The translations under genes and the position numbers were made by a program. A stretch of DNA of 48,901 nt from Rikenella microfusus (GTDB taxonomy: Bacteria; Bacteroidota; Bacteroidia; Bacteroidales; DYQK01). The notes beneath the pieces were generated by a model, which did not search any database, was not told the origin of the DNA, and saw only the letters and a list, made by a program, of their open reading frames with translations. The DNA lies in contig DYQK01000005.1 of NCBI GenBank assembly GCA_020719385.1, positions 10,249 to 59,149 on the forward strand, in the 5' to 3' direction. The number at the start of each line of letters is the position of its first letter. Position 1 is the stretch's first letter. Shown one piece after another: positions 1 to 48,901 of this stretch.

Positions 1-36
1 ATTGTTTTTTATTCACAAAATCGAACATTCAACAAC
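1..36 (-). CRISPR. Candidate type VI-B CRISPR direct repeat (single copy at window edge)
   Basis: Read on the minus strand, this 36-nt stretch begins GTTGTT and ends AACAAT, so its ends can pair. Its middle reads TTCGATTTTGTGAA, a short stem around a T-rich loop. Known Cas13b direct repeats are 36 nt, usually start GTTG, end CAAC and carry a central TTTTG or ATTTG loop, so length, ends and loop position all fit. It lies about 77 bases beyond the cas13b stop, on the same strand, which is where VI-B arrays usually sit. Only one copy is visible because the window starts here, so periodicity cannot be shown. The flanking bases 37-66 are clearly richer in G than the surroundings and could be leader or spacer-like sequence, but no second repeat follows at 67-102. 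Confidence 0.5.
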
Positions 37-70
37 TGTGTGAGAATGGTGTCAGGGATTGGTATTTTTA

Positions 71-106
71 TTTTTCGTCTGTCAAGTTTTTTTGACAGAC
101 GAAAAA
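71..106. repeat. Perfect 15-bp inverted repeat beyond cas13b
   Basis: The arms TTTTTCGTCTGTCAA (71-85) and TTGACAGACGAAAAA (92-106) match perfectly across a 6-nt loop, just past the cas13b stop. It could end the cas13b transcript. However, on either strand the stem is preceded by T and followed by A, the reverse of an ordinary intrinsic terminator with a trailing U-run. Its role, as terminator, RNA-stabilising hairpin or array boundary, is open. Confidence 0.75.
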
Positions 107-113
107 AATGATA

Positions 114-3100
114 TTAAAGTTTAATTTTAGACAATTCAGAATTGTATCTCATAAACAATTCTGTCGCAATTCTTCGCAAATAAACCGCAACGCTGAGATT
201 CGTAATATTTTCGGAGAAATATTGTGCCTCAGGATATTCGTTGTGCGAGAGATTATTTCTCAAGGACTCAATTTTTGCTCGTTCTTTTGCAAAATTCGGA
301 AAATATCGGTAAAAAACATTCAAAATAGTGCTGAAATTGGTAAAATATTGTCCTTTTTGATTCAACTCGCGTTCTTTTTTCACCTCTTCGGCAAATTTTT
401 CTAAAACTAATTTTTCAAAACGATGAATCAAAGAGAAAATATCGAAACGCACATCTTGATAATTTTCTAACTCGGTTTTTAAATCGGCAAGCGAAATATT
501 TTTCACACTCACCCATTTAAACAAATTTTCCAAGCGGCTATCTTTTGTATAACGCACAAAATCGCCATAATTTCGTACTTTCAATGTTGTCTCAATGATT
601 TTTCCAAAAATTTTCATACTGCACGGCACTTGAACATTCAAAATGCCATTCGTATTTGCGTTTATTTCCGCTAATTTGAAATTTTCGCCCAAAATTTTCA
701 CTTTCAAATCGGCTTGTTTTTGGTGATAAGTAAAAATTTCTTTCACCATCAAAAACAACAACATATCTTGCACTTTGTTAAAACGAATTATTTTCTCGTT
801 TTGCAAAAATTTGTTAAATTTCCCTAACGCAGACTCGCGGTAAAGTTTTGAAATTTCGACATTTCGCGAATCTAAGGGTTTTTGAGGCAATTTATAAATT
901 TGCTGCGACCAATTTTTGCAATTCGAAGATAATTCTGCAACCGAGAAATAATTTTCCAACAATTTATTCCCGCTTCTCTTGCCGAGTAACAAATTTAAAA
1001 TTTTATAACTTCGCTTGAAATTATAAAATTCCTGCGACTTGTCTTTTTCAACTTCTGCGAAATAATTTTGAATCAAAAAAACGGAATTACATCTGCCTTG
1101 AGCAAATTTTTTCATCTTGTCGTTTCCATTTTCAGAAAACCATTTTTTCAAACCCTCGTTAAACATTCCCCGCGGCAGTGAAATCGGATTTTCAGAATAT
1201 GTTTTTGCCAAATTTCTGTAATATTCCGTATCTCTCACATTCCATTTTTTTCGTTTGGGATGCAAAAAATATTCAGAAACATTCTTCCCCATTACAATTT
1301 TTTTCAAACACTCCTCGAAATATTCCTTGCGTTTTATCAAATAAGCGATGAAAAAATCAACAATAGTTAAATGATTTTCAGGATTCAATTTTTCCAAAAA
1401 CGGATGTTTATTTTTCGAAAAAGTTAACGCACAATTGAGAAAAAGATTTTTCAACAAATGTTTATGCTGCGAGTACGAAGTCAAATATGATTGCAAAACT
1501 TGATAATTCAACGAAGTAATCTTGTCCTTGCCCGCACCGTCAAGAGAAGGCTGCAAATTTAACATATCTTTTGCGAGAAACTTCGCAAGAGAACCCGATT
1601 TTATTACAACAAATTTCTTTTTCCCAATCTTGTTGCCCTTGTCCTTTAACTTGTCTCGTTTCACTTTAATTTTTTCAATTAACCGCTGACAACGTTCAAC
1701 TTCGTTGCGAATTTTATTTCCTGCAAATTTCTTAAATTTTTCAGAAATATTGACTTTTTTATCCAGCAGATAATCTTGCATTTCAACAGGAATATCAGAA
1801 ATATCGATTTGATATTGCGAGTTCAATGTATTTTTAACATTTTCCTCCGAATCGGGCAACATTTCTCCCGTATGAATATCGGAAAAAAGTTTGCGAAAAT
1901 TTTTGATATGAGAGTCAATAATTTTTTCTGCTGCCGCAAAACCATCAACAGTATTTTTTTGCCCCAAAATTAAACCGTAAAAAACCAACGCAGGAAGTTC
2001 ATACGCACTGAGAAAACAATCGGGAACATCGCAATGCGTTTTCCCATCATCTAATTCGGGCAAATGAATATTATCGCCGACTTTTTTCAACGCAATTTGA
2101 TTTGCGTTTAAATGATATCTCGGAAAAGCATTTGTGATGTATTTTTGTGCAAAATTCTTCGGTGGAGTTGGCAATTTTTCCTTTGCCTCGTCCCAAATTA
2201 AATTATCCCATTGCTCTTTTTTCGCAGAATTTACCTCATTTAAACGAGCAAACGTTTTCAAACCAACACTGAGATTGCGTTTTCTTGTCTCGCCGTCAAT
2301 AGTTTTTTTGTCATAAAATTTATAAAAATATCGTCCCAATTTTATGTGAAAACGAAATTGCGGGAAAAGTTTCAATTCGTCAATAAAATTGAGTGCGAAG
2401 AAAGCGAAACGATTATTCATTCGGATGAAATTACTCTCGTTTTGGTCGCTTTCTTTGATATTCGAGATAAAACTAATTTTATCTTTTTTCTGCAAAAGTT
2501 CAAAAACAGGTTTCGGAAAACGCTTCAATTCGTTGAGAATATCTAATCCCAAAGCAAGTGTTGAGTCGGTACTTTCTACGCGGTGCTGCGGAATTCGAAT
2601 GGAATAAATCGCAAAGAAATCGCGAAAAATGTCGTTAAAATGTTGCTTAACGTGGTTTATTAGGTCTATGGAGTCTTTTTTCTCTAAAAATAAACTCACA
2701 AAAAAGACAAAACCTTTTTCAGTTAACTTTTTTTCTCGTTCAAAATGATACAGAAAATTCGGATTTTCCTTTGGTCTTCTCGTAATTCTATCTTTCCCCT
2801 CCAAACGTCTAAAACATGACAATTCATTTTCCTCCCATTTAAAACGTTCTTTGCCCATTCGCAGCGAAGTGTCGAAAATAAAATCGAGATATTTGAAAAA
2901 ATTATCTCTCTCCTCATCGTTTCGAAAACGCATTACTGCGTAATCATAATGCGTATAAAAATTTCTCCAATCATTTAAAAGTTGAAAAAACGATTTACAA
3001 AGATTATATAACAACTTTGTACCTTCTTTTTCTGAAAAGGGTTTATTATTTTTCAATGCAATATTGCGTTCTGTCTCAATAATCGGAGCAAAAAATGGGA

Positions 3101-3323
3101 AATGTTTAAGAATTAGTCGTTCAGACTTTTGTGAAAGAGATTGGTCGTTGCCGTTTAACGCCTCAATAATTGGCATTTCGCATAAATTTTCCTCATCACA
3201 GGGAACTTCTCCTAATAAATTTGCTATATGAGAGAGAGTCAAATATGCATTTTGCCTCGCAAGATTGAGATAAATGGCAAAAAACCATTTTTCATCGTGA
3301 TTTTTCCAATTATAATAAACCAT
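114..3323 (-). CDS. cas13b: Type VI-B CRISPR RNA-guided RNase Cas13b
   Basis: A 1069-aa protein with the Cas13b layout: a HEPN RNase motif near each end, R120-NFYT-H125 and R1022-NNLS-H1027. Around residues 310-330 the segment FALNFIDELKLFPQFRFHI closely resembles the equivalent stretch of known Cas13b proteins. Cas13b processes its own crRNA and, after pairing with target RNA, cleaves RNA through the two joined HEPN domains. Most family members are about 1100-1200 aa, so this is a slightly short but apparently complete version. The start at 3323 fits a promoter 30 nt upstream. No csx27 or csx28 accessory and no cas1 or cas2 is nearby. The upstream neighbour is an ordinary exporter gene. The protein is very rich in Lys, Phe and Asn, like the rest of this AT-rich DNA. 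Family assignment is confident; activity is inferred from intact motifs. Confidence 0.95.
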   Translation of the reverse strand: MVYYNWKNHDEKWFFAIYLNLARQNAYLTLSHIANLLGEVPCDEENLCEMPIIEALNGNDQSLSQKSERLILKHFPFFAPIIETERNIALKNNKPFSEKEGTKLLYNLCKSFFQLLNDWRNFYTHYDYAVMRFRNDEERDNFFKYLDFIFDTSLRMGKERFKWEENELSCFRRLEGKDRITRRPKENPNFLYHFEREKKLTEKGFVFFVSLFLEKKDSIDLINHVKQHFNDIFRDFFAIYSIRIPQHRVESTDSTLALGLDILNELKRFPKPVFELLQKKDKISFISNIKESDQNESNFIRMNNRFAFFALNFIDELKLFPQFRFHIKLGRYFYKFYDKKTIDGETRKRNLSVGLKTFARLNEVNSAKKEQWDNLIWDEAKEKLPTPPKNFAQKYITNAFPRYHLNANQIALKKVGDNIHLPELDDGKTHCDVPDCFLSAYELPALVFYGLILGQKNTVDGFAAAEKIIDSHIKNFRKLFSDIHTGEMLPDSEENVKNTLNSQYQIDISDIPVEMQDYLLDKKVNISEKFKKFAGNKIRNEVERCQRLIEKIKVKRDKLKDKGNKIGKKKFVVIKSGSLAKFLAKDMLNLQPSLDGAGKDKITSLNYQVLQSYLTSYSQHKHLLKNLFLNCALTFSKNKHPFLEKLNPENHLTIVDFFIAYLIKRKEYFEECLKKIVMGKNVSEYFLHPKRKKWNVRDTEYYRNLAKTYSENPISLPRGMFNEGLKKWFSENGNDKMKKFAQGRCNSVFLIQNYFAEVEKDKSQEFYNFKRSYKILNLLLGKRSGNKLLENYFSVAELSSNCKNWSQQIYKLPQKPLDSRNVEISKLYRESALGKFNKFLQNEKIIRFNKVQDMLLFLMVKEIFTYHQKQADLKVKILGENFKLAEINANTNGILNVQVPCSMKIFGKIIETTLKVRNYGDFVRYTKDSRLENLFKWVSVKNISLADLKTELENYQDVRFDIFSLIHRFEKLVLEKFAEEVKKERELNQKGQYFTNFSTILNVFYRYFPNFAKERAKIESLRNNLSHNEYPEAQYFSENITNLSVAVYLRRIATELFMRYNSELSKIKL

Positions 3324-3353
3324 AAATGTCTTTTTTCAAAAATTTTTAAAACA

Positions 3354-3383
3354 CAAAAGTAAACATTTTTCTTCAAAAACAAA
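3354..3383 (-). promoter_or_regulatory. cas13b promoter
   Basis: On the minus strand TTTG (3380-3383) is followed after 18 nt by TACTTTTG (3354-3361), a near-perfect Bacteroidota promoter. It lies 30 nt before the cas13b start, in the gap after the exporter gene. Cas13b can therefore be transcribed independently of the atpG-phoD-exporter run. Confidence 0.65.
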
Positions 3384-3393
3384 ATTTTTTCGT

Positions 3394-5214
3394 TTAAATT
3401 GTCTGAATATCGTTAAGTTTTCTGTAAATACCGTTTTTCTGCATTAAACTCTCGTGATTTCCGCTTTCGACAATCTTCCCCCCGTGCAAAACATAAATAA
3501 TATCGGCGTGGCGAATTGTTGACAAACGGTGTGCGATAACAATAGAAGTCCGATTTTTTAACAATTTCATTAACGCATCTTGCACCAAATATTCCGATTC
3601 TGTATCAAGAGCTGAAGTTGCTTCGTCAAGAATTAAAATCGGAGGATTTTTCAAAACCGCCCGCGCAATGCTGATTCGTTGTCTTTGACCGCCTGAAAGT
3701 TTTGTGCCTCTGTCGCCGATATTGCTTTGATATTTATTTTTCATTTCCATAATAAAATCGTTGGCATTGGCAACTTTTGCGGCAGAAATAATTTCTTCTT
3801 GCGAAGGATTTCTCACTCCGAAGGCAATGTTATTGAAAATCGAATCGTTAAATAAAATACATTCTTGATTCACATTGCCCATTAAATTTCGAAGATCCTG
3901 AATTTTGTAATTTTTTATTGGAATTCCATCAATAAGAATTTCGCCTTCGGTTACATCAAAAAATCGAGGCAAAAGGTCGACTAATGTTGATTTTCCTGAC
4001 CCCGACTGTCCGACTAGGGCAACGGTTTTTCCTTTTTCAATTTTAAACGAAATATTTTTCAACACATATTCCTCCGAATATTTAAACGAAACATTTTTAA
4101 ACTCAATACTTTCTCTAAATTCCGAGACAGAAACAGGGTTCTCGATTTCTAAAATATCATTTTTTGCTTCTAAAATCAAGTTTATTCGGTCTATTGACGC
4201 TAAACCTTTCTGCATCGCATAATACGCAGACGAAAAAGACTTCGCAGGATTAATAATTTGTGAAAAAATCGCAATATAACCAATAAACGCCTCAGGCGGC
4301 AAATTGCTTTTTTCCAGCAAAACTAAATTTCCGCCATAACACATCACAATTATTAACACCAAAACGCCCAAAAACTCACTCACAGGACTTGCCAAATATC
4401 GTCTTCGATGTGCTTTGTTCATCAAAATTGTATAAATTTTATTTGCATTTCGAAAACGTTGCCACATTTTTTGCTCCGCATTGAAGGCACGAATTATCCG
4501 CAAACCGCTAAGGGTTTCGTCAATAATACTCAATAAAACGCCCATTTTTTGCTGCACTCTTCCTGAAACTTTTCGCAATTTTTTTCCTAATCTTCCAATT
4601 ATCAAGCCGCTAATCGGTAAAAGAATCAAGACAAAAATACTAAGTTCGACACTCATAAAAAACAAAGTGAGGACATAAAAAATGATAGTCAAAGGTTCTT
4701 TGAAAATCATTTCCAAAGAATTTAAAATTGACCACTCAACTTCCTGAACATCGCTTGTCATTCGAGCAATAATATCACCTTTTCGTTCATTTGAGTAATA
4801 CGAAAGCGGAAGTTCAAGCGTTTTTCTATAAATTTTGTTGCGAATATCTTGCACAATTCCGTTTCGCATTGCGGTAATATGATAATTTGCGAGATAGATA
4901 AACAAATTTTTAAACAAAATCATTGTTACCACAAAGCCGCTGACGATGAAAAGTGCAGTATTTTTCCCGTTTTCTAAAATTATTAAGTTTAAATAATAAT
5001 AACCATGTTGCAGCAACGTAGTTATTGAGAAATCGAAGTGCGAAGGTGCTTGTGTTTGTTGTACTTTTCCGAATAAAATTCCCAGAAAAGGCACTATCAT
5101 TCCGATGGAAAAAAGTGAAAATAAAATTTGAAGAAGATTAAAAGAGACATTTAACCCAACCAATCTTTTATACGGCAAAACATATTCCTTGATGAGATGA
5201 AAAAATTTTTTCAT
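3394..5214 (-). CDS. MsbA-like ABC exporter (fused permease and ATPase)
   Basis: A 606-aa half-transporter: an N-terminal domain with about six membrane helices (residues 20-330) and a C-terminal ATPase. The ATPase shows Walker A GQSGSGKST (402-410), signature LSGGQ (506-510), Walker B ILILDE (526-531) and the H-loop His562. Exporters of this class work as dimers in the inner membrane, and MsbA flips lipid A-core. In Bacteroidota several paralogues of this shape exist, so lipid A is a likely but unproven substrate. The gene starts 8 bp after the PhoD-like gene and probably shares its transcript. lpxB and kdsD, both lipopolysaccharide genes, lie a few kb away on the other strand, which is weakly supportive. 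A peptide or drug exporter is the alternative. Confidence 0.88.
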   Translation of the reverse strand: MKKFFHLIKEYVLPYKRLVGLNVSFNLLQILFSLFSIGMIVPFLGILFGKVQQTQAPSHFDFSITTLLQHGYYYLNLIILENGKNTALFIVSGFVVTMILFKNLFIYLANYHITAMRNGIVQDIRNKIYRKTLELPLSYYSNERKGDIIARMTSDVQEVEWSILNSLEMIFKEPLTIIFYVLTLFFMSVELSIFVLILLPISGLIIGRLGKKLRKVSGRVQQKMGVLLSIIDETLSGLRIIRAFNAEQKMWQRFRNANKIYTILMNKAHRRRYLASPVSEFLGVLVLIIVMCYGGNLVLLEKSNLPPEAFIGYIAIFSQIINPAKSFSSAYYAMQKGLASIDRINLILEAKNDILEIENPVSVSEFRESIEFKNVSFKYSEEYVLKNISFKIEKGKTVALVGQSGSGKSTLVDLLPRFFDVTEGEILIDGIPIKNYKIQDLRNLMGNVNQECILFNDSIFNNIAFGVRNPSQEEIISAAKVANANDFIMEMKNKYQSNIGDRGTKLSGGQRQRISIARAVLKNPPILILDEATSALDTESEYLVQDALMKLLKNRTSIVIAHRLSTIRHADIIYVLHGGKIVESGNHESLMQKNGIYRKLNDIQTI

Positions 5215-5222
5215 AAAAAATG

Positions 5223-6551
5223 TTAATTTTCTTTTTCAATAACATAATTCCACAATTCTTTTCCCTGAACACTAAAACATCGAATCGTGATTTTTCGATT
5301 TTTAAAAGTATCTGAAACTTCAAAAATTCCAAAATTTCTCTCAAAAACGGCTGTTCCTTCGACTCTAAAATCATTTTTTTCCTTCACCGCAGAATACGAA
5401 GGTGTTGATAATAAAGGAGATATCGTTGCTTCGTAAATTGTTGGCTGTCCCTGTTTTTTCAAAACGCTCATCTCGGAATAATGTCTGTCGCCGACAAGAA
5501 AAATGACATTTTTTATATTATTTTGAACAATAAAATCAATAATTTCCTGTCTCTCGTTTTGAAAACCATTGTTCATATACGTTTCGAAATCCTTCACTGA
5601 AGTTAAAAATTGTCCGCCTAAGACAACAAATTTAAACGTTGCCTCGCTTGTGGCAAGAGAATTTTTCAACCATTCGAGTTGTTGTTTGCCTAATTGCGTT
5701 TTATTTTCTCCGACTTTTTTATTGGGTTCGCGGTAATATCGGTTGTCAAGCATAATAAAATCTACGTCATTCCATCGAAAAAACGACATTGTCCCTTTCA
5801 TATCGTTGAAACCGTAAGAAGTATTTGCCCAAAAAAGTTCGAAAGCCTTGAGTGTTTCGTCTTTTTTCCAAAAACTGCCGTCCGTGTCGTTGTCGCCTGC
5901 GTCGTGGTCGTCCCAAATTGCGTATTGATGAACGCTTGCCAAAAACGCCTGCATTTGCGGAAACGAACGCGTGTGCGTGTAACGATGAACGATTCCTGTC
6001 CAACTGCCCCAATCTGCCTCGCGAAGATAAATGTTATCGCCGAGCCAAATCATAAAATCGGGTTTTTTCTCAAGCATTTTTGGGAAAATCTCGTATTCGC
6101 CGCCATAACCTTTTCCCGGACGGTCATATTTCTCTTCATTCACATAAGTGCCGCTTCCTGTTGCAAACGAAAAATTTGGTGGTTCGGTGCGAAACTTCCA
6201 AATCGGCAAACTTTGAAATTCTGTTTTGTACGACAAATTAATTTTTTGGTTATTGATAAAAAGTTCATACTCATATTTTGCACCTGCCTCGACACTGTCT
6301 GCCAACAACTTTGCTGTAAACCCCGATTCTTTGCGAGTTTTAATAACATTGGTCCAAAAAACTTGCGATTTATTCGCAACATTTTGATAACGAATTTTCA
6401 CTTCAGCGGCTTTTTTTGTCTGTACCCAAAGCAAAACTTCCCGCATTTCCGCATAACCAACCATTGGTCCGGACTGCAACAAATTTTCTTGCGAAAAAGA
6501 ATTTAACGCAAAAAATGTCAAAATTAGGAAAAAATATTTCATTTTTTTCAA
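5223..6551 (-). CDS. Secreted PhoD-like metallophosphatase
   Basis: A 442-aa protein with an N-terminal signal peptide (MKKMKYFFLILTFFALNSFS) and the metal-binding motifs of the PhoD/alkaline phosphatase D family: GDN at 171-173, WDDHD at 213-217 and GDRH at 354-357. The region at 25-115 looks like the beta-sandwich domain that precedes the catalytic domain in this family. These enzymes hydrolyse phosphate mono- or diesters outside the cytoplasm using bound metal ions. The exact substrate is not predictable; phospholipid, nucleotide and teichoic-type diesters are all known in the family. It sits between atpG and the exporter, with 57 bp and 8 bp gaps on the same strand, so co-transcription is likely. 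Confidence 0.85.
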   Translation of the reverse strand: MKKMKYFFLILTFFALNSFSQENLLQSGPMVGYAEMREVLLWVQTKKAAEVKIRYQNVANKSQVFWTNVIKTRKESGFTAKLLADSVEAGAKYEYELFINNQKINLSYKTEFQSLPIWKFRTEPPNFSFATGSGTYVNEEKYDRPGKGYGGEYEIFPKMLEKKPDFMIWLGDNIYLREADWGSWTGIVHRYTHTRSFPQMQAFLASVHQYAIWDDHDAGDNDTDGSFWKKDETLKAFELFWANTSYGFNDMKGTMSFFRWNDVDFIMLDNRYYREPNKKVGENKTQLGKQQLEWLKNSLATSEATFKFVVLGGQFLTSVKDFETYMNNGFQNERQEIIDFIVQNNIKNVIFLVGDRHYSEMSVLKKQGQPTIYEATISPLLSTPSYSAVKEKNDFRVEGTAVFERNFGIFEVSDTFKNRKITIRCFSVQGKELWNYVIEKEN

Positions 6552-6608
6552 AAAATTTATTGAGAAATGTCGAAGATCGGCATTTCTGTGTTAAAAAAAG
6601 TTAAATTT

Positions 6609-7493
6609 TTATTTACTCAACGCTTCCGAACCTCCAACAATTTCAAGAATTTCTTTTGTAATGGCGGCTTGTCTCGCTTTGTTGTAATTTAATCGAAGTT
6701 CTCGCAAAATATCTCCTGCGTTGTCGGTTGCTTTGTGCATTGCAGTCATTCTTGCTCCGTGTTCAGAGGCAACAGAATCGAGAAATGCTTTGTGTAACTG
6801 AATTTTTAACGCTTTGGGAATCAACACTTTAACGATATAATCTTTGTCGGGTTCAATTATATAATTGTTTCGAAACTTCGAAGTTTTTTTTGCAATTTCT
6901 TTGGGCGAGATGGGTAAAAATTGTTCAACCGTTAGGATTTGAAACGCAGCATTTCTAAATTGGTTGTAAATGACTAAGATTTTGTCATATTTTTTTTCGA
7001 CAAAAAAATTCATCAACTTCTCTGCCAGCGGAGCAATATTTTCGTACTGCAAATGGTCTAAAAGTTGATGAGGCGTCTCAAGAATGTTAAAATTTTTATT
7101 TTTTAACATATCGAAAGATTTTTTTCCTGCCAAAATAAAATCAATATTCTTTTCAGAAAATTGTTTTTGATAAGTTGTTTGCAAAAGCGAAAGCGTTTTT
7201 CTCACGACATTCGAGTTGAATGCTCCGCACAAACCTCGATTCGAAGAGATTAAAACCATCAAAATTTTATTTGTCTCTCTTGCCTGTGCGTATGGATTGT
7301 CTTGAAAATCAACGTCTTTGTCGCAAACATTTGATAGAATTTCGTTTAATTTTTGCGAGTAAGGACGAATGGCAAGAACCGCATTTTGTGCTTTTCGCAG
7401 CTTCGCTGCCGAAACCATTTTCATTGCACTTGTAATTTGTCTTGTCGAAATGACCGAACTAATTCGAGTACGAATTTCTTTTAAATTTGCCAT
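6609..7493 (-). CDS. atpG: ATP synthase F1 gamma subunit
   Basis: A 294-aa protein with the diagnostic gamma-subunit ends. The N-terminal helix contains TRQITSAMKMVSAAKLRKAQ, and the C-terminal helix contains SEHGARMTAMHKATDNA followed by NKARQAAITKEILEIVGG. Gamma is the rotating shaft that couples the Fo ring to the alpha3beta3 hexamer at the inner membrane. Length is normal for the family. In most bacteria atpG follows atpA; here it is the first gene of its run, with a divergent gene upstream and no other atp gene in the window. The start at 7493 is supported by the conserved MANLKEIR beginning. Confidence 0.95.
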   Translation of the reverse strand: MANLKEIRTRISSVISTRQITSAMKMVSAAKLRKAQNAVLAIRPYSQKLNEILSNVCDKDVDFQDNPYAQARETNKILMVLISSNRGLCGAFNSNVVRKTLSLLQTTYQKQFSEKNIDFILAGKKSFDMLKNKNFNILETPHQLLDHLQYENIAPLAEKLMNFFVEKKYDKILVIYNQFRNAAFQILTVEQFLPISPKEIAKKTSKFRNNYIIEPDKDYIVKVLIPKALKIQLHKAFLDSVASEHGARMTAMHKATDNAGDILRELRLNYNKARQAAITKEILEIVGGSEALSK

Positions 7494-7512
7494 AAAAGAA
7501 AATTTTTTTTTG

Positions 7513-7520
7513 CAAAAATA
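7513..7520 (-). promoter_or_regulatory. atpG promoter, -7 element
   Basis: TATTTTTG on the minus strand, 19 nt before the atpG start, matches the Bacteroidota -7 consensus TAnnTTTG. No good upstream TTTG was found. It supports transcription starting directly at atpG rather than from upstream atp genes. Confidence 0.45.
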
Positions 7521-7611
7521 TATGTTTTTTTCGATTTTTTAAACTTTTTTCGAAAAAAATATCGATTTTCTTGTATCAGAAAAGATTGTTTGTCGAAATT
7601 TTTATCGAAAA

Positions 7612-7646
7612 ATTTTTCACAAAAATATAAAAATTTTGTGAAAAAT
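7612..7646. repeat. Perfect 13-bp inverted repeat in a divergent intergenic region
   Basis: ATTTTTCACAAAA (7612-7624) and TTTTGTGAAAAAT (7634-7646) are perfect inverted arms around a 9-nt AT spacer. It lies 25 bases before a -7 box for the PAS-kdsD run, between divergent transcripts. It could be a protein-binding site or simply low-complexity sequence. Confidence 0.5.
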
Positions 7647-7670
7647 AAAAAATTAATTTAATATTTTTTT

Positions 7671-7678
7671 TACTTTTG
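7671..7678 (+). promoter_or_regulatory. Promoter of the PAS-kdsD run, -7 element
   Basis: TACTTTTG lies 20 nt before the ATG of the PAS gene and fits TAnnTTTG. The upstream region is dominated by the inverted repeat at 7612-7646, so a repressor or activator could act there. That regulation is inference. Confidence 0.5.
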
Positions 7679-7698
7679 CAAAAAAATTATTTTTATTT

Positions 7699-8043
7699 AT
7701 GGATTCGATTTTATCTTGGGCAAAAGAATTGAACATTGCCATTACGGTTTGCGATTCGGAAGGAAATATCTTAGAAATGAATGATAAATCGGTTTTAACG
7801 TTTGAGAAATATGGCGGTAACTCATTGATTGGCAAAAACTTAGCCGATTGTCATCCTGATGTAGCGAGAGAAAAACTTTTCGCGTTATTGAAATCGCAAA
7901 AGACAAATTGCTACACTATTGAAAAAAATGGTGTGAAAAAATTAATTTATCAAACGCCGTTTTTCGAAAATGGTGAATACAAAGGTTTTGTCGAGTTTTC
8001 AATAGTTTTACCGCAAGAAGTTCCGCATTTTATCAGAAAATAA
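7699..8043 (+). CDS. Small single-domain PAS protein
   Basis: A 114-aa cytosolic protein that is essentially one PAS fold: the NIAITVCDSEGNILEMND start, a central KSVLTFEKYGG helix region and the closing strands KLIYQTPFFENGEYKGFVEFS. PAS domains bind small ligands or cofactors or mediate protein contacts. No kinase, cyclase or DNA-binding domain is attached, so it probably acts through a partner. It ends one base before kdsD and is almost certainly co-transcribed with it. The ligand and partner are unknown. Confidence 0.75.
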   Translation: MDSILSWAKELNIAITVCDSEGNILEMNDKSVLTFEKYGGNSLIGKNLADCHPDVAREKLFALLKSQKTNCYTIEKNGVKKLIYQTPFFENGEYKGFVEFSIVLPQEVPHFIRK

Positions 8044-8044
8044 A

Positions 8045-9007
8045 ATGAATTTTGAGTCAATAAAAAAAATTGCTTGCGAGACAATTTCGTCAGAATTTCT
8101 CGCAATACAAAAATTAATCGATTTTGTAAACGATGATTTCGCAAAAGTAGTTCAGTTAATTCTGCAAAGTACGGGCAGAGTTATTGTTACGGGAATCGGG
8201 AAAAGTGCCATAATTGCCCAAAAAATTACAGCAACCCTCAATTCGACAGGCACTCCTGCGATTTTTATGCACGCCGCCGACGCAATTCACGGAGATTTGG
8301 GCATTGTTCAGCCCGATGACATTGTTATCTGTCTTTCGAAAAGTGGTTCTTCGCCTGAAATAAAAGTTTTAGTGCCGCTGATAAAAAATTTTGGCAATTC
8401 AGTTGTTGCGATAGTCTCAAATGCGGAATCGTTTTTGGCAAAAGAAGCCGATTTTGTGATTCAGGCAACCGTAGAACGCGAGGCTTGTCCCAATAATTTA
8501 GCCCCGACCAACAGCACAACTGCTCAGTTGGTTATGGGCGATGCTCTTGCGGTTTGTCTCTTGGAATCTCGCAATTTTTCGACAGAAGATTTTGCGAAAT
8601 ATCACCCTGGAGGAATGTTGGGCAAACAATTATATCTCAAAGTACGCAATTTGTACGTTCATAATGAAGTTCCAAAAGTTTCTGTCAATGAAAATATAAA
8701 AAATATTATTCTCGAAATTTCTTCGAAAAGATTGGGATGTTGTGCGGTTTTGAACGAAAATAGGTTAGTCGGAATCATTACTGACGGCGATTTGCGGCGA
8801 ATGTTGCAAAAACATATTGCAGTCGAAAAACTGACGGCACTTGATATTATGTCGGAAAACCCAAAAACAATTCAGAAAGAAGAACTTGCCATTCGGGCTT
8901 TCGAGATAATGAAAAAAAATAACATCACGCAACTTTTGGTGATGGAAAATAATGAATATTTGGGAATTGTGCATTTGCACGATTTGCTCAAGGAAGGGTT
9001 TATTTAA
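8045..9007 (+). CDS. kdsD: D-arabinose 5-phosphate isomerase (KpsF/GutQ family)
   Basis: A 320-aa protein with an N-terminal SIS sugar-isomerase domain (about 30-165, with the GIGKSAIIAQKI and CLSKSGSSPEI phosphosugar loops), the KYHPGGMLG motif carrying the family's catalytic His, and two C-terminal CBS domains (about 205-265 and 270-320). The enzyme interconverts ribulose 5-phosphate and arabinose 5-phosphate, the first committed step to Kdo for the lipopolysaccharide core. It follows the PAS gene by one base and precedes a secreted protein by 12 bases. lpxB is two genes downstream, which fits a lipopolysaccharide role. CBS domains suggest regulation by a nucleotide or sugar ligand. Confidence 0.92.
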   Translation: MNFESIKKIACETISSEFLAIQKLIDFVNDDFAKVVQLILQSTGRVIVTGIGKSAIIAQKITATLNSTGTPAIFMHAADAIHGDLGIVQPDDIVICLSKSGSSPEIKVLVPLIKNFGNSVVAIVSNAESFLAKEADFVIQATVEREACPNNLAPTNSTTAQLVMGDALAVCLLESRNFSTEDFAKYHPGGMLGKQLYLKVRNLYVHNEVPKVSVNENIKNIILEISSKRLGCCAVLNENRLVGIITDGDLRRMLQKHIAVEKLTALDIMSENPKTIQKEELAIRAFEIMKKNNITQLLVMENNEYLGIVHLHDLLKEGFI

Positions 9008-9019
9008 CTTTTTAAAACT

Positions 9020-9805
9020 ATGAAAATCAAGACTTTAACGATTCTTTTTTTCTTTTTTGCTCTTTCCACACATTCTCAATTTTCGGTTTTGAAAATTCAG
9101 GGAGATGTTTTTCTGCAAACGCAAAATCGACAATTAAAAATTGGCGATAAAATTTCGGACAAAGATATTTTAATTTTTGGTTCGATGCGAGATAAAATTT
9201 CTTTGTTTCACAGCGAAAAAGGTTGCGTGCAGGCAATTCCCAAAACCTCGATGACCGTAATGTTGATGGACGTCTTAGTGGTTAATAATCAACGAGATAC
9301 ACTTCGAAAAATGGGCAGCGACTTGAGCGTTTATTTTTGCAGCGACTCAATAATAATTATTGGCGAGGTGCTGCAAAAACGAATTCCGTTTAGTTATAAA
9401 ATGTCTGAAAAATCGTTTTTCCGCATCGAAATGATTTATGGAGAAGCCGAGATTTTAACCGATTTAAAATTTAACGAAGACACACTTTTGATTTCTCGAA
9501 ATGATATTTATAAGGTTGATAATCAAGAAATTGACAAAACAAAACTTTCAAAAGTTCAACTTTTTTACAGAATTTCGAGTAAATATAAAACTGCTATTTG
9601 CCGAAATTTGCGGTTAATTTTTCTTGATAAAACGCAAATTCAAAAATCAACAGATGTTATTGTTGCCGAAATGCGTAAAGCAAAATTGTCTGACACTGAA
9701 ATAACGAAACTTGTATGTATTTTTCTAAATCAAAATTATGGAATTCCTGACGAAGCAAATTTTCATAATTGGATTTTTGAAACGTATCAGTTGAAAAAAG
9801 AGTAA
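9020..9805 (+). CDS. Secreted protein of unknown function
   Basis: A 261-aa protein not recognised. It begins with a clear signal peptide, hydrophobic to about residue 16 and ending near HSQ at 18-20, so it should be exported. The first half is rich in short beta strands with a pattern such as VLKIQGDVFLQ and KIGDKISDKDILIFG, vaguely like FecR-type or LysM-adjacent beta domains. The second half is more helical. It follows kdsD by 12 bp in the same run and is closed by a strong terminator. An envelope role is suggested only by the export signal and neighbours. Confidence 0.7.
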   Translation: MKIKTLTILFFFFALSTHSQFSVLKIQGDVFLQTQNRQLKIGDKISDKDILIFGSMRDKISLFHSEKGCVQAIPKTSMTVMLMDVLVVNNQRDTLRKMGSDLSVYFCSDSIIIIGEVLQKRIPFSYKMSEKSFFRIEMIYGEAEILTDLKFNEDTLLISRNDIYKVDNQEIDKTKLSKVQLFYRISSKYKTAICRNLRLIFLDKTQIQKSTDVIVAEMRKAKLSDTEITKLVCIFLNQNYGIPDEANFHNWIFETYQLKKE

Positions 9806-9842
9806 AAAATTCTGTCTGTCTTTGCACAGACAGAATTTTTTT
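9805..9842 (+). terminator. Intrinsic terminator after the PAS-kdsD run
   Basis: An A-run, the stem ATTCTGTCTGT with ACAGACAGAAT around a 6-nt loop, then a T-run. The shape is canonical and it lies directly after the stop of the secreted-protein gene. Confidence 0.85.
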
Positions 9843-9872
9843 GAGAGATTTTTTTTTATAAAAATTAATTTT

Positions 9873-9880
9873 TATTTTTG
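9873..9880 (+). promoter_or_regulatory. lpxB promoter, -7 element
   Basis: TATTTTTG fits the -7 consensus and lies 15 nt before the ATG at 9896. It argues against an in-frame TTG at 9878 as the start, because that codon overlaps the promoter element. Confidence 0.55.
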
Positions 9881-9895
9881 CAAAAATATTTTTCA

Positions 9896-11014
9896 ATGAA
9901 ATATTACATTGTTGCAGGCGAGGCTTCTGGCGATTTGCACGCTTCGAATCTGATGAAAGAATTGAAAAAAATTGATAAAAACGCAATTTTTCGAGGTTTC
10001 GGTGGAAATTTGATGCAAGAAGAAGGTATAATTCTCACTAAACATTACAAAGACCTCGCTTTTATGGGGCTTTTTGAAGTGTTGCGAAATATTCGTACCA
10101 TTTTAAAAAATTTCTCGATTTGCAAAAGAGATATTCTTGATTTTCAACCCGATGCAGTCATATTAGTCGATTATCCTGGGTTTAATTTGCGAATGGCAAA
10201 ATTTGCAAAGTTAAACAATTTTAACGTTTTTTATTATATTTCGCCGAAAATTTGGGTATGGAAATCTTCAAGGGCAAAAATTATTAAACAATTTGTTGAC
10301 AAAATGTTCGTTATTTTTCCTTTCGAAAAAGATTTTTATCGCAAATTTGATTACGAAGTTGAGTATGTCGGTAATCCTTTGTGGGATGCTTTGCAGGAAG
10401 AAATTTCAGAAAATGTTGATTTTCAAGGTTTTACAAAAGAATTTTCTCTCGAAAACAAACCAATTATCGCACTTTTACCCGGAAGTCGCAGACAGGAAAT
10501 AAAATTGTTGTTGCCTGAGATGATAAAAGTTGTCTCGCAATACAATGATTTTCAATTTGTTATCGCTGCATCACAGTCTATTGAGAGAAGTTTTTACGAG
10601 AAATTTATAGAAACCTCGAAGGTCTATCTCGTTTATAATCAAACATATAAGTTGTTAAAGCACGCAACGGCGGCATTGGTAACTTCAGGCACAGCAACGT
10701 TGGAAACTGCACTTTTCGAAGTGCCGCAGGCAGTTTGTTACAAAATGAATGCTGCCACTTTTCGCATTGGAAAATTGATTATTGACGTGAAATTCTTTTC
10801 TTTGCCAAATATTATTATGAATCAGGAAATTGTGAAGGAATTTTTGCAATTTGATTTGGCTGAAAAAATGAAAAATGAATTGGACAAAATTTTGTTTGAT
10901 GTTCATTATCGCAAAGAAATGTTAAAAAATTATAAAATTCTCAAAGAAAAGTTAGGGGAAAGTGGTGCTTCGCAAAAAACAGCTGAAAAAATTTATTCTA
11001 AAATTGTTTATTAA
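9896..11014 (+). CDS. lpxB: Lipid-A-disaccharide synthase
   Basis: A 372-aa protein starting MKYYIVAGEASGDLHAS, the family's hallmark N-terminus. It contains DAVILVDYPGFNLRMAK, YYISPKIWVWK, LLPGSRRQEIKLLLP and a TSGTATLETALF sugar-nucleotide loop. LpxB condenses UDP-2,3-diacylglucosamine with lipid X to give the lipid A disaccharide, at the inner membrane's cytosolic face. The ATG at 9896 is chosen over an upstream in-frame TTG because it starts the conserved sequence and the upstream codon lies in the promoter box. The gene stands 17 bp ahead of an S51 peptidase-like gene on the same strand. Confidence 0.95.
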   Translation: MKYYIVAGEASGDLHASNLMKELKKIDKNAIFRGFGGNLMQEEGIILTKHYKDLAFMGLFEVLRNIRTILKNFSICKRDILDFQPDAVILVDYPGFNLRMAKFAKLNNFNVFYYISPKIWVWKSSRAKIIKQFVDKMFVIFPFEKDFYRKFDYEVEYVGNPLWDALQEEISENVDFQGFTKEFSLENKPIIALLPGSRRQEIKLLLPEMIKVVSQYNDFQFVIAASQSIERSFYEKFIETSKVYLVYNQTYKLLKHATAALVTSGTATLETALFEVPQAVCYKMNAATFRIGKLIIDVKFFSLPNIIMNQEIVKEFLQFDLAEKMKNELDKILFDVHYRKEMLKNYKILKEKLGESGASQKTAEKIYSKIVY

Positions 11015-11031
11015 CTCAAATTTTATAAAAA

Positions 11032-11946
11032 ATGGAACCTACCGCATTGATTTATAGTTCGCATGATAGAGGCGACTATTTGCATCGAAAATGGATTGTT
11101 GAACGTGCATTGGAAAATCCTATCAATAAAACGGTTTTATATTTACCTTTTTCGTCAGGTGAGAAGGACCAGGAATATTCTTGGGGAACATTTCGTTGGT
11201 ATTTTGATAAGTTTAAATCGGAAGGTTTAGTTGCCAAAACTTGTTTTTGGAAACCCAATATGTCTCGTGACGAGGCGGCTGAGGTTTTGCAATTAGTCCG
11301 CGATAGTGAAGTTGTGATTCTTGGCGGCGGAAGTACTTTCGCAGGTTTCGACAGATATGACGGTCTCGGAACAAGTTTCGACGACGATTATACGCATTTT
11401 CGGGCAATTTTGTACGAGAGACAAGCCGCAGGAAAACTCACTGTTGGGTTTTCGGCAGGAGCAATGCAGTTAGCCGATTTTTGTCCCAGTGATGATTTTC
11501 ATAAACCGTACAGTTTAATTCACAATGTTACCGTTACGTTGCATCACGAGTGGTCGCGTGAGGGCGAACTTGCCCATATTGGTCGTTCTTATCCGAATCA
11601 TTTTGCTTTTGGTTTGCCCAATGACGCAGGTATTGCGTCTGCGTTTGGTTATTTGCCTTCGGGTAACAAATGGCAAATTCTTCGATTTATCATTGATAGT
11701 TCTTGGGACAGAGCCGAGGATGCGTTTCATATGAAAACAAGAATGGGAATGGGAATCGATCATTTTTATCTTGACGGCAGAAAATGGACTTTTTATGAAG
11801 GCGATAGAATGATTCAAATATTTTCTCCTGATTATGCTTATCGCGGTGCGTGGATTTTGCCCGCCAATCAAGCGACATTTTTCGATTATTGGACTCAACA
11901 GCCAACTATTTTTACGTCTGTTGAACATATTTTCGCTGTTCATTAA
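11032..11946 (+). CDS. Peptidase S51 (dipeptidase E / cyanophycinase-like) family protein
   Basis: A 304-aa protein with the class I amidotransferase-like fold of family S51. VVILGGGST (94-102) resembles the glycine-rich loop, and GFSAGAMQL (139-147) is the nucleophile elbow, with Ser141 as predicted catalytic serine. Family members cut dipeptides starting with Asp, or cyanophycin, in the cytosol. There is no signal peptide. It is longer than E. coli PepE (about 230 aa), so it may have a different substrate. It lies 17 bp after lpxB and is closed by a hairpin terminator; the functional tie to lpxB is unclear. Confidence 0.75.
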   Translation: MEPTALIYSSHDRGDYLHRKWIVERALENPINKTVLYLPFSSGEKDQEYSWGTFRWYFDKFKSEGLVAKTCFWKPNMSRDEAAEVLQLVRDSEVVILGGGSTFAGFDRYDGLGTSFDDDYTHFRAILYERQAAGKLTVGFSAGAMQLADFCPSDDFHKPYSLIHNVTVTLHHEWSREGELAHIGRSYPNHFAFGLPNDAGIASAFGYLPSGNKWQILRFIIDSSWDRAEDAFHMKTRMGMGIDHFYLDGRKWTFYEGDRMIQIFSPDYAYRGAWILPANQATFFDYWTQQPTIFTSVEHIFAVH

Positions 11947-11963
11947 ACATTTTTTCTCAATAT

Positions 11964-11994
11964 TTCTCACCTTTTCAAAAAAGGTGAGATTTTT
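11964..11994 (+). terminator. Intrinsic terminator after the S51 peptidase gene
   Basis: TCTCACCTTTT and AAAAGGTGAGA form a stem followed by TTTTTG. It separates the lpxB transcript from the OLD-type nuclease gene. Confidence 0.8.
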
Positions 11995-12029
11995 GTGTAT
12001 TTTCTTTTCAATATTTCTCAATTTTTTTT

Positions 12030-12037
12030 TATTTTTG
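12030..12037 (+). promoter_or_regulatory. Promoter of the OLD-type nuclease gene, -7 element
   Basis: TATTTTTG lies 23 nt before the ATG at 12061. Together with the terminator upstream it makes this gene a single-gene transcription unit. Confidence 0.5.
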
Positions 12038-12060
12038 CAAAAAATTTTATTTCGAAAAAA

Positions 12061-13872
12061 ATGTTACGAGTAGATTATATAAAAATCGAGAATTTTAAAA
12101 TTTTCGATGAGTTAATAATTAAATTGGAACACCCAACTTTGATTATTGGTCCGAATAATTCGGGGAAAACAAGCATTATTCAGGCTTTTGTTTTGTGGAA
12201 TTTGGCTGTTCGCTTGTGGCAAGAGAGAAAAGTGAAAAATAATAAAAAAAGTTTAGAACGAGGAATTGGTTTAAATCGTTTAGAAATTACACAAATTCCA
12301 ACTAAGACAATAAATTTTCTCTTTACGCACACTCGCACACAACATAGTAAGAATCAAAAAATAAGAATTTCGATTTCTGTTGGTTTATTTTTCGAAAATA
12401 AAATTAAGGAATGCGAAATTCATTTTTATCATTATAATCCTGATTTAATTTATTGTATTCCTTCTGATGAAACTTTAAAAAATACAGAGTTGTTAAAATA
12501 TGCGGCATCAATAGAGGTAAATTTATTGTATCCGATGTCAGGAATCGAGACTTCAGAGAATTTATTGCAACTTGGGGCTATCAAAAAATTTATTGGTCGC
12601 GGACAAACAGCGAGCGTTTTGCGGAATATTTGTTGGTATTTATATGAAAATTCGAAAGAAAAATGGGAGAGATTAAAAAAATTAATGAAAAAATTATTTG
12701 ATATTGAGTTAGGTATTCCTCAATTTGTCGAGAGTGATGGGACAATTCAGTTAAATTATTCTTATAAGGAAAAAACAGCAGAGAGTAAACGGAATATTTC
12801 TCACGTTCTCGATATTATGCAGGCAGGCAGAGGGCAAAATCAGGTTTTGTTGTTGCTTGCTTATATTTTAAATTATGAGAATTCGATTCTTTTGATAGAT
12901 GAACCCGATGCACATCTCGAAATGTTGCGAAGAGCTCAAATTTTTGATGTTTTAAAAAATATTTCTCAAGAACAAAATTGTCAGTTGATAGTTGTAACGC
13001 ATTCAGAATCCTTATTAAATGAGGAGGCAAAAGTTGTTTTTTTAATTGACGGCAAGAATGTTGATGTTGAAAATAAAAATGATTACAGATTTATTAAAGA
13101 TTCGTTGTTAAATTATGGTATTGAACATTATTATAAGGCAAGAATTTTTAAACGAATTTTATATTTAGAAGGCAGCACCGACAAGGATATGTTAGCTGTT
13201 TTTGCAAAAAAGTTAAATCATCCTGTTTTAAACATTTTGGAAGACAGAATTTTTGTTTATTATACTCAAAATATAGTTAACGAGAGTACTTTGGAAAACG
13301 AGATTGAGCGAAAATCGGGTTATTTTCGTTCTGCGAAGTCTCATTTTCAGGCAATTCAAAAATGTGTTTCAGAAATTCGAGGTATTGGAATTTTTGATAA
13401 CGACAATAAAAATCGAAAAAGTGAAATTACTGAAAATTTTGCTACTCTTTATTGGAAAAATTATGAGTTGGAGAATTATTTTATTTTTCCTGAAACAATT
13501 ATTCGTTTTGCAAAAAAATATTACAAGAATTTAGAAAAATACGTTATGATGCCGAATCGAAAAATAGAAAATTTGGAAAAATGTATTGAAGCGAATTTTT
13601 TATTACCGATTTTTGAGTCTGAAAAAGAAATTTCTGAGTGGAAAAATTTGGGGCAATCTTTGAAAAGAAAATATTTTATGAAAATGTCTTCTGATAAAAA
13701 AGCGAGTGAATTATTAGAAAATACGTTGAAAAAATTTGCAGAATCGGAAGGAGAGAGTATTTTATTAAACAAAGGGAAGTATTATCTGTTGATAGATTTT
13801 TTATCACTCGACGAGATTGATGAGGAAATAATAGAAAAATTAAACAAAATGAATGAATATTTGTCTGTTTAA
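12061..13872 (+). CDS. OLD-family ATPase with TOPRIM nuclease domain
   Basis: A 603-aa protein combining an ABC/SMC-type ATPase with a TOPRIM nuclease. Walker A is GPNNSGKT (30-37), Walker B ILLIDEPDAHLE (276-287), and a VVTHSESLL switch region follows. The TOPRIM part shows YLEGSTDKD with Glu370, then FDNDNK with Asp446 and Asp448. This is the layout of OLD (overcoming lysogenization defect) nucleases and of the Gabija subunit GajA, used in phage defence or DNA processing. No UvrD-type helicase or reverse transcriptase is adjacent, so it looks like a single-gene (class 1) OLD. The start at 12061 is chosen because LRVDYIKIENFKIF is the usual N-terminus; upstream in-frame codons lie in the leader. 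It has its own promoter and sits between unrelated genes, as mobile defence genes often do. Confidence 0.85.
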   Translation: MLRVDYIKIENFKIFDELIIKLEHPTLIIGPNNSGKTSIIQAFVLWNLAVRLWQERKVKNNKKSLERGIGLNRLEITQIPTKTINFLFTHTRTQHSKNQKIRISISVGLFFENKIKECEIHFYHYNPDLIYCIPSDETLKNTELLKYAASIEVNLLYPMSGIETSENLLQLGAIKKFIGRGQTASVLRNICWYLYENSKEKWERLKKLMKKLFDIELGIPQFVESDGTIQLNYSYKEKTAESKRNISHVLDIMQAGRGQNQVLLLLAYILNYENSILLIDEPDAHLEMLRRAQIFDVLKNISQEQNCQLIVVTHSESLLNEEAKVVFLIDGKNVDVENKNDYRFIKDSLLNYGIEHYYKARIFKRILYLEGSTDKDMLAVFAKKLNHPVLNILEDRIFVYYTQNIVNESTLENEIERKSGYFRSAKSHFQAIQKCVSEIRGIGIFDNDNKNRKSEITENFATLYWKNYELENYFIFPETIIRFAKKYYKNLEKYVMMPNRKIENLEKCIEANFLLPIFESEKEISEWKNLGQSLKRKYFMKMSSDKKASELLENTLKKFAESEGESILLNKGKYYLLIDFLSLDEIDEEIIEKLNKMNEYLSV

Positions 13873-13979
13873 AATAAAAATTTGTAAATTAAACTTATCT
13901 TTTGTAAATTTATATAAAATTTTTTAAAAAATTTTTGATAAATTTAATTTTTTTTCATAAATTTGAGGCAAAAATTTTA

Positions 13980-13987
13980 TACTTTTG
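13980..13987 (+). promoter_or_regulatory. Promoter of the kelch lipoprotein-barrel pair, -7 element
   Basis: TACTTTTG lies 30 nt before the ATG at 14018. A TTTG at 13962-13965 is only 14 nt upstream, closer than usual, so the -33 part is uncertain. Confidence 0.45.
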
Positions 13988-14017
13988 AGGTTAAAAACGT
14001 TATTAATCTTTTTCACA

Positions 14018-15499
14018 ATGAAAAAATTTATACCAATATTTGCGTTATGTTTATTTGCTCTTTTGAGTTGCGAGAAGTCTGAGGATGGTCATTATTCTGT
14101 TGACAGAGTAGTTTATCCTGGTTCGTTGATAACTCGCAAAAATACGCTCTTTTACACCAGTGCAATAAAAGATTCGGTGATAAAAGTAAAAGCAAATTAT
14201 GCAGTAATTCAAGGAAAGTTTACCAGCGTGGGTGTGGAGGACAATATCGAAAGGTATGGACATTGTTGGTCAACGACTAATCCTCCTTACGTTACTACGG
14301 ATGAGAGTAATTGGGAATTGTGTTCCGACCCAATTAAAATAGGAAATTTTACGGTTCGCACCGACAGTTTATTTCCAGAGACAAAATATTATGTGCGTTC
14401 TTTTGCCATTTCGAAAAATGGAAAAGATACTGCTTATAATCCTGTTGTTGATTCCTTTACAACTGCTTCGTACATCAATGCGTGGTTTAAACGCAAAGAA
14501 TTTAGTACGCAAGGCATCAAAGATGCGGCATATTTTTCTATTAGGCAAGATATTTATCTTGTCGGTGGGCATGACGGTCTGAATTATCTGAGGAGTGTTT
14601 GGTGTTATAATGCAGAATTTGGGACTTGGTCGCAAAAAACAACATTAGGTGGCGAGCCGCGTTCTTGTGCAACAGGTTTCGGAGCAAATGGCAAAGGTTA
14701 CATCATCGGCGGTGAGGACAGAAAGAAGGATGTTCGCAATGATGTTTGGGAATTTACTCCCGAATCAAACGAATGGCAGCGAAAAGTAGATTTTCCACGA
14801 GGAAAACGAAAAAACGCAAGTGCTTTTGTCGTTACAACCGAATCGGGAAAAGACAGATGTTATTACGGTTTAGGTGAATTGAAAAACGGCAGTTGCGTTG
14901 GGGATTTTAGCGAGTACGTTCCTTCTCGCGACCCAGGATATGGCGGAAGCACCGAAAATGTTTGGATAGAAGTTGCCCCAATAAACGAATATGTTGGTCG
15001 CGCTTCAGCCGTTTCGTTCAGTATTTCTGGAATGGGATTTATCGGCACAGGTTTTACTCGCGAACTTTCAGGTGACTCAACATTTCACAAAGATTTATTC
15101 CGTTATGAACCAAGTTCACAAATCGGAGTAGACAAAGGTGTTTGGGTGCGTTGTTTGTCAATGCCTGTTTACGCACCTTCGCGTGCCAATGCTGTTGCGT
15201 TTTCTATTGATGAAATGGGTTATGTCGGAACAGGAGAGACGCAAGAACACGTTTTACTAAGAGATTTTTATCAATACGACCCCTTCAATGACCGTTGGAC
15301 AAGAGTTATTGACTTCGGCATAGATCAAACAGGCAGACCACTTTTCTCTATTCAAGGTTTAAAAGATGCTGTTGGTTGTCAGATTTATGTCAAGAAAAAC
15401 AGTAAAGTTATCAGTCGTGGTTTTGTTGGTTCAGGTTTTAACGGAGAAATACGGGTAAATCATTGGTTGGAATACCTTCCTGATAACACTAATCAATAA
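14018..15499 (+). CDS. Kelch-repeat lipoprotein
   Basis: A 493-aa protein with a lipoprotein signal ending ALLSC, so Cys18 would be lipidated. Residues 40-150 look like the fibronectin-type segment common in Bacteroidota surface lipoproteins (VRSFAISKNGKDTAYNPVV). The rest is a kelch-type beta propeller, with repeated blades such as YLVGGHDG..SVWCYNAEFGTW and YIIGGEDR..DVWEFTPESNEW. Such propellers bind glycans or proteins at the surface. The ATG at 14018 is chosen because it starts the signal peptide; an earlier in-frame codon would add a charged extension. It precedes an outer-membrane barrel by 18 bp, suggesting a surface pair. The ligand is unknown. Confidence 0.8.
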   Translation: MKKFIPIFALCLFALLSCEKSEDGHYSVDRVVYPGSLITRKNTLFYTSAIKDSVIKVKANYAVIQGKFTSVGVEDNIERYGHCWSTTNPPYVTTDESNWELCSDPIKIGNFTVRTDSLFPETKYYVRSFAISKNGKDTAYNPVVDSFTTASYINAWFKRKEFSTQGIKDAAYFSIRQDIYLVGGHDGLNYLRSVWCYNAEFGTWSQKTTLGGEPRSCATGFGANGKGYIIGGEDRKKDVRNDVWEFTPESNEWQRKVDFPRGKRKNASAFVVTTESGKDRCYYGLGELKNGSCVGDFSEYVPSRDPGYGGSTENVWIEVAPINEYVGRASAVSFSISGMGFIGTGFTRELSGDSTFHKDLFRYEPSSQIGVDKGVWVRCLSMPVYAPSRANAVAFSIDEMGYVGTGETQEHVLLRDFYQYDPFNDRWTRVIDFGIDQTGRPLFSIQGLKDAVGCQIYVKKNSKVISRGFVGSGFNGEIRVNHWLEYLPDNTNQ

Positions 15500-15517
15500 T
15501 TTTAAAATTGTTTTACA

Positions 15518-16324
15518 ATGAAAAAGTTGTTTTTTCTCATTTTTTTATCTTGCGGAAGTTTATTTTCGTTTGCACAGTGGGAATTTCAATACTTCGTAGT
15601 GCGTGCAGGAGCAAATTTTACTGTTACCGCCTCGCCGCAAGATTATGATTTCAAATTTCTCAAAACGCCAAGCGGCGATTTAAAATTATATTCCATTCCG
15701 ATGGAGGAAAACGGTTATAATTATTCTTGGGGACAAAGTGCAGATTTGTGTTTTCATTATGATTTTTCTTCAGATAACGGCGGTTTTGTCATCGGAATCG
15801 GATACGAAAATAAAGGAACAAACTCGAAATACAAAACTTTGTATCAAAATCACACTATGGAAGAATGGAATCGCGTTCACGCATTGACCGTTCCTGCATA
15901 CATCAAGTTGGGAAAGGAAATTTTTGAGAATCAGTCGTATTTCTTTGTCGGAGCTCAATACAATATGATAATGAGTTTTACACAAACACAAAAAGTCGAT
16001 TGGACTTCTACTCTGAAAGTGCGAAACATTGAAGAAGACGAATTTCAAAAAAACAGTTTCTCTTTTTTGATGGGTTTTAATTATTTGTTTTTCAATTTTG
16101 AACTCGATTATCACCCAAAAAGTTTCTTTAACAAAGATTATATTTACAAAAACAAAGACCGCGAGGACGACCCCGCCAATTTTGCGAATATTAAACCTTA
16201 CGAAACGCAACCGCAAAATATGTTTTTTCTAAAAACGAGTGTTTGTGTGCCGATTTCAGAATGGACTACAAGCAAAAATTGGTCGCTTCAGAAAGTTTGG
16301 CGGAAATTACAATTTTGGAGATAA
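15518..16324 (+). CDS. Outer-membrane beta-barrel protein (PorT-like)
   Basis: A 268-aa protein with a signal peptide (cleavage near FSFAQ) and alternating aromatic/polar strands, such as FVIGIGYENKG, YFFVGAQYNMIMSF and NSFSFLMGFNYLFFNFELDYH. These fit a small 8- to 10-strand barrel of the PorT/OMP_b-brl type common in Bacteroidota. The C-terminal half has a short charged stretch (KNKDREDDP) that would be a loop. It lies 18 bp after the kelch lipoprotein and is probably co-expressed. Export of a substrate is not predictable from this sequence. Confidence 0.7.
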   Translation: MKKLFFLIFLSCGSLFSFAQWEFQYFVVRAGANFTVTASPQDYDFKFLKTPSGDLKLYSIPMEENGYNYSWGQSADLCFHYDFSSDNGGFVIGIGYENKGTNSKYKTLYQNHTMEEWNRVHALTVPAYIKLGKEIFENQSYFFVGAQYNMIMSFTQTQKVDWTSTLKVRNIEEDEFQKNSFSFLMGFNYLFFNFELDYHPKSFFNKDYIYKNKDREDDPANFANIKPYETQPQNMFFLKTSVCVPISEWTTSKNWSLQKVWRKLQFWR

Positions 16325-16347
16325 AAATATTCTCATTTTTGCAAAAA

Positions 16348-16386
16348 AAAATATCTCCTCGCAAAATTTTGAGGAGATATTTTTTT
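16348..16386. terminator. Bidirectional terminator between barrel and Spy-like genes
   Basis: A-run, ATATCTCCTC, a 10-nt loop, GAGGAGATAT and a T-run. It serves both convergent transcripts. Confidence 0.85.
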
Positions 16387-16408
16387 CACTTGTTTATGAA
16401 AAAATGAT

Positions 16409-16957
16409 TTATTTCTTAGGTGGATGATTTTCGTTGTCGCCGCAGCCCTTGCCGTGTCCTTGTCCGCAACCTTTACCTTTGCCGTGTCTTTTCCCCATTC
16501 CTTGTCCGCGGTCGTCATCTTTTGGATGATGCATATCAAATTGAATGCGTTGTTCATCGGTCAATAATGCTCGAACGTCTTGGTGAAAAGCAGATTTTTT
16601 CTTCATCATTGTCGTTTTAATTGCACCCATTTCATCAATAAGTCGATTTATCGCAGCCATATCGGGTTTGTCGGCAGTCGAGAGTGAACGAAGTTGTGCT
16701 TTTTTCTCGCCAAGTTGATTTTTCAAAGTCATCATTTCTTTGTGATGCGGAAGTTTTAACTTTTCGATTTTACCTTTTTGGTCATCCGTCAATTTAGGAA
16801 TGTCGCAAAAACAGGGACCAACAGCACAACATTGCCCTTTTCCGCCTTCACATTTTTTATCGGGCTGTGCCGAGAGGTTGAGATTTAAACCCAAAAACAT
16901 TACTGCCAAAAAAAACGCAGCAAAAAACGACCTAAAATTTTGTGTTTTCATTTTCAA
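16409..16957 (-). CDS. Spy/CpxP-family periplasmic protein with Cys-rich start and His/Gly/Cys tail
   Basis: A 182-aa protein with a signal peptide (ending about residue 31) and two LTxxQ motifs, LTDDQKGKIEKLK near 56 and LTDEQRIQFD near 132, joined by long helices. This is the Spy/CpxP/CnrX-like fold, whose members act as ATP-independent periplasmic chaperones or metal sensors. Unusually, five Cys fall between residues 36 and 50 (motif C-x6-CC-x4-C-x-C), and the last 35 residues are Gly/His/Lys-rich with two Cys. Both ends look able to bind metal. It is transcribed toward the barrel gene and stands alone. Metal binding is inference from composition. Confidence 0.75.
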   Translation of the reverse strand: MKMKTQNFRSFFAAFFLAVMFLGLNLNLSAQPDKKCEGGKGQCCAVGPCFCDIPKLTDDQKGKIEKLKLPHHKEMMTLKNQLGEKKAQLRSLSTADKPDMAAINRLIDEMGAIKTTMMKKKSAFHQDVRALLTDEQRIQFDMHHPKDDDRGQGMGKRHGKGKGCGQGHGKGCGDNENHPPKK

Positions 16958-17057
16958 AAAATGATTTAATAAAAATTTGATTTCGTTTAATAAGACTTTC
17001 GAAAAGTAAAAAAGTTTAATATTTTGTGAAAAAATTTTTTCTTTGAGAAAAATTTAT

Positions 17058-17065
17058 TAACTTTG
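17058..17065 (+). promoter_or_regulatory. ahcY promoter, -7 element
   Basis: TAACTTTG fits TAnnTTTG and lies 31 nt before the ahcY ATG. No SAH- or SAM-riboswitch-like conserved core was recognised in the 139-base leader region. Confidence 0.5.
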
Positions 17066-17096
17066 CAAAGTTTAATTTTTTGTTAAAAAAATTTCT

Positions 17097-18503
17097 ATGT
17101 CGTTGAAATATAAGGTAAAAGACCTTTCATTAGCCGATTGGGGCAGAAAAGAAATTACTCTTGCCGAACACGAAATGCCCGGATTAATGTCGCTTCGCAG
17201 AAAATATAGCAGCGAAAAACCGTTAAAAGATGTACGAATCACAGGTTCGTTGCATATGACTATTCAGACTGCGGTTTTAATTGAAACATTAGTCGAGTTA
17301 GGTGCAAATATTCGTTGGGCAAGTTGCAACATTTTCTCCACGCAAGACCACGCCGCCGCTGCTTTAGCGGAACGCGGTTTAAGTATTTTTGCTTGGAAAG
17401 GCGAAACATTGGAGGAATATTGGTGGTGTACCGAACAAGCATTAACTTTTTCTGACGGAAAAGGTCCCGAATTAATTGTTGATGACGGCGGAGACGCAAC
17501 ATTATTGATTCACAAAGGTTACAAAGCAGAGAAAAACCCTGAAACATTGAATGTTACTCCTTCGAATTACGAGGAATCTGTGATTTTAGATTTATTGAGA
17601 AAAACGCTCAAAGAAGATTCAACAAAATGGCATCGTTTAGTTTCTGACTGGAAAGGCGTTTCAGAGGAGACAACAACAGGTGTTCATCGACTTTATCAAA
17701 TGATGGAAAAAGGTGAATTGCTTGTCCCTGCCATCAACGTTAACGATTCGGTTACAAAATCGAAATTTGATAATTTGTATGGCTGTCGCGAGTCTCTCGC
17801 TGACGGCATTAAACGAGCAACAGACGTAATGCTTGCGGGCAAAGTGGCTGTTGTCTGTGGTTATGGCGATGTGGGAAAAGGTTCGGCGCGTTCGCTGCGA
17901 GGTTATGGAGCAAGAGTTATTGTTACCGAGATTGACCCAATTTGTGCGTTACAAGCTGCTATGGAGGGTTTCGAAGTGAAACCCATCGAAGATTCGCTTG
18001 ACGAGGCAAATATTTTCGTTACAACGACAGGAAATTGCGATATTATCACTATTGAACATATGGAAAAAATGAACGAGCAGTCAATAGTTTGCAATATCGG
18101 ACATTTTGACAACGAAATTCAAGTTGACAAATTGCAAAATTACCCTGGAATTAAACACATCAACATTAAACCGCAAGTTGACCAATATGTTTTTCCCGAT
18201 GGACACTCAATAATTTTGCTTGCTGAAGGTCGCTTAGTGAATCTTGGTTGTGCAACAGGACATCCGTCGTTTGTGATGAGTAATTCTTTCTCGAATCAAA
18301 CACTTGCCCAAATTGATTTGTGGAAAAATCGAAATAATTACAAAGTTGGCGTTTATCGTTTGCCGAAATATTTAGACGAGGAAGTTGCAAGACTTCATTT
18401 GGAGCATATCGGTGTGAAACTCACTCAATTAACAGAAAAACAAGCAGATTACATTGGGATTTCTGTCAATGGTCCTTACAAAGCCGAACATTATCGCTAT
18501 TAA
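17097..18503 (+). CDS. ahcY: S-adenosylhomocysteine hydrolase
   Basis: A 468-aa protein, normal length for bacterial AhcY. It shows [53 protein letters not shown] and the NAD-binding [11 protein letters not shown] loop, and ends with the conserved EHYRY. The enzyme splits S-adenosylhomocysteine to homocysteine and adenosine using tightly bound NAD, recycling the product of methyltransferases. It is a single-gene unit with its own promoter and a hairpin terminator. All motifs that I can check are intact. Confidence 0.97.
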
Positions 18504-18512
18504 AAATTTGTT

Positions 18513-18549
18513 TTTTCCTTTCGAAAACTAAAAATCTTTGAAAGGAAAA
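18513..18549 (+). terminator. Hairpin after ahcY
   Basis: TTTTCCTTTC and GAAAGGAAAA are perfect 10-bp arms around a 17-nt loop, 10 bases after the ahcY stop, followed by CTTTTCTC. The trailing T-run is short, so it is a plausible rather than ideal terminator. Confidence 0.6.
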
Positions 18550-18588
18550 CTTTTCTCAAAAAAAATTGTTTTTTCTCAAAAATTTTCG

Positions 18589-18596
18589 TATTTTTG
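18589..18596 (+). promoter_or_regulatory. Promoter of first tandem PD-(D/E)XK gene
   Basis: TATTTTTG at -7, with ATTG (18565-18568) 20 nt upstream, 22 nt before the start. The same promoter is copied exactly at 19340-19347 in the second unit. Confidence 0.6.
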
Positions 18597-18618
18597 TGAA
18601 CATTTTAAATGAAATTTT

Positions 18619-19266
18619 ATGGAAAAACCTGAAAAAATTATTTTTCAAACAGCCAAATACGATGATTTGGTGAAAATTGTTAACCTCACTGCACAAAAAG
18701 AAGTTTACATTTTTGAGGAATGGTTTAATTTTAATTATTCTTTGAGTATTGATGAGGAAAATTTTTTAATTGAACTCATTGATAAACATCGAGATATTTT
18801 GTCTTCGTATATTGAAGAGGAATTAAAAATGGAATTTATTGCGTTTTTACTTGGGAAAATTCGATTTCGCACCAAAAATAAACGTGGTTTTTATGACCGC
18901 CCACTAAAAGCAGTGATAAATAATGTTCCTTTTAACGGAAAAACTGATTTTATGGTTGCTTCAGGAATCGAAGAACCACAGAAACCATATTTTTTCATTC
19001 AAGAATTTAAACGCGAAGAGAAAGCAACGCACCCCAAGAATCAACTTCTTGCCGAATTGTTAGCGGCGATAGAGTTAAATAAAACAAATCTTATTCGCGG
19101 TGCGTACGTTTTGGGACGTTATTGGCATTTTATGATTTTAGAAAAAATGGCAGAAAATTCGTATCAATATTTTATCTCGAATTCTTTTGATTCGCTTGAT
19201 TTTGAAAAGTTAAAACAAATTTATGTCTGTTTGCAGGCAGTTAAACTTGTTTATTGTAACGATTAA
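18619..19266 (+). CDS. PD-(D/E)XK nuclease-fold protein, tandem copy 1
   Basis: A 215-aa protein with a PD-(D/E)XK signature in its second half: GKTD with Asp110, then IQEFK with Glu129 and Lys131, followed by an NQLLAELLAAIE helix. This fold is used by restriction, repair and transposon-related nucleases. Residues 1-21 and 107-215 are identical to copy 2, while residues 22-106 share perhaps half their positions with it (EEWFNF versus REWFHF, DILSSY versus EILSSY). The variable segment would be the part that chooses a partner or target, with the nuclease half held constant. No specific family name or function is claimed. It has its own promoter and terminator. Confidence 0.75.
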   Translation: MEKPEKIIFQTAKYDDLVKIVNLTAQKEVYIFEEWFNFNYSLSIDEENFLIELIDKHRDILSSYIEEELKMEFIAFLLGKIRFRTKNKRGFYDRPLKAVINNVPFNGKTDFMVASGIEEPQKPYFFIQEFKREEKATHPKNQLLAELLAAIELNKTNLIRGAYVLGRYWHFMILEKMAENSYQYFISNSFDSLDFEKLKQIYVCLQAVKLVYCND

Positions 19267-19274
19267 GATTTTTT

Positions 19275-19301
19275 GTTTCCATTTCTCACTGAGATGGAAA
19301 C
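19275..19301 (+). terminator. Terminator of tandem copy 1
   Basis: GTTTCCATTTC and GAGATGGAAAC form a stem with one G-T wobble and a 5-nt loop, followed by ATTTTCTC. The copy after unit 2 (20026-20052) differs by one base that turns another pair into a wobble. Confidence 0.65.
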
Positions 19302-19339
19302 ATTTTCTCACAAAAATTGTTTTTTCTCAAAAATTTTCG

Positions 19340-19347
19340 TATTTTTG
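19340..19347 (+). promoter_or_regulatory. Promoter of second tandem PD-(D/E)XK gene
   Basis: An exact copy of the promoter at 18589-18596, with ATTG at 19316-19319. Both genes should respond to the same signals. Confidence 0.6.
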
Positions 19348-19369
19348 TGAACATTTTAAATGAAATTTT

Positions 19370-20017
19370 ATGGAAAAACCTGAAAAAATTATTTTTCAAA
19401 CAGCCAAATACGATGATTTGGTGAAAATAGTGAAACTGAAAATGAGTGAAAATAAAACTTTATTTCGAGAATGGTTTCATTTTAAATATGAGTTGACAAA
19501 AGCGGATTTGCATTTTTTGAAAAAACTGATTAAAACTCACAAAGAAATTTTGTCTTCTTACTCGGAAGAGGATTTGAAAATGTATTTTATCAGCAACATT
19601 TTGAATCGAATCAATTTTATTCTTTCCGACAGACGTGGTTTTTTCGACAAACCGTTAAAAGCAAGAATAAATGAGGTAGAATTTAGCGGCAAAACTGATT
19701 TTATGGTTGCTTCAGGAATCGAAGAACCACAGAAACCATATTTTTTCATTCAAGAATTTAAACGCGAAGAGAAAGCAACGCACCCCAAGAATCAACTTCT
19801 TGCCGAATTGTTAGCGGCGATAGAGTTAAATAAAACAAATCTTATTCGCGGTGCGTACGTTTTGGGACGTTATTGGCATTTTATGATTTTAGAAAAAATG
19901 GCAGAAAATTCGTATCAATATTTTATCTCGAATTCTTTTGATTCGCTTGATTTTGAAAAGTTAAAACAAATTTATGTCTGTTTGCAGGCAGTTAAACTTG
20001 TTTATTGTAACGATTAA
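19370..20017 (+). CDS. PD-(D/E)XK nuclease-fold protein, tandem copy 2
   Basis: A 215-aa protein, the same length as copy 1, with the same Asp110 and Glu129-x-Lys131 active-site pattern. Its first 21 and last 109 residues are identical to copy 1, while residues 22-106 differ (for example KLKMSENKTLFREWFHFKYE). The coding DNA of the constant half is identical to the base, so homogenisation is recent. Both copies are intact and have their own promoters, so both are probably expressed. Function is unknown; a defence, conflict or mobile-element role is a guess from the fold and the mosaic pattern. Confidence 0.75.
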   Translation: MEKPEKIIFQTAKYDDLVKIVKLKMSENKTLFREWFHFKYELTKADLHFLKKLIKTHKEILSSYSEEDLKMYFISNILNRINFILSDRRGFFDKPLKARINEVEFSGKTDFMVASGIEEPQKPYFFIQEFKREEKATHPKNQLLAELLAAIELNKTNLIRGAYVLGRYWHFMILEKMAENSYQYFISNSFDSLDFEKLKQIYVCLQAVKLVYCND

Positions 20018-20025
20018 GATTTTTT

Positions 20026-20052
20026 GTTTCCATTTCTCACTGGGATGGAAAC
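20026..20052 (+). terminator. Terminator of tandem copy 2
   Basis: GTTTCCATTTC and GGGATGGAAAC form a stem with two G-T pairs and a 5-nt loop. It is the counterpart of 19275-19301. Confidence 0.6.
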
Positions 20053-20081
20053 ATTTTCTCTAAAATTATTTTTTGAAAAAC

Positions 20082-20111
20082 ATTTTTTAACGAAAAAATT
20101 ATATATATTTG
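20082..20111 (+). promoter_or_regulatory. Promoter of the XdhA-type gene
   Basis: TTTG (20082-20085), 18 nt, then TATATTTG (20104-20111), a very good Bacteroidota promoter. It lies 42 nt before the ATG at 20154 and just outside the tandem duplication. Confidence 0.65.
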
Positions 20112-20153
20112 CAACGTTTATTTTATAACATAAATTTTTGATATAAACTTTTT

Positions 20154-21593
20154 ATGAAAACCATCATCCAATTTATTTTAGATTCGCAAACCATAACTAT
20201 TGATTTTCAACGAGATAAATATTCTCCGACCACAACAGTTTTGCAATATTTACGAAGTTTGTCGAATCATAAAGGAGTAAAAGAAGGTTGCGGCGAAGGC
20301 GATTGCGGTGCGTGCACCGTTGTGCTTGCCCAAAAACATCATTCCGAGAAACGTTTAATTTATCAGTCTTATAATTCTTGCTTAATTTTTTTGCCCGCGC
20401 TTCACGGAAAACAATTAATTGTCATCGAAAATCTCGCTGTCTCTGACAAATTGCACCCAATTCAACAGGCAATAATTGATTCTAATGCGAGTCAATGCGG
20501 TTATTGCACCTCAGGCGTTGCGATGTCGTTGTTTGCGTTGTACAAAAATATCAATTTTCCGTCTCAAAACGAAATCGAGAAATATTTGGCAGGAAATTTA
20601 TGTCGTTGCACGGGGTATAAATCAATTTTTGAAGCAGCGCGAAAATCTTGCGTTCACAACGGAATCGACCATTTTTCTGAAAAAGAATCTTTTATTTTTG
20701 AGAAATTAACCGAAATAGAAACGCAAGAAACCATATTTCTCGAAACCGAAAGACAGAAATATTTTTTACTTTTTACCTTGTCGGAAGTCTTGAAAGTGAA
20801 AAATGAGTTTCAAAATGCGTTAATTTGCAACGGAAGTACCGATTTGGCGTTAAAAGTTACTAAAAAAATGGAATTTTTGCCCGAAATCATCGATATTTCT
20901 CAAGTTTTCGAGTTGAAAAAATTTTCTGAAACTGAAACAGAAATTCATTGGGGAGCAAGTTTAACGGTCAATGACATTTTGACTCTTTCGCAAAAACATT
21001 TTCCTGCCTTGTCCGATATTGCAAAGATTTTTGGTTCGCATCAAATTCGAAATCGAGCCACATTAGGCGGAAATGTTGCTGCCGCTTCGCCCATCGGTGA
21101 TTTATTGCCGTTTTTGTTTGTCAGCAATGCGAAAATTGTTTTGCAGTCTGTAAATGGTGAACGCAAAATGCCGATTCAGGAATTTATTTGTGCTTATCGA
21201 AAAACGCAACTTCTTAATAATGAAATTGTTACGAAAATTATCACTCCAAAATTAAAAAATGACGAGATAATTAAAACGTATAAAGTTTCGAAACGTCAAG
21301 ATGTTGATATTTCAACCGTTAGCGTTGCAATTTTTTTGAAAAGAAACAACGAAAATGTAATTTCTGAAATAAAAATTTGTTACGGCGGAATGGCAGCGAT
21401 GCCGAGGAATGCAACCTTTGTCGAGAAATTTTTGTCTAATAAAAAATGGGAACGCAATAACATCGAAGAGGCAATGTTATTGATAGAAAACGAATTTTCA
21501 CCCATCTCTGACGCAAGAGCAGAGAAAGAGACAAGAATTATTATCGCAAAAAATCTTTTATTGAAATGTTGGAATGAAACCTTTACTCGTTAA
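20154..21593 (+). CDS. xdhA: Xanthine dehydrogenase-type small subunit (2Fe-2S and FAD domains)
   Basis: A 479-aa protein with all cofactor motifs of the XdhA class. The first 2Fe-2S cluster uses Cys46, Cys51, Cys54 and Cys76, the second Cys115, Cys118, Cys150 and Cys152. An FAD domain from about 195 carries GSTDLALKV and the LGGNVAAASPIGDLLP loop. In xanthine dehydrogenases this subunit takes electrons from the molybdenum subunit and passes them to NAD. Normally the molybdenum subunit gene (xdhB) follows at once; here the next gene is a short secreted unknown that overlaps the end by 20 bp. No molybdopterin subunit is found anywhere in the window. It may pair with a distant subunit or act as an electron carrier with a different partner. 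Confidence 0.88.
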   Translation: MKTIIQFILDSQTITIDFQRDKYSPTTTVLQYLRSLSNHKGVKEGCGEGDCGACTVVLAQKHHSEKRLIYQSYNSCLIFLPALHGKQLIVIENLAVSDKLHPIQQAIIDSNASQCGYCTSGVAMSLFALYKNINFPSQNEIEKYLAGNLCRCTGYKSIFEAARKSCVHNGIDHFSEKESFIFEKLTEIETQETIFLETERQKYFLLFTLSEVLKVKNEFQNALICNGSTDLALKVTKKMEFLPEIIDISQVFELKKFSETETEIHWGASLTVNDILTLSQKHFPALSDIAKIFGSHQIRNRATLGGNVAAASPIGDLLPFLFVSNAKIVLQSVNGERKMPIQEFICAYRKTQLLNNEIVTKIITPKLKNDEIIKTYKVSKRQDVDISTVSVAIFLKRNNENVISEIKICYGGMAAMPRNATFVEKFLSNKKWERNNIEEAMLLIENEFSPISDARAEKETRIIIAKNLLLKCWNETFTR

Positions 21594-22050
21594 ATTACGA
21601 ATTTTTGGGGTTATTTTTTTCATTTTTTTTGGTAAACTGGTTGTGGGGCAACACAATTTTTTGGGCAAAACGCAGGAATATATTGTGAAATATTTCGACC
21701 ACGACCCTGAATATACGGTTGTTATTGATACTATTGGGAAAAATATTTTGCTAACATGCAAAACTTCACAGCCGTATCCGTATTACACCTACGAACTTGA
21801 TATGAAGTCAAATCGTTGTATTTCGTTTGGGATAGTTTCGAAAAACCGCGAATTATTGGACGGTTACATCGATATGCTTGATTATTTGGGCAAAATTGTG
21901 CAACGAGACAGTGCGTTTACTAACGTAACTTACCAAATTGACTTGCCGAATGTTCGATGCTATTTTTTGTTAAAACAGCCGTTTGTCAATAGTGAATATA
22001 TTTCTCGACGAAATATTTTTTACATCTTGGTTACAGAAGAAGAATATTAA
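21574..22050 (+). CDS. Secreted small protein of unknown function
   Basis: A 158-aa protein not recognised. The N-terminus (VKLRIFGVIFFIFFGKLVVGQ) is a signal peptide or membrane anchor. The remainder is a compact alpha/beta pattern with many Tyr and Asp (YIVKYFDHDPEYTVVIDTIGKN, YPYYTYELDMKSNRCISFGIVS). It starts inside the last 20 bp of the XdhA-type gene, so translation is probably coupled, yet an exported protein is an unlikely XdhA partner. A strong terminator follows. The start could instead be the second in-frame codon; the signal peptide favours this one. Confidence 0.7.
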   Translation: MKPLLVKLRIFGVIFFIFFGKLVVGQHNFLGKTQEYIVKYFDHDPEYTVVIDTIGKNILLTCKTSQPYPYYTYELDMKSNRCISFGIVSKNRELLDGYIDMLDYLGKIVQRDSAFTNVTYQIDLPNVRCYFLLKQPFVNSEYISRRNIFYILVTEEEY

Positions 22051-22058
22051 ATTTTTTT

Positions 22059-22090
22059 ACGTTTTCATTTTTAAGTGAAAACGTTTTTTA
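22059..22090 (+). terminator. Terminator of the XdhA-type transcript
   Basis: ACGTTTTCA and TGAAAACGT around an 8-nt loop, followed by a T-run. Canonical and just after the stop. Confidence 0.85.
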
Positions 22091-22151
22091 TTTCGAAATT
22101 TTTTGAAATCACCAAATCAATTCCAATATACTACCATTTTTTCAAACGAAA

Positions 22152-22195
22152 AATTATTGTCTAAAATACTTCTAAAAATATTTCAGACAATAATT
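22152..22195 (-). terminator. Hairpin after kbl
   Basis: AATTATTGTCT (22152-22162) and AGACAATAATT (22185-22195) form a perfect 11-bp stem with a long 22-nt loop. On the minus strand it is followed by TTTT, and it lies just beyond the kbl stop. Confidence 0.6.
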
Positions 22196-22212
22196 AAAAA
22201 AAAATGTTAAAA

Positions 22213-23403
22213 TTATTTAATAACATTTAACTCTTTTCCGACTTTGATAAACGCAGCAATTGCTTTATCCAAATGTTCAACCTCGTGAGCAGCCGAGAGT
22301 TGAATACGAATTCTTGCTTGCCCCTTCGCAACTACGGGATAATAAAAACCAATGACATAAATTCCTTCGTCGAGAAGTTTTGCCGCAAAATCTTGAGACA
22401 ATTTTGCATCATACAACATCAACGCAACAATGGCTGATTCTGAAGGTTTTAAATCGAAACCTGCAGCAGAGATTTTTGCTCTAAAATATTCCGCATTTTT
22501 CATTAATTTGTCGCGAAGTTCAGTTGTTGAACTGAGAAAATCGAAAACGCCGATTCCTGCTCCAACAATGGCGGGAGAAAGTGAATTGGAAAATAAATAC
22601 GGTCTTGAACGTTGTCGCAACATTTCAATAATTTCTTTTCTGCCTGTTGTGTAGCCGCCCAATGCGCCGCCGAGTGCTTTGCCGAGAGTGCCTGTGATAA
22701 TATCGACTCTGCCCATTACGTTGTGATATTCGTGTGTTCCGCGTCCCGTTTTGCCGATAAAACCTGCGGCGTGGCTGTCGTCAACCATTACTAAGGCGTC
22801 ATATTTTTCTGCCAAATCGCAAATTTGGTTCAATTTTGCAATATCGCCGTCCATTGAGAATACGCCGTCTGTAACAACGATGCGAAAACGTTGTGCTTGA
22901 GCGAGTTTCAATTGTTCTTCGAGGTCTTCCATATTGCTGTGTTTGTATCTGTATCGCACAGCTTTTGCGAGTCTTACGCCGTCAATAATCGAAGCATGGT
23001 TCAATTCGTCAGAGATAATTGCGTCATCGGCAAGGAATAATGGTTCGAAGACGCCTCCGTTAGCGTCGAAAGCAGCTGCGTAGAGAATGGTGTCTTCCAT
23101 TCCAAAAAAATCCGAGATTTTTTTCTCCAATTCTTTGTGAATATCTTGTGTTCCGCAAATAAATCGCACCGAAGACATTCCGTAGCCGTGAGAATCCAAT
23201 GCTTTTTTCGAAGCTTCAATAACTTTTGGGTGAGAAGAAAGTCCGAGATAATTATTCGCACAAAAGTTTAATACGGTTTCCCCTGTGTTGAGTTGAATTA
23301 TTGCTCCCTGAGGTGAGGTAATAATGCGTTCATTTTTGTATAAACCTGCCTCGCGAATAGAATTTAACTCTTCTGTTAAAAAGTTTTTTAATTTTCCGTA
23401 CAT
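22213..23403 (-). CDS. kbl: Glycine C-acetyltransferase (2-amino-3-ketobutyrate CoA ligase)
   Basis: A 396-aa PLP enzyme of the alpha-oxoamine synthase family, almost the same length as E. coli Kbl. Key marks are [41 protein letters not shown] and [14 protein letters not shown], with Lys242 as the PLP-binding residue. It cleaves 2-amino-3-ketobutyrate with CoA to glycine and acetyl-CoA, completing threonine breakdown. The usual partner threonine dehydrogenase is not adjacent. Paralogues such as BioF and serine palmitoyltransferase share the fold, but the detailed sequence fits Kbl best. A -7 box on the minus strand at 23431-23438 supports the start. Confidence 0.92.
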
Positions 23404-23430
23404 AAAAAATTTTTTCGTTGATTAATTTTG

Positions 23431-23438
23431 CAAAAATA
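23431..23438 (-). promoter_or_regulatory. kbl promoter, -7 element
   Basis: TATTTTTG on the minus strand, 27 nt before the kbl start. No clear upstream TTTG at the usual distance. Confidence 0.45.
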
Positions 23439-23582
23439 TAAATTTTTTCGAGAAAGTACAAAATTTTTCAAAAAAATTGAAAAATAAAATGACAAAAAAT
23501 TTACATTGCCACCATTTCGATGTAAAAAAAGTTGATTTTTCTTTTTTTTCAAAAAAAATTTCGCAAAATTATAAATTATTTT

Positions 23583-23590
23583 TAATTTTG
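23583..23590 (+). promoter_or_regulatory. recF promoter, -7 element
   Basis: TAATTTTG fits the consensus and ends 17 nt before the ATG at 23608. It overlaps an in-frame GTG at 23590, which is therefore an unlikely start codon. Confidence 0.5.
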
Positions 23591-23607
23591 TGCCAAATTT
23601 TTCAAAA

Positions 23608-24687
23608 ATGTATTTATCAAATTTGTCGATTTGGAATTTTAAAAATTTTATTGAGACAGAATTGGAATTTTCTGATTCAATAAATTGTTTTGTCGGCAAC
23701 AACGGTGCAGGTAAAACGAATTTACTTGATGCAATTTTTTTTCTTTCCTTCACAAAAAGTGCGTTTAACACAGATTCGCAAGTTTTAAATCACGATTCAG
23801 ACTTTTTTGCGTTGCACGGAAGTTATTTTCGAAGCGAACATATCGAAAAAATTCATTGCGGATATAAAAATAAGAAAAAAATTTTCAAACGAAATCAAAA
23901 AGAATACACAAAAGTCTCGGAACACATCGGTTTTTTGCCGTTGATAATGATTTCTCCCAACGATATTTCGCTAATCTTAGATGGAAGTGAGGTGCGAAGG
24001 AAGTTTATTGACCATATTATCTGTCAGTGCGATGCGAAATATCTCGAAATTTTGCTGCAACATAATCATATTTTAAAACAACGAAATGCATTATTGAAAC
24101 AATTTTTTGATAATACGCTTTTCGAAATTCTCAATGAACAACTTATTCCGTTGGCAACAGAAATTTTTAACAAAAGAAAACATTTTTTAACAAATTTTTT
24201 ACCTATTTTTCAACATTTTTATGAGTTTATTTCTCAGAAAAACGAGATAGTTTCGCTTTCTTACTCCTCGCAGTTGCAGGAAAGGGATTTGAAAACTTTG
24301 TTTTCGCAAAATTTTGACAGAGATAAAAAATTGCAGCACACAACAAAAGGAATTCACCGAGACGATTTCGATTTTAAGTTGGGAAAAAAAAGTTTGCGAA
24401 TTGTTGCCTCACAGGGACAGCAAAAAACTTTTCTCACCAGTTTAAAAATGGCGGGTTATGAATTTTTAAAACAACAACATTCGTTAAAACCAATTTTATT
24501 GCTTGACGATATTTTTGATAAACTGGATTTTTTGAGAGTGAAAAAAATCATTGAACTTGTTGCATATCAAGAGTTTGGGCAAATTTTTATCACCGACACT
24601 CAAGTTGACAGAATTAAACCTTTTTTAATCTCTTTAACAAAAAATTACAAAATTTTCAATATTCAAAATGGAAAAATTATTGAGTAA
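23608..24687 (+). CDS. recF: DNA replication and repair protein RecF
   Basis: A 359-aa SMC-like ATPase starting MYLSNLSIWNFKNF. Walker A is GNNGAGKT (30-37), an ABC-type signature is seen in ASQGQQKTF, and Walker B in ILLLDDIFDKLD, all in the RecF order. RecF helps load RecA onto gapped DNA at stalled forks through RecFOR. Length is typical. The ATG at 23608 is chosen because RecF proteins begin with this sequence and the alternative GTG lies within the promoter. It is not next to dnaA, dnaN or gyrB. The next gene starts one base after its stop, so the two are surely co-transcribed. Confidence 0.95.
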   Translation: MYLSNLSIWNFKNFIETELEFSDSINCFVGNNGAGKTNLLDAIFFLSFTKSAFNTDSQVLNHDSDFFALHGSYFRSEHIEKIHCGYKNKKKIFKRNQKEYTKVSEHIGFLPLIMISPNDISLILDGSEVRRKFIDHIICQCDAKYLEILLQHNHILKQRNALLKQFFDNTLFEILNEQLIPLATEIFNKRKHFLTNFLPIFQHFYEFISQKNEIVSLSYSSQLQERDLKTLFSQNFDRDKKLQHTTKGIHRDDFDFKLGKKSLRIVASQGQQKTFLTSLKMAGYEFLKQQHSLKPILLLDDIFDKLDFLRVKKIIELVAYQEFGQIFITDTQVDRIKPFLISLTKNYKIFNIQNGKIIE

Positions 24688-24688
24688 A

Positions 24689-25291
24689 ATGAAAAAAATC
24701 ATCGTTTTTGTGATTCTTTTTCTCATTGCGAGTTTAGGTTTTTGGTTTTTTCGCACTTCTTGCAAAGCAGAGGAGGAGAAGGATAAAAAGTTGTTGGACA
24801 AAAAAATTTCAGAACTTGCCGATGAAAGTGTTTTTTTGCGTTTTAAAGTCGTGGAACGCGATGAATCCTCGCTTCGCGTGGCAATGAAGTTTTACGATTT
24901 GGATGGAAACGTAATTCGCAAAATTGAACCAACATTGAAAATGCGAAACTTGGTTTTTGATTTTATTTATGTTAAAATTTGCAAACAAACGTTAATTTTT
25001 CCTTATCAATTGTTTGTAGATTCTGCTTTGCAAGAGAGAAATTTTAAAATTTTTCCTCTTTATGAAAAAAATGATTTTCCCAATATTTTTTACACAGAAA
25101 ACAAAGATTCTTTTTTGAAAAAACAATTATCTGAAATTTTTGAACTCGTTAAAAGTGACGATATGAAGTCTTTGAATGAAAAATATGACACTGCTTTTCA
25201 CGCAAGAAAAACTATATTTTACCTTCGCGAGAAGGAAGTTTACAAAATTATTTTTCGAAAAAAAGGAATTATTGAGATTTGTCAGGAATAA
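24689..25291 (+). CDS. Membrane-anchored protein of unknown function
   Basis: A 200-aa protein not recognised. Residues 4-22 (IVFVILFLIASLGFWFF) form one membrane segment, followed by a Lys/Glu-rich linker and a soluble domain likely outside the inner membrane. The soluble part has beta pattern SLRVAMKFYDLDGNVIRKIEP and helices near KKQLSEIFELVKS. The ATG at 24689 sits one base past the recF stop; an in-frame ATG 21 bp earlier overlaps recF and would precede the hydrophobic segment by a longer charged tail. Bacteroidota recF is often followed by a DciA-type (DUF721) gene, but this is not one. It ends 10 bp from the convergent enolase gene. Confidence 0.65.
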   Translation: MKKIIVFVILFLIASLGFWFFRTSCKAEEEKDKKLLDKKISELADESVFLRFKVVERDESSLRVAMKFYDLDGNVIRKIEPTLKMRNLVFDFIYVKICKQTLIFPYQLFVDSALQERNFKIFPLYEKNDFPNIFYTENKDSFLKKQLSEIFELVKSDDMKSLNEKYDTAFHARKTIFYLREKEVYKIIFRKKGIIEICQE

Positions 25292-25301
25292 TTAACTTTT
25301 T

Positions 25302-26585
25302 TTACTTAAAAATTCGAAAATCTTTGGTCGGATAACGAGCAGAATCGCCCAAATTTTCCTCAATTCGAAGCAGTTGATTATATTTTGTAATGTTTAACCC
25401 AAAAGGTGGTCCCGTTTTGATTAAACCTGTGTTCAAAGCAACTGCCAATTCTGAAACTGTTGTATCTTCGGTTTCGCCTGAACGAAAACTTATGATTGTC
25501 CCAAAAGAATTGGTTTGTGCAGTCTGAATGGCTAAGATGGTTTCTGTCAATGTTCCGACTTGATTTGGCTTGATTATCACAGAGTTAGCGGCTTTTTCGT
25601 TTATTCCTTTCTGCAAACGCAAAATGTTAGTCGCAAATAAATCGTCTCCAACAATTTGAATTTTGTTGCCCAATTTTTGAGTTATTGAAATCCAACCTTG
25701 CCAGTCGTCTTCGGATAAAGCATCTTCGAGAGATAAAATTGGATATTTTTGCGTTAATTTTTCCCAAAAATCTATCATTTCGTCAGATGAGAATTCTTTA
25801 TTTTCAAGCGAAAGACAATATTTATTTTTTTGCGAATCGAAAAAATGAGACGCTGCTGCGTCAATGGCGATAAAAATTTCTTCGCCTGCTCGATAATTAG
25901 TTTTCTCAACTGCCTCAAGAATCAAATTTAACGCCTCTTCGTTTGAGGAAAGATTCGGGGAAAAACCGCCGTCAATTCCGCGGTTGGTAGAATATTGATG
26001 TTGTTGCAAAACTTCTTGCAGTTGATAAAAAATCTCAATTTCCATTCGCAACGCTTCACTAAAATTTTCTGCCCCAATCGGCATAATCATAAACTCTTGA
26101 ATATCAAGGTTATTCGAAGAATGAGTGCCTCCTGTAATGAGATTCATCATTGGAATCGGCAATAAATTTGCGTTTATTCCACCGATATAGCGATAAAGTG
26201 GCTGTCCCGTAGTTTGTGCCGCCGTTTTGGCAACGGCAAGCGAAACGGCTAATGTTGTATTTGCCCCCAGTTGAAGTTTATTTTCTGTGCCGTCTAATTC
26301 CAACATTATTGAGTCAATGTAACGTTGGTCGAGAATATTTGCACCGTTTAGTTCTTCGTTGAGTGTGTCTGTGATGTGTCGAATTGCATTTTGAACGCCT
26401 TTTCCTGCGTAACGTTCCTTGTCTCCGTCTCGGAGTTCGAATGCTTCGTATTTTCCGAGTGATGTTCCTGATGGAACAGAAGCCCGCCCAATAGCCCCGT
26501 TGTCGGCAAATACTTCTACTTCGAGAGTCGGCATTCCGTTAGAATTTAAAATCTCGCGAGACTGAATATTAATAATTTGTGCCAT
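25302..26585 (-). CDS. eno: Divergent enolase with two altered active-site residues
   Basis: A 427-aa protein clearly of the enolase family and of full length. It keeps the mobile-loop Ser (SVPSGTSLG), His155 and Glu164, the Mg ligands Asp242, Glu287 and Asp314, the catalytic base Lys339 (IIKPNQVGTL), and Arg368-Ser369. Two strongly conserved residues differ. The GDEGG motif, whose Glu (yeast Glu211) is the general acid, reads GIDGG with Asp205. The SHRSGETED motif, whose His (yeast His373) contacts substrate, reads SFRSGETED with Phe367. The N-terminal LDSRGNPT is LNSNGMPT. I checked both changed codons in the DNA. It may be a weakened enolase, or a paralogue with another role; whether a canonical eno exists elsewhere cannot be seen. 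It has its own -7 box at 26598-26605. Confidence 0.85.
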   Translation of the reverse strand: MAQIINIQSREILNSNGMPTLEVEVFADNGAIGRASVPSGTSLGKYEAFELRDGDKERYAGKGVQNAIRHITDTLNEELNGANILDQRYIDSIMLELDGTENKLQLGANTTLAVSLAVAKTAAQTTGQPLYRYIGGINANLLPIPMMNLITGGTHSSNNLDIQEFMIMPIGAENFSEALRMEIEIFYQLQEVLQQHQYSTNRGIDGGFSPNLSSNEEALNLILEAVEKTNYRAGEEIFIAIDAAASHFFDSQKNKYCLSLENKEFSSDEMIDFWEKLTQKYPILSLEDALSEDDWQGWISITQKLGNKIQIVGDDLFATNILRLQKGINEKAANSVIIKPNQVGTLTETILAIQTAQTNSFGTIISFRSGETEDTTVSELAVALNTGLIKTGPPFGLNITKYNQLLRIEENLGDSARYPTKDFRIFK

Positions 26586-26597
26586 AACTTTTTTTTA

Positions 26598-26605
26598 CAA
26601 AGTTA
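26598..26605 (-). promoter_or_regulatory. Enolase-gene promoter, -7 element
   Basis: TAACTTTG on the minus strand, 12 nt before the start codon, giving a very short leader. Confidence 0.45.
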
Positions 26606-26666
26606 ACTTTTATTTGTGAAAAGAAAAATTTATTTGCGAAAATTTTTTCGATTCGAGAAAAAATAT

Positions 26667-26674
26667 TACCTTTG
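26667..26674 (+). promoter_or_regulatory. purD promoter, -7 element
   Basis: TACCTTTG lies 25 nt before the purD ATG. It is divergent from the enolase promoter 60 bases away. Confidence 0.5.
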
Positions 26675-26699
26675 CGAGTCAAAATAAACATTTTGTTCA

Positions 26700-27974
26700 A
26701 TGAAAATTTTACTTTTAGGTTCGGGTGGTCGCGAGAACGCACTTGCGTGGCATATCGCAAAGAGTCAAAAACTTACCTCATTATTCATTGCCCCAGGAAA
26801 CGCAGGAACAGAGGATTTTGGGAAGAATGTTCCATTAAACATTACCGATTTCGAGGAGATTAAACGTTTTGTCGTTGAAAATAAAATCGATATGGTTGTT
26901 GCTGGTTCAGAAGAAAGTTTAGTCAAAGGTATTCACGATTATTTTTTGGCAGATAAAATGTTGAAAAAAACTTTCGTTGTCGGTCCTTGTAAAAACGCTG
27001 CTCTCTTGGAAGGGAGTAAGGATTTTGCAAAAAAATTTATGAGTCGTTACAAAATTCCAACTGCCGAGCATGCCACTTTTTCGAGTCCCTCGATTCTTGA
27101 AGGAATGGAGTTTTTAAAAACATTACCGCCTCCTTTTGTGTTAAAAGCAGACGGTTTAGCTGCAGGAAAAGGAGTATTAATCGTAAATACTCTCTCGGAG
27201 GCAATTACGATTCTTAAGGAAATGTTAGGTGGAAAATTCGGAGAAGCAAGCCGAAAAGTTGTTGTTGAACGATATTTGGAAGGAATGGAATTGTCCGTTT
27301 TCGTTGCAACAGACGGGAAAAATTATAAACTTTTACCTTCGGCGAAAGATTATAAACGTATCGGCGAGGGCGATTCGGGCTTGAACACAGGCGGAATGGG
27401 CGCGATCTCTCCTGTGCATTTTGCGAACAAAGAATTTTTGCAAAAAGTTCAGGAACGCATTGTTGAACCAACGTTAAAAGGATTGCAAAACGAGGGCATT
27501 TTGTATCAAGGTTTTTTGTTTTTGGGTTTAATGAATGTAAAAGGAAATCCGTATGTTATTGAGTATAATGTTCGTTTGGGTGACCCCGAAACTGAAGTGA
27601 TTTTACCTTTGTTAAAATCTGATTTTCTCGAAATGTGTGAAGCAATAAAAAATGGTACTTTAGATTCTTATCATTTGGAAATAGATTCTCGCGTTGCGGC
27701 AACGGTAATGTTGGTTTCTCGCGGCTATCCCAAAGATTATAATTCAGGAAAAATAGTGAGACATTTAGAGGAAGTTAGCGATTGTTACGTTTTTCATGCA
27801 GGAACGAAAAAAGAAAATAACGAAATTCGAACTAACGGCGGAAGAGTTTTTTCAATAACAGGCGTTGCTCCGACTCTCGAAGAGGCTTTGCAGAAATGTT
27901 ATAAAAACGCAGCAATTATAGATTTTGATGGAAAATATTATCGCCGCGATATAGGTTTTGATTTGAAGAAGTGA
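26700..27974 (+). CDS. purD: Phosphoribosylamine-glycine ligase (GAR synthetase)
   Basis: A 424-aa ATP-grasp enzyme with the PurD N-terminus (MKILLLGSGGRENALAWHIAKS), IAPGNAGTEDFG, the ATP-grasp strand FVLKADGLAAGKGVLI, GEGDSGLNTGGMGAISPV and the metal-binding NVRLGDPETEVILP. It joins glycine to 5-phosphoribosylamine in the second step of purine synthesis. Length and motifs are complete. It is the only purine gene in the window, with its own promoter, and is closed by a stem-loop. Confidence 0.96.
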   Translation: MKILLLGSGGRENALAWHIAKSQKLTSLFIAPGNAGTEDFGKNVPLNITDFEEIKRFVVENKIDMVVAGSEESLVKGIHDYFLADKMLKKTFVVGPCKNAALLEGSKDFAKKFMSRYKIPTAEHATFSSPSILEGMEFLKTLPPPFVLKADGLAAGKGVLIVNTLSEAITILKEMLGGKFGEASRKVVVERYLEGMELSVFVATDGKNYKLLPSAKDYKRIGEGDSGLNTGGMGAISPVHFANKEFLQKVQERIVEPTLKGLQNEGILYQGFLFLGLMNVKGNPYVIEYNVRLGDPETEVILPLLKSDFLEMCEAIKNGTLDSYHLEIDSRVAATVMLVSRGYPKDYNSGKIVRHLEEVSDCYVFHAGTKKENNEIRTNGGRVFSITGVAPTLEEALQKCYKNAAIIDFDGKYYRRDIGFDLKK

Positions 27975-27997
27975 ATTTTAGATAAAAAAGTTGACGA

Positions 27998-28031
27998 AAA
28001 TTTGTCAGGTTTTTTTGAATCTGACAAATTT
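27998..28031 (+). terminator. Stem-loop after purD
   Basis: AAATTTGTCAG (27998-28008) and CTGACAAATTT (28021-28031) form a perfect 11-bp stem. It is followed by GTGGGGTTTT rather than an immediate T-run, so termination is likely but not textbook. Confidence 0.65.
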
Positions 28032-28107
28032 GTGGGGTTTTCTCAAAAAAATTTCGAAAAAGTAAAATTTTCTCAAGAAAAAATTGTTTTTTCACAAAAA
28101 TTTTAAT

Positions 28108-28115
28108 TATATTTG
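28108..28115 (+). promoter_or_regulatory. clpP promoter, -7 element
   Basis: TATATTTG with ATTG 21 nt upstream (28083-28086), 30 nt before the ATG. The upstream TTTTCTCAA element at 28068-28076 resembles that before the tandem nuclease genes. Confidence 0.55.
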
Positions 28116-28145
28116 CAAAAAAATTGATTCTTAACTTTTTTAACA

Positions 28146-28751
28146 ATGAAATATTTCGAAGACGACGATTCTGACGAAATCAAACAGAGCAAAGAAGGGC
28201 GTTTTTTTAACCAACATTTTCTGAAACAACGCAAAATTTTTCTTTGGGGTCCCGTTATGGACGATTCTGCAAGAGACATAACAAACCGATTATTATATCT
28301 CGAAGACCAAAAACCGGGTGAAAATATTTATTTTTTCATCAATAGTCCTGGTGGGGTTGTTACGTCAGGAATGGTGATTTATGACACAATAAAAATGATT
28401 TCCTCGCCTGTCGTAACGATTTGCACGGGTTTAGCGGCTTCAATGGCTTCGATTTTGTTGTCTGTCGGTGCAAAGGGAAAACGTTACATTTATCCCAACG
28501 GCAGAGTGTTGATTCATCAACCAAGCATCGGCGAAACAATGGGTGACGCAACAGATTTAGAAATTGAAGCAAGAGAAATAGTGAAAATCAAGCACTTAGG
28601 AGCAGAAATCTTGGCAACAAATTGCAGTCAACCTATCGAAAAAATTTACAAAGATTTTGATAGAGATTATTGGATGGACGCAAATGAAGCGTTGCAATAT
28701 GGAATTGTTGATAAAATTGTCAACAAAATGGACGAAATTTATTTGAAATAA
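28146..28751 (+). CDS. clpP: ClpP-type protease subunit, not linked to clpX
   Basis: A 201-aa serine protease with the ClpP landmarks: INSPGGVVTSGMVIYD, the nucleophile Ser99 in GLAASMAS, His124 in VLIHQPS, and the downstream FDRDYWMDANEALQYGIVD with the likely third residue Asp174. ClpP forms a two-ring barrel fed by ClpX or ClpA-type unfoldases in the cytosol. No tig or clpX gene is near, although the main clpP is usually in a tig-clpP-clpX run, so this could be a second ClpP paralogue. It is a single-gene unit with its own promoter. Confidence 0.92.
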   Translation: MKYFEDDDSDEIKQSKEGRFFNQHFLKQRKIFLWGPVMDDSARDITNRLLYLEDQKPGENIYFFINSPGGVVTSGMVIYDTIKMISSPVVTICTGLAASMASILLSVGAKGKRYIYPNGRVLIHQPSIGETMGDATDLEIEAREIVKIKHLGAEILATNCSQPIEKIYKDFDRDYWMDANEALQYGIVDKIVNKMDEIYLK

Positions 28752-28774
28752 ATTTTTCTCATTAAAAACAAAAT

Positions 28775-28810
28775 ATTTCTGCAAGATTTTTCTCAAAATT
28801 TTGCAGAAAT
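28775..28810 (+). terminator. Hairpin after clpP
   Basis: ATTTCTGCAA (28775-28784) and TTGCAGAAAT (28801-28810) form a perfect 10-bp stem around a 16-nt loop. The T-run that follows is imperfect. Confidence 0.5.
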
Positions 28811-28832
28811 CATTTAAAAACATTTTTTTCTT

Positions 28833-29720
28833 ATGCGTTTAATTCGTTTTGATTGGGCAATGAAGACGATTTTGCGAGACAAGGCAAACTTCGATATTCT
28901 CGAAGGATTTCTCGCCGCACTTTTAAACGATGACGAGATAAAAATTCTCTCGATTCTCGAAAGCGAAGGGAATCAAATCTTAGAGACAGATAAGTTTAAC
29001 CGCGTCGATTTGTTAGTGCAAGACAGTTTGAATCGCAAAATTATTATTGAGATACAAAACTCACGCGAGACAGATTATTTGAAGCGAATTTTGTACGGAA
29101 CTTCGAAAATTATTGTCGAAAATCAAAAACTCGGCGATAGTTTTGTGAACGTTGCGAAGGTTATCTCGATAAGTATTTTGTATTTTAACCTTGGTTATGG
29201 AAATGATTATTTGTATTCGGGGACAACAGAGTTTCGTGGAATGAATTTGGATGAAAAATTAGTGATTCGCGAGCGTGTCAAGTCTGATGAGGATTCTGAC
29301 CGCAAGTTTAAACTTGTCGAGACAAATATTTTTCCCGAATATTATTTGATAAATGTTGAGCGTTACAAAAATATTGTGAGCAAACACATTGACGAGTGGA
29401 TTTATTTGATGAAAAATAATGAGGTTTTAGAGAATTTTTCGTCGAAAAACATAAACAAAGCACGGCAAAAGTTAGCGGTTTTGAATATGTCGGATGAGGA
29501 GCGCAAGATTTATGAGCGTTACGTTACAGACGAGGTTATTGACAAGGCACAGATATTAGCGATAAAAGAAGTGGCAGAGATTTTTAATGAGGGGAAAAAC
29601 GAGGGGAAAATCGAAGGGAAAATCGAAACGGCTCAGAATCTGAAGAAGTTAAATGTTCCTGTTTCGACTATTTCTGAGGCAACAGGACTCTCGCAAGAGG
29701 AAATCGAAAAAATTATTTAA
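28833..29720 (+). CDS. Rpn-family recombination-promoting nuclease / putative transposase (PD-(D/E)XK)
   Basis: A 295-aa protein with the typical Rpn opening (FDWAMKTILRDKANFDILEGFLAALL) and a PD-(D/E)XK core, RVDLLVQDSLNRKIIIEIQNSRE, where Asp and the Glu-Ile-Gln stretch occupy the active-site places. Rpn proteins are DNA endonucleases found in many copies in Bacteroidota. The tail has a short repeat (EGKNEGKIEGKIE) encoded by near-identical 12-bp units, then a small helical end, both usual for the family. It ends 3 bp before the Ppx/GppA gene, so they share a transcript, though no functional tie is known. It is not flanked by IS-type inverted repeats. Confidence 0.85.
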   Translation: MRLIRFDWAMKTILRDKANFDILEGFLAALLNDDEIKILSILESEGNQILETDKFNRVDLLVQDSLNRKIIIEIQNSRETDYLKRILYGTSKIIVENQKLGDSFVNVAKVISISILYFNLGYGNDYLYSGTTEFRGMNLDEKLVIRERVKSDEDSDRKFKLVETNIFPEYYLINVERYKNIVSKHIDEWIYLMKNNEVLENFSSKNINKARQKLAVLNMSDEERKIYERYVTDEVIDKAQILAIKEVAEIFNEGKNEGKIEGKIETAQNLKKLNVPVSTISEATGLSQEEIEKII

Positions 29721-29723
29721 AAA

Positions 29724-30623
29724 ATGGAGTTATTGAAATTCGCTGCTATTGATATTGGAACTAACGCAATGCGTTTGTTAATTAACAATGTTATTGAGGA
29801 TAAATTTCCCAATAAAGTTTCATTTATCAAAGAATCATTGATTCGTTTGCCGATTCGTCTTGGCGAAGACGTTTTTAAAGACGGAATTATCGGTGAGAAG
29901 AAAATCGAAAAACTTATCAAAGCACTTACTGCGTATCGTTTATTGATGGAAATAGAGGAGGTTTTTGATTTTCGTGCTTGTGCTACTTCGGCTATGCGTC
30001 AGGCAACTAATTCGCAGGAAGTTATTGAAAAAGTTTTTTCAGAAACAGGAATTTTGATAAATGTTATCTCGGGCAAAGAAGAAGCCGATTTGCTTTACAA
30101 AGCACAGGCAATTAATCTTTTGGACGAGAAACATTTTTATCTTTCCGTAGATTTGGGAGGCGGAAGCATTGAGTTAACACTTTTTTCGAACCAAGAATCT
30201 ATCGTTTCGCGGTCTTTTGAGGTCGGAACAGTGAGGTTTTTGAATAAAATTGTTGAGAAAAAAGAAGTTAAAAATCTCAAAGAATTTGTTCAACAAGTTA
30301 AAAAAGAATATCAACCTTTGACTCTTATTGGTTCGGGAGGGAATATTAATAAACTTTTTAAACTTTCGAAAAATGTCGAAAATACGCCGTTAGACGTTAA
30401 ACAAATTAAAAAACTTCACAAACAACTGGCTGCTTTGTCAGTGTTGGACCGAATGAAATTTTTTGAACTCAACCCCGACCGCGCTGACGTTATTGTTCCT
30501 GCAGCGAAAATATTTCTGCAAGTAATGAAATGGAGCGATGTTACTGAAATTTTTGTGCCCTCAGTGGGACTTTCTGACGGAATTGTGAAACAATTATATC
30601 TCGAATTTCTTCTAAAAAGATAA
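29724..30623 (+). CDS. Ppx/GppA-family phosphatase (exopolyphosphatase or pppGpp hydrolase)
   Basis: A 299-aa protein of the sugar kinase/Hsp70-like ATPase fold. It opens with the phosphate-binding AAIDIGTNAMRLLI, has ACATSAMRQATNSQEV, and the second phosphate loop LSVDLGGGSIELTLF. This is the short (about 300 aa) form lacking the C-terminal HD domain, common in Bacteroidota. Members remove phosphate from polyphosphate or convert pppGpp to ppGpp, and the sequence alone does not decide which. It lies between an Rpn gene (3 bp before) and the DmsBC fusion (4 bp after), so all three are one transcript. Confidence 0.9.
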   Translation: MELLKFAAIDIGTNAMRLLINNVIEDKFPNKVSFIKESLIRLPIRLGEDVFKDGIIGEKKIEKLIKALTAYRLLMEIEEVFDFRACATSAMRQATNSQEVIEKVFSETGILINVISGKEEADLLYKAQAINLLDEKHFYLSVDLGGGSIELTLFSNQESIVSRSFEVGTVRFLNKIVEKKEVKNLKEFVQQVKKEYQPLTLIGSGGNINKLFKLSKNVENTPLDVKQIKKLHKQLAALSVLDRMKFFELNPDRADVIVPAAKIFLQVMKWSDVTEIFVPSVGLSDGIVKQLYLEFLLKR

Positions 30624-30627
30624 AAAA

Positions 30628-31956
30628 ATGTTGCGTTTTCTGCTCGATTTAAACAAATGCGTTGGTTGTGAGGCGTGTGTTGTTGCCTGTTTTAACGAAA
30701 ATAAACTTGTCCTTCGCAATGTCAATGTTTACAACGAATTTCAACATCCGTTGCTTTCGACTTTTCGACTTTCGCTTTCTTGTAATCATTGTCTTGAGTC
30801 TCCGTGTTTGAAAAATTGTCCTGCAAACGCATATTCGCGTTCAGAAACGGGTGCAGTTTTGCATTCCGCCGAAAAATGTATTGGATGCAAGTTTTGTACT
30901 TGGCAATGTCCTTACGATGCACCGAAATATCAAGAAAATATGGGTACGGTTGCGAAATGTACGTTTTGCAACGAAAAACTTTTGCAAAATGAAAAACCTG
31001 CTTGCGTTTTGGGCTGTCCCACTGGTGCCTTGAGTGTTGAGGAGAAGAAAACGAATATTTCGCCGCAGAAAATAAACGGTTTTACCGAGAAAAATACGGT
31101 GCCGCTGATTCGTATTATTCCGTTGCGAGAAGAAAATTCGACTCCGATTTTGCAAAATACATTTTTAGAAGACGAAAAAACGTTGTTTAACGAAACTTTT
31201 GAGTCTCCAAAATCGAAAATTTCTCTGAAAAAAGAATTTCCATTGACAATTTTTACATTTCTTGCGACAATTTTAGTTTCGACATTTCTTGCTTCGGCGA
31301 TTTCGGGTTTTGAAGTGAATATTTTTGCGTTTGCAGGTGCAGGAATTCTTGCGACAATATTGAGTACGCTGCATCTGGGAAAACCACTTCGGGCTTTTCG
31401 GGCAATTTTTAATTTAAAAAATTCTTGGCTGAGCAGAGAAATATTTTTCTTCGGAGGATTTCTCTTCGGGGCAATTCTCTATTTTCTGTTTTTTAAATTT
31501 CAGTTTCTTGCTTGGCTCACGGGACTTTCAGGACTAATTGCGATGTTTTCGATAGACATGGTTTATCAAGTTGCGAGACCCAAAAAACCAACAGATATGC
31601 ACAGCGCAGACACACTTTTAACTTCTTTGTGCTTAACTTCGCTATTTATTGAGAAATATTACATTTTTTTGGGGTTTGTTTTAGTGAAAAGTTTTTTGTA
31701 TTTGTATCGAAAATTTTATTTTCATCAACATAAATTTTCAATAAATTACATTTTTTCGATTTTGCGAATTTTATTTTTACTTTTTATTCCTGCAATTTTG
31801 TTTTTATCAAAAACTTCAATTCTTTTTTGGGGAATAACTTTCTGCATTTTGATAAGCGAATTTATTGACCGCTGCGAATTTTACTCCGACTTGGATGTTA
31901 TTACTCCGAAAAAACAAATTTTTCACGACATTTTTTTCGAATTGAAAGAAAATTAA
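30628..31956 (+). CDS. Fused DmsB-DmsC type subunit: four 4Fe-4S clusters plus membrane anchor
   Basis: A 442-aa protein. Residues 1-140 hold sixteen Cys in four 4Fe-4S groups: 11/14/17/21, 52/55/60/64, 84/87/90/94 and 111/114/126/130, the DmsB pattern. From about 205 to 425 there are roughly eight hydrophobic segments of the DmsC/NrfD anchor type, including the conserved STLHLGKPLRAFRAI. In DMSO-reductase-like enzymes these parts carry electrons from quinol to a molybdopterin subunit. Here they form one polypeptide, and no catalytic subunit gene is present before or after, or elsewhere in the window. It ends the Rpn-Ppx run. The partner may be encoded elsewhere, or the protein may serve another redox route. 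Confidence 0.85.
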   Translation: MLRFLLDLNKCVGCEACVVACFNENKLVLRNVNVYNEFQHPLLSTFRLSLSCNHCLESPCLKNCPANAYSRSETGAVLHSAEKCIGCKFCTWQCPYDAPKYQENMGTVAKCTFCNEKLLQNEKPACVLGCPTGALSVEEKKTNISPQKINGFTEKNTVPLIRIIPLREENSTPILQNTFLEDEKTLFNETFESPKSKISLKKEFPLTIFTFLATILVSTFLASAISGFEVNIFAFAGAGILATILSTLHLGKPLRAFRAIFNLKNSWLSREIFFFGGFLFGAILYFLFFKFQFLAWLTGLSGLIAMFSIDMVYQVARPKKPTDMHSADTLLTSLCLTSLFIEKYYIFLGFVLVKSFLYLYRKFYFHQHKFSINYIFSILRILFLLFIPAILFLSKTSILFWGITFCILISEFIDRCEFYSDLDVITPKKQIFHDIFFELKEN

Positions 31957-32250
31957 TTGCAAAAAATTTTGGGGATTGTTGTTTAATTATAGGTGTTTAA
32001 ATTATGTATAATTTTGTAAAAAATTAAAGACAAAATGAGTATTTTTTTCAAAATTTATCGCATTTATAACCCAATTTTTTGTTAAAATCAGATAAATTAA
32101 GTTAAAATTTGTGAAATATTTTGATTGTATTTCCCTTTTTTCAGGGTCACGAATGATAATTATTGATAGATGTATGAATTGCGAAATATTTTGTTAGGAA
32201 GTTCTTATTTGATAATTCGCAATAATTCTTTTTCGATTTTTGAGAAATAA
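31957..32250. other. Intergenic stretch between convergent genes, no gene recognised
   Basis: About 290 AT-rich bases between the stops of the DmsBC fusion and the oxidoreductase operon. I see no tRNA, no ORF beyond about 16 codons, no CRISPR-like repeat and no transposon end. A small slightly richer patch (CCCTTTTTTCAGGGTCACG, 32132-32150) contains a short CCCT/AGGG hairpin followed by TCACG. It could be degraded coding sequence or an unrecognised small RNA. Confidence 0.5.
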
Positions 32251-32284
32251 AAAAAATTCCACAAATTAATTTGTGGAATTTTTT
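32251..32284. terminator. Bidirectional terminator (perfect 34-bp palindrome)
   Basis: AAAAAATTCCACAAATT is followed at once by its exact reverse complement, centred at 32267/32268. The A-run and T-run ends serve both strands. It lies just after the last oxidoreductase gene on the minus strand. Confidence 0.85.
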
Positions 32285-32296
32285 TTCGGAAAAAGT

Positions 32297-32848
32297 TTAC
32301 ACTTTTTGAGTTTGTTCAACAATTTCTTTGCCTCGTTCAACGGCGGTCATATTTTCAGGAATCAAATTATGATGGCGTGCAGGAAGCGATTTTTTTAATC
32401 CTGCCTCAACATTTTTGTCTTGAACGACAGGTTTAATTTTCAAATACGCACCCAAAACAACCATGTTCATTGTTTTAGTCATTCCCATTTTAGCGGCTTC
32501 TTGTGCTGCTTGAACCAAGAAAATGTTAATATCTTTGCGTGTCGGAGGACGCGTGATTCCGTTGTCGTCATACAAAAGTGTTCCTCCTGGTTTTATCGAT
32601 TTCTCGAATTTATCCAAAGATTGTTGATTTAAAATGATGGCTGTATCAAAAATGTTCAAAATCGGCGAACTGATTCGTTCATCACTAATGATAACGGTAA
32701 CGTTGGCTGTTCCTCCTCTCATTTCGGGACCGTAAGAAGGCATCCAACTAACCTCTTGATTTTGCATTACTCCAGAGTACGCTAAGATTTTGCCCATTGA
32801 CAAAACACCCTGACCACCAAATCCTGCGATAATAATTTCTTCTGTCAT
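32297..32848 (-). CDS. 2-oxoacid:ferredoxin oxidoreductase gamma subunit
   Basis: A 183-aa protein with the gamma-subunit start IIIAGFGGQGVLSMGKILAYSGVMQ and SYGPEMRGGTANVTVIIS, both hallmarks of this subunit. In the four-subunit enzyme it completes the alpha-beta-gamma-delta unit that oxidises a 2-oxoacid with CoA and reduces ferredoxin. It is the last gene of the operon, 33 bp after the beta subunit. Which oxoacid (2-oxoglutarate or branched-chain 2-oxoacids) is used cannot be read from it. Confidence 0.92.
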   Translation of the reverse strand: MTEEIIIAGFGGQGVLSMGKILAYSGVMQNQEVSWMPSYGPEMRGGTANVTVIISDERISSPILNIFDTAIILNQQSLDKFEKSIKPGGTLLYDDNGITRPPTRKDINIFLVQAAQEAAKMGMTKTMNMVVLGAYLKIKPVVQDKNVEAGLKKSLPARHHNLIPENMTAVERGKEIVEQTQKV

Positions 32849-32881
32849 GAAAAATTCTTGTTTTCGAAGGTGAAAAAATTT

Positions 32882-33670
32882 TTAGACATCTTTAATGTCA
32901 CCCAAAGGATAAAATGGAAACATATTTTCGACCATCCATTTATTTGCTTGAACAGGCGAAACTTTCCAACCCGAATTACAATTCGAGACAACCTCGACAA
33001 AAGAGAGTCCTTTTTTCTCTTTTTGATTTTGAAATGCTTTTAAAATCGCTTTTTTTGCTTTGCGAACATTTCCCGGCGTATGAACTGCCTGACGCGTGAC
33101 AAAACTGGTTCCAGGAAGTTGAGCGATTAATTCTGTAATTTTCAATGGATGTCCCATCGATTTTACATCTCTACCATACGGGCAAGTCGAGGCACGCATT
33201 CCAGGAAGTGTTGTCGGAGCCATTTGTCCGCCTGTCATTCCGTAAATTCCGTTATTGACAAAAATAATCGTAATATTTTCACCTCTGTTGCACGCATGAA
33301 TTGTTTCGGCTGTGCCGATGGCGGCTAAATCGCCGTCTCCTTGATAAGTGAAAACAAATTTTTCGGGAAAAACTCGTTTAATACCTGTTGCGACAGCAGG
33401 AGCGCGTCCGTGAGCGGCTTGCTGCATATCGATGTCCATAAATTCGTAGGCAAGAACGGAGCAGCCAACAGGTGCAACGCCGATGGTTTGCTCTGAAATT
33501 CCCATTTCCTCCAGAACTTCAAGAACCAAACGATGAATCACACCGTGTCCGCAACCAGGACAATAACTCAAAGGTTTCTCGGTGAATAATTTGGTTTTTT
33601 GGAAGACTAAATTTTCGGGACGAATAATGTCTTCAAGAGTGATGTTTTCTTCCATTCGTTTATCCTCCAA
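32882..33670 (-). CDS. 2-oxoacid:ferredoxin oxidoreductase beta subunit (TPP-binding)
   Basis: A 262-aa protein with the thiamine-diphosphate signature: YQGDGDLAAIG, then IIFVNNGIYGMTGGQMAPTT, plus a SYCPGCGHGVIHR Cys pair near the start. It holds the TPP site where the oxoacid is decarboxylated. Its annotated start overlaps the end of the alpha gene by 11 bp; the second Met (33655) would leave a small gap and is also possible. Shape and neighbours fit the KorB/VorA class. Confidence 0.92.
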   Translation of the reverse strand: MEDKRMEENITLEDIIRPENLVFQKTKLFTEKPLSYCPGCGHGVIHRLVLEVLEEMGISEQTIGVAPVGCSVLAYEFMDIDMQQAAHGRAPAVATGIKRVFPEKFVFTYQGDGDLAAIGTAETIHACNRGENITIIFVNNGIYGMTGGQMAPTTLPGMRASTCPYGRDVKSMGHPLKITELIAQLPGTSFVTRQAVHTPGNVRKAKKAILKAFQNQKEKKGLSFVEVVSNCNSGWKVSPVQANKWMVENMFPFYPLGDIKDV

Positions 33671-34727
33671 TGATTTGTGTTTCTAATTGTTGTAAAATCT
33701 CAGAGGGAACAGGCATCATTCCCCCGAAACGACCGTAATGTTGAACTTTTATCCTGTCATGAACCGCAAGACGAATATCCTCAATCATTTGTCCTGCACT
33801 CATCTCGACAGACAAAATTCCTTTCACTTGTTTAGACAAAGACTCAATAGCCTCATAAGGAAAAGGATACAACGAAATGGGGCGAAATAAACCCACTTTG
33901 ATTCCTTTTTCCCGTGCTAATTGCACCGATTTCTGACAAATACGCGAACTTGTGCCGTATGCAACAAACAAATATTCAGCGTCATCGCACTGAATCTTCT
34001 CGTAACGCACTTCTTTTGCTTCTATCTCGCGATATTTTTTCTGTAATTTTAAATTAAATTGCTCCTGACGATTTGGGTCAAGTTCAAGAGAAGTGATAAT
34101 ACTGCGTCCTCGCGTTGCAGGTTTGCCAACGCATGCCCACTCAGGTTGAGTCTCACTGCGAGGAATCTGCTCGAAAAGTTCTACTTTTTCCATCATTTGC
34201 CCTATTGCTCCGTCAGTCAGAATCATTACAGGATTTCGATATTGAAAAGCAAGGTCGAAACCATCTTTTACGAAATCGCACATTTCCTGCACAGAAGCGG
34301 GGGCAAGAACAATTAAATGATAATCACCGTGACCACCACCTTTGGTTGCCTGAAAATAATCTGCCTGTGAAGGTTGAATTGTTCCGAGACCAGGACCACC
34401 GCGAACCACATTGACCACCAAACACGGCAATTCGGCTCCAGCAATATAAGAGAGACCTTCTTGCATTAAACTTATTCCAGGACTTGAGGACGAAGTCATT
34501 GCTTTCTTACCGCAACCTGCGGCGCCATAAATCATATTTATCGAAGCAACTTCACTCTCGGCTTGCAAAACAACCATTCCTGTTCGTTGTTCGGGACGTT
34601 CTGCCATCAGATATTCCATAACCTCCGACTGCGGAGTAATGGGATAACCAAAATATGCATCAGCACCACAACGAATGGCGGCTTCTGCAATTGCTTCGTT
34701 GCCTTTCATTAAACGTAATTCTTTCAT
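33660..34727 (-). CDS. 2-oxoacid:ferredoxin oxidoreductase alpha subunit (KorA/VorB type)
   Basis: A 355-aa protein with the alpha-subunit marks: YFGYPITPQSEVMEYL, QAESEVASINMIYGAAGCGKKAMTSSSSPG and VVRGGPGLGTIQPSQAD. It binds the TPP pyrimidine end and forms the CoA site with beta. The family usually annotated as VorB (3-methyl-2-oxobutanoate) or KorA (2-oxoglutarate) matches; the two are not separable by eye. It follows the ferredoxin subunit by 19 bp. Such enzymes are oxygen-sensitive and indicate anaerobic or microaerobic life. Confidence 0.92.
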   Translation of the reverse strand: MKELRLMKGNEAIAEAAIRCGADAYFGYPITPQSEVMEYLMAERPEQRTGMVVLQAESEVASINMIYGAAGCGKKAMTSSSSPGISLMQEGLSYIAGAELPCLVVNVVRGGPGLGTIQPSQADYFQATKGGGHGDYHLIVLAPASVQEMCDFVKDGFDLAFQYRNPVMILTDGAIGQMMEKVELFEQIPRSETQPEWACVGKPATRGRSIITSLELDPNRQEQFNLKLQKKYREIEAKEVRYEKIQCDDAEYLFVAYGTSSRICQKSVQLAREKGIKVGLFRPISLYPFPYEAIESLSKQVKGILSVEMSAGQMIEDIRLAVHDRIKVQHYGRFGGMMPVPSEILQQLETQIIGG

Positions 34728-34746
34728 TGCGAAGAGAATTTTTTAA

Positions 34747-34980
34747 TTAGTCTTTTTTGGGTTTCATTCGATAAACGGTAATTACCGTGTCGGGACATAC
34801 TAATGCACAACTTTCGCAGCCTGTGCAGGAATCAGGAACAGCCATATAAGCGAAATGATAGCCCTTGCTGTTCACATTCTCATTCATACTTAATACTTTT
34901 TGGGGACAAGCCACACTACACAACTCGCAGCCCTTACAGCGCTCAGTGTTGATGACAACTGCACCTCGTATTTTTGCCAT
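34747..34980 (-). CDS. 2-oxoacid:ferredoxin oxidoreductase delta subunit (2x 4Fe-4S ferredoxin)
   Basis: A 77-aa ferredoxin-like protein with two full 4Fe-4S motifs, CKGCELCSVACP and CTGCESCALVCP. It passes electrons from the TPP site to soluble ferredoxin. As first gene of the operon it is preceded by a -7 box TACCTTTG on the minus strand (35016-35023), so the order is delta, alpha, beta, gamma. Confidence 0.92.
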   Translation of the reverse strand: MAKIRGAVVINTERCKGCELCSVACPQKVLSMNENVNSKGYHFAYMAVPDSCTGCESCALVCPDTVITVYRMKPKKD

Positions 34981-35015
34981 AATTTTGCAAAAAAAAAGTG
35001 ATTAAAAAGTTTTTT

Positions 35016-35023
35016 CAAAGGTA
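35016..35023 (-). promoter_or_regulatory. Oxidoreductase operon promoter, -7 element
   Basis: TACCTTTG on the minus strand, 35 nt before the delta-subunit start. The rest of the 219-base gap up to radA is AT-rich with nothing recognised. Confidence 0.5.
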
Positions 35024-35199
35024 AAAATTTTTATTTATTTAACGAAATTTTTTTACCTTTTTTCGCAAAAAAAATTTAATTTTTTTCTAAACTTTTGAAA
35101 ATCAAAGAGATAAAAATACATTTTTCTCAAAAAAAAGCGATAAATTTTTTTTATCCCTTAAATTTTGTGCAGAATAATTTTTTCGTAAAATAATTCTCT

Positions 35200-36573
35200 T
35201 TACTTCTTTTTTCCAAAAATATTTCGAAAAACTTCATCCACACGCGAACAAAAATGAACTTTTATTGAAAATTTTGAAAAATCGATGCCTTTTTGATTAT
35301 ATTTTGAGATAAAAATTTGTTGAAAACCTAATTTTTGTGCCTCACCAATTCTTTGCTCAATGCGATGCACAGGACGAATCTCGCCCGAAAGACCAACCTC
35401 ACCCGCAAAACAGATTCTTTTGTCAATAGAAATGTCTAAATCAGACGACAAAACGGCACACAAAACAGCCAAATCGATTCCTGTATCGTCAATTCTTATA
35501 CCGCCAGCAAGATTCAGAAAAACATCTTTCGAAGTAAGACGAAAACCAACTCTTTTTTCCAAAACAGCAAGCAACATATTTAACCTTCGTATATCGAAAC
35601 CTGTCGAAGAACGTTGCGGAGTGCTGTAAACAGACGTTCCAACCAAAGATTGAACCTCAATTAAAAACGGTCTAACCCCTTCAATACTCGCAGAAATAGC
35701 AACGCCGCTATATTGCTCCTCAAATTGAGAAAGCAACAACTCTGACGGATTCGAAACCTCGCGAAGACCCGTATTTCGCATCTCATAAATGCCCAATTCC
35801 GATGTTGACCCAAAACGATTTTTCATCGAACGCAAAATTCTATACATTTGATTCTGGTCACCCTCAAATTGCAAAACCGTATCAACAATATGCTCTAAAA
35901 CTTTCGGACCCGCAATACTGCCTTCTTTTGTTATGTGACCGATGAGAATAAAAGGTAAATGATTTTCCTTTGCAAAACGCAAAATTAACGAAGTACACTC
36001 GCGTATTTGCGAAACACTGCCCGGCGAGGACTCAATCTTCTCGGTAAAAACAGTTTGTATTGAGTCAATAATCACTAAATCGGGCTGTAACTCACCGATT
36101 CGCAACAAAATCTCTTCTAATGCCGTTTCGGTCAATATATAACATAAGTCATTTTTTATTTCTAATCTTTCGGCTCGAAGTTTTATTTGTTGACCGCTCT
36201 CTTCGCCTGAAATGTATAAAATTTTGAGATTTTTCAAATGTAAAGCAACTTGAAGGGCTAATGTTGATTTGCCGATTCCCGGCTCGCCGCCGATTAAAAC
36301 CAATGAACCTTTGACTAAACCGCCGCCTAAAACTCTGTTAAATTCGATGTTTTGTGTGTTGATTCGCTCTTCGTTTTGCGAAACAAATTCAGAAAGTTTT
36401 TGCGGAACAACATTGCGGGAAAAAACGACAGAAGGTTTTGAGGTTTTTGTTTGATTTATTTGTACAATTTCCTCGACAAATGTATTCCATTCGCCGCAAC
36501 CATTGCACTTTCCGACCCATTTCGGTGACTGAAAACCACATTTCTGACAGATAAATAATGCTTTTGACTTCAT
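35200..36573 (-). CDS. radA: DNA repair protein RadA (Sms)
   Basis: A 457-aa protein with the full RadA layout: a four-Cys zinc finger (Cys9, Cys12, Cys23, Cys26), Walker A GEPGIGKST (96-104), the RadA-specific KNRFG motif (251-255), and a C-terminal Lon-like domain. RadA is a hexameric helicase that extends branches during recombination and transformation. It starts 5 bp after the LolC/E-like gene and is last in a three-gene operon. All motifs are intact. Confidence 0.96.
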   Translation of the reverse strand: MKSKALFICQKCGFQSPKWVGKCNGCGEWNTFVEEIVQINQTKTSKPSVVFSRNVVPQKLSEFVSQNEERINTQNIEFNRVLGGGLVKGSLVLIGGEPGIGKSTLALQVALHLKNLKILYISGEESGQQIKLRAERLEIKNDLCYILTETALEEILLRIGELQPDLVIIDSIQTVFTEKIESSPGSVSQIRECTSLILRFAKENHLPFILIGHITKEGSIAGPKVLEHIVDTVLQFEGDQNQMYRILRSMKNRFGSTSELGIYEMRNTGLREVSNPSELLLSQFEEQYSGVAISASIEGVRPFLIEVQSLVGTSVYSTPQRSSTGFDIRRLNMLLAVLEKRVGFRLTSKDVFLNLAGGIRIDDTGIDLAVLCAVLSSDLDISIDKRICFAGEVGLSGEIRPVHRIEQRIGEAQKLGFQQIFISKYNQKGIDFSKFSIKVHFCSRVDEVFRNIFGKKK

Positions 36574-36578
36574 AAATT

Positions 36579-37811
36579 TTAAATTTTTTGGACAGAAAAA
36601 TGTTTCGCAGAAATAAAACGCGCAGGATAAAACGCCGCAAGAAAACCAATTATCAAAACTGTAACGAAAACATACGCAAAATCAACAATTTTCATTTCGA
36701 CAGGATACGCATCAACAATAAAACTTCCCGACGAGGGAAACGTAATTATGCCGAAAGTTTGTTGCAAAAAACACACAAAAACACCCAAAAGCAGCCCCAT
36801 TATCGCACCAATAAACGAGATAAACCAACCTTCGAGGAGAAAAATTTTGCGAATCAAAGAATTTTCTGCACCTAAGTTTTGAAAAGTTTGAATATCAAAT
36901 TTTTTATCTATCATCAACATTGTCAGCGAGCCAACAGCGTTAAACGAGGCAATTATCAAAATAAACGACAGAATTAAAAAAATTGCCCATTTTTCTGATT
37001 CCATAATTTTGTATAAAATCTCGTTTTGCTGATAACGGTTTTTCACAGAAAAAGATGTTCCCAAAAGTTCTTGCAGTTGATTTTGAAATTTTTTTTTATC
37101 AATATTTTCTCGCACCTTAATTTCTAAACTGGACAATTCATTTTCAAATTCTAAAAGTTCTCGGATAAATTTTATCGGCACAATTATATATTGAGCGTCA
37201 AATTCTTGTTCAACAGAAAATATTCCTGACGGATAAATAATTTTTTGTCGAAAAATGTCTTCTATATCTGTGCTAATTTCTGCGGAGTTTTTGGGCGTCC
37301 AAACAGAAATCGGCGATGTTGTTCCAACATTTGCACCCAAAAAATGCGAAACGCCGAAACCTAAAATCGCCATTGAGCGTCCCATATCGGTAAGTAAATA
37401 TGCACCATCATAAATTGCCGTATCAAAACGCGTAATTTTCACAAAATTTTCGTCCACGCCTTTGACTTTTGCGAGAAATTGTTTTTCGTTACATTCCAAC
37501 AACGCATTTTCCTCAAGAGTCCGACTAACTATCTCGACACCGTCTAACTGCTTGATTTTGTTAATTTTATCTTGAGAAATTTCAAAAAATTTTCCTTCTT
37601 TTGCAACAACTTTGAAATCTGCAGCATAAGCGTTTAACATTTTTTTCACCAAATTATCGAAGCCGTTGAAAACAGAGAGAATAATCACCAGTGCCATCGT
37701 TCCAACGGCAATTCCCATCATTGTAACTATCGAAATTATGTGAATAACTTGCTGCTTTTTTTTCGAAAATAAATAACGGCGAGCAACAAAAAACGCAAAT
37801 TTCCAATTCAT
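36579..37811 (-). CDS. FtsX-like permease, LolC/LolE type
   Basis: A 410-aa inner-membrane protein with the LolC/E start (FFVARRYLFSKKKQQVIHIISIVTMMGIAVG, broken here by its first membrane helix), a large periplasmic domain (about 45-270) and three further helices near 275-300, 325-355 and 375-395. LolCDE extracts lipoproteins from the inner membrane and hands them to LolA. Bacteroidota often use one such protein rather than a LolC/LolE pair. No LolD ATPase gene is adjacent. It abuts the Nudix gene (no gap) and precedes radA by 5 bp. Confidence 0.85.
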   Translation of the reverse strand: MNWKFAFFVARRYLFSKKKQQVIHIISIVTMMGIAVGTMALVIILSVFNGFDNLVKKMLNAYAADFKVVAKEGKFFEISQDKINKIKQLDGVEIVSRTLEENALLECNEKQFLAKVKGVDENFVKITRFDTAIYDGAYLLTDMGRSMAILGFGVSHFLGANVGTTSPISVWTPKNSAEISTDIEDIFRQKIIYPSGIFSVEQEFDAQYIIVPIKFIRELLEFENELSSLEIKVRENIDKKKFQNQLQELLGTSFSVKNRYQQNEILYKIMESEKWAIFLILSFILIIASFNAVGSLTMLMIDKKFDIQTFQNLGAENSLIRKIFLLEGWFISFIGAIMGLLLGVFVCFLQQTFGIITFPSSGSFIVDAYPVEMKIVDFAYVFVTVLIIGFLAAFYPARFISAKHFSVQKI

Positions 37812-38423
37812 TTATCTCGGAATTTGAGCGAAAACATCAATTAAACTCAAATAAGTATTTTCAATAACTGCCGGAATATCAGAGGTTTTCACCCATTTTA
37901 CATCGCTAATACTTTCCTCTTGCTGCGGAATCGGAGTGTTTGTCCCCGAATACAACATCTCAAACCAATAAGTTTTTTTCAAAATTTGTTGATTTTTTAA
38001 GGTATAACAATGATAAGTCGGTGAAAGTTCGCGGATTTGTTGCAAATTATTGATTCCGCATTCTTCTAAAATCTCGCGATGTGCGGTATTTTCAACGGTT
38101 TCGTCTTTTTCGACTTTTCCTTTGGGCAAATCCCATTTGCCGAGTCTCCGAATCACGAGATACTCATTTTGTAAATTTTTCACCAAACCGCCTGCCGCTT
38201 CGATGTAGAGAAAATTCTTTTTAAACGCATTAAAAAGTTCGTCAGTATTTGGGTGCGAGATAAAAATTTCGCTTAACAACGAATTACTTTGAAAATCATT
38301 GATAAGAATTCTCAATTTTTCCTCCGAAATATACGGAAAACACCAGTCAATTTTGTTTTTGTCGAGAATTTCTGCATTCGGAACAAGAATTATTGCTCTA
38401 TCGTAAAAAAATATTTTATACAT
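37812..38423 (-). CDS. Nudix hydrolase
   Basis: A 203-aa protein with a complete Nudix box at 102-124 (G-x5-E-x7-REILEECGI). The N-terminal 75 residues are an extra region common in the Bacteroidota type found beside pyrE. Nudix enzymes cleave nucleoside diphosphates linked to another group; the substrate here is unknown. It heads the Nudix, LolC/E-like, radA operon and is divergent from pyrE, 67 bp away. The conserved pairing with pyrE suggests a nucleotide-related role. Confidence 0.88.
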   Translation of the reverse strand: MYKIFFYDRAIILVPNAEILDKNKIDWCFPYISEEKLRILINDFQSNSLLSEIFISHPNTDELFNAFKKNFLYIEAAGGLVKNLQNEYLVIRRLGKWDLPKGKVEKDETVENTAHREILEECGINNLQQIRELSPTYHCYTLKNQQILKKTYWFEMLYSGTNTPIPQQEESISDVKWVKTSDIPAVIENTYLSLIDVFAQIPR

Positions 38424-38453
38424 TTGTCAAATTTTTTGTAGAGAATTTCTTTG

Positions 38454-38461
38454 CAAAGATA
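38454..38461 (-). promoter_or_regulatory. Nudix-lolC/E-radA operon promoter, -7 element
   Basis: TATCTTTG on the minus strand, 30 nt before the Nudix start, with TTTG 16 nt upstream (38478-38481), slightly close. It lies in the short divergent gap shared with pyrE. Confidence 0.5.
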
Positions 38462-38490
38462 AATTTTTTTTCGTAAACAAAAAAATTTTT

Positions 38491-39132
38491 ATGATTTATT
38501 CGTTGGAAATTGCTAAACAACTGGCAAATTATCTCTTGGAGTGCGAGGCTGTGCGTTTGCAGCCGAGTCAGCCGTTTACTTGGGCTTCGGGCTGGAAATC
38601 ACCGATTTATTGCGATAATCGAAAGACGTTGTCGTTTCCTTTGATTCGGAGTTTTATCAAAGAGAGTTTCGCAAAATTGATTTTAGACAAATTTTGCGAT
38701 ATTGACCGAATCGGAGGAGTCGCAACAGGCGGCATCGCTCACGGAGCGTTGGTCGCAGATGTTTTGAAAAAACCATTTTTATATATTCGCAGCGAGTCGA
38801 AATCTCACGGTCTCGAAAACCAAATCGAAGGCATTTTTGAAAAAAATGACTCAATATTGGTTGTAGAAGATTTGATTTCAACAGGCGGCAGCAGTTTGAA
38901 CGCCGTAAAAGCGTTGCGGGGAAAAAATTGCAGAGTCGCAGGAATGACAGCAATTTTTACTTATCAATTTTCGATTTCGGAAGAAAAATTTGCGGCAGAA
39001 AATTGTACGCTTTTCACTTTGACAAATTATGAAGTGTTGATAAATTGTGCGTTAGAGAGAAATTATATTTCTCAAAACGAGTTGGAATTGTTGAAAAAAT
39101 GGCGGGAAAAACCTGAAATTTGGGGAAAATAA
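38491..39132 (+). CDS. pyrE: Orotate phosphoribosyltransferase
   Basis: A 213-aa type I phosphoribosyltransferase with the PRPP-binding loop VVEDLISTGGSS (124-135), the flexible KSHGLENQIEG loop and the WASGWKSPIYCDNR orotate region. It makes orotidine 5-phosphate from orotate and PRPP in pyrimidine synthesis. Length and motifs are complete. The gene is alone on its strand before the DUF4175-type gene, which has its own promoter. Confidence 0.95.
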   Translation: MIYSLEIAKQLANYLLECEAVRLQPSQPFTWASGWKSPIYCDNRKTLSFPLIRSFIKESFAKLILDKFCDIDRIGGVATGGIAHGALVADVLKKPFLYIRSESKSHGLENQIEGIFEKNDSILVVEDLISTGGSSLNAVKALRGKNCRVAGMTAIFTYQFSISEEKFAAENCTLFTLTNYEVLINCALERNYISQNELELLKKWREKPEIWGK

Positions 39133-39247
39133 AATTTTTAGTAGTTTTTTTTATGTTAGCAAAGCAACGCCATCGCTCAAAGTGATGGCATTGTTGATAA
39201 GTGTAAAAATATTTTCTCAAAAAAATGTTTTTGTGTGAATTTTTTTG

Positions 39248-39255
39248 TATTTTTG
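39248..39255 (+). promoter_or_regulatory. Promoter of the DUF4175-type gene, -7 element
   Basis: TATTTTTG, 25 nt before the ATG at 39281. A TTTTCTCAAAAAAA element stands 36 nt upstream of it, as before several other genes here. Confidence 0.5.
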
Positions 39256-39280
39256 TGCAAAATTTCAAATTAAAAATTTT

Positions 39281-42200
39281 ATGACTTCGCAATATAACGA
39301 GTTGGTTGCAAAATTAGACGCATTTATTCGCAAATATTATAAAAATCAAATTCTTCGCGGAACATTGATTAGTCTTGGAATCGGTGCAATTGCTTATCTT
39401 TTCGCTGTTGTCTCTGAATATTTTGGGCATTTCTCTGTCGCAGCGCGAACTTCTGTTTTTTATTTTTTGGCAATTTTATTTTTTGCCGAGTTGACTTATT
39501 TTATCATTTTGCCGTTATTGCGTTTTTTCAAAATCGGTAAAGTTTTAACTTACAAGCAGGCGGCAAATATTATCGCAACTCATTTTCCTGATGAGGTGCA
39601 GGATAAACTTCTCAACACGCTTGAGTTAGCACAAATGGGCAAAGAAAATGTTTCGCCGTTGTTAATTGCGAGTGTAAATCAAAAAATTGAGCAAATTCGT
39701 TTAGTTCCGTTCAAGAAAGCAATTAATTTGAAATCAAATTTTAAATATGTGAAATATTTAGTTGCTTTGTTGTTGATTTTTGTGGTTTTGTCGCTTTGGT
39801 CTCCGCATATTTTGTCGGAAGGCACTTATCGCATTGTGAATCATCAAACTTATTTCGAACCTGCTGCTCCGTTTAAATTTATTCTCGAAAACGATTCTTT
39901 GTTCGTGCCAAAAGGCGGCGATTATAAAATTAAACTTCGAATCGAGGGCGAATTTATTCCCAAAGAGGCAACAATTGCTTTTGGAGGGAATCAATTTTTG
40001 ATGTCAAGAGGCGAGACAAAAAAAGATTTTGAGTATGAATTGAAAAATATCAACAACACTCTTGAGTTTCGTTTCGAAGCAGACAATTTTTTCAGTCAAA
40101 AATTTGCGTTAAATGTTTTGCCCACTCCTGTGATTTTAGATTTTTCCATCGTTGCTGAGATGCCGAAATATACGGGCGAGGAAAATAAAACTTTTCAAAA
40201 TACAGGCGATATAACTGTTCCTTTTGGGACGAAACTTTTGTGGAAGTTTAACTCGCAAGACCTTGATACTCTTTATATAACATTCGATGATTCGCTTCGA
40301 AAAGTGGCAGTTAAGGATGAAAATTTGTTCACATTTTCTCAAGCCGCAACGCAAAGTTGTCGTTATTCTATTTCGTTAAAAAATGGTTATTTTTCGAAAA
40401 AAGACGTAATTTCGTATTCTTTGCAGGTAATTCCTGATTTATACCCGAATATTGAGGTGCAAGAAGTTGCCGATTCGGTCAATAAAGCGTATTATTATTT
40501 TAGAGGAAATGTTGCTGATGACTACGGTTTTAGCCGTTTAACGTTTAATTATTCCATCTCAAATAAATCTGAAACAAAACCTGCGGCGTTGGAAAGTTAC
40601 ACAAAAATGTTGTTGAAAATTTCTAATTCACCGATAAATCAAGACTTTTATCACGCAATAGATTTCTCAAAACTTTCAGCAACTACCGATGACGTAATTC
40701 GATATTATTTTGAAATTTGGGACAACGATGCCATTCGAGGCGGCAAATCTGCGAAAACAAGAATTTTTGAGTACAGAATTCCGTCTGCCGAGGAATTAGA
40801 CAAATACGAGAAAACCGCAAATTCTAATATTGAGTCTTCGTTGCAAGAAGGTTTAAAGTTAGCACAGGAAATTCAGAAGGACATTACGCGTTTGCAGCAA
40901 AAAAGTGTCGGCGAAAATACTACGCAATGGGAGAAATCAAATATGTTGAAAGGCATTTTGAACAAGCAAGAACGTTTGCAGCAAATTTTAAATCAAGCGG
41001 CAAAGTTAAATCAAGAGAAAAATAACACTATGAATTCTTATGACAAAGAACTTCGTGACGAAATTCTCGAAAAACAGAAGCAACTTGAGGAGTTGATGCA
41101 AAATTTAATGACTGACGAGATGAAAAAATTGCTTGAGGAACTTCAAAAACTTCAAGAGCAGTTTAATCAAAATCAGTTTAACAAAGTAGCAGAGGATTTA
41201 AAAACGAATTATGAGGAAATGAAAAAAGAGATGGACAGAAATCTTGAACTTTTGAAACGTGCAGAGATTGAGAAAAATATGGAAAAAGCGATAGAAAGAC
41301 TGAATCAGATGGCAGAAAATCAGGAAAAATTGTCGGAAATGACAAAAGATAAAAAACTTGACCGCGATTCTTTGATTCAGTTGCAAAAAATGCAGGAAAA
41401 AGAGATGCAACGTTTAAAAGAATCTTACGATGAGACGTTGAAAAAGAATTCTGAACTCTCCGAACCAATGAAACTTCCCAGTTTCGAGAAAGAAATGCAG
41501 GAAATTCAGAAAGAGCAGCAGGAAAGTCAACAGGATTTGCAAAACAAAGATAACAAAAAAGCTTCGCAGAAACAAAAAAATGCTTCCGAGAAAATGAAAA
41601 AACTCGCAGAAGAAATGGGGCAAGCAATGCAGCAAATGGAAGAAGAGGAAAACGCCGAAAACGCAGATGATTTGCGTCAAGTCCTTGATAATTTGATTCG
41701 TTTTTCCTTCGAGCAAGAGGAAAATATTAAGGCAACCCAAAATACCCTTAGCAGCGACCCCAAATTTCAGGAAGTTATTCAGCGAGAGCGAAAACTCAAT
41801 GACGATTTTCGTTTAATTGAGGATTCCTTAGACGCAATAGCGAAACGCACTCCGCAAGTCGGAACAATGTTTCAGAAAGAAGTGAAATCTGCAAAGACAA
41901 ATCTCAAAAAAGCGTTGCAAAATCTTATTGACAGACGTTTGCAAAATGCAGGGACAAATCAGCAAACTGCGATGACCTCGGCGAATAATTTGGCATTGAT
42001 TCTTTCGGAATCTCTTGAAAATATGCAAAATCAAATGAATAATTCTTCAGGAAAAGGCGGAAAGAAAAGCAAAAAACAAGGAAAAGGCGGAAAAGGCAAC
42101 ATGTCTTTTTCTGAATTGAAAAAGCAGCAAGAGGAAATGAAAAACCAAATGCAGCAAATGCTTCAGCAGATGAAGGAAAACGGCGGGAAAATGCCGCAAA

Positions 42201-42628
42201 ACGGAAATCAACAACTTTCAAAAATGTTGCAGCAACAGGAAATGTACGACCAAATGCTCCGAGAAATGATGCAAAACGAAGGTATTAAACCCGAAACGCA
42301 AAAAATCCTCAACGAAATACAAAAGTTGAACGAAAAAAATAAATCCGATATTGTCAACAAACGCGTTTCTCCTGATATTTTAAATCGACAAAATCAAATT
42401 CAGACTCGATTACTCGAAGCAGAAAACGCAGAACGTCAAAAAGAACAGGACAAAAAACGCGAGTCAAAAGAAGTTCTCGACGACAAACAATATAAAAAAC
42501 CTGAAGACATTTTCAAAAACAAAAAAGAGAAAAGTAGTTTTAACGAAAATTTAAACCTTCAGAATCTCAAAATGTTGAATTTTTACAAAACCAAATATGA
42601 GAATTATTTGAAAAATATCAATGAATAA
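39281..42628 (+). CDS. Large DUF4175-type membrane and coiled-coil protein
   Basis: A 1115-aa protein of the Bacteroidota family annotated as DUF4175. Two or three membrane helices lie in the first 80 residues and another near 155-175. A beta-rich, immunoglobulin-like region follows (about 180-510). From about 510 to the end it is a very long coiled coil packed with Gln, Glu, Lys and Met (repeated LEELQKLQEQ-like and QQMLQQMKEN stretches), with a Gly/Lys-rich break near 930 (GKGGKKSKKQGKGGKG). The function is unknown; it may span the periplasm from the inner membrane. The ATG at 39281 is chosen since it follows the promoter; an upstream in-frame codon lies inside it. Confidence 0.82.
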   Translation: MTSQYNELVAKLDAFIRKYYKNQILRGTLISLGIGAIAYLFAVVSEYFGHFSVAARTSVFYFLAILFFAELTYFIILPLLRFFKIGKVLTYKQAANIIATHFPDEVQDKLLNTLELAQMGKENVSPLLIASVNQKIEQIRLVPFKKAINLKSNFKYVKYLVALLLIFVVLSLWSPHILSEGTYRIVNHQTYFEPAAPFKFILENDSLFVPKGGDYKIKLRIEGEFIPKEATIAFGGNQFLMSRGETKKDFEYELKNINNTLEFRFEADNFFSQKFALNVLPTPVILDFSIVAEMPKYTGEENKTFQNTGDITVPFGTKLLWKFNSQDLDTLYITFDDSLRKVAVKDENLFTFSQAATQSCRYSISLKNGYFSKKDVISYSLQVIPDLYPNIEVQEVADSVNKAYYYFRGNVADDYGFSRLTFNYSISNKSETKPAALESYTKMLLKISNSPINQDFYHAIDFSKLSATTDDVIRYYFEIWDNDAIRGGKSAKTRIFEYRIPSAEELDKYEKTANSNIESSLQEGLKLAQEIQKDITRLQQKSVGENTTQWEKSNMLKGILNKQERLQQILNQAAKLNQEKNNTMNSYDKELRDEILEKQKQLEELMQNLMTDEMKKLLEELQKLQEQFNQNQFNKVAEDLKTNYEEMKKEMDRNLELLKRAEIEKNMEKAIERLNQMAENQEKLSEMTKDKKLDRDSLIQLQKMQEKEMQRLKESYDETLKKNSELSEPMKLPSFEKEMQEIQKEQQESQQDLQNKDNKKASQKQKNASEKMKKLAEEMGQAMQQMEEEENAENADDLRQVLDNLIRFSFEQEENIKATQNTLSSDPKFQEVIQRERKLNDDFRLIEDSLDAIAKRTPQVGTMFQKEVKSAKTNLKKALQNLIDRRLQNAGTNQQTAMTSANNLALILSESLENMQNQMNNSSGKGGKKSKKQGKGGKGNMSFSELKKQQEEMKNQMQQMLQQMKENGGKMPQNGNQQLSKMLQQQEMYDQMLREMMQNEGIKPETQKILNEIQKLNEKNKSDIVNKRVSPDILNRQNQIQTRLLEAENAERQKEQDKKRESKEVLDDKQYKKPEDIFKNKKEKSSFNENLNLQNLKMLNFYKTKYENYLKNINE

Positions 42629-42642
42629 TTTGAGATTTTTGC

Positions 42643-42680
42643 AGCGTTGTCAAGTTTTTTTAATTTGGCAACGCTTTTTT
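42643..42680 (+). terminator. Intrinsic terminator after the DUF4175-type gene
   Basis: AGCGTTGTCAA pairs with TTTGGCAACGCT (one G-T), with a T-rich loop and TTTTTT after the stem. Canonical on the plus strand; it also separates the convergent methyltransferase gene. Confidence 0.8.
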
Positions 42681-42691
42681 CATATAAATTT

Positions 42692-43663
42692 TTAGAAAAG
42701 AGAATTTTTTATTTCCCCCAATCTTTTTTCAGAAATATTGAAATAATTTTCATCCAATTCGAAACCAAGAAATTTGCGATTCAACTGCAAACACGCAACA
42801 CCCGTGCTGCCGCTGCCCATAAACGGGTCTAAAACTATTTGATTTTCGAAACTTACCAATTTTACCAAATGAAACATCAACTCTACAGGTTTTAATGTTG
42901 GGTGATGATTAAATTCGTCAGCATCTTGACGCACTTTGGGAACAACAAAAAATTTATCAAAAGAATCATTTAACTCGTCTGTGCGAAGGATGTTAGCGGT
43001 AACTCGCCCTTTTGGGTGCGGATGATGTCCGATTTTCCCTTCATTTTTTGCGTAAGGAATTCTTGTTTCCTCAATATTTAACGCTCCTGTGCTATGTTTA
43101 ATGATGTTTTCTGCCACTTTTAAACCTTTTTCAATAGGTTTTTGCACTAAAATAATTGGTTCATAAGCAGGTTTTATTCCCAGACCTGCACCTTTGTAAA
43201 ATTTCCCCAACTCTGAATTGGGTTCATATTTTAATTTCCCGCCCTCGGCGTAATAATTTTCAGATTTTTCTTTTTTATAACCTTGCACATAATTATATTT
43301 TCCAACAACTTTACTTTCAACGTTCAATTCTTTGTCAATATTTAACGCAATATCTCGACTTTTGGGCATTCCATTGAGGTAAACCCAAAAAATTACATCT
43401 TTAATCAAAAAACCCGAATCTTCCAAATCGACCATTAATCGGTGCATTAGTCGAACAGAAGAGAAAACTAATCCGAATGCCCCATTTTTCAAAACTCTCA
43501 AAGAATTTTGCCAAATTTTTTTGTCAGGCAAACTCTTGTCCCAATAATGATTTTGAAACGAAATGCCGTAAGGCGGGTCAGTAACAAGTGCATCGACAGA
43601 ATTATCTGAAAGCGGCGACAATTCATAACAAGATTCGTTAAAAATTTCGTATTGTTTTAACAT
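42692..43663 (-). CDS. Solitary DNA methyltransferase, beta class (N6-adenine or N4-cytosine)
   Basis: A 323-aa protein with the catalytic motif DPPY at 29-32 and the SAM-binding motif near the C-terminus (LDPFMGSGSTGVA, FxGxG at 281-285). This order defines the beta class. The target domain lies between. DPPY allows adenine-N6 or cytosine-N4 methylation. No restriction endonuclease or specificity gene is adjacent, so it may act as an orphan regulator of gene expression, repair or phage-type DNA marking. It has an excellent promoter. The recognition sequence cannot be predicted. Confidence 0.9.
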   Translation of the reverse strand: MLKQYEIFNESCYELSPLSDNSVDALVTDPPYGISFQNHYWDKSLPDKKIWQNSLRVLKNGAFGLVFSSVRLMHRLMVDLEDSGFLIKDVIFWVYLNGMPKSRDIALNIDKELNVESKVVGKYNYVQGYKKEKSENYYAEGGKLKYEPNSELGKFYKGAGLGIKPAYEPIILVQKPIEKGLKVAENIIKHSTGALNIEETRIPYAKNEGKIGHHPHPKGRVTANILRTDELNDSFDKFFVVPKVRQDADEFNHHPTLKPVELMFHLVKLVSFENQIVLDPFMGSGSTGVACLQLNRKFLGFELDENYFNISEKRLGEIKNSLF

Positions 43664-43682
43664 TTTTTTAAATTAAACTTTG

Positions 43683-43713
43683 CAAAAATAATAAGTTTTT
43701 GTTTTTTCACAAA
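43683..43713 (-). promoter_or_regulatory. Methyltransferase gene promoter
   Basis: On the minus strand TTTG (43710-43713), exactly 19 nt, then TATTTTTG (43683-43690), 19 nt before the start codon. It is the best promoter match in the window. Confidence 0.7.
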
Positions 43714-43838
43714 ATATTTTTCAAAGAATTGCGAAAAATTGCGAAAAATTTCTTTTCTTTGTGAAAAATTTTTTTGCGAAAATAAATTTGATAAGTATTT
43801 CAAAATCAATGAGATAACAAAAATTTATTAAGAAAATT

Positions 43839-43846
43839 TATTTTTG
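43839..43846 (+). promoter_or_regulatory. DksA-like gene promoter, -7 element
   Basis: TATTTTTG, 39 nt before the ATG at 43886. The upstream gap also holds a direct repeat of TTGCGAAAAA around 43733-43753. Confidence 0.45.
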
Positions 43847-43885
43847 TTTAAAATTTGTTATTAAAAATTAAAAAGTTTTTGTTTT

Positions 43886-44251
43886 ATGACAGAGAAAACT
43901 CGTTACTCCGACACTGAATTGGCAAAATTTAAGGAAGTCATTTTGAATAAACTCGAAAAAGCACGCGAGGATTACGAAAATTTGCGACACAACAACGACA
44001 ACAGCACCTTAGACACCTCGCCGACTTTTAAAATTATTGAGGAAGGTGCCGATATGCAGTCTCGCGAGGAGACTGGACAATTAGCCCAACGTCAATTGCG
44101 ATTTATCAAAGACCTCGAAGCAGCATTAATCCGAATAGAAAATAAAACATACGGAATTTGCCGCGAAACAGGAAAATTGATTCCAAAAGAAAGACTTCTT
44201 GCCGTTCCTCACGCAACACTTTGCATCGAAGCAAAGTTAAATCGCAAATAA
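43886..44251 (+). CDS. TraR/DksA-family regulator with degenerate zinc finger
   Basis: A 121-aa protein with the DksA coiled-coil (LAKFKEVILNKLEKAREDYENL through about residue 60), the DMQSREETGQLAQRQL tip region and a C-terminal helix. The zinc finger normally has four Cys; here only YGICRETGKLIPKERL and ATLCIEAK remain, giving two Cys. Zinc-poor versions are usual in Bacteroidota. DksA-type proteins enter the RNA polymerase secondary channel and modulate transcription, often with ppGpp. It is alone on its strand. Confidence 0.88.
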   Translation: MTEKTRYSDTELAKFKEVILNKLEKAREDYENLRHNNDNSTLDTSPTFKIIEEGADMQSREETGQLAQRQLRFIKDLEAALIRIENKTYGICRETGKLIPKERLLAVPHATLCIEAKLNRK

Positions 44252-44282
44252 AAATTACCAAAATGGCAGGTATTTTTTTAAT

Positions 44283-44306
44283 TTTCCCGATTTTTTTATC
44301 GGGAAA
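44283..44306. terminator. Hairpin between DksA-like and epimerase-like genes
   Basis: TTTCCCGAT and ATCGGGAAA around a 6-nt loop, between convergent genes. It lacks a strong T-run on the 3' side of the stem on either strand, so termination is likely but imperfect. Confidence 0.55.
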
Positions 44307-44327
44307 GTATTTTTATCTGTGAAAAAA

Positions 44328-45305
44328 TTACAGCCAACCAACATTTTTGTACCAATTTATTGTCTCAATAATTCCCTTTTCAAGCGGAAAATCAGGTTTA
44401 AAATTTAATTTCTCAAACAAAGAACTTGAGTCGCAACGCCAATTTGTACATTCTAATTCTTTGATTTTTTCATCGTTTAAAATGCTGTTTCGTTTCAGTA
44501 AAGTGTTGATCCTCGCAACAATACGAAGGATAAATAACGGAATAACGAAAGAAAAAGTTTTTTTATTCATCGTTTTTTTGATGAGAAAGTTTAATTCTTG
44601 TGAAGTGTAAACTTTGCCGTCAGTTACAAAAAAACTTTCATTTTCAATATTTGATTCCATTCCAAGAAAAAACGCTTTCACTAAATCTTTCACAAAAATA
44701 AAAGAGAGAAATTGTTTTTTTGTCGCAATATATGGTTCAAAACCTTTCGAAATCATTTTAAATAAAGTAAACAAATTTTTTTCTCTTGGTCCATAAACTG
44801 CCGCAGGTCGAAAAATGAGATATGGAAAATTTTGCAACGAAGCAATGTATTGCTCGGCTTGAAGTTTACTTTTCCCATAAGTCGTTATTGGTTTTGGAGT
44901 GTCTGAAAGTCGCACAGGTGTAGGCGAGTGATTATCTCCTGCCCCAAAAGATGCCAACGAACTGTTGAACAAAAACTTTTTTGGAACACGATTTGTCTCT
45001 ATCAACGCTTCGATGAGATTTTTTGTGTACTCAAAATTGACGGTGAAAAAATTTTTTTCCTTGCGGCTTTGCGTTAAACCTGCGTTGTGAATGATAAAAT
45101 CGAAAGTCGGGAGTTGCGAAAACAAAGTTTTTAACGCATTTTTGTCGGAATAATTAGGGTATAAAAATTGAATTCTTGAGTCAGAGAGATAAGTTTTGTC
45201 GCTATTTTCTCGAATCGCAACAAACGTTTCATAATTTCTTTTCAACGATTCTTCAACAAAAAAACCCCCAATAAATCCACTTGCTCCCGTAATTAAAATT
45301 TTCAT
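44328..45305 (-). CDS. NAD-dependent epimerase/dehydratase (extended SDR)
   Basis: A 325-aa protein with the Rossmann motif GASGFIG (7-13), a Ser near 115-116 and the YGKSK active-site motif with Tyr143 and Lys147, the extended short-chain dehydrogenase pattern. Members act on nucleotide sugars or steroid-like substrates. The first strand and the HNAGLTQ region are typical. No sugar-nucleotide cluster surrounds it, so the substrate is unknown. A -7 box TAATTTTG on the minus strand lies at 45319-45326. Confidence 0.88.
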   Translation of the reverse strand: MKILITGASGFIGGFFVEESLKRNYETFVAIRENSDKTYLSDSRIQFLYPNYSDKNALKTLFSQLPTFDFIIHNAGLTQSRKEKNFFTVNFEYTKNLIEALIETNRVPKKFLFNSSLASFGAGDNHSPTPVRLSDTPKPITTYGKSKLQAEQYIASLQNFPYLIFRPAAVYGPREKNLFTLFKMISKGFEPYIATKKQFLSFIFVKDLVKAFFLGMESNIENESFFVTDGKVYTSQELNFLIKKTMNKKTFSFVIPLFILRIVARINTLLKRNSILNDEKIKELECTNWRCDSSSLFEKLNFKPDFPLEKGIIETINWYKNVGWL

Positions 45306-45318
45306 ATAAAATTTTTCA

Positions 45319-45326
45319 CAAAATTA
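45319..45326 (-). promoter_or_regulatory. Epimerase-like gene promoter, -7 element
   Basis: TAATTTTG on the minus strand, 13 nt before the start codon; short leader. Confidence 0.4.
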
Positions 45327-45430
45327 TCAATATTTTTAATTTATTCGCAACTTTTTAGAGAAAAAAGTAGTCTTAATTAAGAAAAATTTATGTAAAATAA
45401 AAAAAATTTTATTTTGTGTAATATTTTTTT

Positions 45431-45438
45431 TATCTTTG
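45431..45438 (+). promoter_or_regulatory. Promoter of the barrel-lipoprotein pair, -7 element
   Basis: TATCTTTG, 51 nt before the ATG at 45490. A TTTG lies 14 nt upstream, closer than ideal. Confidence 0.5.
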
Positions 45439-45489
45439 CGTTTTATTTATGTAAGAAACTTTACTCATTTTTTCACAAAAAATACAACT

Positions 45490-46152
45490 ATGAAAAAATT
45501 ATTTTTTGGTATTTTGCTTTTCTTTTTTTGGGCAAATACCTTCGGGCAAAATGTTAAGAGTGCGAAGGATTTTGGTATTCCCACTTATGTGAATTTCTGT
45601 GCCACAGCCTATTGGGAATATACAAAAGTTGGAAACAGCGGTGCTTTTACCTTCGGCGGCGGAGCAACAATGGTTTTCAACAACAATCTTTTTTTGGGCG
45701 GCTATTTCAAGACAAAAATGAATGGCACAACTGTTCCTGCTGAGTTACCGATGGCGAAAGGACGAACTGATTTAGACCTAAGTTACAACGAATTAGGCGG
45801 TTGGCTCGGCGGAAAGATTGGGTTAGGCGCATATCGCACTCAATCGGGTCGTTACACTCCAAGACTCATTACTCTGACTTATGGACTGCAAGGTGGAATT
45901 GGTCGAATTTATCTTGATGATGGTAGCGACCTTGCTGTAGATAATGATTATTTTATCGTTTTTCGACCACAAATTGGTATAGAACGACCAATAACCCGCA
46001 ATATTATTGTTGGATTTGGAGGACATTACACCCTACCCTTCAGAATCAACCGTTATTATCAAAATAGCGATTTTTCAGGTGTTGGCGGTTTTCTCCAATT
46101 AAAATTCCGATTATTTGCGAGAAAAGTTGGTAGCGTTTATTTGCGACAATAA
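45490..46152 (+). CDS. Outer-membrane beta-barrel protein
   Basis: A 220-aa protein with a signal peptide (MKKLFFGILLFFFWANTFGQ) and alternating strands such as AFTFGGGATMVFNNNLFLGGYFKTKM, LGGWLGGKIGLGAY and NIIVGFGGHYTLPF. It fits a small porin-like barrel common in Bacteroidota. The ATG at 45490 starts the signal peptide and lies after the promoter; the upstream in-frame extension is unlikely. It is followed after 11 bp by a coiled-coil lipoprotein, probably co-expressed. The specific role is unknown. Confidence 0.7.
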   Translation: MKKLFFGILLFFFWANTFGQNVKSAKDFGIPTYVNFCATAYWEYTKVGNSGAFTFGGGATMVFNNNLFLGGYFKTKMNGTTVPAELPMAKGRTDLDLSYNELGGWLGGKIGLGAYRTQSGRYTPRLITLTYGLQGGIGRIYLDDGSDLAVDNDYFIVFRPQIGIERPITRNIIVGFGGHYTLPFRINRYYQNSDFSGVGGFLQLKFRLFARKVGSVYLRQ

Positions 46153-46163
46153 ATTTTAATTCT

Positions 46164-47138
46164 ATGAAAAACAAAGTTTTACCTCTATTTTTCATCTTCG
46201 GAATAATTCTTCTCTGTCAATGTTCGTCTGAAAAAAATAATCAGGCGATGCTTGACAGTTTGCAAAAAAAATATCAAGCCGAAAATGAAGCGAAGATTCG
46301 AGAATTGGTTGAAAAAAATCAACTTCTCATCAAACAACTGCAAGATTCTATCAGGAATTTAGAATCAGCAGGCGGGAAAAATAAAGTTGTTTACACCGAA
46401 GGCGGCAATGACAAAATTTACATTGTACGAATCAGAGATTTGCAAAAACGTTTAAACGAAGCTGAGGTTGAGTTGAAAAAAGTAAAAAACATTCCTACTA
46501 TCGTTACTGTGGAAAAAAACGAGAAAGCAATAGGAAATTTGGATGACTTAATTGCTTCTTTTCAAGAACGTAAACGCAAAATCGATGAACTCACTGCACA
46601 AATTAACGAAGTAAAATCAAGCGAAAGAAATTATCAAGAAAAGGTAAATCAGTTGGAAAAAAAATTAGACGAGGAGAAGAAGGAAAAAGAACGCTTGGAA
46701 AAAGAAATTGTTGTCGTTAATATGCAGCGAATCACAGTTACTGAATGCAACTATGAATTTCTTACGACAGGTTTTAGTTCAAAACCCGAAAACATCAAGA
46801 TTATTCAGATGAACTGTATTGTTAATGACCATCCCTTGGCTGAAAGCGGCAAAAAGTGGTTATATGTTGTTATTGAAGACTCTGCCAAAACCACCGTTTA
46901 TCGCGATGATATGGAAAGCGAAAACCCTACAGATTCTATTTTTGTTAATTCTGAAGGACAAAAAGTTGTGTATTCAATGAAAACGCAAATTGACTACGAA
47001 AAAACGCAAAAATTAGATGTTTATTTGGAATTTCATCGCGGTACACAGCGATTTGCAATTGGAGAATATAATGTAACTTTTTACATTGACGGTTATATGG
47101 CGGGACTTTCCACTTTCAAAATCAGACAGAAAAATTAA
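46164..47138 (+). CDS. Coiled-coil lipoprotein of unknown function
   Basis: A 324-aa protein with a lipobox ending LLCQC, so Cys20 would be lipidated. Residues 28-70 and 85-190 are long coiled coils full of Lys, Glu and Leu. The C-terminal 130 residues form a beta-rich domain (QRITVTECNYEFLTTGF, KWLYVVIEDSAKTTVY, YNVTFYIDGYMAGLSTFKI). It probably sits on the outer membrane next to the barrel encoded 11 bp before. A linker or assembly partner is a reasonable guess, not shown. Confidence 0.7.
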   Translation: MKNKVLPLFFIFGIILLCQCSSEKNNQAMLDSLQKKYQAENEAKIRELVEKNQLLIKQLQDSIRNLESAGGKNKVVYTEGGNDKIYIVRIRDLQKRLNEAEVELKKVKNIPTIVTVEKNEKAIGNLDDLIASFQERKRKIDELTAQINEVKSSERNYQEKVNQLEKKLDEEKKEKERLEKEIVVVNMQRITVTECNYEFLTTGFSSKPENIKIIQMNCIVNDHPLAESGKKWLYVVIEDSAKTTVYRDDMESENPTDSIFVNSEGQKVVYSMKTQIDYEKTQKLDVYLEFHRGTQRFAIGEYNVTFYIDGYMAGLSTFKIRQKN

Positions 47139-47146
47139 AAAAATCT

Positions 47147-47190
47147 AAAATATACCACTCAATTTTAAAAAAGTGGTATATTTTTTGTGT
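47147..47190 (+). terminator. Intrinsic terminator after the coiled-coil lipoprotein
   Basis: AAAATATACCACT (47147-47159) and AGTGGTATATTTT (47172-47184) form a 13-bp perfect stem followed by TT and TG. Canonical. Confidence 0.85.
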
Positions 47191-47309
47191 TTATTTGTTA
47201 AAATTTTGTGTAAAGCAAAATAGACAAAAGTTAAAAAAAGTTAAAGAATTTGCAAAAAAGAAAAAAAAGTATTTATTTTGCAAAAAATTTGTTTTTAATC
47301 TTTTAACGA

Positions 47310-48185
47310 ATGAGAAAATTATTACTCCTCGCAGGGATTGTTTCGTTTACAGGAATATTGATGCAGCCCGAATTAAAAATGCCTTCTGCCACGCAAATGG
47401 CTGCAAAACTTCACATTGAAACGTCAAATAGCAATGCAAAAGAAGAATTTTGTAATGCTCCAATTTCGCAACAACTCATCGCTTCCGTTGATATTTCGCG
47501 TCTTTCGAAAATTAATTATACCAATAATTTAACAGGCGTTTTTGCACCACAAAATGTCTTCGGCAAAGATACGACCAACCTTGCGGTTTTTACAGGTGTT
47601 TCGAAAAAAACAACTAAGAAAAAATCGAAAACAAATCGAGAAAAACGTCAACAACTATCGAATTCTATACAGAAAGTGTTTGCAAAAAATCAAAAACGGC
47701 AAACACTCAACATTCCCACCGACACAACAACAATTTCGTTTAATCAACAAATTATAGACCCATCTACTCTCTCAGGCGAGGCAGTTCTTTCTTTGAAAGA
47801 GAAAGTTATTGATTTGGGCAAACAATTTCTTGGACTTCGCTATCGACGCGGCGGCGTTACTCCGAAGGGCTTTGACTGTTCAGGTTTTGTCTATTATATT
47901 TTCAAAGAAATGGGAATTTTGATTCCGAGAGGCGGCGATTCACAAGCGAAAATGGGAAAAGTTGTCTCAATGCAAGAAGCAAGACCTGGCGATTTAATTG
48001 TTTTTGGGTGGAAAAGAGGTAGTTCGTACTCGGTAACTCACGTTGGTTTGATTATTTCTAACGACAACGGACATTTCAAAATGATTCATTCCTCAAGACG
48101 CGGAATCGTTATTGACGACAGCCATTCGTCTTCGTGGCAAAATTATTATGACGGCAAATTTTTGTTTATAAAACGGTTATTTTAG
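47310..48185 (+). CDS. Secreted NlpC/P60 peptidoglycan hydrolase
   Basis: A 291-aa protein with a signal peptide (about 1-20), a low-complexity basic linker (about 95-130, KKTTKKKSKTNREKRQ) and a C-terminal NlpC/P60 domain (about 160-291). The catalytic residues are visible: Cys190 in FDCSGFVY, His244 in VTHVGL and His260 in MIHSS. These enzymes cut cell-wall peptide stems, typically D-gamma-Glu-meso-DAP bonds. It is a single gene; its promoter is not clear (TATTTTG near 47274 is one base short of the consensus). Confidence 0.88.
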   Translation: MRKLLLLAGIVSFTGILMQPELKMPSATQMAAKLHIETSNSNAKEEFCNAPISQQLIASVDISRLSKINYTNNLTGVFAPQNVFGKDTTNLAVFTGVSKKTTKKKSKTNREKRQQLSNSIQKVFAKNQKRQTLNIPTDTTTISFNQQIIDPSTLSGEAVLSLKEKVIDLGKQFLGLRYRRGGVTPKGFDCSGFVYYIFKEMGILIPRGGDSQAKMGKVVSMQEARPGDLIVFGWKRGSSYSVTHVGLIISNDNGHFKMIHSSRRGIVIDDSHSSSWQNYYDGKFLFIKRLF

Positions 48186-48225
48186 AAATAGAAGACGTTT
48201 AATTTTCGTTATAAGAAAGAGATTT

Positions 48226-48257
48226 TTTGGTTTTCTCAAAAAAATTTTGTAATTTTG
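48226..48257 (+). promoter_or_regulatory. Promoter of the right-edge Rpn/YhgA gene
   Basis: TTTG (48226-48229), 20 nt, then TAATTTTG (48250-48257), 19 nt before the start codon. Confidence 0.55.
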
Positions 48258-48276
48258 TGTTTTAAAAATTAATTTT

Positions 48277-48901
48277 ATGAAAAAAATTACAAATATTCAC
48301 GACAAATATTTTCGAGAACTATTTTCGCAAAGAGAGGTAATGCAAGATTTTCTCACGGGAGCGTTGCCAAATGTTGCGAAACATCTCAAATTGAACACTC
48401 TTACTCTCGATGAAACGACTTATATTGATGAGAATCTGCAAAATACGTACTCCGATTTGGTGTATTCTTGTCAATATGGTACAGAGTACAAACTGAATAT
48501 TGCGTTGCTTTTCGAACATAAAAGTTATGTTCCGCAGCATCCGTATTTGCAGCTGCTCGGTTATATGTTGAAAATTTGGGAAACGAATGTTAAACAGGGC
48601 AAAAAACTTATTCCTGTGATTCCGATTCTGTTTTATCACGGGAAAAAAGAGTTCGAAAAGAAAAAATTTGACTCATATTTCGAGAAAATGGACGATTTCT
48701 TGCGAAGTTACTTGCCAAGTTTTGATTTTGAACTTGTGAACACGAATTCTTTGTCTGACGAAAAGATAAAAATATTGTTTAATCAAGTTGCTTTGCGAAC
48801 AGGTTTGTTGTTGATGAATCACATTTTCGATTCTTCGGAGGAATTATTGAGAAAATTGTTTGTCATTTTTTCAGATTTTAAAAAATTGCAGGAATCTGAA
48901 A
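48277..48901 (+). CDS. Rpn/YhgA-type putative transposase nuclease, cut by window end
   Basis: The first 208 codons of a gene open at the right edge. It starts MKKITNIHDKYFRELFSQRE, with VMQDFLTGALP, the standard opening of the YhgA/Rpn family (PD-(D/E)XK). The core shows YSDLVYSC with the Asp and ALLFEHKSY with Glu-x-Lys, then VPQHPYLQLLGYMLKIWE. Family members promote recombination and are DNA endonucleases. It is a different subfamily from the Rpn gene at 28833, as the openings differ. No stop is seen before the edge, so the C-terminal part is missing. Confidence 0.85.
   Translation, partial: MKKITNIHDKYFRELFSQREVMQDFLTGALPNVAKHLKLNTLTLDETTYIDENLQNTYSDLVYSCQYGTEYKLNIALLFEHKSYVPQHPYLQLLGYMLKIWETNVKQGKKLIPVIPILFYHGKKEFEKKKFDSYFEKMDDFLRSYLPSFDFELVNTNSLSDEKIKILFNQVALRTGLLLMNHIFDSSEELLRKLFVIFSDFKKLQESE

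Follow-up and report, generated by a model that had tools for sequence, protein, structure and literature searches.

The question raised by the locus

CRISPR arrays are recognised through near-identical repeats, and it is established for Cas13b that the protein binds the hairpin of the repeat, processes the pre-crRNA into 5'-spacer-repeat-3' guides and uses two HEPN sites to cut RNA upon matching a target RNA. The locus described here raises the question of what a type VI-B system is when its effector gene is intact, its repeats differ widely from one another and its genome has no detectable cas1. It lies at the left edge of the window, the whole stretch of 48,901 nt that was analysed (G000:C63:10249-59149); G000 is a draft assembly of 288 contigs, 98% complete. 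What is new at this locus is the combination of a diverged, covarying array with a genome in which cas1 is not detected, and a limited literature search found no published report of a VI-B array with divergent, structure-keeping repeats.

The Cas13b effector and its flanking elements

The cas13b gene occupies window 114..3323 on the minus strand and encodes 1069 aa. Its assignment is supported by family models, solved structures and predicted fold: the NCBIfam model VI_Cas13b (NF038190) matches the ORF with 644 bits (E 4.2e-193, profile positions 2-1039 of 1066; cut-off 150), two Cas13b models of PADLOC match it, and the solved structures of PspCas13b and PbuCas13b match the protein by sequence (best E 1e-75, PDB sequence search). 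An AlphaFold2 model (mean pLDDT 82.5) has the same two proteins as its top Foldseek matches in the PDB, PspCas13b at E 4e-47 and PbuCas13b at E 9e-43. A preliminary description of the sequence had claimed an intact Cas13b with both R-x4-H motifs, and both points are borne out. The frame of 1069 codons is free of stops and frameshifts, and the HEPN residues are complete: RNFYTH at aa 120-125 (window 2949..2966, minus strand), where R120 and H125 are nearly invariant over 23 homologues, and RNNLSH at aa 1022-1027 (window 243..260, minus strand), where R1022 and H1027 are invariant over 23 Cas13b proteins. Its remark that the protein is slightly short carries little weight; relatives measure about 1009-1272 aa, so 1069 aa is ordinary. 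An effector above the family cut-off, two R-x4-H HEPN motifs and a nearby array make this a type VI-B locus.

Upstream of the cas13b ATG lies a promoter-like stretch (TTTTTGAAG .. TACTTTTG; window 3354..3379, minus strand) which we take to be a putative promoter of the Bacteroidetes type; about 20 stretches similar to TTTTTG .. TACTTTTG occur across the genome, four of which were aligned. At the other end of the gene, a perfect 15-bp inverted repeat with T runs (window 71..106; RNA fold -19.6 kcal/mol) is a likely two-way terminator at the boundary between cas13b and the array. The segment from this hairpin to the first repeat (window 37..70, minus strand) is the presumed leader, judged by its position. 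A leader-repeat hairpin like that of P. gingivalis (PMC13187072) was considered and rejected: the predicted pairing of the leader with the first repeat is no stronger than with shuffled leaders.

An array of divergent repeats

The cas13b-proximal end of the array is formed by repeat R8 (window 1..36 = C63:10249-10284, minus strand; GTTGTTGAATGTTCGATTTTGTGAATAAAAAACAAT in cas13b orientation), which is recognised by its copies and by a covariance model (E 2e-8). It is the single repeat visible in the window because a 100-N scaffold gap (C63:10149-10248) lies inside the array, directly left of base 1, with type C repeats on each side. The preliminary description had proposed this 36-nt element as a repeat, and leftward extension confirms it with seven further copies at C63:9730-10148 (starts 9730, 9791, 9853, 9919, 9987, 10050 and 10114). 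The starts are 61-68 nt apart, with repeats of 35-37 nt and spacers of 25-32 nt. R8 agrees with the copy at 10114 at 35/35 positions and with a portion of the 9919 copy at 34/34.

The array holds at least eight repeats of five sequence types, the gap hiding the total number. In cas13b orientation these are type A (GCTGTTTAATGTTTAATTTTGTAAACGAGAGACAGC, two copies), type C ((A/G)TTGTTGAATGTTCGATTTTGTGAATAAAAAACAA(C/T), three copies, one of them window 1-36) and types B (GCTGTTTAATATTGCGATTTTGTGCAACAGAGACAGT), D (GTTTTTTAATGTTCGATTTTGCGATACAAAGATAAC) and E (ACTGTAAAATGTTCAATTTTGTGAACGAGATGCGGC), each with one copy in the assembled part. Identity between the five types is 56-78% (mean 69%), and the mean over all eight copies is 74%; the three type C copies are 94-100% identical. 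At other Cas13b loci, from the order and from named genomes, mean array identity is mostly 83-100%, with single degenerate end repeats, in a comparison set that includes some misregistered or non-CRISPR repeat chains and in which a few loci yielded no array. Copies of type C flank types D and E; simple independent drift is therefore insufficient to explain the pattern, and recombination or gene conversion is needed too. No CRISPR family was matched in an Rfam search.

Structure of the repeat RNA

Folding, which the preliminary description had suggested as a check, gives a dumbbell with an ATTTTG loop common to the array copies. All eight repeats form the outer stem, inner hairpin and ATTTTG loop, or nearly so, type D only partly. 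Stem pairs are kept at 87%, against 65% +/- 4% expected under random substitution (0/5000), in a test that keeps each repeat's count of stem changes, randomises their places and treats the repeats as independent, which is not fully true. When the array is aligned with the kindred repeats on contig C126 (see below), 88% of cells are paired, nine are double-change cells, and 5/11 pairs have changed on both sides. The covariation score is 0.445 versus 0.31 in shuffles (0/500) and also exceeds that of every slid version, the array and C126 repeats again being treated as more independent than they are. The repeat types thus hold their outer stem, inner hairpin and loop largely through paired changes. 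Since pair retention lies far above random, free decay does not account for the divergence of the repeats, whose RNA shape has been maintained by selection.

A second cas13b copy

Contig C126 carries a second cas13b, an open frame of 504 aa (C126:21099-22613 = L010:7100-8614, minus strand) that has the N-terminal HEPN and is missing the C-terminal half. Its product shares 60% identity with the window protein over residues 3-487 of the latter. Kindred repeats lie 5' of this truncated gene at the contig end (C126:22681-22841), and the repeat covariance model has strong matches in G000 only there and at the C63 array. Between the two cas13b copies dN/dS is 0.18 and dS 1.6.

Accessory and adaptation genes

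Neither csx27 nor csx28 was found by a PADLOC scan of the ORFs in the 10 kb to the left and of two right-hand neighbours, or by home-made HMMs for both, which covered every ORF in the window and in C63:1-13800; the Csx28 model has no match in the whole genome. The statement of the preliminary description that neither gene adjoins cas13b therefore holds, to 10 kb on the left and for Csx28 genome-wide, and its view of a self-contained Cas13b gains support, the locus being cas13b plus array. The csx28 neighbour that marks VI-B2 and the csx27 neighbour that marks VI-B1 are both missing. A 173-aa membrane-anchored protein (C63:5400-5921) has a Csx28-like architecture, yet it belongs to DUF7935 (Pfam E 3e-60) and was set aside. 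In the relatives L060, L069 and L085, csx28 lies 3-12 nt behind cas13b; it is absent at the window locus and at L062. Most of the nearest Cas13b relatives carry it, so the window locus has probably lost it. A VI-B locus without an accessory gene is a known arrangement.

A different neighbour is common to five Cas13b loci without identified csx27 or csx28: a gene of 438-634 aa, located 5' of cas13b, whose product has two membrane helices at its C-terminus (L063:443-1981(-), L064:3994-5556(-), L067:6086-7990(+), L079:4767-6329(-) and L088:4933-6249(-)). It is weakly CorA-like, with PADLOC CorA matches at E 1e-6 to 4e-5 in three of the four scanned (L063, L064 and L088; none in L067), and is possibly a VI-B membrane accessory resembling type III CorA effectors.

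Cas1, by whose presence in locus or genome an adaptive CRISPR-Cas system is recognised, was not found in G000 (98% complete) by a PF01867 search that found one in 7/10 genomes. Median array identity is 93% without cas1 versus 98% with it (p 0.005, the two divergent arrays excluded), a comparison uncorrected for relatedness and including several incomplete genomes. Loss of cas1 was rejected as a sufficient cause of array divergence: many genomes without cas1 keep uniform arrays.

Relatives and comparable systems

In a tree of 38 Cas13b proteins, a placement the preliminary description had proposed, the window protein is a long basal branch of a well supported 18-member clade, near L060 and L062. 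The nearest relatives, L060 (Saccharicrinis MAG), L069 (Bacteroidia PG1894_40) and L085 (Odoribacteraceae MAG), are VI-B2-like and carry csx28. They share with the window locus a Cas13b with both HEPN sites, the fold, a 36-nt repeat with a U-rich loop and an array that adjoins cas13b in cas13b orientation. The window locus differs in that it lacks csx28, its genome has no cas1 and its repeats are 56-78% identical, whereas theirs are nearly uniform.

A Draconibacterium orientale MAG locus (L038 = L062) has the only other clearly divergent array among the Cas13b loci examined. Like the window locus, it has cas13b without csx28 in a genome without cas1 (PF01867); its four repeats have 73% mean identity, and their outer stem has changed on both sides. 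It differs in that its Cas13b is only 35% identical to the window protein, its inner hairpin is invariant while the outer stem varies, and its spacing is a regular 65-66 nt. Its sister L060 has csx28 and cas1 and an array that is 94% uniform; with the L062 and window arrays divergent and that of L060 uniform, either the divergence evolved independently in the two or the uniform state of L060 is the older one.

Two known systems offer partial parallels. The VI-B locus of F. columnare likewise consists of cas13b and array only, without csx27, csx28 or adaptation genes; its adaptation needs Cas1 in trans, supplied to the VI-B array by the II-C system (PMC8092290), whereas none was found in G000. 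CreTA guide RNAs of type I have degenerate repeats around fixed guides (PMC9458426, PMC8501985), as the window array does, and these repeats were shown experimentally to recombine less (PMC9458426). CreTA differs in that it works with type I Cascade, has a single spacer and a toxin gene, and lacks a conserved repeat hairpin (PMC9458426, PMC8501985); the window array has Cas13b, several spacers and a kept hairpin, and ORF lists identified no toxin.

The searches also brought up more distant loci. L046 (G164), L047 (G185) and L048 (G081) have frames of about 1100 codons that match the Cas13b model, below cut-off, in their C-terminal HEPN region alone; in L046 the frame stands alongside 19 identical 36-nt repeats. 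These frames are perhaps a distant Cas13. L045/L057 (G173:C45) has a compact 728-aa Cas13b-like frame, below the family cut-off, beside identical VI-B-type repeats, and is perhaps a small-effector system (VI-B3 or Cas13bt-like). Cas13b was not found in the viral contigs searched.

Spacers and possible targets

The whole array gave no believable match in phage records (best E 0.4), and the cores of five of the six spacers (all but spacer 4) gave no exact match in IMG/VR. Spacer 2 (ATTTTCGCAAATTATTTCCCGAATAA, C63:9827-9852) matches the host genome itself: one gene on C165 matches it at 22/22 nt, and there are 20/20 matches on C11 and on C1. For this spacer, simulated genomes of equal composition reach at most 18 nt in 40 trials. 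The matched genes belong to a host family of about 35 copies, with some 30 other places in G000 (L124-L153); other members match spacer 2 at the same site at 19-22 of 26 positions, GAATA end included. The family combines a coiled coil with a D..ExK-like C-terminal region, and searches of Pfam, NCBIfam and PDB gave it no name. Provided that transcription of the array runs in the cas13b direction, the spacer 2 crRNA would be antisense to the mRNAs of the family. The VI-B system of F. columnare also acquires host-genome spacers (PMC8092290). The host match may be an accident, mobile-gene defence or regulation.

Interpretation

The reading we favour, and consider reasonably probable, is a bare VI-B system that does not adapt: its cas13b is intact, its short array has fixed guides and repeats under selection for RNA structure, and its genome has no detectable cas1 and no csx28. 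An array without Cas1 would no longer copy its leader-proximal repeat; uncopied, the repeats would each drift separately over a long time, the one constraint being that Cas13b must still bind the hairpin and cut it. The pre-crRNA, bound at that hairpin and cut by Cas13b, would still yield loaded crRNAs of the form 5'-spacer-repeat-3', and loaded Cas13b would cut RNAs matching the fixed guide set through its two HEPN sites. By analogy with CreTA (PMC9458426), divergent repeats would also recombine less and so preserve the guides. The dN/dS of 0.18 between the cas13b copies and the intact Cas13b count for this non-adapting but active reading, as do the divergent repeats with their kept stem pairs, the failure to find Cas1, the similar state of L038 and the less uniform arrays of genomes without cas1. 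Against it count the spacer lengths of 25-32 nt, a variation that also fits decay, the placing of the type C copies, the uniform arrays of many genomes without cas1, and the draft state of the assembly with its gap within the array.

The strongest competitor, which we consider unlikely though worth keeping in view, is a dying VI-B system: the array would be decaying and cas13b merely not yet hit, with the 504-aa second copy, its C-terminal HEPN lost, showing the course. The absence of cas1 and csx28, the uneven spacers and the lack of any spacer match in phage records or, for five spacer cores, in IMG/VR agree with it; a repeat structure held far above random substitution, together with an uninterrupted frame and complete HEPN residues, does not.

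A further extension of the fixed-guide idea strikes us as rather improbable: the guides would be individually evolving RNA genes, Cas13b would be in host use, guide 2 would silence the roughly 35-copy, possibly selfish family, and divergence would prevent recombinational guide loss. An ordinary VI-B system that still adapts, its Cas1 missed or on an unassembled element and its mixed repeats recombined from several arrays, is quite improbable. Something does spread or renew the near-identical type C copies, a kindred array exists on C126, and the draft genome has 288 contigs, but Cas1 was not found at 98% completeness where the same search found it in 7/10 genomes, and types B, D and E are single-copy in the assembled part. 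A chimera joining reads of several arrays or strains is very improbable: the draft state and the identical repeats flanking the gap would allow it, but about 420 nt are contiguous (C63:9730-10148) at a steady 61-68 nt spacing, housekeeping genes stand on both sides, and L038 is independently in the same state.

For the family, repeats that differ by up to 44% with their fold kept mean that such arrays escape detectors demanding near-identical repeats. The co-varying pairs within one array mark the repeat positions that are important to Cas13b as structure only. The locus of the window, if it no longer adapts, is a natural case for asking what CRISPR systems do once they are unable to learn.
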